A stretch of 36,304 nucleotides of DNA from a bacterium (GCA_030524925.1 JAUNFS010000005.1:9654-45957), one strand, 5' to 3'. Numbered from the stretch's first letter, positions 1 through 36,304 are shown. The notes: a model not told the origin generated them from the letters alone. Made by a program: numbers and translations.

Positions 1-7
1 AAATGGA

Positions 8-39
8 GAAGTCTAACCATCAGGGGGTTAGTGTTCTTC
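8..39. other. Hairpin at window edge
   Basis: CTAACC (13-18) pairs with GGTTAG (26-31), and an outer GAAG (8-11) pairs with CTTC (36-39). No T-tract follows on either strand, so it is not a clear intrinsic terminator. It may be the end of an RNA element or leader cut by the window edge; I cannot assign a family. Confidence 0.4.
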
Positions 40-111
40 CTCAATAAAATTATACTACAATATAATGATTTTAATCAAGAATAAATAGTGTTAAGTATAA
101 TAGATAATTAA

Positions 112-140
112 TTGATATTTAACTAGTAATTTGATATGAT
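112..140 (+). promoter_or_regulatory. Predicted sigma-A promoter of ftsW
   Basis: TTGATA (112-117), 17-nt spacer, TATGAT (135-140). The expected transcript start falls almost on the AGGTGA ribosome-binding site at 147-152, giving a very short leader. Confidence 0.6.
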
Positions 141-158
141 TATTCTAGGTGACTGATA

Positions 159-1307
159 GTGAAGAAAACTCTTAAGAAGATGGATAAAACTTTACTTATA
201 CTAATGATTGTATATACTATCTTAGGATTAGTTATGATTTTTAGTGCTTCATCAATAACAGCAGTTTTATATAATCATTTATCAGAGTCTCATTACTTTA
301 AAAAACAATTGTTAGTTGTTATAGTTACTTGGCTTCTCGGAATATTTTTCTTTTTAAGATTTCCAACTAAAAAATACAAGAATTTAGCTCCAATTGGTAT
401 GATTGGTATTTTAGCAGCATTAATTTTATTAATTCCTTATGGACAAATTACAAATAGTGCAAAGAGTTGGTATAATTTGGGTTTCTATAATTTTCAGCCG
501 TCAGAGTTTTTTAAACCTATAATAGTGGTATATCTAGGTGTATATTTTGATAAAATTGTTAAGAGAAGAGACTTCTCTACCATTAAGATTTTGTTTCCAT
601 TTATATTAATAATTATAGGATTTTTATTTGTAGCATTACAGCCTGATTATGGAACTGCTTTTATAATAGCGGGAATTGCTGGAGTCATTTTTTTAATGTT
701 ACCGATTAATACCAAGAAGATGAAAAATACTAAACTTTTATGTGTTGGTGCTGGTGTGATAGGATTAATTGTAATGTTTACAATGACTTTAAATGCTGAG
801 CAAGCTAGTCGTATGAATTTTAAAGCTCCATGCACTAGGTATTCGGAAAAGACAGGATATCAAGTATGTAATGGAATGATTGCAATATCTAATGGTGGGT
901 TGTTTGGCGTTGGACTTGGTAATTCTACTCAAAAATATTTATATTTACCAGAAGCACATACTGACTTTATTTTTCCAATTGTTTGTGAAGAATTAGGTGC
1001 TATTGTTGGAGCAATAATTATTCTTGGCTATTTAGTTATGCTTATTAGACTGTTACAAATTGCTAGAAAATCAACTAGTGTAAGAGGATATATAATTGCG
1101 TATGGAACTTTTGCGTTTATTCTTTTACATTTACTAGTTAACTTTATGGGAATACTTGCTCTTATTCCACTTACTGGCGTACCAGTACCATTTTTATCAT
1201 ACGGTGGATCATTTTACTTATGTTTAGTATCACTTTTATTTGTATGTCAAAGAGTAGCAATAGAAACAAGTGAAAATAAAACAAAAGAATTTATAAGAAA
1301 CATTTAA
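159..1307 (+). CDS. ftsW: FtsW/SpoVE-type lipid II polymerase (SEDS family)
   Basis: Integral membrane protein of 382 residues, the normal size for SEDS peptidoglycan glycosyltransferases, which polymerise lipid II at the septum (FtsW), along the wall (RodA) or in the spore cortex (SpoVE). The signature stretch around residues 255-285 (STQKYLYLPEAHTDFIFP) includes Asp269 at the position of the catalytic aspartate of E. coli FtsW, and the PVPFLSYGGS motif is near the C-terminus. The STQKY/LPEAHTDFIF wording favours FtsW/SpoVE over RodA. The GTG start at 159 is supported by AGGTGA six bases upstream. A loop near residues 222-238 has two cysteines (APC...QVC) that could form an extracytoplasmic disulfide. 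The 3' end overlaps the convergent ylbJ by 17 bases. FtsW versus SpoVE cannot be settled here. Confidence 0.88.
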   Translation: MKKTLKKMDKTLLILMIVYTILGLVMIFSASSITAVLYNHLSESHYFKKQLLVVIVTWLLGIFFFLRFPTKKYKNLAPIGMIGILAALILLIPYGQITNSAKSWYNLGFYNFQPSEFFKPIIVVYLGVYFDKIVKRRDFSTIKILFPFILIIIGFLFVALQPDYGTAFIIAGIAGVIFLMLPINTKKMKNTKLLCVGAGVIGLIVMFTMTLNAEQASRMNFKAPCTRYSEKTGYQVCNGMIAISNGGLFGVGLGNSTQKYLYLPEAHTDFIFPIVCEELGAIVGAIIILGYLVMLIRLLQIARKSTSVRGYIIAYGTFAFILLHLLVNFMGILALIPLTGVPVPFLSYGGSFYLCLVSLLFVCQRVAIETSENKTKEFIRNI

Positions 1308-2169
1308 GATAAATTAAGCTTATTAAAATAAATAATATTAAGTGAATTATTCTAGATTTATAAAAAAGAGAATAGTTTAGTTTATCGTTAATAAATATAC
1401 TTTTTATTTGAGTGATAATAGATAAACCACCAAAGCTAAGCATGATACTGATAAATATTAAATTATATTTTAAAGTAAAGTCATAATTTTTTAGTGAAGT
1501 AATACCGTTGGTGATTTCAAAGATGCCACTTATTAATGGATGTTTTATAGGAATTAAACTAATTAAAGCAATAAATATGATAATAGATCCTAAAATAAGC
1601 ATAGATACATTTAAAGCTTTGTTAATGCTTTCAACTAGTGAAAATTTTTGAGGTTCTAGTTTAATTATAGGTGTATAGTTTATTTTATTATTTCTGTTAA
1701 TTATACCAATAATAATATTAATTAAAATGTTTGTTACTATTAAATAAATACCGATTTTAACTGGTAAAAAAGATGAAATATTTAAAATTAAGATGGGATT
1801 ATAAAGATAAGTCATTGCTAGAAGTTTTTCGGCTTCTTTTTTTTCTATATATTGATGAGATAATAAATCTTTGATATATTTAGCGTTAGTAGGAGAACCA
1901 CTTAAAGCACTTAATAAAAAAACATAAGATGATTGTTTAGATAATTTAAATATTTTAGAAAATGGTTTACCGATAGTATTACTAATAACATTAATAATAC
2001 TAGTACTTAGTGCAAAGTCACTTAAAATCATTAATGGAAAGACTGATGGAAAGACGGAATTTTTCCAAAGTTTGATTCCCTCTAGGATTGCATAAGTAAC
2101 TTTTGGTCTATTTATAATAATTAGTGTTAAAAATAGTAAAAACAGTGTATTTTTTAGAAAATTCTTCAT
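1291..2169 (-). CDS. ylbJ: YlbJ-like sporulation integral membrane protein (nucleoside-recognition/GATE domain)
   Basis: Polytopic membrane protein of 292 residues. The pattern NSVFPSVFPLMILSDF (about residues 37-52) followed by LSGSPTNAKYI (about 89-99) is characteristic of YlbJ, a sigma-E-regulated membrane protein needed for spore formation in Bacillus subtilis. B. subtilis YlbJ is longer (about 400 residues), so this is a compact version. The ATG is preceded on the minus strand by AAGGTGA at good spacing. It diverges from ylbL at 2214 with only 44 bases between starts; in B. subtilis ylbJ and ylbL are also near neighbours, which supports both calls. The 3' end overlaps ftsW. Sporulation function is inferred from the family. 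Confidence 0.75.
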   Translation of the reverse strand: MKNFLKNTLFLLFLTLIIINRPKVTYAILEGIKLWKNSVFPSVFPLMILSDFALSTSIINVISNTIGKPFSKIFKLSKQSSYVFLLSALSGSPTNAKYIKDLLSHQYIEKKEAEKLLAMTYLYNPILILNISSFLPVKIGIYLIVTNILINIIIGIINRNNKINYTPIIKLEPQKFSLVESINKALNVSMLILGSIIIFIALISLIPIKHPLISGIFEITNGITSLKNYDFTLKYNLIFISIMLSFGGLSIITQIKSIFINDKLNYSLFYKSRIIHLILFILISLIYLKCFL

Positions 2170-2185
2170 AATTTCACCTTAGTTT

Positions 2186-2194
2186 TGATATAAT
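2186..2194 (+). promoter_or_regulatory. Extended -10 promoter of ylbL
   Basis: TGATATAAT, an extended -10 (TGn-TATAAT), with no good -35. It lies in the 44-base gap between the divergent ylbJ and ylbL genes and ends 19 bases before the ylbL start. Confidence 0.55.
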
Positions 2195-2213
2195 TTAGAA
2201 AGAGGAGAAGCAA

Positions 2214-3221
2214 ATGATTAATAAATTTTATGCAGAAGTAAAAAAATATATTAAAGAGAATTATAAGTTTTTGATTTGTCTTATTTTGATAATAGTTGTA
2301 TTTAATATAGATACAGGTTATAGTATCTATAAGCCAGGTGGGACAATAAATACTAGTGAAAGGGTTACTGGTTTGTATGAGCATGAAGGTTCATTTAATA
2401 TGGCTTATGTTGGTTTTATGGAAGGAAAACTGCCTTTTTATTTAATCGGAAAGCTTATTCCTCAATGGGAATTAATTGAAAATAAAAAGATTAAGGCAGA
2501 TAACGAAACAATGGATGATTCTTTAACTAGGGATCATTTAGATTATAATAATGCGATTAGTAATGCTAAGATTATTGCTTATAAATATGCTAATATTCCG
2601 TATAAAGTAGTAAAAGATAACTATTATGTTTATTATTTAGCAGAGGAGTATAATGGTTCATTAAACGTTGGTGATAAAATAATTAGTTATGATGGAATTA
2701 ATTTTGAAGGTTTTGATGAATTTAAAAATTATATTAAGATTAAAGATATTGATGATGAGGTTTTGATTGTTTATGAAAGAGATGGCAAACTTTATGATAG
2801 TACTAGTAAGGTTTATGAAGAAGATGGAGAAAAGTATTTAGGTATTTCAATAATTAATGAAGAAGAAGTTACTAGTGATATTAAACTTACTATTAAAACA
2901 AAAGACAGTGAAGCAGGACCTAGTGGAGGACTAATAATGGCTTTATCAATGTATAACTCTCTTGTAAAAGATGATATTACTAAGGGTAAAAAGATTGTTG
3001 GTACAGGAACTATTGATGCTGAAGGAAATGTTGGTAAAATAGGTAGTGTTACCTATAAACTGGCATCTGCTGAAAAAGCTAAAGCTGATTTGTTTATTTG
3101 TCCTAATAGTAATTTGAAAGAAGCATCAGAGTATGCTAAAGAAAAGAATTTAAAAATAGAAATAAAAGGAGTTAGTACTTTTGAAGAAGCTTTAAATTTT
3201 TTAAATGAATGGGGGAATTAG
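2214..3221 (+). CDS. ylbL: YlbL-like membrane-anchored PDZ/Lon-type serine protease
   Basis: Protein of 335 residues with one N-terminal membrane anchor (about residues 17-36), a PDZ-like segment (about 145-205; LNVGDKIISYDG) and a C-terminal S16 (Lon) proteolytic domain. The catalytic dyad of the family is visible: Ser237 in GPSGGL and Lys282 in the VTYKLASAEKA helix. YlbL-family proteins carry an extracytoplasmic Lon-like domain without the ATPase; in B. subtilis YlbL (DdcP) clears the SOS division inhibitor YneA. AGAGGAG lies about 7 bases before the ATG. The following gene starts within a few bases of the stop and is probably co-transcribed. Confidence 0.85.
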   Translation: MINKFYAEVKKYIKENYKFLICLILIIVVFNIDTGYSIYKPGGTINTSERVTGLYEHEGSFNMAYVGFMEGKLPFYLIGKLIPQWELIENKKIKADNETMDDSLTRDHLDYNNAISNAKIIAYKYANIPYKVVKDNYYVYYLAEEYNGSLNVGDKIISYDGINFEGFDEFKNYIKIKDIDDEVLIVYERDGKLYDSTSKVYEEDGEKYLGISIINEEEVTSDIKLTIKTKDSEAGPSGGLIMALSMYNSLVKDDITKGKKIVGTGTIDAEGNVGKIGSVTYKLASAEKAKADLFICPNSNLKEASEYAKEKNLKIEIKGVSTFEEALNFLNEWGN

Positions 3222-3223
3222 TT

Positions 3224-4432
3224 TTGAAATTAATAGATATTGATGCTTGTGGTAGTATTTTTAAAAAAGTTAAAATGAGTGAGTATAAGATAGTTAGTTT
3301 AACTGATGGTACTGGACCTTTTTATAAGTTAGATACATCTGATGTTTTGAGTAGACCACACAGGAATATTTATTTAAAGATAGGGACGGGTTTATATATT
3401 TATACAGAAAATGAAGAACTACTTGATGAAGCTAGAAGCTGGGTTACAGATATTGAGGAAGTAGAAGATGGGGAGTATGCAATTACTCATAAAGATTATT
3501 TTATTTTTAGAGACAGTTTTATAGATAGAAGTGTTAGTGATAGATATAAAAAGATTCTTAGAGATATAACTAAGTATAGTAAACCAGTTTATACGTTAGA
3601 TGATAATAATATAGTGGGTTCTTTAAGTGAAGCTAAAGATAGTAATCAAAGATATGAGCTTGGGTATTTAATTCCTAGATATAAAATAGAAGAGTTACTT
3701 GATAATGGAGTAGATAATATGCCTTTTAAAGAGGATATAGATGTATATACATTAACGGTAAATGGGTTTGTTAAAAGAAGTGTAGTGGATGCTTTAGATA
3801 TTCCTAGAACAGTTATTAAAAGTGAAAAAAGTGATTATAAGAAAGCTAAAAAAATGGGATTATTTTATAGATTTAATCCGCTTGAAAAAAGGCCAGTATT
3901 TTTAGATAATGCTTCGCAAGTTGAGTTTGAGCCAGTTAATATGACTAGTGATGGTTTAGTTATTTATAAGAAGAGTATTAAAATAGTTCAAAATATGCAT
4001 AAGGCAGAGTATTTTGATGCGATGATGGATAATAATAATTTTGCCGGTTTAGAGGTAGATGAAAGTGCTATGCCTAAAGAGATTTACGATATTTTAGTAA
4101 GATTGTATGGCTCTAATGATAAGAATATTGTTGGGGTGTTTGATAAGCTTGTTAAAGATATATTTTTAACTTATGATAAACCAAGTAAGGAGTTTGTTAA
4201 TTTATGTAAGAAATGCGGACTAGATCCAAATTTAGGTTATCAAAATTTGTATCAAATATTTGGAGTGGTTTCTCCATCACTTGGGTTTGATGAAGAAAGT
4301 TATATTAGGCTTAAAGATTTAGTAGATTCTTTAGAAGAGTTTGATGAATATCCGGCTGAAAAGAATAAAAATTTATATACTAGACAAAATGAAAAGGAAA
4401 GAGAAAAAGATATTACAGTTCAAGGATTGTAG
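3224..4432 (+). CDS. Unrecognised 402-residue protein downstream of ylbL
   Basis: I do not recognise this family. The longest frame begins at an ATG at 3209 inside ylbL, but TTG 3224 fits the GGGGGA ribosome-binding site at 3211-3216 and I prefer it (start MKLIDIDACG). The protein is soluble, acidic and lysine-rich, with no signal peptide or membrane segment. Repeated short segments (an IYLKIGTGLYIYTE patch near residue 65; a YKKAKKMGLFYRFNP patch near 210) suggest a multidomain fold. The C-terminal 30 residues are charged and probably disordered. Codon use matches its neighbours, and co-transcription with ylbL suggests a shared cell-envelope or sporulation context; that is inference only. 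Confidence 0.7.
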   Translation: MKLIDIDACGSIFKKVKMSEYKIVSLTDGTGPFYKLDTSDVLSRPHRNIYLKIGTGLYIYTENEELLDEARSWVTDIEEVEDGEYAITHKDYFIFRDSFIDRSVSDRYKKILRDITKYSKPVYTLDDNNIVGSLSEAKDSNQRYELGYLIPRYKIEELLDNGVDNMPFKEDIDVYTLTVNGFVKRSVVDALDIPRTVIKSEKSDYKKAKKMGLFYRFNPLEKRPVFLDNASQVEFEPVNMTSDGLVIYKKSIKIVQNMHKAEYFDAMMDNNNFAGLEVDESAMPKEIYDILVRLYGSNDKNIVGVFDKLVKDIFLTYDKPSKEFVNLCKKCGLDPNLGYQNLYQIFGVVSPSLGFDEESYIRLKDLVDSLEEFDEYPAEKNKNLYTRQNEKEREKDITVQGL

Positions 4433-4444
4433 TATTTTTTTATT

Positions 4445-4474
4445 GTTGATTTAAAGTTTTACTTATTGTAAAAT
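4445..4474 (+). promoter_or_regulatory. Predicted promoter of the variable surface protein
   Basis: TTGATT (4445-4450), 18-nt spacer, TAAAAT (4469-4474) preceded directly by TG. The ribosome-binding site AGGGTGAG (about 4487-4494) and ATG 4502 follow. Confidence 0.5.
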
Positions 4475-4501
4475 ATTGATAGAAGATAGGGTGAGTCTTT
4501 A

Positions 4502-6187
4502 ATGAATGACAATAATGAAAAGAAGATAAAAATATATGTTGCTTTGCTAATAACTGTTATTTGTGTAATTGGGGTATCTTATGCTTGGTTTAGATTATAT
4601 TTATCACAAAGTGAAAATAATAAGATTACAGCTAGAACTTGTTTTGATGTAAGTTTTACAGAAAATACTGATAAAATTTCATTAGTAGATGCGGTACCTG
4701 AGGATGATAGCGATGGTCTTAGAGAAAAGCCATTTACATTTACACTAAAGAATAATTGTGAAGGTTATGTTAAAGCATATATTACAATAGATAGTGCTTA
4801 TAGAACTAGTACAAGTTCTTCTTATTTAAAAGATAATCAAGTAAAGGTTAACGTATCACCTAAGGGAACAGTTGTTAGTAATGGTATGCTTTTAACTGCT
4901 GGTGAACTTATGGAAATAGATAATAATAACAAGGGATATGTTATTAATGTTACGGGGTTAGAATCAAATGAAGAAAAATCTTTTGATTTAAGACTTTGGA
5001 TGGATGGTGCAGTAACCCAAAGTGATGGTTTAAATAAAACTTGGGAAGGAAGCGTAGTAGTTAGCGCTGTTGCAGAAAATCATGCAACATGGACTAATCC
5101 TGGAGAAGGAACGTTACTTGCTGCTATAAAAAAGGATAATACTGTTACTATACCTATAACGATTCCTGGAACAGACGTTTCATCAGATAATGAAGCAATT
5201 TTAGCAAGCACAACAGATGATTATGGAACATCTTATTATTTTAGGGGTGCAGTTACTAATAACTTTGTTGAATATGCTAATATGTGCTGGCGAATCGTAA
5301 GAGTAACAGGCGATGGATCAATAAAGCTAGTTTTGTATAATTATAATGGATTAACTAGTACTAATAATACACCAGCAAGTAGTACACCTTGTAATGTAAC
5401 TGGTGATACTTATGCTTATGCAAGATATGATGGGGATACTTATTATTCAGAGTTTAATTCAGGTAAATATGATAATGCTTATGTAGGATTTATGTATGGT
5501 GCAGCAAGCACAAGTAGTTATGTGGAAGCACATGCTAATACTAATGCAAGTACAATATTAATTAATTTAAATAAATGGTATACAAATGTGCTTTCTAAGC
5601 AAGCTAATTTTAGTGATAGTCAGTTAGCAGATACAATATGGTGTAATGATAAGAGTGTGGTAACTGATGCTACGTTTAATCCTGAGAGATGGACTTTAGG
5701 TACAAATTATGGTTATGCAAAAAATAAAAATTATTATGGAGCTGCAAAGAGACTCGTACAAGCATCTTCATTTAGTGCTGGTGGAACAGGGCCTAGTTTA
5801 ATATGTCCAAATGATAATAATGGTGGAAAGTTGTCTAAGTTCACTGTAAGTGATACAACTAACGGTAATGGAGCATTAAGTGGCTATGCCAAAGTAGGTT
5901 TACTTACTGCAGATGAAATAGCATTCGCTGGTGGAACAGCAGTTACTACAAATTCAACATATTATATAAAAGGGAATGCTAATTCAGACCATTGGTGGGC
6001 TTTGTCTCCGAACGGCTTTAGTGGTCTCGCTCGCGTTTGGTTTGTTAATGGCAGCAGCGGCAGCCTTGACTACAGCGTTGGCAACGGCCGCGGCGTTCGG
6101 CCTTCTCTATCACTTGTATCAAATATTAAAATTTCTTCAGGAACAGGAACAGGAACAGCTACAAATCCTTACAAAATTGCGTTTTAA
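4502..6187 (+). CDS. N-anchored surface protein with DGR-type variable C-terminal domain
   Basis: Protein of 561 residues. A hydrophobic segment at about residues 9-30 ends in GVSYAWF, resembling the signal/anchor of TasA/camelysin-like secreted proteins, and is followed by a beta-rich domain (about 40-195). The C-terminal half (about 225-561) begins YYFRGAVTNNF/CWRIVRVTGDG, contains GLLTADEIAFAGG, and ends WWALSPNGF...GVRPSLSL. That W-rich, xRPxLxL ending is typical of C-type-lectin-like variable domains targeted by diversity-generating retroelements. Codons 504-531 are strikingly unlike the rest: 17 of 28 end in C (GGC, AGC, CGC, CTC, GAC, TAC, AAC) in a gene that otherwise uses AAT, GGT/GGA, AGT, GAT and TAT. 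No C-terminal sortase motif is present, so display is by the N-terminal anchor. Likely role: variable binding protein at the cell surface. The ligand is unknown. Confidence 0.8.
   Translation: MNDNNEKKIKIYVALLITVICVIGVSYAWFRLYLSQSENNKITARTCFDVSFTENTDKISLVDAVPEDDSDGLREKPFTFTLKNNCEGYVKAYITIDSAYRTSTSSSYLKDNQVKVNVSPKGTVVSNGMLLTAGELMEIDNNNKGYVINVTGLESNEEKSFDLRLWMDGAVTQSDGLNKTWEGSVVVSAVAENHATWTNPGEGTLLAAIKKDNTVTIPITIPGTDVSSDNEAILASTTDDYGTSYYFRGAVTNNFVEYANMCWRIVRVTGDGSIKLVLYNYNGLTSTNNTPASSTPCNVTGDTYAYARYDGDTYYSEFNSGKYDNAYVGFMYGAASTSSYVEAHANTNASTILINLNKWYTNVLSKQANFSDSQLADTIWCNDKSVVTDATFNPERWTLGTNYGYAKNKNYYGAAKRLVQASSFSAGGTGPSLICPNDNNGGKLSKFTVSDTTNGNGALSGYAKVGLLTADEIAFAGGTAVTTNSTYYIKGNANSDHWWALSPNGFSGLARVWFVNGSSGSLDYSVGNGRGVRPSLSLVSNIKISSGTGTGTATNPYKIAF
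6011..6100 (+). other. Putative DGR variable region (VR)
   Basis: About 62% G+C between 6021 and 6100 against roughly 30% around it, in frame with the surface-protein gene. Asn, Ser, Gly, Arg, Asp, Tyr and Leu are all written as NNC, the products expected when adenines of AAC codons in a template repeat are randomised. Flanking segments coding for WWALSP and GVRPSLSL look constant. No template repeat or reverse transcriptase is visible in the window, so the element would have to act from elsewhere in the genome. Confidence 0.72.
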
Positions 6188-6208
6188 AGGCCATTTAGGT
6201 CTTTTTTA
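6186..6208 (+). terminator. Intrinsic terminator after the surface protein
   Basis: AAAGGCC (6186-6192) pairs with GGTCTTT (6198-6204) around loop ATTTA, followed by a short T-tract. The stop codon of the surface gene forms the first bases of the stem. Confidence 0.6.
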
Positions 6209-6222
6209 TTTGGGAGAATTTG

Positions 6223-6231
6223 TGTTAAAAT
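6223..6231 (+). promoter_or_regulatory. Extended -10 promoter of mutS
   Basis: TGTTAAAAT ends 16 bases before the mutS ATG and immediately after the preceding terminator. No convincing -35. Confidence 0.45.
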
Positions 6232-6247
6232 ATTTAAAGGTGTTTTT

Positions 6248-8776
6248 ATGAAAAGAGAAGATGTTAATTATGATGATTTAAGTCCAATGATGAAACAGTA
6301 TATGGATATTAAAAAGGATCATTTGGATGAGTTACTTTTTTATCGTATTGGAGATTTCTACGAGTTATTTTTTGAGGATGCTTTAAATGCTTCACATGAT
6401 TTAGAGCTTACTTTAACTGGTAAAAATGCTGGGCTTAAGGAAAGAGTACCAATGTGCGGAGTACCTCATCATGCTGTAAAGGGTTATATAGAAAAAGCAA
6501 TTAGTAAGGGATATAAAGTTGCTATTTGCGAGCAGGTTGAAGATCCTAGGTTTACTAAAGGTATGGTTAAAAGAGAGGTAATTAACGTTGTTTCTAAAGG
6601 AACTTTAGTAGATTTAGATTTTTTAAATGGATATGATTTTAATTTTCTTGGTAGTATTTTAGATTTAAAGTATGCTTATTTGATTACTTATGTTGATATT
6701 AGTACTGGTAGTATATATGGTGAGTATGTTACTTATGATGATAATAGTTTAATTAGTAGGGTGCTTAATTTAAATTTAAAAGAGATAATACTTTTAAGTG
6801 ATTTTAATTTGGAACTACTTAATATATTTAAGAATACTTATGGAATTAATATAACGATTTCTGATAAGTATTATGATAAAGAGTTAGAGGTTACTCGTAA
6901 TGTTACTGATGAAAATGTTAAAATGGGAGTTAATCATTTACTTTATTATTTAATTGTTAAAGAACTTAAAGATGTTACGCATTTGAGTGATGTTGTTGTT
7001 ATTGATAATAATGCTTATTTAAAGATGGATGTTCATACGGTTAGAAATTTAGAGATTTTTGAGACTTTAAGACTTAAGGAAAGACAGTATAGTTTAATAT
7101 GGCTTCTTGATAAGTGTAAAACTAGTATGGGATCTAGAACTTTAAAGAGCTGGTTGATGAATCCGTTAAAGAGTGAGAAACTAATTAATGATAGACTAGA
7201 TATTATTGATAAATTAAATAGTGAGTTTATTGATAGAGAAGAGTTAAGTAAGTGTCTTTATGAAATTTATGATTTAGAAAGATTATGTGGTAAGGTTATT
7301 TGTGGTTCTTTTAATGCGAGAGATGCTTTACAGATTATGAGGAGTTTAAAGTATATTCCAAAGGTCAGAGAGCTTGTTAGTAAACTTGGTATTAGTATAA
7401 GTGTAAATGATCATAGTGAGCTTTATGAACTGTTATTTAATGGTTTATATGAAGAGCCACCAGTAACTTTAAAAGATGGCTATTTGATTAAGGATGGCTT
7501 TAATAGTGAACTAGATGAGCTTAAGAAAATTAGAGCTGGTGGTAAAGATTTTATTTCTAAGATGGAGGAAGAACTTAAAAGAGAAAGTGGTATTTCTAAT
7601 TTAAAGGTTGGTTATAATAAAGTTTTTGGTTATTATATTGAGGTTAGTAAGGGTAATACTTCTAAGGTTAAAGATGAGTTTGGTTGGATTAGAAAGCAGA
7701 CTTTAACTACTGGAGAGAGATATATATCCCCGCTTTTAAAGGAAAAGGAAGCTCTTGTTTTAAATGCTGAAGAAAGAATTATTGATTTAGAGTATGAACT
7801 TTTTAATCAGTTAAAAGATGAGATTAAGAAAGAAGTTCCTAAACTTAAGAAGACTGCTATTAATTTAGGATGCTTAGATGCTTTAGTTAGTTTGTCTGTG
7901 GTTTCTGAGGAGCAAGGCTTTGTTAGACCTACATTTAATAGTGAAGATAGTGTTGAAATAATAGAAGGGTTTCATCCAGTTATTAATGCGATTAGTAAAA
8001 GTGGTTATGTAAAAAATGATTGTGTGATGGATAAGAATACTAATACACTTTTGATTACAGGTCCTAATATGAGTGGTAAGAGTACTTATATGAGACAGTT
8101 AGCAATTATTGTAGTGCTTGCCCAAATTGGTTCTTTTGTGCCTGCTAAGAAAGCGAGTTTACCGATTTTTGATGCTATTTATACCCGCATTGGCGCTAGT
8201 GATGATTTAGTTAGTGGTGAGTCAACGTTTATGGTTGAGATGAAGGAAGCTAGAAATGCGATAGTAAATGCGACTAGTAAAAGTTTAATTTTATTTGATG
8301 AACTTGGAAGAGGTACGTCTACGTTTGATGGAATGAGTTTAGCTCAGTCTATTTTGGAGTATATTAATAAGCATATTAAGTGTAAGACTTTATTTAGTAC
8401 TCATTATCATGAACTTACTAGTATGGAAGATGAGTTTGAGGGAATTAAGAATAAGCATGTAACAGCCTCTTTAGATAATGGTAAGTTAGTGTTTTTACAT
8501 AAGATTAAAGATGGAGCAACTGATAAGAGTTATGGTGTGCATGTTGCAGCACTTGCTAGTATGCCAGAAGAGGTTATTGATAGAGCAAATGTTATTCTTT
8601 CAGGATATGAAAATAGAGGTGCTGGTGAAAGAAAACAAACCATTTCACAAATAGCGTTTGATTTAGATAAAAAAGATGAGTTAAGGGATGCGCTTAAAGA
8701 GATTGATCCTTTAAAATTAACTCCAATAGATGCGCTTATTAAGTTAAATGAACTTAAAGAGTTAGCTAAGAAATAG
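6248..8776 (+). CDS. mutS: DNA mismatch repair protein MutS
   Basis: Full-length MutS1 of 842 residues. It binds mismatches and small loops and recruits MutL. Seen here: the mismatch-wedge motif GDFYELF near residue 35 (Phe-x-Glu), the clamp/lever region, Walker A GPNMSGKST at 605-613, Walker B with Asp684-Glu685 in LILFDELGRGTSTFDG, and the helix-turn-helix dimerisation region at the C-terminus. AAAGGTG precedes the ATG at normal spacing. mutL, the usual partner, is not adjacent: the next gene is nusB after a 172-base gap. Confidence 0.97.
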   Translation: MKREDVNYDDLSPMMKQYMDIKKDHLDELLFYRIGDFYELFFEDALNASHDLELTLTGKNAGLKERVPMCGVPHHAVKGYIEKAISKGYKVAICEQVEDPRFTKGMVKREVINVVSKGTLVDLDFLNGYDFNFLGSILDLKYAYLITYVDISTGSIYGEYVTYDDNSLISRVLNLNLKEIILLSDFNLELLNIFKNTYGINITISDKYYDKELEVTRNVTDENVKMGVNHLLYYLIVKELKDVTHLSDVVVIDNNAYLKMDVHTVRNLEIFETLRLKERQYSLIWLLDKCKTSMGSRTLKSWLMNPLKSEKLINDRLDIIDKLNSEFIDREELSKCLYEIYDLERLCGKVICGSFNARDALQIMRSLKYIPKVRELVSKLGISISVNDHSELYELLFNGLYEEPPVTLKDGYLIKDGFNSELDELKKIRAGGKDFISKMEEELKRESGISNLKVGYNKVFGYYIEVSKGNTSKVKDEFGWIRKQTLTTGERYISPLLKEKEALVLNAEERIIDLEYELFNQLKDEIKKEVPKLKKTAINLGCLDALVSLSVVSEEQGFVRPTFNSEDSVEIIEGFHPVINAISKSGYVKNDCVMDKNTNTLLITGPNMSGKSTYMRQLAIIVVLAQIGSFVPAKKASLPIFDAIYTRIGASDDLVSGESTFMVEMKEARNAIVNATSKSLILFDELGRGTSTFDGMSLAQSILEYINKHIKCKTLFSTHYHELTSMEDEFEGIKNKHVTASLDNGKLVFLHKIKDGATDKSYGVHVAALASMPEEVIDRANVILSGYENRGAGERKQTISQIAFDLDKKDELRDALKEIDPLKLTPIDALIKLNELKELAKK

Positions 8777-8845
8777 TTAAAATATGTATATCAAAATGAT
8801 TAAAAAATGTATATCAAATACGTTAAAATTTGTATATTAAATTGT
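8777..8845. repeat. Three degenerate 23-bp direct repeats upstream of nusB
   Basis: Units 8777-8799, 8800-8822 and 8823-8845 are each 23 bases, each start TTAAAA and share a TGTATAT core followed by an A-rich stretch. Units 1 and 2 are nearly identical; unit 3 is degenerate. Unit 3 overlaps the -35 box of the predicted nusB promoter, so the array is placed like an operator. Confidence 0.65.
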
Positions 8846-8870
8846 TTATTATTTGTTTATATGGTAGAAT
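8842..8870 (+). promoter_or_regulatory. Predicted promoter of nusB-xseA-xseB
   Basis: TTGTTT (8842-8847), 17-nt spacer ending TGG, TAGAAT (8865-8870): an extended -10 promoter. The leader to nusB would be about 70 bases, longer than most here. Confidence 0.6.
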
Positions 8871-8948
8871 TATTAAAAGAAAAGTACATAAAAAGTAATT
8901 TGTAAGTTGATGAATTATTTATTTAAATTTACGGGAAGGAAGTATTTT

Positions 8949-9341
8949 ATGTTAAGTAGAAGTGAATTAAGAGAGAAAGCGATGACGATTATTTATCAGA
9001 TTTCATTATATAAAAAAAATAAGATGGAGTTTGATGTTGATAGTGTTATTAAAGAGAATCTAGAAGTAGATAATGAGTTTGTTAAAGATTTAGTTTATGG
9101 AGTAATTACTAGTTATGATGAACTTGGAGAGCTTGCTAATAAATATTTAAAAAACTGGACAATAGATAGATTAGATATGACAGGAGCGTCTATTTTAAGA
9201 ATTGCTTTATATGAAATTAAGTATATGGACACACCAGATGTTGTAGTTATAAATGAAGCAGTAGAACTTGCTAAAAAATATAGTGATGATGATGTTAAGA
9301 ATATGATTAATGCGGTTTTAGATAAGGTAATAAATGATTAA
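8949..9341 (+). CDS. nusB: Transcription antitermination factor NusB
   Basis: All-helical RNA-binding protein that joins NusE/S10 on boxA of rRNA leaders. The C-terminal half is clear: LDMTGASILRIALYEIKYM, then PDVVVINEAVELAKKY and the final helix, as in NusB. The frame can be extended to 8907, but ATG 8949 follows GGGAAGGA at good spacing and gives the usual N-terminus (MLSRSELREKAM) and 130 residues. The stop overlaps the xseA start (TAATG), indicating translational coupling. In Bacilli nusB often heads the same group with folD between; folD is absent here. Confidence 0.93.
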   Translation: MLSRSELREKAMTIIYQISLYKKNKMEFDVDSVIKENLEVDNEFVKDLVYGVITSYDELGELANKYLKNWTIDRLDMTGASILRIALYEIKYMDTPDVVVINEAVELAKKYSDDDVKNMINAVLDKVIND

Positions 9342-10597
9342 TGGAGAAAAGGTATATTACAGTATCAACTTTAAATAGATATTTAAAGAATAAGTTTGAT
9401 ACTGACCCTAATATTCAAAGAGTTAGTATTAAGGGAGAAATATCAAATTTTAAAGGACATACTAGAGGACATTTATATTTTACTTTGAAAGATGAAGAAG
9501 GAAGAATAAATGCGGTGATGTTTTCTTTTAATGCTATTAAGCTAACTTTTGTGCCTGAAGATGGAATGAAAGTTCTTGTTACAGGAAGGGTTTCTGTTTA
9601 TCCAGTTACTGGGTCATATCAGATTTATGTTGAAGAGATGGAATGTGATGGGCTTGGTAATTTATATTTAAAGTATGAAGAATTAAAAAAAGAACTTGCT
9701 AAAAAAGGATTATTTGATGCTGAACATAAGAAAAAGATACCAAAGTATCCTTCTAAGATTGGCGTAGTTACAGCACCTACGGGAGCAGCTATTAAAGATA
9801 TTCTTAGTACAATTAAAAGAAGATTTCCAATTGCAAGTACGATACTTTTTCCTTGTTTAGTTCAAGGAGAACTTGCTAAAGATGATATTGTTAGAGCCAT
9901 AGGTGAAGCCGAAAAATATGATTTAGATGTTTTGATTGTTGGTAGAGGCGGTGGTTCTATTGAGGATTTGTGGGCATTTAATGAAGAGTGCGTTGCTAAT
10001 GCAATATATAACTGCTCAATTCCCGTAATAAGTGCAGTTGGTCATGAGATTGACTTTACGATTGCTGATTTTGTAGCGGATTTAAGAGCACCAACACCAA
10101 CGGGAGCAGCTGAGATGGCTGTACCTAATTTAAGTGATTTAATAACTTATTTAGAACAAATTAAGATTAGAAGTACCAAGAGTATTACTAATAAGTTAGA
10201 AATATTTAATAATAGATTAAATGATATTAAGAGTAGTTATGTGCTTAGAAATCCATTAGCTGTTTATGAGATTAAAGAGCAGAAATTATCTAGTATTATT
10301 ACTAATTTAAATAATTTAATTAAGAATAAGTTATTAGTTAGTAAGACTAAGTATAATCATATAATTAGTTCTTACATATTAAATAATCCTGAGGATTTGT
10401 TTAAGAAAGATGAACATGCTTATAAGCTTTTAATAAATAAATTAGAACTTTTAAATCCAGTTAGTATACTATCTAAGGGATATAGTATTGTAAAAATGGG
10501 TGATAAAGTAATTAAGAGTGAAAAGGATGTTAAAAATAAAGATATAGTAAATATTAAACTTTTTGATGGAGAGTTTAGTGCTGAGGTTAGAAAGTGA
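9341..10597 (+). CDS. xseA: Exodeoxyribonuclease VII large subunit
   Basis: 418 residues, normal for XseA, the catalytic subunit of the ATP-independent single-strand exonuclease. The order is an N-terminal OB-fold (ISTFKG-like SIKGEISNFKGHTRGHLYFTLKD), the catalytic domain with VVTAPTGAAIKDI, VGRGGGSIEDLWAFNEE and SAVGHEIDFTIADFVADLRAPTPTGAAE, then a long coiled coil and a C-terminal beta region (LSKGYSIVK). It overlaps nusB by one base and is followed 7 bases later by xseB. Confidence 0.96.
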   Translation: MEKRYITVSTLNRYLKNKFDTDPNIQRVSIKGEISNFKGHTRGHLYFTLKDEEGRINAVMFSFNAIKLTFVPEDGMKVLVTGRVSVYPVTGSYQIYVEEMECDGLGNLYLKYEELKKELAKKGLFDAEHKKKIPKYPSKIGVVTAPTGAAIKDILSTIKRRFPIASTILFPCLVQGELAKDDIVRAIGEAEKYDLDVLIVGRGGGSIEDLWAFNEECVANAIYNCSIPVISAVGHEIDFTIADFVADLRAPTPTGAAEMAVPNLSDLITYLEQIKIRSTKSITNKLEIFNNRLNDIKSSYVLRNPLAVYEIKEQKLSSIITNLNNLIKNKLLVSKTKYNHIISSYILNNPEDLFKKDEHAYKLLINKLELLNPVSILSKGYSIVKMGDKVIKSEKDVKNKDIVNIKLFDGEFSAEVRK

Positions 10598-10604
10598 GTA
10601 AGTT

Positions 10605-10832
10605 ATGAAAGATAAAAAATTTGAAGATTTAATGGTTGATTTAGAAAAACTTGTTAAAGAATTAGAAAGTGGAGATGCTGATTTAGATACATCTATAAAA
10701 AAGTATAGTGAAGCAATGAAGCTTGCTAAAGAGTGCGGAGATAAATTAAATAATGCAACAGAAGCTGTTAATAAGATATTAAGTGAAAATGGATCACTAG
10801 AAGATTTTAAAATTGATGAGAGCTCTAACTAG
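10605..10832 (+). CDS. xseB: Exodeoxyribonuclease VII small subunit
   Basis: 75 residues; XseB wraps the coiled coil of XseA. The family pattern FEDLMVDLEKLVKELESGDADLDTSIKKYSEAMKLAKEC is seen from residue 5. It directly follows xseA. A terminator stem begins in its last codons. Confidence 0.94.
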   Translation: MKDKKFEDLMVDLEKLVKELESGDADLDTSIKKYSEAMKLAKECGDKLNNATEAVNKILSENGSLEDFKIDESSN

Positions 10833-10842
10833 GGCTTTTTTT
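10821..10842 (+). terminator. Intrinsic terminator of nusB-xseA-xseB
   Basis: AGCTCT (10821-10826) pairs with AGGGCT (10831-10836), loop AACT, then a T7 tract. It includes the xseB stop codon. Confidence 0.8.
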
Positions 10843-10862
10843 AGTGGATTTTGGCTCATCAG

Positions 10863-10891
10863 TTGATTTTTTTGCGGTAATAGTTTATTAT
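10863..10891 (+). promoter_or_regulatory. Predicted promoter of the first winged-helix/TPR gene
   Basis: TTGATT (10863-10868), 17-nt spacer, TATTAT (10886-10891). Confidence 0.6.
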
Positions 10892-10923
10892 AGAAATGCA
10901 CCTTTGAAAGGGGTATGATTATT

Positions 10924-12246
10924 TTGAATAATAAAATTGATAGATTATTAGAGTATATTGTTAAAGGAGAGACTATTACACTTGAACTTTTAAAAAAGTG
11001 TGGATTTCGTGATGAAGATATAGAGTATTTATTAGAAAGTGGATATCTTGGCTATAGAAATGATGTTTATTATTTAAAAGATGTTAATGATTTACTTTAT
11101 TTAGGAACTTGCTATGCTAGTAAAAGAGTAGATGGTGTAGCAATAATGATATTTGAAAAATGTTTAGAATTTTGTCCTAGTAATGTAGAAGCAAGAAAAA
11201 GATTGATTACTAGATATTTATTTCTTGGCGAGTATAGAAAAGCAAAGACAGAGTTTGCAGTATTAAAAAGTTATGATGAGTCTATGACATTAAATGATTA
11301 TAGATTAGGCTTAATGATTTTTGATTATATTTTAAATACTAGACAATGTGATTTTTCTATTGAAGATATAGCATTTAATGGAGTACCAAATACTGATATA
11401 TTTGTATCTAATCAAGTTATGAGAACCAATGTATTACAAATGAGATTTCCAACGGCTTTAGCAGCTGCTAATGATATTTATTTTGATGAGGTTTTTGATG
11501 TGGCTGATAAAACTTATTATAACATTTTTAAAACTTTACTTTCTTCTGCGACAACAATTTATTATGAAAATAGACGCAAAATTAATAATTTTTTAAGTGA
11601 AGGAAAGTTTAATGAAGCAAGAGTATTTTTAAAGGCGTATGCCGTTAATGGTAATGTTTCTCGTAAGGATTCATATTTATTATTACTTTTAGAAAGATTA
11701 AATGATATTAAAAGTGGTAAAGAGGTTAAAGTTAATTCTAAGGGAACTTATAAGAATATTTTTGATGCAATTTTAAGTAATGATTTTTACGAAGCTAGAA
11801 GAATTAATAATGCTCATTTATATATGGATAATGGAGATGGTATGGGGCTTGTATTAGATGAAATAATTTCGTTAATTGAAAGTAAAGAACAGGATAAACC
11901 TATTTATAAAGAAATTAGAGTAAGGCTTACAAAAGCAAATAAGAGAGAGTTTATTCCATATTTACTTGATTTAGCGAGAGTGTCAGAGGCAGAGTATGAT
12001 AGGGGTTATAGTAAAGTTAAATTTGCTTTAGGCCTTATTGAAGCTGGAGCAGAGTCATTTTCTTTAAATAGTTATATTGATAAATTTTATGAGTGTTTAG
12101 GTAGTAAAGATTTAAATAAAGCAAATCTTTATAAAAATGTGATTATTTCTTTAGCACCAGCTTTAGGAAAAGACATAGATTCGCTTGCACTTAATCAAGC
12201 ACTTAATACTGTAGCACTTAGAAAGCCAGAAGAGTTTACTGTTTAG
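10924..12246 (+). CDS. Winged-helix-like + TPR-like repeat protein (paralog 1)
   Basis: 440 residues from TTG 10924, which sits 10 bases after AAAGGGG; the in-frame ATG at 10915 is too close to that site. The first ~60 residues read like a small winged-helix domain (ETITLELLKKCGF...IEYLLESGYLGYRNDVYYLKD), a pattern shared with AbiEi/type-IV-antitoxin-like N-termini. The rest is helical with TPR/SEL1-like periodicity (CLEFCPSNVEARKRLI, FLGEYRKAKTEF, SEGKFNEARVFLKAYA). It is homologous along its length to the product at 15853-18159. No membrane segment, so cytoplasmic. Function unknown; family-level analogies suggest a regulator or scaffold. It lies directly upstream of spoIVB behind its own terminator. 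Confidence 0.7.
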   Translation: MNNKIDRLLEYIVKGETITLELLKKCGFRDEDIEYLLESGYLGYRNDVYYLKDVNDLLYLGTCYASKRVDGVAIMIFEKCLEFCPSNVEARKRLITRYLFLGEYRKAKTEFAVLKSYDESMTLNDYRLGLMIFDYILNTRQCDFSIEDIAFNGVPNTDIFVSNQVMRTNVLQMRFPTALAAANDIYFDEVFDVADKTYYNIFKTLLSSATTIYYENRRKINNFLSEGKFNEARVFLKAYAVNGNVSRKDSYLLLLLERLNDIKSGKEVKVNSKGTYKNIFDAILSNDFYEARRINNAHLYMDNGDGMGLVLDEIISLIESKEQDKPIYKEIRVRLTKANKREFIPYLLDLARVSEAEYDRGYSKVKFALGLIEAGAESFSLNSYIDKFYECLGSKDLNKANLYKNVIISLAPALGKDIDSLALNQALNTVALRKPEEFTV

Positions 12247-12258
12247 TAAACTTTTTTT
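12233..12258 (+). terminator. Intrinsic terminator after paralog 1
   Basis: AGTTTAC (12233-12239) pairs perfectly with GTAAACT (12246-12252), followed by a T-run. The stop codon is in the loop/stem. Confidence 0.85.
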
Positions 12259-12317
12259 GGTAAATATTGGTTTGTGTTTTTAGTGTATATTTAGCCATAA
12301 TAATAATGGTGAATGAT

Positions 12318-13277
12318 ATGAAAAAGAAGGTTATTTTACTTTTATTAATGATTTTTCCTTTTAATGTATTTGCTTATTCCGATTATATAATACCTGGAGG
12401 AAAAAGTATTGGTATTGATATAAAAAATGATGGGGTTGTGGTTACTGGTTTCTATCGGTTAAAGAATGGGGTTAATAAGAATAATTTAAAAGTTGGCGAT
12501 ATTATAAAGAAAGTAAATGATATATCTATAGAGTCAATAGATGATTTAATTAATACAGTTTCTACTGAGGTTAAAGATAATATGGTTAATTTTACTATTA
12601 AAAGAAATGGTAAGTTAGAGGTTATCCCTTTTGAGATGGTTTATGAAAATGATAATTATAAGACTGGATTGTATGTTAAAGATGGTGTTTCAGGAATTGG
12701 GACTTTATCTTATATTGATCCAGAAAGTAAGATATTTGGGGCTTTAGGGCATGAGATAATTATTGGTGATACTGGAGCTTTAGTTGAGGTAAAAAGTGGT
12801 ACTATTTTTAAAAGTAGTGTTACTAGTATAGATAAAAGTATAAAAGGAGTGCCTGGAACTAAGAATGCAAAGTTTTATTCTAAGAATGTTTATGGTAATG
12901 TAGTTAAGAATACTAATAAAGGAATTTATGGTACTTATAGTGATGATATTACCAATATGGAAACTTTAAAAGTTGGTAAGTTTGATGATATCAAGTTAGG
13001 TACTGCTTATATTTATACAGTTATAAGTGATAATGAAATAAAGAAATATGAAATAGATATTGATGATAAAAAAGCTGGTAGTATTAAGAATTTACACTTT
13101 AAAATAGTTAGTGAAGAACTAATTAATAAAACTGGTGGTATTGTTCAAGGAATGAGTGGAAGCCCTATTGTACAAAATGATATGATTATTGGAGCAGTAA
13201 CTCATGTAATTGTTGATAATCCAGTTACAGGATATGGGATACTTATTACAAATATGTTAGAAGAAGGAGAGCGTTAG
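12318..13277 (+). CDS. spoIVB: SpoIVB peptidase (S55)
   Basis: SpoIVB is the forespore serine protease that crosses the intermembrane space and cleaves SpoIVFA to activate sigma-K processing. ATG 12318 follows GGTGA and yields 319 residues with a signal/anchor (LLLLMIFPFNVFA), a PDZ domain (about 28-108) and an S55 domain. Motifs: IGTLSYIDPESKIFGALGHEI (His145) and GGIVQGMSGSPIVQ (serine 280/282), then IGAVTHVIVDNPVTGYGI. It is about 100 residues shorter than B. subtilis SpoIVB, mainly at the N-terminus. Usually recN precedes it; here a TPR-like gene does. The last codons and terminator are duplicated at 15733. Confidence 0.92.
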   Translation: MKKKVILLLLMIFPFNVFAYSDYIIPGGKSIGIDIKNDGVVVTGFYRLKNGVNKNNLKVGDIIKKVNDISIESIDDLINTVSTEVKDNMVNFTIKRNGKLEVIPFEMVYENDNYKTGLYVKDGVSGIGTLSYIDPESKIFGALGHEIIIGDTGALVEVKSGTIFKSSVTSIDKSIKGVPGTKNAKFYSKNVYGNVVKNTNKGIYGTYSDDITNMETLKVGKFDDIKLGTAYIYTVISDNEIKKYEIDIDDKKAGSIKNLHFKIVSEELINKTGGIVQGMSGSPIVQNDMIIGAVTHVIVDNPVTGYGILITNMLEEGER

Positions 13278-13280
13278 GCT
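13250..13280 (+). repeat. 31-bp direct repeat, copy 1 (3' end of spoIVB)
   Basis: Covers the last nine codons of spoIVB (MLEEGER and stop) and the first part of its terminator. It is identical to 15733-15763, 2,483 bases away, and bounds the cassette between them. Confidence 0.93.
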
Positions 13281-13286
13281 CTTTTT
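13268..13286 (+). terminator. Intrinsic terminator of spoIVB
   Basis: AGAGC (13268-13272) pairs with GCTCT (13278-13282), loop GTTAG, then T5. Confidence 0.75.
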
Positions 13287-13291
13287 GTATG

Positions 13292-13323
13292 AAAAAAATC
13301 CATTATATGGATGGATTTTTTTG
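13292..13323 (-). terminator. Strong bidirectional hairpin, terminator of the Cys-rich peptide gene
   Basis: A7TCCAT (13292-13303) pairs with ATGGAT7 (13311-13322). T-tracts occur on both strands. It lies seven bases after the stop of the minus-strand peptide gene and just inside the first direct repeat. Confidence 0.8.
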
Positions 13324-13329
13324 AAAATA

Positions 13330-13476
13330 CTAATCTACCAGTTTATTAATAGCTTCTTTTATATTTGTAGATATTGCTTGTGCTCCACAGTTACAATTAC
13401 AAGTGCCGCAGTTGCATGTTGAACTAGTAGTTATATTGTTTCTGTATTTTCTTTTAGATTTTTCTGGTTTAATCAT
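13330..13476 (-). CDS. 48-residue Cys-rich peptide, candidate RiPP precursor
   Basis: A small ORF found by reading the gap upstream of the methyltransferase. Its ATG (minus strand, 13476) follows a perfect AGGAGGT at ideal spacing, and a consensus promoter lies just upstream. Architecture: a basic N-terminus (MIKPEKSKRKYRNN), a Thr/Ser-rich stretch, the core CNCGTCNCNCG at residues 21-31 with five cysteines (21, 23, 26, 28, 30) separated by Asn and Gly, and a helical tail GAQAISTNIKEAINKLVD. No signal peptide. It is divergent from an operon encoding a radical SAM/SPASM enzyme. Cys-rich short peptides beside such enzymes are usual substrates for thioether (sactipeptide/ranthipeptide-like) cross-linking; SCIFF is the best known clostridial example, but this sequence is not SCIFF. 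The placement of the Cys block before a 17-residue tail is unusual. Product structure is inferred. Confidence 0.8.
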   Translation of the reverse strand: MIKPEKSKRKYRNNITTSSTCNCGTCNCNCGAQAISTNIKEAINKLVD

Positions 13477-13493
13477 AAATACCTCCTAAATTA

Positions 13494-13522
13494 ATTATAA
13501 GCTAATATTATAAAAATTGCAA
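13494..13522 (-). promoter_or_regulatory. Promoter of the Cys-rich peptide gene
   Basis: On the minus strand: TTGCAA (13522-13517), 17-nt spacer, TATAAT (13499-13494). It shares its -35 hexamer with the plus-strand promoter. Confidence 0.72.
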
Positions 13523-13545
13523 AGTAGATTTATTTTGTGTATAAT
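13517..13545 (+). promoter_or_regulatory. Promoter of the methyltransferase/radical SAM operon
   Basis: TTGCAA (13517-13522), 17-nt spacer, TATAAT (13540-13545). GAGG ribosome-binding site begins about 8 bases after the -10. Confidence 0.75.
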
Positions 13546-13564
13546 ATTTTTTGAGGTTGATTCT

Positions 13565-14398
13565 ATGAAAAAGAAGACTGATTATTTTAAAGATTTTATT
13601 TTTAATAATAATATTTTTATTTGTCCACTGTGTAAAGAAAACTTAGAATTTTTTGGACAAACTTTCAGATGTAAAAACAATCATACTTTTGATTTATCTT
13701 CTAAAGGAACTGTAAATTTAATAAAAACAAAAAATTACAAGAGTAGTGAATTATATAATAAAGACTTGTTTTCAAATCGTCGTTTATTTATTTTAAGTAA
13801 TTTTTATAATGATATTTATCAAAAAATATGTGAAATAATACCAAAATCTGAGAATGCTTATGTTATGTTAGACGTTGGATGCGGTGAAGCTAGTCATTCT
13901 ATTAATATATTAAATAAAATGCGTTCGCCTTATTTATATTATGGATTTGATTATTCTAGTGATGCAATAAATATGGCATCAGATTTTTTGGGTGATAATA
14001 GAATTTTTTTTAAAGCTAGTGTGGATAATATTCCGATTAAATCAAACAGTGTAGATATAATTTTAGATTTTCTTTCACCGTTTAATGAAAAGGAATTTAA
14101 AAGGGTTTTGAAAAATAATGGTGTGATAATAAAAATTTCACCTGGCAAAGAGTATTTAAAGGAATTAAGAAAAGAGTTAGCACTTAATGAGTATTCCAAA
14201 GAAGAAGAAGTTTTTTTAAACATAAAAAATAAATTTGATATCGTAAAAAAAGATAAATATATTAATGAATTTAAACTGAGCAAAGAACAACTTAATTACT
14301 TAGTAAAAATGACTCCAATTAAATATGGTGGTGAAATAAATTTAATAAATAGAATAACAATTGATATGAATATTTATGTTTTGAAGGTGAAATCATGA
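13565..14398 (+). CDS. RlmA-type 23S rRNA (guanine-N1) methyltransferase
   Basis: 277 residues from ATG 13565 (GAGGTTGA before it). The N-terminal zinc ribbon has Cys20-x2-Cys23 and Cys36-x3-His40 followed by FDLSSKGTVNLI, the hallmark of RlmA/RlmA(II)/TlrB enzymes that methylate G745 or G748 in helix 35 of 23S rRNA at the peptide exit tunnel. The SAM site is MLDVGCGEASHS (101-112). TlrB confers resistance to tylosin. The gene overlaps the radical SAM gene by ATGA and lies in the repeat-bounded cassette, so it may protect the ribosome from the peptide product; a housekeeping RlmA role is the alternative. Lys is almost always AAA, unlike the neighbours. Confidence 0.82.
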   Translation: MKKKTDYFKDFIFNNNIFICPLCKENLEFFGQTFRCKNNHTFDLSSKGTVNLIKTKNYKSSELYNKDLFSNRRLFILSNFYNDIYQKICEIIPKSENAYVMLDVGCGEASHSINILNKMRSPYLYYGFDYSSDAINMASDFLGDNRIFFKASVDNIPIKSNSVDIILDFLSPFNEKEFKRVLKNNGVIIKISPGKEYLKELRKELALNEYSKEEEVFLNIKNKFDIVKKDKYINEFKLSKEQLNYLVKMTPIKYGGEINLINRITIDMNIYVLKVKS

Positions 14399-15720
14399 TA
14401 TCTAAATACACAAAAAGTATATTATTAAAAAGGAATTTGTATGCAATTTATAATAGTTATATTTTAGAACCAATATTTGTAAATAAAAAAGAGAAAGAAA
14501 AAATATTATCTAATAATTTTGATGATATGTCAGCTGAAGAAATAAAATATTTAAAAAAAATAGGAATAGTTGTTAATGATGAGTTGATTGATAAAAAAAC
14601 AATTCAAATTGTAAAAAATTCTTATAAAAAATTTATAGAAAACAAAATAACGATTATGTATCTTATTCCTACAAATTGTTGCAATTTATCTTGCAAGTAT
14701 TGCTTTATTGGTAATTTAACTAGTTCGGAGATTAAAATGAAATTAGATACTGCCAAAAAGGCAGTGGATTTGTTCGCAGAACATTTAGCAAAAATAAATG
14801 AGAATGGAGAAATATTTTTTTATGGTGCAGAACCTTTATTAAATTTTTCTTTAATTGAATATGTTGTAATATATTGCAAGCAAAAAAAATATAAAATAAA
14901 GTTTTCTATGGTATCTAATGGTTTGCTATTAAATGAAAATATTATAGAGTTTATTAAATACAACAAAATTTCTTTAGGAATATCTATTGATGGTCCTAAA
15001 GAAATTACTAATACAAATAGAATATATAAAAATAGTAGTATTGGTATTTATGATGATTTGATAGAGAAAATAACTTTATTAAAACAACATAATGTTAATT
15101 TTGGATTGTCTATAACTGTAGCACCTATTTTTTTAAAAAGTCAGGATATGTTTATAGATTGGCTTAAAAGTTTAAACGTTAAAAATATTAGCTATAATTT
15201 GCTACATTTTACTCAGCCTAATGATGAGTGGAAGAATTATTATAAAGAGGCTGTTAAATTCATATATAAATCTAATAATCAGTTATTTGATTTAGGATTT
15301 AATGAGGATAGAATAAATAGAAAGTATATTGCATTTTTTGAAAAAAAGTTTAAATTTAGTGATTGCGGTGCTGTCGGAGGCAACCAAATTACGATATGTC
15401 CTGATGGAACCATTGAAGTTTGCCATGGTTATTGGAATAGTGAAATTCATAAATTACCAAATATAAATAATATTAACCATTTAGATGATTTGTTTGTTTT
15501 AGATGATTATAATTGTTGGAAAAATTATATGTCAATAAAAAAACACAAATGTATTAATTGTCCATATGTTTACATTTGTGGCGGTGGTTGTGCTATGCAA
15601 GCTAGAGATGTTTTTGGTAGTGAAAAAAATATAGATAAAGCTTTTTGCATTTATACAAAAATTATGATGAAATATATTTTACTTGAACTTTATGATGAAT
15701 CAGTTCATAAAAATAGATAA
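14395..15720 (+). CDS. Radical SAM/SPASM peptide maturase
   Basis: 441 residues. An N-terminal region of about 85 residues looks like the small winged-helix recognition domain found in peptide-modifying radical SAM enzymes. The radical SAM core has Cys96-x3-Cys100-x2-Cys103 (TNCCNLSCKYCF), GGEP-like YGAEP near 144-148 and SISIDGP-like ISIDGP near 197-202. The SPASM domain is canonical: Cys324-x13-Gly-x4-Cys343, then Cys386-x2-Cys389-x5-Cys395-x3-Cys399 and Cys418, ligands for two auxiliary [4Fe-4S] clusters. Such enzymes install thioether or C-C bonds in ribosomal peptides; sulfatase maturases share the fold, but no sulfatase is present and a Cys-rich peptide is. AAGGTGA and the ATGA overlap couple it to the methyltransferase. 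Strong AAA lysine bias suggests transfer. Confidence 0.85.
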   Translation: MISKYTKSILLKRNLYAIYNSYILEPIFVNKKEKEKILSNNFDDMSAEEIKYLKKIGIVVNDELIDKKTIQIVKNSYKKFIENKITIMYLIPTNCCNLSCKYCFIGNLTSSEIKMKLDTAKKAVDLFAEHLAKINENGEIFFYGAEPLLNFSLIEYVVIYCKQKKYKIKFSMVSNGLLLNENIIEFIKYNKISLGISIDGPKEITNTNRIYKNSSIGIYDDLIEKITLLKQHNVNFGLSITVAPIFLKSQDMFIDWLKSLNVKNISYNLLHFTQPNDEWKNYYKEAVKFIYKSNNQLFDLGFNEDRINRKYIAFFEKKFKFSDCGAVGGNQITICPDGTIEVCHGYWNSEIHKLPNINNINHLDDLFVLDDYNCWKNYMSIKKHKCINCPYVYICGGGCAMQARDVFGSEKNIDKAFCIYTKIMMKYILLELYDESVHKNR

Positions 15721-15732
15721 TAGCATTTAATT

Positions 15733-15763
15733 AAATATGTTAGAAGAAGGAGAGCGTTAGGCT
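15733..15763 (+). repeat. 31-bp direct repeat, copy 2 (spoIVB 3'-end remnant)
   Basis: Perfect copy of 13250-13280. It starts 12 bases after the radical SAM stop and reads as an orphan MLEEGER-stop plus terminator. With a T8 tract after it, it probably acts as the terminator of the cassette operon. Confidence 0.93.
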
Positions 15764-15789
15764 TTTTTTTGATTTTACTAGAGAATTCA

Positions 15790-15818
15790 TTGAGATAAGT
15801 AATGATTTTTTGTATAAT
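15790..15818 (+). promoter_or_regulatory. Predicted promoter of the second winged-helix/TPR gene
   Basis: TTGAGA (15790-15795), 17-nt spacer, TATAAT (15813-15818). It lies outside the direct repeat, so the gene keeps its own promoter with or without the cassette. Confidence 0.7.
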
Positions 15819-15852
15819 GGTTTTAAGAAAATAATTACAAGAGGAGATTAGG

Positions 15853-18159
15853 ATGTTAAATAAGGATGTTTTGGTTAATTTATATGAAAGTGATTTTCTT
15901 ACAGGTGATATAAGTACAAAAAATCTTAATGCTTTAGGTATTAATGGAAATAACATTGGTAAGTTAGTTAATGATGGGGTGCTTGCTAGAGTGTGCTGGG
16001 GAGTTTATGAGTTTAAAGACTTAGATGGGCTTGTCTTATATGGGAAAAAATTATTTGATGAGGGAAAGTTTGCTAAAGCTGAGAGGGTTTTTCTTAAGTG
16101 TTATGAGTTAGATAGTACTAACGATGATGTGTTGATGCATCTTTTTGGGCTTAGAATTTTTAATTCGGATTTTGATGGTAGTATAAAATATTTAAGGAGC
16201 TTACTTAATAGTAGCGATTCTAGTGTACAAAGCGATGCTGAGTTTTATCTTTTTATTATGAAATTTTTTAAAAAGCTTCCTGAAGATTTGTCTCAAAGAG
16301 AAAGAATTGCAGATAATTATTGTATAGATGAGAATTATAATTTAGTCAGACGTCTTGCTTATAAAGCTAGTTTTACTAGTGCTAATAAGGTTTTAAAGGA
16401 GTTTATTCATCCTGATGATTTAAAGAAAAAGATAACTAGTCAGTTACTTTCTTTAGCGGGGATTTATTTTAATAGAGGGGCTATTATTGATTTAATTAAG
16501 AATAAAAAATATAAGGAGTTATTAGATTATTATGAAACTAGAGTTCCTGCTGATGCACCAAAGTGTTCTGATAAAGTTGTAGTAGATATGTTAAGAGTGC
16601 TAAGTGGTGAAGAAGAAATTGCTAATTTAATGTTTAGTAGCCAGGAGACTGATGATTTTATAGATGCATTTTATCTTGGCAATTATAGACTGGCTTTGGA
16701 AATATCAGAAGAGAAACTTAAAAAGAGAGGGATTAATTTATATTCTAGTATTCCTTATCTTTTGCTTAGAGATTTAAATGAGAAAATAGATGAGTATAGT
16801 GTTAAACAGCAGTATTTATATATTATAGAGGTTTTACTTGGCAGTAATCCGGAGCGAGCTTTAGAACTTGTTGATATATATTTAGGAAATATTGGGGCTT
16901 TAAGATATAGTGTGTTAGTTAAAAATTTAATAAAGATTAGTATAAAAATGGGTGATATTAGTTTTGTTGATGCGATACTTGCTCTTACTAATGTTTCTTT
17001 TGATTCTTATGTTTTTGATGGGTCAATATATGTTAAAAGGTGTTGTGATGCGATTGATGCTGGAAAGTTTGAAATAGCACAGCTATATTTAGAGATAGTA
17101 AAATCTAATCCTGAGATAAGAAAGCATCCAAATATTATTAAGTCGCTTGAAAATTTACTTGAAGGAGCTAGTGCGATTACGAAGCAAGATAAGCAGAGTT
17201 GTGAAGTGGTAGCATTAAAAGAAAAGGAGCCTGCTCCGGTTAAAGAAGAGGCAAAGCCAGCAATGCCAGAAAAAGAGAATCTTGATGCAGCTGTATTGAA
17301 AACAGCAAATTACAATAATAGTTTATATGCTGATGTAATAGTTAAAAAAGTACGTGCTACTGGAGATATTGAACTAATTCCAAATTTAAACAAGGCTCAT
17401 ATTAGAACTTTGAGAATGAAGTTTGATGCTTTTGATGGAATAAAAAGTTATGTTATTAAATACGCTGGAGAAGAATATTTGATGGTTAAACCTAGTAATT
17501 ATAAAAAAAGGAATTATGCTAAAATTATTGAAGAAGGCAAGTGGGCATCAACTAATGGAGATTATGAAAAGGCCCTTGCGGCATTTAAAGAGGTTTTAAA
17601 TAATCCTTATGTTACGGGTGGTAATTTAGCAAGTATTGGATATGTGTATACTAAAATGGGTAGATCTTTTGATGCAGTGCCTTACTTTAAAGCAGCAACT
17701 TTCTTTAATAAAGGGCGAGGAAAAAATAAAGATTATACATGGCTTGTTGATAGTATTATGCAAAATAGTAAAGCACCAGCTAAAGATGATGATAAAAAGC
17801 CTTTTGTAAAAATGAGTGTAAATGATTTTATTAATCAAGATGAATATTATGGAATTAATGGTTTTGAGGAAATTTTAAATTATATGCTCACTAATAAAGT
17901 TAGTTTGCAAGATGCGTGTACTAGTCTTGGATATAGTGATGATGAAATTAATATTATTAGAATTATTTTTGCTAAGAAATATTATAAGCAAGGTGATGCT
18001 AGTAAGGGTGATGAATTTTTAAAAGCTGCTATACAAAGTGAAAAGAAGAGTGTGTTTGTACTTGGTCTTATTAAAGAGGTTCAAGCAAATAAAACATTAT
18101 ATACTTGTCAAAAAGAAGCTGAAGGACAAATACTTTCTTTAAATTTTAAAGTTAAATAG
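15853..18159 (+). CDS. Winged-helix-like + TPR-like repeat protein (paralog 2)
   Basis: 768 residues; ATG after AGAGGAG. The N-terminal domain (DISTKNLNALGINGNNIGKLVNDGVLARVCWGVYEFKD) matches that of the product at 10924-12246 and resembles AbiEi-type winged helices, where the last part reads GVLxRVxxGVY. A TPR-like solenoid follows (EGKFAKAERVFLKCYELDSTNDDV and similar units). A Lys/Glu/Pro linker spans about 453-482. The C-terminal half has further TPR units (NGDYEKALAAFKEVLNNP...YVYTKMGRSFDAVPYF) and a helical end (VSLQDACTSLGYSDDEINII). No signal peptide or membrane segment. Role unknown; the paralog pair around spoIVB hints at a developmental or stress function, as inference. Confidence 0.75.
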   Translation: MLNKDVLVNLYESDFLTGDISTKNLNALGINGNNIGKLVNDGVLARVCWGVYEFKDLDGLVLYGKKLFDEGKFAKAERVFLKCYELDSTNDDVLMHLFGLRIFNSDFDGSIKYLRSLLNSSDSSVQSDAEFYLFIMKFFKKLPEDLSQRERIADNYCIDENYNLVRRLAYKASFTSANKVLKEFIHPDDLKKKITSQLLSLAGIYFNRGAIIDLIKNKKYKELLDYYETRVPADAPKCSDKVVVDMLRVLSGEEEIANLMFSSQETDDFIDAFYLGNYRLALEISEEKLKKRGINLYSSIPYLLLRDLNEKIDEYSVKQQYLYIIEVLLGSNPERALELVDIYLGNIGALRYSVLVKNLIKISIKMGDISFVDAILALTNVSFDSYVFDGSIYVKRCCDAIDAGKFEIAQLYLEIVKSNPEIRKHPNIIKSLENLLEGASAITKQDKQSCEVVALKEKEPAPVKEEAKPAMPEKENLDAAVLKTANYNNSLYADVIVKKVRATGDIELIPNLNKAHIRTLRMKFDAFDGIKSYVIKYAGEEYLMVKPSNYKKRNYAKIIEEGKWASTNGDYEKALAAFKEVLNNPYVTGGNLASIGYVYTKMGRSFDAVPYFKAATFFNKGRGKNKDYTWLVDSIMQNSKAPAKDDDKKPFVKMSVNDFINQDEYYGINGFEEILNYMLTNKVSLQDACTSLGYSDDEINIIRIIFAKKYYKQGDASKGDEFLKAAIQSEKKSVFVLGLIKEVQANKTLYTCQKEAEGQILSLNFKVK

Positions 18160-18168
18160 TTTAGAAGA

Positions 18169-18197
18169 TTGATGTAACTGATTAGTTTTGCTATACT
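18169..18197 (+). promoter_or_regulatory. Predicted promoter of the dlt-like operon
   Basis: TTGATG (18169-18174), 17-nt spacer, TATACT (18192-18197); GGAGTGAG follows at about 18204. Confidence 0.68.
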
Positions 18198-18216
18198 GTT
18201 AATGGAGTGAGTAGAT

Positions 18217-19710
18217 GTGAAAAAGTGTATTACAGATTATTTAGATATAACTTTAAGTAGATGGCCAAAAAAGATTGTTTTTGGTGAAAAAGATAAAACT
18301 ATTACTTATGAAGAATTTGTTGTAAAAGCGAAAACGCTGGCTACTAGGATATTATCGTTAGACTTATATAATAAACCTATTATTATTTTTACTGATAAAA
18401 GTATAAATACACTTGTAGGAATGTTTGGCGTACTTTATAGTGCTAATTATTACACCGTTGTTGATAGAAATATGCCTGAGAATAGAATTAAGAGTATTAT
18501 AGATACTTTAGGTGTGAAGCTAGCTTTAGTGGATGATGCAAGTTCTAGTTTGTTTGATGAATTAAACCTAGGGATAGATAAAATTTTGATTGATGAGATA
18601 TCAGAAAAGATAGATGAAGAGTTAATTAAGAAGGCTCATGATAGATTAATTAATATAAATCCAGCTTATGTTTTGTTTACGTCAGGTTCTACGGGAGAGC
18701 CAAAGGGAAGTGTAATATCTCATAGATCACTTATAGATTATGTTAGTTGGTTTAGTGAGACTTTTAATATTGATGAAAGTGTGATTTTTGGAAGTCAAAC
18801 ACCATTTTATTTTAGTATGAGTGTATCTGATGTTTTTAGTACAGTTTATAATGGAGCAAGTCTTTATATAATACCTAAGAGTTGTTTTTCTTTTCCGATG
18901 AAGCTAGTAGAGTTTTTAGATGAGAAGATGGTTAATACAATTTACTGGGTTCCTAGTGCGATGGCAATAGTGGCTAATTTAAAAACCTTTGATGTAGTTA
19001 AACCAAAGACTTTAAGAAAAGTATTATTTGCAGGTGAAGTTATGCCAATGAGAGTATTAAATACTTGGAGAAAAGCGATGCCTGATTTGTTTTATGCTAA
19101 TTTATATGGACCTACGGAGCTTACAGATATATGTACGTATTATGTAGTTAATCGTGAGTTTAAAGATGATGAGGTGCTACCTATTGGTAGGGTGTGTGAT
19201 AATGCAGAAGCAATAATATTAGATGAAAATAATAAAGAAGCTTTAGAAGGAGAACTTTGTATTAAGGGATCTATAATGGGACTTGGATATTTTAATAATA
19301 AAGAGAAAACTAATAGTACATTTATTTTAAATCCAGTAAATGATTCTTATATTGAGTATATTTATAAGACAGGTGATATTGTTAAGTATAATGAGTATGG
19401 TGAGCTTATTTATTTGTCTAGGAAAGATTTTCAGATTAAACACATGGGTTATAGAATAGAATTAGGTGAGATTGAAGCTAATATTAATGCTTTTGATAAG
19501 ATAGATTTGTGTGCTTGTATTTATGCCAATGAGAAGATTGTTTTATATTATCAAGGTAAATCTAGTATAGAAGATGTATACAAATATGCTAATGAAAAGT
19601 TAGTTAGTTATATGAGACCACAGATAGTTAAAAAGTTACAGAGAATGCCAATAAATGCTAATGGAAAAATTGATAGAACTAAATTAAAAGAAATGTTTGA
19701 GGAGGAGTAA
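18217..19710 (+). CDS. dltA: DltA-like amino-acid--carrier-protein ligase
   Basis: 497-residue ANL-superfamily adenylating enzyme that would activate an amino acid (D-alanine in true DltA) and load it on the carrier encoded next door. Motifs: YVLFTSGSTGEPKGSVISH (151-169), NLYGPTE (295-301), YKTGDIVKYNEYGELIYLSRKD and the C-terminal lysine in ANGKIDRTKL. GTG 18217 is supported by GGAGTGAG. Oddity: characterised DltA proteins have a Cys in the FCGE motif that lines the D-alanine pocket; here it is FAGE (Ala272), so substrate or chirality may differ. It heads a six-gene operon with gaps of 1-8 bases or overlaps. Confidence 0.82.
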   Translation: MKKCITDYLDITLSRWPKKIVFGEKDKTITYEEFVVKAKTLATRILSLDLYNKPIIIFTDKSINTLVGMFGVLYSANYYTVVDRNMPENRIKSIIDTLGVKLALVDDASSSLFDELNLGIDKILIDEISEKIDEELIKKAHDRLININPAYVLFTSGSTGEPKGSVISHRSLIDYVSWFSETFNIDESVIFGSQTPFYFSMSVSDVFSTVYNGASLYIIPKSCFSFPMKLVEFLDEKMVNTIYWVPSAMAIVANLKTFDVVKPKTLRKVLFAGEVMPMRVLNTWRKAMPDLFYANLYGPTELTDICTYYVVNREFKDDEVLPIGRVCDNAEAIILDENNKEALEGELCIKGSIMGLGYFNNKEKTNSTFILNPVNDSYIEYIYKTGDIVKYNEYGELIYLSRKDFQIKHMGYRIELGEIEANINAFDKIDLCACIYANEKIVLYYQGKSSIEDVYKYANEKLVSYMRPQIVKKLQRMPINANGKIDRTKLKEMFEEE

Positions 19711-19713
19711 GTT

Positions 19714-19941
19714 ATGGAAAGAGTTATTGAAATTTTAGAAAGTGTAAAGCCAGGAGTTGATTTTAGAAAAGAAAAAGCTTTAGTTGATGATGGTATATTA
19801 GAGTCTTTTGATATTATTACACTTATTGCTAAATTAAATGAAGAGTTTGATGTAGAATTTACTGTTAAAGAGGTTATTCCTGAGAATTTTAATTCTGCTG
19901 AAGCTATTTATGATACTGTTTGTAAATTAGAGGAAGAATAA
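19714..19941 (+). CDS. dltC: DltC-like acyl carrier protein
   Basis: 75-residue acidic four-helix carrier. The phosphopantetheine site is Ser31 in DDGILESFDIITL, matching DltC (DSM/DSF type). It would carry the activated amino acid as a thioester to the MBOAT protein. It starts 3 bases after dltA and ends 1 base before dltB. Confidence 0.88.
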   Translation: MERVIEILESVKPGVDFRKEKALVDDGILESFDIITLIAKLNEEFDVEFTVKEVIPENFNSAEAIYDTVCKLEEE

Positions 19942-19942
19942 G

Positions 19943-21436
19943 ATGCAAGATAGTCTTGTTAAGTTTTTTATCTTGCTTTTTTCATCTATATGGATATACT
20001 ATTTAGTTCCAAAAAAAGTTAGATGGTATGTTTTATTACTTGCAAGTTTAGTTTATTATTATTTGCTTAGCCCACATTATTTAAGTGTAGTAGTCTCAGC
20101 TTTTACTATTTTTATTGGGGCTATTTTAATTGATAAGTTAGCTTTAAAAAAGTGTGATAGTGATGATAAGGAAGAGAAAAAGAGATTTAAGCAAAGGATA
20201 AAATTTAAAAAGAGATTAGTTTTATTTGTTACGATTATTGTTAATGTGGGATTACTAATCTATTTTAAATATACTAATTTTTTTGTGAGTATTTTTAGTT
20301 CTAGTCATGATTTATTAAAAATTGCTTTGCCTTTAGGGATTTCTTATTATACTTTAATGGCGATAAGTTATATAACAGATGTTTATAGAGGTAAGATAGA
20401 ACATGATAGAAATTTTTTAAAGTTACTTTTTTATTTAACTTTTTTTCCTTGTATAATAGAAGGCCCCATTTGGAGGCGAGCTGATGCTGAGCAGGTTTTT
20501 GAGGGGCAAAAGTTAGATTTTAAAAATATTAGAGTTGGAATTTTATTGATTTTGTTTGGGTTATTTCAGAAAATGGTTATTGCTGATCGAGCTGGTATAT
20601 TAGTAAATAATGTTTTTGGCAGTGATACTTATGGATTAGTTAGTTTAAGTGCAATAGTTTTGTATACTGTGCAGATTTATGCAGAATTTGCTGGTTTTAT
20701 TATGATGATGCAAGGTGGAGCAATGCTTTATGGGATTAATTTGCCGGATAATTTTAGAACACCATTTTTTTCTAAAAGTGTGGAAGAATTTTGGCGCAGA
20801 TGGCATATTACTTTAGGGACATTTTTAAAAGATTATGTATTTTATCCAATAAGTTTGTCAAAAGGACTTATGAAACTTAATATGTTTAATAGTAAGCATT
20901 TGCCAAAATTTTTAGCTAAGTTTTTAGTTTCGGCAATACCACTATTTTTTGTTTGGTTTTTAAACGGTCTTTGGCATGGTGCAAGTTTTAAATATATATT
21001 TTATGGGTTATATTACTATATCATTATGATGATTGGTTTGTTAATAGAGCCTTTATTTAAGAAAAAAGATAGTAAACTAATTGATTATTTAAAGATTTTA
21101 AGAACAATTTGCCTAGTGCTTATTGGCATGACAATATTTAGAGCAAGCTCAATTGGTGAAGCTTTTACAATGATTTTATCTGTTTTTAAGTATGATGGTA
21201 ATGTTTTAAGTTATGGACTAGCAATAAATGATTTTGTAATTATTTTATTATATATACTTCTAATGATTATTATAGGGGTTTTAAAAGAGAAGAATATAAT
21301 AGTTAGAGAAAGATTAACTGGTGGTAGTCCTTTAAAGAAGTACATAGTTTATTATTTGCTTTTGATGATGATAGTAATATTTGGAATATATGGCGCTGGT
21401 TATAACGCTAGTGACTTTATATATGGACAGTTTTAG
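19943..21436 (+). CDS. dltB: DltB-like MBOAT acyltransferase
   Basis: 497-residue polytopic membrane protein of the MBOAT family. The catalytic histidine is His345 in FLNGLWHGASFKYI, and EFWRRWHITLG/FLKDYVFYP are present. It would pass the acyl or aminoacyl group from the carrier across the membrane. MBOATs of the AlgI type acetylate polysaccharides, but the carrier and ligase genes beside it favour DltB. The start overlaps the end of dltC closely, with no independent promoter. Confidence 0.88.
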   Translation: MQDSLVKFFILLFSSIWIYYLVPKKVRWYVLLLASLVYYYLLSPHYLSVVVSAFTIFIGAILIDKLALKKCDSDDKEEKKRFKQRIKFKKRLVLFVTIIVNVGLLIYFKYTNFFVSIFSSSHDLLKIALPLGISYYTLMAISYITDVYRGKIEHDRNFLKLLFYLTFFPCIIEGPIWRRADAEQVFEGQKLDFKNIRVGILLILFGLFQKMVIADRAGILVNNVFGSDTYGLVSLSAIVLYTVQIYAEFAGFIMMMQGGAMLYGINLPDNFRTPFFSKSVEEFWRRWHITLGTFLKDYVFYPISLSKGLMKLNMFNSKHLPKFLAKFLVSAIPLFFVWFLNGLWHGASFKYIFYGLYYYIIMMIGLLIEPLFKKKDSKLIDYLKILRTICLVLIGMTIFRASSIGEAFTMILSVFKYDGNVLSYGLAINDFVIILLYILLMIIIGVLKEKNIIVRERLTGGSPLKKYIVYYLLLMMIVIFGIYGAGYNASDFIYGQF

Positions 21437-21444
21437 GTGATAGT

Positions 21445-22476
21445 ATGAAGATTGTTAAAGAGTTAATTTGTTTGATGGTATTTGTAATAGGAACACTTGT
21501 TTCTTTGGATATTTTAGGTAAAATTTTTATACCTAAGTGGCTTACAAATAAGGATAATTCACATACTTATATTTCTAAAGGGTTTTATGATGAAAAAGAA
21601 AATAGTTTAGATGTGCTTTTTTTAGGAAATAGTGATGTTTATAGAGGTGTCTCACCAATTGAGATTTATAAAAATACGGGTATTGCTAGTTATAATTATG
21701 TAGCTTCAGGAGAGAGGATTTGGACTGGATACTATTTGTTTTTAGAGGCACTAGAAAGCCAAAGCCCTAGTGTGATAGTTTTAAATGTTGATGGAATTTT
21801 TAGTAGTTCTCATTCTTCTTTTGCTAATTATAGGAAGGCTTTTGATAATATGAGACTTGATAAAAATAAAGTTAATGCGATTAATGATGAAGCTTTTGAT
21901 TTTAATTTTGTAAAAAGAGTTAGTTTTTACTTGCCAATATTTAATTATCATTCAAGGTATAGTGAACTTAATAGAAATGATTTTAAGTATGCTTTTTCTA
22001 AACTGCATAATTCATATAAAGGACTAGATATGACTACAGTAAGAGTTGCACCTCGTAAAACTTTTAATGTGGATGGTGCTGAAATTTCTGATAAAGCGAT
22101 GGAATACTTAAATAAAATAAAAGATGAGTGCGCTAAAAGAAAAATAAAGTTAGTTTTGATGTGGCTTCCGTCACTTGATTCTTACTCTATAGAAAGAGGA
22201 AAAGTTATAGCAGATTATGCTTATAAAAATTCACTGCCATTTTTGGATTTAAATATAAATTATAAATCATTTGATTTAGATTTTAAGGAAGATAGTTCGG
22301 ATGGTGGAGATCATTTAAATGTCTATGGTGCAGAGAAGGTAAGTAAGTATTTAGGCGAATATTTGGTAAAGAATTATAGTTTTTCTAAACATGATAAGAG
22401 TGTGACTGATGTTTGGGATAGAGATGTAAAAATTTATGATGAAGGCAAGAAGGAATTACAGATAAGTGAAGGATAA
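21445..22476 (+). CDS. SGNH-like extracytoplasmic protein in the DltD position
   Basis: 343 residues with an N-terminal membrane anchor (about 9-29). The block VLFLGNSDVYRGVSP (about 56-70) gives a Ser in GNS, and DGGDHLNVYGAEKVSKYL near 291-308 supplies the Asp/His of an SGNH hydrolase. This is the layout of DltD and of AlgX/AlgJ-like esterases, but the sequence is not close to classical DltD and is shorter. It probably accepts or transfers the group exported by the MBOAT protein. The next gene overlaps its last 11 bases. Confidence 0.72.
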   Translation: MKIVKELICLMVFVIGTLVSLDILGKIFIPKWLTNKDNSHTYISKGFYDEKENSLDVLFLGNSDVYRGVSPIEIYKNTGIASYNYVASGERIWTGYYLFLEALESQSPSVIVLNVDGIFSSSHSSFANYRKAFDNMRLDKNKVNAINDEAFDFNFVKRVSFYLPIFNYHSRYSELNRNDFKYAFSKLHNSYKGLDMTTVRVAPRKTFNVDGAEISDKAMEYLNKIKDECAKRKIKLVLMWLPSLDSYSIERGKVIADYAYKNSLPFLDLNINYKSFDLDFKEDSSDGGDHLNVYGAEKVSKYLGEYLVKNYSFSKHDKSVTDVWDRDVKIYDEGKKELQISEG

Positions 22477-22999
22477 TATATTTATAAAAAAATGTACAGA
22501 AATAAATGAAGAAGAGTTTAAATGCATATTTAGTAAACTTAGTGAAACTGATAAAATTAAAGTTTTAAAAGATAAGAGAAAGATAACTAGTTATTATCTG
22601 CTTGATAAGTATTTGAAAAAGTTTAGTTCTAAAACGATAAAAGATATATATTATAGTAAAAATGGTAAGCCATTAATTGATGCAGTATATTTTAGTGTTG
22701 CAAATAAAGATGATATTACGGTTTTAGCAGTTAGTAATTATAGAATTGGTGTGGATATTGAAAAAATAAAAGAATATGATAAAACAGTCCTTAAATATTT
22801 TTTCAAAGATGAAGAGATTAAGAAAATTAAAACTAATGAAGATTTTTTTAAATATTATACTTTAAAGGAAGCTTATGTAAAGATGACGGATGATAGACTA
22901 ATTAAGATACTTGATGCTAATTATTTAGATTATAATTATGGTACAATAGTTAAGGGAGAATATGTTATTTCTTTTGTGGAGGATGTAGATGGAAAATAA
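22466..22999 (+). CDS. Sfp/AcpT-type 4'-phosphopantetheinyl transferase
   Basis: 177 residues from GTG 22466. Moves phosphopantetheine from CoA to a carrier-protein serine, here most likely Ser31 of the DltC-like protein. Motifs: YSKNGKPLI (63-71), YFSVAN (75-80), IGVDIEKI with Asp97 and Glu99 as Mg ligands, and YYTLKEAYVKM (130-140) with the KEA signature. The usual FSxSH reads FSVAN, so the conserved His is replaced. It is short for the Sfp family (about 220) and near the single-domain AcpS/AcpT size. It overlaps its neighbours on both sides by 11 bases. Confidence 0.85.
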   Translation: MKDNIFIKKCTEINEEEFKCIFSKLSETDKIKVLKDKRKITSYYLLDKYLKKFSSKTIKDIYYSKNGKPLIDAVYFSVANKDDITVLAVSNYRIGVDIEKIKEYDKTVLKYFFKDEEIKKIKTNEDFFKYYTLKEAYVKMTDDRLIKILDANYLDYNYGTIVKGEYVISFVEDVDGK

Positions 23000-23849
23000 G
23001 TATTATAATAGAAAAGATGGTAAAGTTTATATTGTCAAAGAGGATAAATCTACAATGTTTTTATATCGCACTTGGTTTGGCAGACTTTTTTTGAAGATTT
23101 TATATTTGCCATTTATTAGTAAGATGGTTGGTTTATTTATGGATAGTTTTTTATCAAGATTAATGATAAAGAAATTTATTAGGTCTAATATGATTGATAT
23201 GAGTGATTATAGAGATGAGAAGTATAAGTGTTTTAATGAGTTTTTTACGAGAAAAATTATGCTTGATAGAAGAAAAATTGATTTTGATAAAAATTCACTA
23301 GTTAGTCCGGCAGATTCAAAGTTAAGTGTTTATAAAATTAGTGAGAAAAATGAATTTAAAATTAAAAATTCTTTGTATAGATTAGAAGATTTAGTACCAT
23401 CAGACGTTAGTGCTAATTTTAAGGATGGGTATGCACTTATTTTTAGATTAGGAGTAGATGATTATCATCATTATATTTATATGGATGATGGATGGCAAGA
23501 TGAAAATAATTTTATTAAGGGTAAGCTTCACACTGTAAGACCAATTGCAGTTGGGTCTCAAGATGTTTTTGTACAAAATCAAAGAGAGTGGACTGTGTTG
23601 CATACTAAGAATTTTGGTGATGTAATTGAGATAGAGGTTGGAGCAGTGTGTGTTGGTAAAATTGTTAATTTAAAAGAAAATAATAAGTTTAAAAGAGGAG
23701 AAGAAAAAGGATATTTTAAGTTTGGTGGCTCTACGATAATATTACTTGTTAATAATGTGATTATTGATGAGGATATCATAAAAAATAGTCTAGAGGATGC
23801 TGAAACGAAAGTTCTAATGGGTGAAAAGATTGGCATAAAAAAACAGTAA
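22989..23849 (+). CDS. psd: Phosphatidylserine decarboxylase proenzyme
   Basis: 286 residues. Self-cleaves to form a pyruvoyl cofactor and converts phosphatidylserine to phosphatidylethanolamine. Seen: SPADSK with Asp109, DYHHYIYMD with His161, VGAVCVGKIV, and the cleavage motif FGGST with Ser248, giving the Asp-His-Ser autocleavage triad. The motif reads GGST instead of the common LGST. It overlaps the phosphopantetheinyl transferase by 11 bases, so it is translated with the dlt-like operon. No phosphatidylserine synthase gene is in the window. Both activities add amino groups to the envelope, which explains co-transcription as inference. Confidence 0.9.
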   Translation: MENKYYNRKDGKVYIVKEDKSTMFLYRTWFGRLFLKILYLPFISKMVGLFMDSFLSRLMIKKFIRSNMIDMSDYRDEKYKCFNEFFTRKIMLDRRKIDFDKNSLVSPADSKLSVYKISEKNEFKIKNSLYRLEDLVPSDVSANFKDGYALIFRLGVDDYHHYIYMDDGWQDENNFIKGKLHTVRPIAVGSQDVFVQNQREWTVLHTKNFGDVIEIEVGAVCVGKIVNLKENNKFKRGEEKGYFKFGGSTIILLVNNVIIDEDIIKNSLEDAETKVLMGEKIGIKKQ

Positions 23850-23866
23850 TTTAGCTGTTACTGTTT
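23841..23866. terminator. Shared bidirectional terminator between psd and the PAP2 gene
   Basis: AAACAGTAA (23841-23849) pairs perfectly with TTACTGTTT (23858-23866). On the minus strand it continues into a T8 tract. The stop codons of both convergent genes are in the stem. Confidence 0.85.
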
Positions 23867-24478
23867 AATAGTTTTTTTAAAATATTTAGTTTTAGGTATA
23901 ATTATGCAGGTAATAAAAGATAATATTAATGAACCTATTACATCTAGTATTACGTGCTGTTTTGTTAATAAAGTTGATATGATAATTACAGTAAATGCGC
24001 ATATTAAGATTATTTTTAAGTAAAGATTGATTTTATTATCTTTTAGTAGTGTATATATTAAGATGAAACAGAGTAGGCAGTGGCCTGATGGGAAACAGTT
24101 AACTGGTTTATCGGCTTTAAATGATACATAAGCGATAAAGGTACCAAGAGTGTTAAAACTATTTAAAGTTGGTCTATTGACTGTGGTAGGATATGCAAAA
24201 AATATAATATATAGAATAATTAGGGAGATAATAGTAGTTAGTTTAGTTTTATTATAAAGATTACGATTGCTTTTATATAGTACAAAGAAGGTAAAGATTA
24301 CTAAGGGATACCAAAGTGTATAGATAATAAAAAATGATGGGATAAATGGTATTTTAGAATCTAGTGTTGAGCCCATTAGATGATAGTTTGTTATTATTTT
24401 TTGACTTAGAAAATAAATAAGCGCATTTGTGCCAAATATAGTTATCATATCAATTAAATATTTCTTGTACTTCTTCAT
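23858..24478 (-). CDS. PAP2-family membrane phosphatase
   Basis: 206-residue polytopic protein of the PAP2 (lipid phosphatase / undecaprenyl-diphosphatase-like) superfamily. The active-site pattern is spread as usual: TVNRP (C1-like), CFPSGH (C2) and LTKQHVILDVIG (C3 with the catalytic His and Asp). A GTG start at 24487 is possible, but ATG 24478 has an AAGTGA site before it. Substrate cannot be told from the sequence; lipid phosphates at the outer membrane face are typical. It faces psd tail to tail. Confidence 0.82.
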   Translation of the reverse strand: MKKYKKYLIDMITIFGTNALIYFLSQKIITNYHLMGSTLDSKIPFIPSFFIIYTLWYPLVIFTFFVLYKSNRNLYNKTKLTTIISLIILYIIFFAYPTTVNRPTLNSFNTLGTFIAYVSFKADKPVNCFPSGHCLLCFILIYTLLKDNKINLYLKIILICAFTVIIISTLLTKQHVILDVIGSLILSFITCIIIPKTKYFKKTIKQ

Positions 24479-24544
24479 AAAAATCACTTGTTTTCAGTAT
24501 AACATTATTTTTATGGATAATAAAGTTTTTTTGAGGGTGTTAGT

Positions 24545-25009
24545 ATGAATAATAAAGAATTTAATTTAATAATTAGCAATATTCTTATTAATCCTGAGAT
24601 ATTAAGAATGAAAGGTTTTAGGCAGCATTATAATGTAAGCACTTTTGAGCATGCTTATATGGTTTCTTACTATATGTATAAGATATGTAAGAAGTTAAGG
24701 CTTGATTATGTTGCAGGAGCAAGGGCAGGATTACTTCATGATTTTTATCTTTATGATTGGCGGGAGAAGAGTAACTGGCATAGGTATCACGCTTTTAAGC
24801 ATGGAAATTTTGCTTTTAAAAATGCGATTAAGCACTTTAATTTGTCTTTAAAAGAGAGAGATATGATAAGAAAACATATGTGGCCAGTGACTTTTTCTTT
24901 ACCAAGATATAAGGAAACTTATCTTTTAACGTTTGTAGATAAATATTGTGCTTTGTTAGAAGCATTTAATTATTATAAAGGTATTTGGAAAAATAAAAAG
25001 AGGGGTTAG
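24545..25009 (+). CDS. HD-domain phosphohydrolase-like protein
   Basis: 154 residues with HD-superfamily metal ligands: His36 in TFEHAYMV, His65-Asp66 in AGLLHDFYLYDW, a later HGNFAFKNA, and an Asp in VDKYCALLEA. Families of this size in Firmicutes are uncharacterised, and the substrate is unknown (nucleotides are common). GAGGGTG precedes the ATG. Its stop overlaps the stop of the convergent Nudix gene by 4 bases. Confidence 0.8.
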   Translation: MNNKEFNLIISNILINPEILRMKGFRQHYNVSTFEHAYMVSYYMYKICKKLRLDYVAGARAGLLHDFYLYDWREKSNWHRYHAFKHGNFAFKNAIKHFNLSLKERDMIRKHMWPVTFSLPRYKETYLLTFVDKYCALLEAFNYYKGIWKNKKRG

Positions 25010-25014
25010 CCTCT
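24999..25014 (-). terminator. Terminator of the Nudix gene
   Basis: AGAGG (24999-25003) pairs with CCTCT (25010-25014). On the minus strand a T-rich tract follows, so it ends Nudix transcription; it also includes both convergent stop codons. Confidence 0.6.
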
Positions 25015-25434
25015 ATATAATGTGTTATTTAAATAATTTTCTAGGACAATTTTGCTTGGTTTGTAAAGATTTTCAGGCACATTGTTTATATCAAACCATT
25101 CCCATTTTAAAATAGTTTCTGGTTCCATTGCTTGGATGGTTCCAGAGTATTCGGTTACTAAAAAGCCAGCTGTAACATAGTGAGCCGTATCTGTCATATC
25201 ATCAGATATACTAATTAATTTTAAATTAGCGTTTTCTAGGCTAGTTTCTTCTTTTAATTCTCTTTTGGCAGCATCAATAAGTTTTTCCATGAATTCAACT
25301 TTTCCACCTGGCATTGTCCATGTGCCAGCACCATTAAGCTCGCTTGAGGCTTTTTCTTTATCGGGATTTCTTAAACCTAATAATACTTTATCGTCCTTTA
25401 TTATCATTATTCCAACACCTAATCCTGGTTTCAT
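25006..25434 (-). CDS. Nudix (MutT-like) hydrolase
   Basis: 142 residues from ATG 25434, which lies about 9 bases after AGGAG; the upstream in-frame ATG (25443) is too close. The Nudix box is at about 44-66: Gly44, Glu50, Arg58-Glu59, Glu62-Glu63, with Ser in place of the usual penultimate Gly. The N-terminus VGIMIIKDDKVLLGLRN and WTMPGGK are typical of MutT/ADP-ribose-pyrophosphatase-like enzymes. Likely hydrolyses nucleoside diphosphate derivatives; exact substrate unknown. Confidence 0.9.
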   Translation of the reverse strand: MKPGLGVGIMIIKDDKVLLGLRNPDKEKASSELNGAGTWTMPGGKVEFMEKLIDAAKRELKEETSLENANLKLISISDDMTDTAHYVTAGFLVTEYSGTIQAMEPETILKWEWFDINNVPENLYKPSKIVLENYLNNTLYRG

Positions 25435-25518
25435 TTTTATCATCTCCTAGATTTATTTTAACGTAATTTTGACGGGATTACAATTATTTAGATAAAAAAT
25501 TATATCAGTTTTCATAAT

Positions 25519-25546
25519 AAAAAAGGCATTTAAAATGCCTTTTTGT
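25519..25546 (-). terminator. Terminator of tRNA-His
   Basis: AAAAGGCAT (25521-25529) pairs with ATGCCTTTT (25535-25543). T-tracts on both strands; it lies 9 bases beyond the tRNA 3' end on the minus strand. Confidence 0.8.
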
Positions 25547-25554
25547 TTTCTAAA

Positions 25555-25631
25555 TGGGGCGAAATGTGGGGATCGAACCCACGCATACCGGAGCCACAAT
25601 CCGGCGTGTTAACCACTTCACCAATTCCGCC
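25555..25631 (-). tRNA. tRNA-His (GTG anticodon)
   Basis: Read on the minus strand it folds as a cloverleaf. The anticodon stem CCGGA/TCCGG encloses TTGTGGC with anticodon GTG. The T-arm contains GTTCGATC. The acceptor GCGGAAT pairs with ATTTCGC, with an extra 5' G (G-1) opposite C73, the identity mark of tRNA-His, and the 3' CCA is encoded. Confidence 0.96.
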
Positions 25632-25642
25632 ATAACAACAAT

Positions 25643-25671
25643 ATTTTAGCAAACTTTTAATAGTTTAGCAA
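25643..25671 (-). promoter_or_regulatory. Promoter of tRNA-His
   Basis: On the minus strand: TTGCTA (25671-25666), 17-nt spacer ending TGC, TAAAAT (25648-25643). Confidence 0.7.
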
Positions 25672-25688
25672 CTATAAATTGTTATTTT

Positions 25689-26360
25689 TTAGATAATATA
25701 TAGTAATATGCATAGAAAGTGTAGTAAGCTACCGATGTCTACGAAAATATGAAATACAAAGTGGTAATAATGTTTTTTGGCTCCAATCATATATAAAATA
25801 GCTCCGACAGTGTAAGAAATACCTCCGGCTATTAGTAAAGCCATCCCTTTTACTGTGATAACTGGAGTAAGTTTGGGAGCGGTAATTACGATGCACCAGC
25901 CCATTAGAAGATAACATATCATGGAAAAAGTTTTATACTTTTTTAAATCTATGGCATTTAAAGTGATTCCTAAAATAGCAAAAGCCCAAATGATTCCAAA
26001 TAGGGTCCATGCTAATACTGAGTTATACGTTCTTACAGCACAAAGTAAAATAGGAGTATAAGAGCCTGCAATTAATACAAATATGGTGCAGTGATCAATT
26101 ACTTGAAAGACTTTTTTGGCTTTAATGTTTCTTAATCCATGATAGATACTGGATATTGTATATAATAAAATCATTGATAAGCTAAAAACAATAGAACTTG
26201 CTAGCGCGTAGCCATCATGATGTTTAACAGCAAATACTAGACATAGAACTAGAGCAGAAATACCAATTGCCCCACCGACGATGTGACTAGTCATATTCAT
26301 TATTTCTTCGCCTTTAGTATAGTTTGGCAGATTACGATCTTTTAGCTTGGTTCTTTTCAT
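25689..26360 (-). CDS. Hemolysin III / TrhA-family membrane protein
   Basis: 223 residues, seven predicted membrane segments, PAQR superfamily. Family motifs: NMTSHIVGGAIG near the N-terminus, SSIYHGL, FQVIDHCTIFVLIAGSYTP and the C-terminal HYYHFVFHIFVDIGSLLHF with the conserved histidines that bind metal. The name hemolysin III is historical; in many bacteria the role is in membrane energetics or lipid homeostasis. AAAGGAAA precedes the ATG inside the upstream gene, which it overlaps by 29 bases. Confidence 0.9.
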   Translation of the reverse strand: MKRTKLKDRNLPNYTKGEEIMNMTSHIVGGAIGISALVLCLVFAVKHHDGYALASSIVFSLSMILLYTISSIYHGLRNIKAKKVFQVIDHCTIFVLIAGSYTPILLCAVRTYNSVLAWTLFGIIWAFAILGITLNAIDLKKYKTFSMICYLLMGWCIVITAPKLTPVITVKGMALLIAGGISYTVGAILYMIGAKKHYYHFVFHIFVDIGSLLHFLCILLYII

Positions 26361-26922
26361 AAACTTTTCCTTTCTGTTTTGATAAACCTTCTATATAATT
26401 ATAGATTTCTTCCCAAGAGAATAGTCTTGTTATTTGTGGGTGTTCTACATTGGTATTATATGGTGTATGAAAAATTATTACTCTCGCAGATTCAGCAATG
26501 CTTTTGCTATTTTTAGGACTATCTTCAATCATAATGTCTATATTTTTTTCTTTGATTGTAGGAAGTTTATCGCCATTACAAAAAATAATTTCGTCATAAG
26601 GAATGTCACGATCAAGTAAAAATAGTTTTACTAAAGTTCTAATTTTCTCACCTTCGGTGCTATTTTCGTCAGTGAATCTTCTTTTAGTTATTATAAAAAT
26701 TTTGTGACCATTATTTTTTAATGCGTTGATATATTTTGAAGCGTTTGTTCTGATAATGCCATGCTTTGAATATAGTTTGATACAATGAAATAAAATTTTT
26801 CTAGCTACTGGTGTGTTAACTGTAACTTTCTTTTCTCTGTCTAAAATAGGTTCTTTTGTGCCTAAGACACTAAGAAAGTCTAGGTTTGTAATTACGCCAT
26901 CTATGTCTATACCTATATTCAT
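26332..26922 (-). CDS. HAD-family 5'-nucleotidase-like (NT5C-type) phosphatase
   Basis: 196 residues. The HAD motifs are IGIDIDGVITN (Asp6 nucleophile, Asp8), IFIITKRR (motif II) and IMIEDSPKN (motif IV). This spacing resembles deoxyribonucleotide 5'-nucleotidase (NT5C/YorS-like) proteins. AGGTGA lies before the ATG. The 3' end overlaps the hemolysin III gene. A predicted promoter with a palindrome in its spacer is just upstream, so regulated expression is likely. Confidence 0.8.
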   Translation of the reverse strand: MNIGIDIDGVITNLDFLSVLGTKEPILDREKKVTVNTPVARKILFHCIKLYSKHGIIRTNASKYINALKNNGHKIFIITKRRFTDENSTEGEKIRTLVKLFLLDRDIPYDEIIFCNGDKLPTIKEKNIDIMIEDSPKNSKSIAESARVIIFHTPYNTNVEHPQITRLFSWEEIYNYIEGLSKQKGKVYEKNQAKRS

Positions 26923-26941
26923 GATAAGTCACCTAGTTGTA

Positions 26942-26970
26942 AGTTTACACTAAAATTAGTGTGTAGTCAA
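26942..26970 (-). promoter_or_regulatory. Promoter of the NT5C-like gene with palindrome in the spacer
   Basis: On the minus strand: TTGACT (26970-26965), 17-nt spacer, TAAACT (26947-26942). The palindromic arms ACACTAA (26947-26953) and TTAGTGT (26956-26962) fill the spacer, a classic repressor-operator position. Confidence 0.6.
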
Positions 26971-27019
26971 ATAACAGAGATGCATGAATTGTTTATTATA
27001 TGATGAAATAAACTATATT

Positions 27020-27045
27020 AAAGACTAATTTAATTAGTCTTTTTT
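27020..27045 (+). terminator. Terminator-like hairpin in the GATase leader
   Basis: AAAGACTAA (27020-27028) pairs with TTAGTCTTT (27034-27042), followed by T3 more. It ends 10 bases before the GATase start codon, so transcription from upstream would be attenuated unless the promoter lies inside; it could be a leader attenuator. Confidence 0.6.
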
Positions 27046-27055
27046 GAGGGGGTTT

Positions 27056-27646
27056 ATGAAAGTATTACTTTTAATTAGAAAAGAAAATAGTGATTACAAT
27101 ATTGCTAATTATAAAAGAGTAATAAAGATGTTTGGTGGTAAGGTTGTAACTTTTAAAGATGGGGCTTTTGGGGAGTTGCTGATGAGAAGGCTTAAAAAGA
27201 TAGATGCAATTTTACTTCCTGGCGGAGAATGTGCTACAAAATGGGATAAATTTTTAATTTCTTTTGCAATTAAAAATAATAAAAGATTACTTGGAATATG
27301 TCAGGGAATGCAGGAGATGGGTAAATATGGTAGTGATGACAAGTTATTGGAGTGCAAGAGGCACGCTTTACTTGATGGTAGTAAACATTTAGTTTATTTA
27401 AATGATGGTATTTTAAAAAGACTTGGGGGAGCAGTTTTACTAGTTAATTCGTATCATAGAGAAAAAATAGAAAAGAGCTCTTATTTTAGAGTTACGGGAA
27501 TAAGTGAGGATGGAGTAATTGAAGCAATAGAGGGCGATAATTTTATGATAGGTGTGCAGTGGCATCCAGAAAAAGATATAGATGATAATATTTTTAGTCA
27601 AAAGCTATTTAAGTTGTTTGTTACTGGCAATGATAGTATGCTATAA
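27056..27646 (+). CDS. Class I glutamine amidotransferase-like (peptidase C26) protein
   Basis: 196 residues from ATG 27056 (GAGGGGG just before). The triad is intact: Cys82 in LLGICQGMQEM, and His170/Glu172 in VQWHPEKD; ILLPGGECATKWD precedes. The order and wording resemble gamma-glutamyl-gamma-aminobutyrate hydrolase (PuuD) but the protein is about 55 residues shorter. Likely hydrolyses a gamma-glutamyl or amide bond; substrate unknown. The downstream gene has a promoter inside the last codons. Confidence 0.75.
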   Translation: MKVLLLIRKENSDYNIANYKRVIKMFGGKVVTFKDGAFGELLMRRLKKIDAILLPGGECATKWDKFLISFAIKNNKRLLGICQGMQEMGKYGSDDKLLECKRHALLDGSKHLVYLNDGILKRLGGAVLLVNSYHREKIEKSSYFRVTGISEDGVIEAIEGDNFMIGVQWHPEKDIDDNIFSQKLFKLFVTGNDSML

Positions 27647-27647
27647 T
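27618..27647 (+). promoter_or_regulatory. Internal promoter for the UDG-like gene
   Basis: TTGTTA (27618-27623), 18-nt spacer ending TGC, TATAAT (27642-27647). It overlaps the GATase stop codon. Confidence 0.6.
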
Positions 27648-27681
27648 TTTGTGTAGAAAGAGTGGCAGTAGGGTTTAGTTT

Positions 27682-28332
27682 ATGAAGATTGATGATTTAA
27701 AAGTAAAGTATGATTTATTACAAAATAAGTATGGGGATAAGAGTTTGGATTCTATATATAATGGTGGGTGTGAGGATAATCCTGATATTTGTTTTGTATT
27801 TATGAATCCAACTGGTAGAAATATAGCAAGTAAAAAAGAATGGTTAGGAAGAAAAGCCCCTTGGATTGGAACTAAGAATATTTGGAAGCTTTTTTATGAT
27901 GTAGGGTTAGTTGATGATGGTATTTATGAAGAGATACGCAGTAAAAAACCGAAAGATTGGGATTATGAATTTGCGGATAAAGTTTATGAAATTGTTACAA
28001 ATAAGAAAGTGTTTATAACTAATTTAGGTAAATGCACGCAGATTGATGCAAGACCACTATCTGATGAGGTTTTGAAGAAGTATTTGAAATTGCTTTATAA
28101 AGAATTTGAAATTATTAAACCTAGGGTGATTATTACTTTTGGCAATCAAGTAAGTTCTATAGTTTTAAATAAGAAAATATCAGTTTCAGAGAATAGAAAA
28201 GTTTGTCATGAGTTAGTTATTAATAAGGAAAAATATAAGGTTTATGCTGTTTATTATCCGGTTGGGAATGGAATATTTAATATAGATAAGTCAATAGAAG
28301 ATATAAAATGGATTATAGATAATGAGTTATAG
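27682..28332 (+). CDS. Uracil-DNA-glycosylase-like protein
   Basis: 216 residues. The pattern ICFVFMNPTGRN, PWIGTKNIWKLF, VFITNLGKCTQIDARPL and IIKPRVIITFGNQVSSIV matches the uracil-DNA glycosylase superfamily fold, where the first motif forms the uracil pocket. It is not UDG family 1 (no GQDPYH). Whether it is an active glycosylase cannot be told here. Followed 14 bases later by the MazG-like gene. Confidence 0.72.
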   Translation: MKIDDLKVKYDLLQNKYGDKSLDSIYNGGCEDNPDICFVFMNPTGRNIASKKEWLGRKAPWIGTKNIWKLFYDVGLVDDGIYEEIRSKKPKDWDYEFADKVYEIVTNKKVFITNLGKCTQIDARPLSDEVLKKYLKLLYKEFEIIKPRVIITFGNQVSSIVLNKKISVSENRKVCHELVINKEKYKVYAVYYPVGNGIFNIDKSIEDIKWIIDNEL

Positions 28333-28346
28333 AGGATGGTAGTGTG

Positions 28347-28703
28347 ATGATATTTAATAAATTAGTAAGAGACAGGATTCCAGAAAAAATAGAGGGTAAT
28401 GGAGAGAAAGCAGTTGTTAGAACGCTTAATGATGATGAGTATAAGTTAGAACTTAATAAGAAACTTTTAGAAGAATGTAATGAGGTAATTGGTGCTAAAG
28501 ATAGCACGGAAATTAAAGAAGAACTTGGTGATGTTTTAGAGGTTATAATGGCAATAGCTGAGTTAAATAATTTTAATTTAGATGAAATAATCAGAGTTTC
28601 GGATACTAAGAGAGAAAAACGTGGAGGATTTGATAAGAGAATATTTTTAGAAAGGACTTATGAAATAGATGAGTGTGAAGAGCAGGAAACATTGTTAAAT
28701 TAA
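28347..28703 (+). CDS. MazG-like nucleoside-triphosphate pyrophosphohydrolase
   Basis: 118 residues; starts FNKLVRDRIPEKIE, the hallmark of small MazG/phosphoribosyl-ATP-pyrophosphohydrolase-like proteins. Acidic metal ligands are in LLEECNEV and KEELGDVLEVIMAIAE. House-cleaning of non-canonical NTPs is typical of the family. ATG 28347 after GAGGATGG is preferred to the adjacent GTG. Co-transcribed with the UDG-like gene, which fits a shared DNA/nucleotide quality-control theme. Confidence 0.85.
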   Translation: MIFNKLVRDRIPEKIEGNGEKAVVRTLNDDEYKLELNKKLLEECNEVIGAKDSTEIKEELGDVLEVIMAIAELNNFNLDEIIRVSDTKREKRGGFDKRIFLERTYEIDECEEQETLLN

Positions 28704-28734
28704 TTTGCGAAGTTTCTAAATAATTTTGATAGAC

Positions 28735-28757
28735 TATAATTTTGACTGGTTTATAAT
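28735..28757 (+). promoter_or_regulatory. Promoter region of the XRE regulator
   Basis: Two perfect TATAAT boxes, 28735-28740 and 28752-28757, 17 bases apart, with TTGATA (28726-28731) and TTGACT (28742-28747) nearby. None of the -35 boxes has ideal spacing, so the active pair is uncertain. The tandem -10 boxes could allow autoregulation. Confidence 0.45.
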
Positions 28758-28781
28758 GTTTTTAGAAATGGAGAGAGATTT

Positions 28782-29357
28782 ATGATTGGGAAAAAATTAA
28801 TTCAATTTAGAAAGAATAAAGGACTTAGCCAGGAGGAACTTGCAGAAGATGTTGGTGTGACAAGACAGACAATTTCTAATTGGGAACTTAATGAAACGGC
28901 ACCAGATTTAAAGCAAGCACAAAAGTTAAGCGAGATATTTAATATAAGTTTAGATGAACTTGTTGGTAATGATGACGTGATTTTAAAAAAGTTAAATATT
29001 ACTGAAAATAATTCTAATATTATTATTAAATTAATTAAGGTTTTGGGAGTAACTCTTGGGACTTTAATATTTGTTTTGATGGCAATAGTTTGTATTTATA
29101 TTTATACAACTAATTATTATGAAACTGAGGCGGTATCTGCTGGTGAAGGAAAAGTGTGCTATTTTAATGGGGTTATAGGTGATTATATTGTTATGAAGAA
29201 TAATAGTGATGGGACAATATCTTTTGATTTAAAAGATAAAAGTATTATTGATAAATTAGAACTTAATGAAATAAAAAGTGGGGAACCAAAAGAGATACTT
29301 GAAAAAATAGTTACTTACATTAAAGATAATGGTGGAACTTGTTTGGAAGATAGATAA
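28782..29357 (+). CDS. Membrane-tethered XRE-family regulator
   Basis: 191 residues. An N-terminal helix-turn-helix (residues 3-62; GLSQEELAEDVGVTRQTISNWE, FNISLDELVG) is followed by one membrane segment (about 83-109) and an outside C-terminal domain of about 80 residues. That domain begins ...GKVCYF and ends GGTCLEDR, so two cysteines could form a disulfide. This layout suggests a one-component sensor that binds DNA from the membrane. GGAGAG precedes the ATG, and a hairpin terminator follows. Targets are unknown; the next gene is a candidate. Confidence 0.85.
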   Translation: MIGKKLIQFRKNKGLSQEELAEDVGVTRQTISNWELNETAPDLKQAQKLSEIFNISLDELVGNDDVILKKLNITENNSNIIIKLIKVLGVTLGTLIFVLMAIVCIYIYTTNYYETEAVSAGEGKVCYFNGVIGDYIVMKNNSDGTISFDLKDKSIIDKLELNEIKSGEPKEILEKIVTYIKDNGGTCLEDR

Positions 29358-29366
29358 CATACTTTA

Positions 29367-29395
29367 GATGAAGCATTTGTTTGCTTTATCTTTTT
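29367..29395 (+). terminator. Terminator after the XRE regulator
   Basis: GATGAAGCA (29367-29375) pairs with TGCTTTATC (29382-29390), then T5. Confidence 0.75.
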
Positions 29396-29444
29396 ATTTG
29401 TGCTATGATAGTTCCCGATTTATTTTTTTAGGGGGAAAATGATT

Positions 29445-30389
29445 ATGACGAACGTTGTAAGTGAGTTAAAGGGTGATACTATTTATTATAAACTAATTAA
29501 TGGTAATAATGAGATATATGTGGCAGTAGCGCAGAAGGAGAATAACTGTTTAGTAGTAACGTTTGATGATGAGACTTTAGATAAGGTAACTAGTGAGATT
29601 TTTACTAACATTATGAATAAGGTTTATAGAGAAGCATCTACTAATGGTTTGGAAGTTAAGTGCGATAAGGAACTTTTTTTTAAAAAGGTGATTGATGAGA
29701 CAGAAGATGCGCTAATTTTAGATGTTGAGCCGATAGGTTTTGATGGACAAATTAAATTAGATGATATGTCACTTTATATGTGTATTGAAAGGCCAGTTAG
29801 AGAAACCTGTAAGGCATTAAGTGATAAGGGGATTATGACACTTATGTCTAGTGCAAATGCTAATGATGTTAAAACAAGATATACTAAGATAGATATGTAT
29901 AAACATTTACGTGGTGATGGACACTTTAATATTGGGAATGGCTATGCTTGGGTGATGATTGATTGGGCTAGTCTTAGTCAAGAAAATAAGCGATTGTTTA
30001 CGCAGCTTAATTCGGGTGAAATACAAATACCTTTAACTGAAACAGAGGAAGCAAGCTTTGAACATAACTGCAAACTTAATCGGGTTCCGTTTAAGCAAAG
30101 TGAACTGGTTAAATTTTTTGAAGTTGTAGATTATTATAAACTAGTGATTGGGTTGGTTACTCCTAATCAATTACCACAAAGTTCTTCAGAAGATACTTAT
30201 TTTGATAGTGTAAAAAGTGGCTATGTTGTTGATAATTCTTTGCTAAATCATGGCTTAGATTTTCGTGCTGTAGTAATAAAGTGTCCAATTGATGAGAATA
30301 CTAAAGTAAGCGATGTAAATAAATATTTTAATTTTATTGTTCAGAAACTTACTATGCAAGCAAGTAAAAAATATCCTATTTTAAATTAA
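29445..30389 (+). CDS. Unrecognised 314-residue protein
   Basis: No family recognised. ATG 29445 is chosen because AGGGGGA (29430-29436) is 8 bases upstream, while the ATG at 29439 is too close. The protein is soluble with no signal peptide. The N-terminus (DTIYYKLINGNNEIYVAVAQKENNCLVVTFDDETLDKV) looks like a small beta domain. A central block has VRETCKALSDKGIMTLMSSANAND and GYAWVMIDWASLSQENKRLFTQL. Several motifs repeat the word ERPVRETCKAL, which resembles helical ligand-binding proteins, but I cannot assign it. Codon use matches the neighbours. It has its own terminator. Confidence 0.65.
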   Translation: MTNVVSELKGDTIYYKLINGNNEIYVAVAQKENNCLVVTFDDETLDKVTSEIFTNIMNKVYREASTNGLEVKCDKELFFKKVIDETEDALILDVEPIGFDGQIKLDDMSLYMCIERPVRETCKALSDKGIMTLMSSANANDVKTRYTKIDMYKHLRGDGHFNIGNGYAWVMIDWASLSQENKRLFTQLNSGEIQIPLTETEEASFEHNCKLNRVPFKQSELVKFFEVVDYYKLVIGLVTPNQLPQSSSEDTYFDSVKSGYVVDNSLLNHGLDFRAVVIKCPIDENTKVSDVNKYFNFIVQKLTMQASKKYPILN

Positions 30390-30394
30390 CATGT

Positions 30395-30420
30395 AAAATC
30401 AGATTTAACGTCTGATTTTT
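30395..30420 (+). terminator. Terminator after the unrecognised gene
   Basis: AAAATCAGA (30395-30403) pairs perfectly with TCTGATTTT (30411-30419). Confidence 0.8.
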
Positions 30421-30430
30421 AATTTGGTAA

Positions 30431-30476
30431 TGGACTAAACTAATAATATGTGGTATCCTATTATTATAGGAGGATA
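30431..30476 (+). promoter_or_regulatory. Promoter and RBS hairpin of the sortase-type surface protein
   Basis: Possible TGGACT (30431-30436), 17-nt spacer, TATCCT (30454-30459). CCTAT (30458-30462) can pair with ATAGG (30466-30470), and TATCCT with AGGATA (30471-30476), enclosing the AGGAGG ribosome-binding site; the site may be partly masked. Confidence 0.35.
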
Positions 30477-30478
30477 GA

Positions 30479-32305
30479 ATGGAAAGAGTAAAACATTTTT
30501 TAGGGATTTTGGTTGCTATTTTATTTTTGCCGACAATAGTATTTGCTGATGAATCTTATATAACTTACAGCGATATTAAGTGTAATGGGCAAAATGTTAT
30601 GGGAGGTAGCAGTTCATACAGTGCTGTTACTAATATTGGTGACCATATTGAATACACAATGAATGGTCAAAAGGACAGCAAGTATTCATTTGTTATTACT
30701 GGTTTTAATCTTAATGCTGATGAAGAGTATACTTACACATTAACATCAGACTTTAAGAATTTTAAGAAGACTTATACTGGTGCGGAGCTTATGGCTGGTG
30801 TAACAATTAGTGGTGAAGATGGCAACAGTATGATGGAAAGCAAGTTAGTAGATGCTTATAATAAGTCATTAAGAAATATGTATAGTAAATATACAACAGA
30901 TGATAAGGATATTTATTTTGATATTACAAGATTTAACTTTAACAAAAATTTTGATTTTACCGAAATGGATGCAATATATAGTTCTATGCTTAATAATGGT
31001 AAAGTAAAAGTTGCTAGTGTTGATCCACTAGATGATACTATGTTTGCTGAAACTGCTATTACTGCAGCTTTAAGTAAATATGAAACGGATAGATATCGTA
31101 TTGTTGGTGGATGCTATAAGAAAAATAAATGCATGGTTAATATCTCTGATAAAGTAAAAACTTATAGAGGAAGAGAATATGAAACTACTTTTGAATTTGC
31201 AACACCTAATTCAAAAATAAAAAATAGATTAGATGGTTATGCTAAGACTTTTGTGGTTGATAATCAAAATATTGAAGAACATTTATTTTTAATGGAAGAT
31301 TTAGAAACAATTAATTATAAATATGCTTTTCCTAGTTTTGGAGAGTGGATTGATTCAATTAATGCAATAATTAATTATTCTTCTGAATTTCAAAATAAGA
31401 TTGGATACATGAATATTGGAACTAAGTTAGACGTAAGAGCGGGATGGGATGATCAGTTTGCAAGTGGCTGCTTTGGTTTCTTAAATCTATTATTTGATGG
31501 AGTTATATATTCTTATGTTGATACTACTGGTGTAAAACAAAATAATGTTTTATATGTACCAGATGAGACTGAAAATACTAGAGAAGCTTATATTAAAGCG
31601 GCTTTAGATAGAGTTAATAAATATATTCCAAAAGCAAATGTAAAAATAGAGTATGCTGGACAAATTGCTGATATTAATGATTTTGGGGTATTATCTTTAA
31701 AAGATATAGTTGATGTTAATAAAACACTTGGTGAATATTATAAAGTTACTATTGGTGAAGAAGAATATTACTATTTTATTGCTAAGGATTCATCAAAAAT
31801 GAGAACACCTGTAATGAATACAGTAGATGCTTTAACTGATATTTCAATAAAAACTGAGGCTTCAGAAGTGCCACTAGATTCTAAAATTAATACAGTAGTT
31901 ATTGATGCAAAGAGTGATGAATATAAAGAGTTCTTAAAGAAAGTAAATATTAATAATGGATTAGTAGTAGATTTAAAATTATTCTCTGATTCAATAAATA
32001 AAAATATTTCTAAATTAGATGATGGTGTATTTAAAGTTTATGTGCCACTTAATGATGAACTTAGAAAATTAGATTTAACTGCTTATTATGTTAAAGATAA
32101 TGGTGAAATAGAGAAACATGATGTAAAAATAGATGGTGATTATTTAGTATTTGATACTGATCACTTTAGTACTTATGTTATTGGTGGTAATAAGTTAGAA
32201 AATCCAGCTACATTAGATAATGTTAGTACTTGGATTATTACTACTGGTGTATCATTATTAGGACTTGCTAGTGCTGTATTTTACAAAAGAAAATTTAATA
32301 ACTAG
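30479..32305 (+). CDS. Secreted surface protein with sortase-like C-terminal signal
   Basis: 608 residues. Signal peptide about 1-23 (GILVAILFLPTIVFA/DE). A long extracellular part shows beta-rich repeats in the last third (FKVYVPLNDELRKLDLTAYYVKDNGEIEKHDVKIDG and HFSTYVIGG, as in stalk domains of wall proteins). The C-terminus has NPATLD at about 575-580, a hydrophobic stretch to about 602 and the basic tail YKRKFNN: the layout of sortase substrates, but with Leu where the usual NPxTG motif has Gly. No sortase gene is in the window. Role unknown; likely adhesion or wall display. Confidence 0.78.
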   Translation: MERVKHFLGILVAILFLPTIVFADESYITYSDIKCNGQNVMGGSSSYSAVTNIGDHIEYTMNGQKDSKYSFVITGFNLNADEEYTYTLTSDFKNFKKTYTGAELMAGVTISGEDGNSMMESKLVDAYNKSLRNMYSKYTTDDKDIYFDITRFNFNKNFDFTEMDAIYSSMLNNGKVKVASVDPLDDTMFAETAITAALSKYETDRYRIVGGCYKKNKCMVNISDKVKTYRGREYETTFEFATPNSKIKNRLDGYAKTFVVDNQNIEEHLFLMEDLETINYKYAFPSFGEWIDSINAIINYSSEFQNKIGYMNIGTKLDVRAGWDDQFASGCFGFLNLLFDGVIYSYVDTTGVKQNNVLYVPDETENTREAYIKAALDRVNKYIPKANVKIEYAGQIADINDFGVLSLKDIVDVNKTLGEYYKVTIGEEEYYYFIAKDSSKMRTPVMNTVDALTDISIKTEASEVPLDSKINTVVIDAKSDEYKEFLKKVNINNGLVVDLKLFSDSINKNISKLDDGVFKVYVPLNDELRKLDLTAYYVKDNGEIEKHDVKIDGDYLVFDTDHFSTYVIGGNKLENPATLDNVSTWIITTGVSLLGLASAVFYKRKFNN

Positions 32306-32330
32306 ATAGGCGTGAATGTCTATCTTTTTT
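32304..32330 (+). terminator. Terminator of the surface-protein gene
   Basis: AGATAG (32304-32309) pairs with CTATCT (32320-32325), followed by a T-run. The stop codon forms the first bases. Confidence 0.75.
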
Positions 32331-32340
32331 TATTATTTAA

Positions 32341-32349
32341 TGGTAGAAT
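32341..32349 (+). promoter_or_regulatory. Extended -10 promoter
   Basis: TGGTAGAAT, identical to the nusB extended -10. It lies 31 bases before the start of the next gene. Confidence 0.5.
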
Positions 32350-32380
32350 ATTATTAGAGTAGAAGGAAAGGTTGTAAATT

Positions 32381-33400
32381 ATGAAATATTATAAGAATTT
32401 AATTGAAAGAAAAAAGTATTTGGTACTAGTTTTATGTATTTGTACAGCTTTGCTTGGCGTGTTTGTTTGTTATTTGAGCATGAAGGATGTATTTGATAGA
32501 GGGCTTGCACTTTCAAAGACGTGGTATTTAAACGATGGATACGGAATTATAAGTGTTATTGCTGCAAGTAATATTGGTATGATTTTATGTGGACTACTTA
32601 TTATTTATATGGGAATTTGTTATTTGCCAGTTACTTCTCCGTTTTCTCAGGATGAGATAGATTATGATATTAAAAGCGAAGGAGATAATATTTATATTAG
32701 ATTTCAAAGTAATGAATTTATAGTTAAGAGAGAAGATTTTGGACCAACTAAATTATTTTTTAGGGATAAAAATAAAAAGTTTATAACAGTAACTAGAGGA
32801 TATCAAATATATAATTATGTGGTTTATTATTTTAAAAATATATTAGAAAAGAATGTAAACAGTGATAGTGCAATATTAAAGTCTGAGGTAGTGGATAAGT
32901 TTAAGAATGTTAAAGTGATGTCTAAAGAAGAAAAGATTAGTTTTATTGAAAGTGAAGGTTTACATAATAATATTAAAATAGGTTATGTTTTTGCTTCCAT
33001 TATTCTTTGGCTGGGGTTTGTATTTTGGATTTATATTTTTATAACTATGTTAAAAAGTAGTAGTATTAATGTGATGGCAGTTATTTTGACTTTAGTTCTT
33101 ATTTGGACATCATTTGTTTTAGGAAGGAAATCTAATAGAAAAATAAGTCAAGAAAAGAAACTTGTTAGTGAGATCATGAATAGTGAAATGTATGTTGTAA
33201 ATGTTTCTATTTTTGATAAGAAGAATGAAAAAGTTTCTGATGGTGATTTTGGTAGCAAACATAATTTTTATATTAAGGTAACCGATGGTAAGTTTATTGT
33301 TAATCAGTGGTTTAAAGTACCGAAAGAGGCTTATAATAAAGATAAGGTTACAATTTATATTTTTGATAAGTATGCTAGTGATTATTTTTTAATTAAATAA
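32381..33400 (+). CDS. Membrane protein of unknown function
   Basis: 339 residues, no recognised family. Four membrane segments at about 13-33, 58-80, 200-225 and 230-247. A cytoplasmic or external domain sits between segments 2 and 3 (SEGDNIYIRFQSNEFIVKRED) and another after segment 4 ends with WFKVPKEAYNKDKVTIYIFDKY. The layout resembles small DUF-type proteins with PH-like or OB-like beta domains between membrane pairs, but this is a guess. AGAAGGAAAGG lies before the ATG. Terminated by a hairpin at 33409. Confidence 0.65.
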   Translation: MKYYKNLIERKKYLVLVLCICTALLGVFVCYLSMKDVFDRGLALSKTWYLNDGYGIISVIAASNIGMILCGLLIIYMGICYLPVTSPFSQDEIDYDIKSEGDNIYIRFQSNEFIVKREDFGPTKLFFRDKNKKFITVTRGYQIYNYVVYYFKNILEKNVNSDSAILKSEVVDKFKNVKVMSKEEKISFIESEGLHNNIKIGYVFASIILWLGFVFWIYIFITMLKSSSINVMAVILTLVLIWTSFVLGRKSNRKISQEKKLVSEIMNSEMYVVNVSIFDKKNEKVSDGDFGSKHNFYIKVTDGKFIVNQWFKVPKEAYNKDKVTIYIFDKYASDYFLIK

Positions 33401-33408
33401 GTTGTTTG

Positions 33409-33438
33409 AGAAAACTGATTTAAGGTTTTCTTTTTTTA
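33409..33438 (+). terminator. Terminator after the membrane-protein gene
   Basis: AGAAAAC (33409-33415) pairs with GTTTTCT (33425-33431), followed by T6. Confidence 0.75.
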
Positions 33439-33493
33439 TAGGTAATTTAAGATTTTTTAAAGAAAGTTTGATACAATTATATTGGTGATTAAA

Positions 33494-34567
33494 ATGACAT
33501 GGCTTATTACTTTAGTTTTGAGTATATTATTATTTTTACTTGGCATTTTTTATTTAGGAAATCAAATTTATAGGTTTGGTTTTAAGAAAAAGATATACTC
33601 TTATTTAGTACTTTTTGGTGTGTTTTTTGCATTAGTATTTATTTTTAATTTTATTACGGCAATGCTGATGATTATTCACTATATGGTAGTGTGGTTATTT
33701 AATGATTTATTGTTTTTGATTATTAAAAAAGTAAGAAAAAAAGATTTTAAATTTTATATAGCTGGTTATGTTACTATTTTTTTTACAACTATTTATATTA
33801 TTATTGGAATATATAATGTTTATCATGTTGATGTAACTAAGTATACTGTTACGAGTGATAAACTTAATAATAATTATAAGATTGCTTTGATTGCTGATAG
33901 CCATTTAGGAACGACATTTGATGCTGATGGGTTTGATAAATATTTGCAAGAGATTTTAAAGTCTAAGCCGGATATGTTATTAATAGCTGGAGATTTTGTT
34001 GATGATGGAACTAGTAAAGAAGATATGGTAGATGCTAGTAAAGCACTTGGAAAATTAGAGCTTCCATATGGAGTATATTTTGTTCATGGGAATCATGATA
34101 AGGGGTATTATGGAGAAAAAAGGGGCTTTAATATTACAAATTTAGAAGAAGAATTAGTTAAGAATGGTGTTAAGGTTTTAAAAGATGAAAGTATATTGAT
34201 AAACGATGAAATTTATATAATTGGTAGAAAAGATTATGAAAATAGAAATAGAACTAGCATCAATGATTTAGTTAAAGATTTAGATGATAATAAATTTAAA
34301 ATAGTAATGGATCATCAACCAGTTGATTATAATAATGAAACAAAAAGCGAGACTGATTTGGTATTATCTGGACATACACACGGAGGGCAATTATTTCCAA
34401 TAACGTATTTAAATACAACTTTAAGTGATAATGACTTGGTTTATGGTTATGAAAAAAGAAAAAATACGAACTTTATTGTTACATCGGGAATTTCTGATTG
34501 GGAAATAAAAATGAAAACAGGTTGTAAGTCTGAATACGTAATAATAAATGTATTAAAAGAAAAGTAG
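33494..34567 (+). CDS. Membrane-anchored calcineurin-like metallophosphoesterase
   Basis: 357 residues from ATG 33494 (GGTGA five bases upstream). The N-terminal ~110 residues hold three or four membrane segments. The C-terminal phosphoesterase domain has the full set: Asp135 and His137 (ALIADSHLG), Asp167 (IAGDFVDDG), Asn200-His201 (HGNHD), VMDHQPV and LSGHTHGGQLFP. This is the YkuE/YaeI type, some of which hydrolyse lipid-linked or wall substrates. The active site would be extracytoplasmic if the segment count is four; this is uncertain. It is followed closely by a GNAT gene, probably co-transcribed. Confidence 0.88.
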   Translation: MTWLITLVLSILLFLLGIFYLGNQIYRFGFKKKIYSYLVLFGVFFALVFIFNFITAMLMIIHYMVVWLFNDLLFLIIKKVRKKDFKFYIAGYVTIFFTTIYIIIGIYNVYHVDVTKYTVTSDKLNNNYKIALIADSHLGTTFDADGFDKYLQEILKSKPDMLLIAGDFVDDGTSKEDMVDASKALGKLELPYGVYFVHGNHDKGYYGEKRGFNITNLEEELVKNGVKVLKDESILINDEIYIIGRKDYENRNRTSINDLVKDLDDNKFKIVMDHQPVDYNNETKSETDLVLSGHTHGGQLFPITYLNTTLSDNDLVYGYEKRKNTNFIVTSGISDWEIKMKTGCKSEYVIINVLKEK

Positions 34568-34584
34568 AAGGAGTTTTTGCAATT

Positions 34585-35088
34585 ATGGATTATGTAATTA
34601 GGAAGATGGTAAGAGAAGATGCTAGAGCAGTATCGCATGTTATTACTGTGTCGTGGAATGAGACTTATAAAGGGATTATAAATGATGAGTATTTAGATAG
34701 TTTAAATAAGAATGAAGAAGAAACTGCGAAAGCGTTAGCTAATAATTTTGATGCCAATGGTAATAATTATTATGTGTTAGAAGTTAATAAAGAGTTAGCC
34801 GGTTTTATTAATATAAGTGCAGCTGCTGATTTTGATTTTGAAAATTGTGGTGAACTTTGTGCAATTTATATTATTAGTAAGTATAAGGGGCAAGGATATG
34901 GCAAAGCATTATTTGATGTGGCGATTAAAGAGTTAAGGAATATGGGCTTTAACAAAATGATTGTAGGTTGCTTAAATGGAAATCCTGCTAATGAGTTTTA
35001 TAAGCACATGGGTGGGAAATTTATTAAAACAAGAATTTTTGAAAAGTTACAGATGACTGAGAATGTTTATTACTTTGATAATATATAA
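34585..35088 (+). CDS. GNAT-family N-acetyltransferase
   Basis: 167 residues of the GNAT fold. Motif A is ELCAIYIISKYKGQGYGKALFD with the acetyl-CoA loop GQGYGK, followed by LNGNPANEFYKHMGGKFI. Substrate unknown. AGAAGGAG lies ahead of the ATG and 17 bases separate it from the phosphoesterase gene. Confidence 0.9.
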   Translation: MDYVIRKMVREDARAVSHVITVSWNETYKGIINDEYLDSLNKNEEETAKALANNFDANGNNYYVLEVNKELAGFINISAAADFDFENCGELCAIYIISKYKGQGYGKALFDVAIKELRNMGFNKMIVGCLNGNPANEFYKHMGGKFIKTRIFEKLQMTENVYYFDNI

Positions 35089-35116
35089 GTTAAACATGCA
35101 TTGCTGATGAAATCTA

Positions 35117-35125
35117 TGTTATAAT
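35117..35125 (+). promoter_or_regulatory. Extended -10 promoter of the HAD gene
   Basis: TGTTATAAT (35117-35125), no clear -35. GGAGGT (35150-35155) and ATG 35161 follow. Confidence 0.55.
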
Positions 35126-35160
35126 TTACTTAGTTTAGTTATGTAATTTGGAGGTATGAA

Positions 35161-35673
35161 ATGGAAAATATGATAAATTTGAAAAAAATAAAAGCGGTAA
35201 TTTTTGACTTTGATGATACACTTGCTATTCATAAAAATAGAGATTATAAAAAAGAGCGTAATGAAAGTGAAGAGGCTTTACTTAATTATTATTTAAATGC
35301 TTACCTAAATCCGACATCTTTTTATGAGACTATAGAGCCTTGCTATATATCACAGTCTTTACTTGAACTTGTAAATATTTTAAGAAAAAATAATGTTAAA
35401 ATGTACTGCGTTTCTGGAATGAAATTATCTTTTCATTTAAAAGCTAAAGAGTTTTTTGTTCATAAATATTATGGCAAGGATATTGAAGTAATTTCATCAG
35501 GGAAACAAGAACTAAAATTAGATGCTGCTAAGATAATTAGTAAATTAAACAATTGTAATTTAGATGAGATTTTGTTTATTGATGATATGGAGGACAATAT
35601 TTCTAATTTAAGTAAGATAGGAGTAAATGCAATTTTACCTGATGATGTAGCAACTTTAATAAAAAATAATTGA
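35161..35673 (+). CDS. HAD-superfamily hydrolase
   Basis: 170 residues. Motif I is VIFDFDDTLA (nucleophile Asp16, Asp18), motif II is in MYCVSGMKL and motif IV is ILFIDDMEDN. The missing large cap suggests a small C0/C1-type phosphatase. Strong GGAGGT RBS. The lipoprotein gene starts 13 bases after the stop and is co-transcribed. Confidence 0.85.
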   Translation: MENMINLKKIKAVIFDFDDTLAIHKNRDYKKERNESEEALLNYYLNAYLNPTSFYETIEPCYISQSLLELVNILRKNNVKMYCVSGMKLSFHLKAKEFFVHKYYGKDIEVISSGKQELKLDAAKIISKLNNCNLDEILFIDDMEDNISNLSKIGVNAILPDDVATLIKNN

Positions 35674-35686
35674 TGGAGGATAAATT

Positions 35687-36247
35687 ATGAGAAAAAAATT
35701 AGTGAATATTTTATTGTGTGGATTGATAATTTTAGGATTATGTGGATGCGGTAATAATGAGGTTAATGATATAGGAAAAGAAAATAATCAATCAAAAGAA
35801 GAGTATGGCAGCGTAGAAGAGGAAAAGGTTGATATATTAGTTGCAAAATTTAATACACAGGTGGAAGATAATAGCAAGTTAAATCCAGCATCTGAGGACT
35901 ATTTAACTTTAAGTAACGGGGAGTATTGGTATGGATTAATTGATGGAATTTATTTAGTTGTTGTACCAGAAAAATATACTGGTGATAAGACATCTGAGGT
36001 AGTAAATTATTCTCTTTTATATGTTAAGAAAGATAGTAAGTATATTAATGATGCTTCTTCTTATATTAAATATTTGATTAAAGCAAATAATAGTGAAATT
36101 ACTGATAGTGAGATTGAAACACTATTAGAAGATGTAAAAACTAAGACTAATTCTGGTGAAACAGCTAATAATGGAAAGGGTATTTCTATTGGCTATATGG
36201 AAAGTGATGATACTTATCAATATCAAGTTTTAAGATTATATAAGTAA
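35687..36247 (+). CDS. Lipoprotein of unknown function
   Basis: 186 residues. The signal ends in LCGC with the lipidated Cys21, then a Gly/Asn/Glu-rich linker. The mature part has a small alpha/beta pattern (DILVAKFNTQVEDNSK, YWYGLIDGIYLVVVPEKY) typical of uncharacterised Firmicute lipoproteins. GGAGGA precedes the ATG. Confidence 0.82.
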   Translation: MRKKLVNILLCGLIILGLCGCGNNEVNDIGKENNQSKEEYGSVEEEKVDILVAKFNTQVEDNSKLNPASEDYLTLSNGEYWYGLIDGIYLVVVPEKYTGDKTSEVVNYSLLYVKKDSKYINDASSYIKYLIKANNSEITDSEIETLLEDVKTKTNSGETANNGKGISIGYMESDDTYQYQVLRLYK

Positions 36248-36251
36248 TCTG

Positions 36252-36260
36252 TGTTATAAT
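36252..36260 (+). promoter_or_regulatory. Extended -10 promoter for a gene beyond the window
   Basis: TGTTATAAT. The last 40 bases hold no start codon I can support; they may be a leader of the next gene. Confidence 0.45.
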
Positions 36261-36304
36261 CCTGACTTTGACAGTTGTGAGAAAGAAAAAACTCCTAAAG
36301 GCCC

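Follow-up and report, generated by a model that had tools for sequence, protein, structure and literature searches.

Ribosome-targeting RiPPs are known among dehydrated and azole-containing peptides, namely the thiopeptides with Tsr and the klebsazolicin-type peptides that act at the exit tunnel. Ranthipeptides, including SCIFF, are products of SPASM maturases (CteB, PapB) with a radical SAM cluster and two auxiliary clusters, and we know of no companion methyltransferase in these systems. The nearest curated family to the maturase described here is FibroRumin (maturase model TIGR04136, precursor model TIGR04135), in which a short, CxC-dense precursor likewise stands beside a SPASM enzyme; our literature search found no paper on FibroRumin, nor any that treats RlmA jointly with radical SAM enzymes and RiPPs. 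In Campylobacter, the FibroRumin cluster is plasmid-borne and carries a UvrA-like ATPase but no RlmA-like enzyme. On plasmid p16187MP2 (L104 7346-9439) the ATPase gene follows the cluster and overlaps the maturase gene. The ATPase recalls the UvrA-like proteins that serve in self-resistance, and may give a clue to what the FibroRumin peptide targets. A separate line of enzymes, the 23S rRNA (guanine-N1)-methyltransferases RlmA(I), RlmA(II) and TlrB, combines a zinc ribbon with a SAM domain, and TlrB-type enzymes confer antibiotic resistance (PMC6851288).

Here we analyse a three-gene cassette in a 36,304-nt stretch of bacterial DNA (GCA_030524925.1 JAUNFS010000005.1:9654-45957; "the window") that combines a SPASM maturase, a Cys-rich precursor and an enzyme resembling RlmA over its whole length (Table 1). 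An earlier note on this DNA had described a minus-strand gene for a 48-residue Cys-rich peptide, a SPASM radical SAM neighbour and a zinc-ribbon methyltransferase overlapping the latter by ATGA; all three genes are present, and the overlap lies at 14395-14398. To this we add two points: the cassette is a mobile insertion, and its methyltransferase is more likely to serve immunity than maturation. The cassette differs from FibroRumin (maturase identity ~32%), and its core lacks the six-Cys-in-45 plan of SCIFF. Its methyltransferase, unlike RlmA and TlrB, is linked to a RiPP maturase and forms a separate clade. As with the thiopeptides and klebsazolicin-type compounds, a ribosomal peptide product would be paired with self-resistance at the level of the ribosome, but the core is Cys-rich and modified by radical SAM chemistry only, and the ribosomal target is one that we infer.

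Table 1 Features of the cassette and its insertion site in window coordinates
Feature	Position	Strand	Remarks
spoIVB	12315..13277	+	Host gene with the insertion at its 3' end
Left direct repeat	13250..13286	+	Terminal 28 nt of spoIVB and the gene's terminator
A+T-rich hairpin with T-run past the precursor stop	13292..13322	-	Likely bidirectional terminator; read by eye
Precursor peptide gene	13330..13476	-	48 aa; core SSTCNCGTCNCNCG; short, basic leader; helical C-terminal follower
Precursor-gene promoter, TTGCAA-17-TATAAT	13494..13522	-	
RlmA-like zinc-ribbon rRNA-type methyltransferase	13565..14398	+	277 aa; proposed self-immunity protein
Radical SAM/SPASM peptide maturase	14395..15720	+	441 aa; ATGA overlap with the methyltransferase
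Right direct repeat	15733..15769	+	36/37 identical copy

The product of the small ORF, MIKPEKSKRKYRNNITTSSTCNCGTCNCNCGAQAISTNIKEAINKLVD, holds five cysteines inside ten residues of its core. The earlier note had credited the gene with a perfect ribosome-binding site and a consensus promoter. AGGAGG, 5 nt ahead of the ATG, bears out the former; of the promoter, which agrees with the consensus at 10 of 12 positions, the -10 box is perfect and the -35 box matches at only four of six. The downstream hairpin has too few G-C pairs for a terminator scan. As a chance ORF the 48-codon frame can be rejected: a CxCxxCxCxC ORF occurs once in the window and in none of 60 Markov-1 resamplings of it, and, beyond resampling alone, conservation rules chance out. 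Purifying selection acts on its codons, with dN/dS of 0.04-0.13 in five of six precursor pairs; the sixth (G230/G169), in which the G169 maturase is broken, gave 0.41.

A search with the 48 residues through 386 genomes from the same family returned convincing relatives (E 9e-8 to 1e-3), and a profile search added more. Profile matches from the class's other families scored weakly, most of them in unrelated ORFs or in frames with stops, and were therefore not counted. In about a dozen further genera of the family, the same maturase has beside it a homologue with a CxCxxCxCxC core and a promoter of its own; a conserved precursor core adjoins the maturase in every complete locus. The cassette loci fall into three classes. 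Class A, to which the window belongs together with G296, G230, G452 and G492, has the core CNCGxCNCNCG, the methyltransferase and the maturase; further members are G035 (whose precursor, at a contig edge, was not recovered), G169 (maturase broken) and G441 (remaining locus lost at a contig edge), and a variant core, CNCGGSGHCNNCG, occurs in G383, from the window's own genus. Class B (G004, G323, G371, G304, G380) has the core CTCSNCNCNCK/N and the order methyltransferase, second methyltransferase, maturase, precursor, with a transposase-like gene separating maturase and precursor in G304. Class C (G089, G259, G298, G312) combines the core VCxSCACGGG...CNTTCKGC with the order GNAT, maturase, precursor. 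It has a GNAT, from a widespread family, instead of a methyltransferase, so that the latter is not a universal accessory. Its loci lie at L165 3335-5338, L166 7552-9537, L167 7266-9302 and L168 7412-9393, and three of the four have an amidohydrolase-like neighbour.

Common to these precursors is a plan of short leader, middle core and C-terminal tail (N...I/L..hY), with C21, C23, C26, N27, C28, N29 and C30 invariant in the cores of classes A and B. Upstream of every class A precursor lies a separate region with a ribosome-binding site, in most cases also with TTGACA/TATAAT-like boxes. According to the earlier note, a small ORF not conserved next to related maturases would refute its proposal; the ORF is conserved there in classes A, B and C, and this, with the purifying selection, upholds the proposal that the peptide is the maturase's substrate. 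We regard the evidence that it is the substrate as strong. The peptide had also seemed to fit no known precursor class, and indeed no NCBIfam or Pfam model matched it. TIGR04135 (cut-off 45 bits) gave no match at E<=10 to the window precursor or six homologues, while two Campylobacter FibroRumin precursors run as controls scored 55 and 62 bits. Judged by sequence, then, this is an uncharacterised precursor family with three core classes, outside the curated families.

Outside these genomes the system left little trace. The maturase found one distant match in the genome contig collection, only distant radical SAM proteins among viral contigs, and, among phages and plasmids, no listed match of 35% identity or more. 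Viral contigs held no relative of the methyltransferase, one unrelated phage-protein match to the class A core pattern and none to the class B pattern; no precursor was found in the phage collection.

All cluster cysteines expected by the earlier note are in place in the maturase: CxxxCxxC at 96/100/103 and seven SPASM cysteines (324, 343, 386, 389, 395, 399, 418), each kept in 17 of 17 homologues compared, so that the enzyme fits both the radical SAM motif and the SPASM pattern CX9-15GX4C-CX2CX5CX3C-C. A short Cys-containing precursor conserved beside such an enzyme is the mark of a SPASM RiPP. The maturase scored below every curated cut-off, including those of FibroRumin TIGR04136 (208.6 versus 400 bits), the second-best family PapB (157 versus 340 bits) and SCIFF TIGR03974 (105.7 versus 425 bits); the predicted product is a SPASM RiPP and, by these cut-offs, not a FibroRumin. 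An AlphaFold2 model was confident over the core (pLDDT >85) and poor at the N-terminus (pLDDT ~35), where it did not confirm a recognition domain. Its structural matches were, in order, CteB, anSME, ChlB, TigE and SuiB, and the fold is thus that of peptide-modifying SPASM enzymes. CteB, a thioether-forming maturase, was a match by sequence too. Enzymes close in fold also yield C-C bonds, formylglycine and other products; thioether formation is nevertheless the most likely chemistry, because cysteines are the sole strongly conserved reactive residues in the class A/B core, with Asn between them.

Inspecting the borders of the cassette revealed that the earlier note's interval, 13281-15763, approximates the block between two 37-nt direct repeats whose sequence has no further copy in the genome. 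The G+C content of the cassette, 23.2% against ~28-29% in its flanks, is the window's minimum. The repeats enclose three genes only and no recombinase, and the block is not an autonomous integrative element. At two spoIVB loci of the same genus no cassette stands beside spoIVB; neither is a clean empty site, since one lies at the end of its contig and in the other a different gene comes next. G452 shows the same arrangement as the window: its class A cassette lies at the 3' end of a host gene, with a duplicated terminator of 33 nt on its two sides. Between G230 and G169, which belong to different genera, homology of 89-95% is limited to the unit (L033 9798-12550), where the G169 deletion interrupts it; it ends on both sides, and the flanks are unrelated. 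Other relatives ride on serine-recombinase elements (L032, L034, L105, L106) or on a tyrosine-integrase element (L110). The cassette is mobile and moves as a block of ~2.5-2.75 kb.

One THI5-like ABC transporter operon recurs as a location of cassettes from every class, which lie within it or next to it (class A, G296; class B, G323 and G304; class C, G312; L032 5735-7325 and 14863-15645; L105 10463-12846; L107 9196-10720; L168 4727-7245); it could be an insertion hot spot or reflect a functional link. At L107, the class B cassette with the transposase-like gene stands between the copies of a near-perfect 176-bp direct repeat (3330-3505 and 9167-9342), part of which is the 3' end of the transporter's permease gene. 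In the window itself, spoIVB and the cassette are flanked by two TPR proteins that look like paralogues and resemble each other at the N-terminus (10915-12246 and 15853-18159).

The methyltransferase, METHYLTRANSFERASE, is a full-length RlmA relative (solved relative E. coli RlmA 1P91, E=1e-29) with an N-terminal zinc ribbon (CxxC...CxxxH; PF21302, 43.8 bits against a cut-off of 27) followed by a SAM domain. A mechanically called start at TTG 13517 was rejected in favour of ATG 13565. Zinc-ribbon residues 20, 23, 36 and 40 are kept in all 23 sequences, and the SAM motifs are retained; the score remains below the RlmA G745 equivalog cut-off (141.2 versus 303 bits), and AlphaFold2 run without an alignment gave a pLDDT of 40. 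Plasmids carry further relatives: on a Priestia plasmid, two RlmA-like methyltransferases surround an Msr ABC-F ribosome-protection gene (L171 6001-6873 and 9391-10296), and on ~3-kb staphylococcal plasmids one is the sole annotated gene (L170 1589-2410). These are possibly resistance genes.

Only 17 of the 386 family genomes have the methyltransferase and none other was found in the window's genome; it is therefore not a housekeeping gene in the family. The maturase occurs in 15 genomes and the two together in 10 (P=3e-12), where they adjoin each other or, in class B, are parted only by the second methyltransferase. Such linkage would suit an RlmA-like enzyme that tailors the peptide, for instance at Cys, Asn or a terminus, with the second methyltransferase of class B and the acetyltransferase of class C, at the equivalent place, as further tailoring enzymes. 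In line with this, every intact class A or B maturase has a methyltransferase adjacent to it, translationally coupled in the window, and the A/B split is identical in the methyltransferase and maturase trees. Against tailoring stand the complete RlmA architecture with its RNA-type zinc ribbon, the plasmid relatives adjoining ribosome-protection genes, and the fate of the gene where biosynthesis is lost. In six genomes (G021, G022, G208, G060, G103, G364) the methyltransferase has no maturase nearby. Those of G060, G103 and G364 are more distant from the cassette clades; the other three branch within clade A or B and have kept every zinc and SAM residue. The G022 enzyme is 90% identical to that of G371, which has a full cassette, at a dN/dS of 0.15; their DNA agrees at 91% across the methyltransferase gene with the region upstream of it and at 85% over the same serine recombinase, and in G022 Fic and HNH genes stand in place of the second methyltransferase, maturase and precursor. 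(In this sibling element, at L160 1310-3332, the Fic and HNH-endonuclease genes lie between methyltransferase and recombinase, as though the slot swapped cargo.) The methyltransferase is likewise intact in G169, with a ~970-bp internal maturase deletion, and in G452, whose maturase has an in-frame stop and a frameshift; no class A or B locus has an intact maturase beside a broken methyltransferase. These numbers are small, three solitary genes and two with a broken maturase, and a frameshift in a draft genome may be an assembly error.

A pure tailoring enzyme should not outlast its peptide, an immunity gene should, and we consider tailoring rather unlikely. We favour self-immunity, given that the methyltransferase, nested in the cassette clades, stays intact at loci whose biosynthetic genes are gone or damaged, and that the loop targeted by RlmA is kept. 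In the host 23S rRNA the sequence of helix 35 is CACGUUGUAAAGUG (CAC-GUUG-UAAA), so that G745 and G748 are present, numbered by our own alignment to the E. coli loop. RlmA(II)-type methylation of G748 confers tylosin resistance on Bacillus subtilis (PMC6851288) and changes the binding of telithromycin in Streptococcus pneumoniae (PMC4605293). Self-immunity would imply that the cross-linked RiPP is aimed at the ribosome.

The conserved unit holds neither an exporter nor a protease, and the one C39 exporter that turned up in the genome is encoded at another site, beside unrelated genes. This compactness, the peptide's separate promoter and carriage on mobile elements would also agree with an addiction-type module, in which the modified peptide is an intracellular translation toxin and the methyltransferase an antitoxin-like protector that stabilises the element. 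Yet the genome does encode the C39 exporter, modification would have to come before toxicity, and the persistence of intact precursor and methyltransferase genes after maturase loss says nothing for a toxin; we deem such a module improbable. Lack of a linked exporter or protease, together with a CxC-dense core like metal-binding motifs, could instead indicate a cross-linked or free metal binder of metallothionein or methanobactin type rather than an antibiotic. Strict pairing with a SPASM maturase, carriage on mobile elements and an rRNA-methylase partner do not suit metal storage, and we consider this reading highly improbable.

Our preferred model is thus one of an antibiotic with ribosomal self-protection. 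Divergent promoters would drive the precursor one way and methyltransferase plus maturase the other. The maturase would cross-link the Cys-rich middle, CNCGTCNCNCG, most likely by thioethers from Cys to neighbouring residues, with the short basic leader and the helical C-terminal tail serving as recognition and disposal parts; both would be cut off and the product exported by an unlinked transporter. The RlmA-like enzyme, first in its operon, would act on the producer's own 23S rRNA, methylating loop 745-748 of helix 35. This would protect the ribosome against the product, whose site of action would be the peptide exit tunnel. Between bacteria, the cassette would travel as a block on recombinase-bearing elements or insert with duplication of a host terminator. 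Taken as a whole (mobile cassette, thioether-cross-linked Cys-rich peptide, RlmA-like methylation as immunity, exit-tunnel target), we judge this model somewhat more probable than its opposite. Tentatively, and at slightly less than even probability, we go further and propose that the products are Cys-rich RiPPs of a class so far undescribed, cross-linked by radical SAM chemistry and inhibiting the ribosome at helix 35/the exit tunnel. They would have a dedicated RlmA-type 23S rRNA methyltransferase for immunity and would spread in small-genome gut-type bacteria as a three-gene cassette able to insert at host terminators without a recombinase of its own.

Self-resistance genes reveal targets, and if the methyltransferase is indeed an immunity protein, the cassette would point to a peptide antibiotic that targets the ribosome and is the work of a single radical SAM enzyme. 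At 2.4 kb the cassette is compact enough to be transferred and assayed in a single step. Its source bacteria are mostly known solely from metagenomes, and their small genomes, about 1 Mb in size, may indicate an uncultured lineage of gut-type Bacilli. For radical SAM chemistry it supplies an uncharacterised precursor family with three classes of core. For the bacteria themselves, the solitary methyltransferases would, if the immunity role is true, represent a ready-made resistance gene circulating in the same community.
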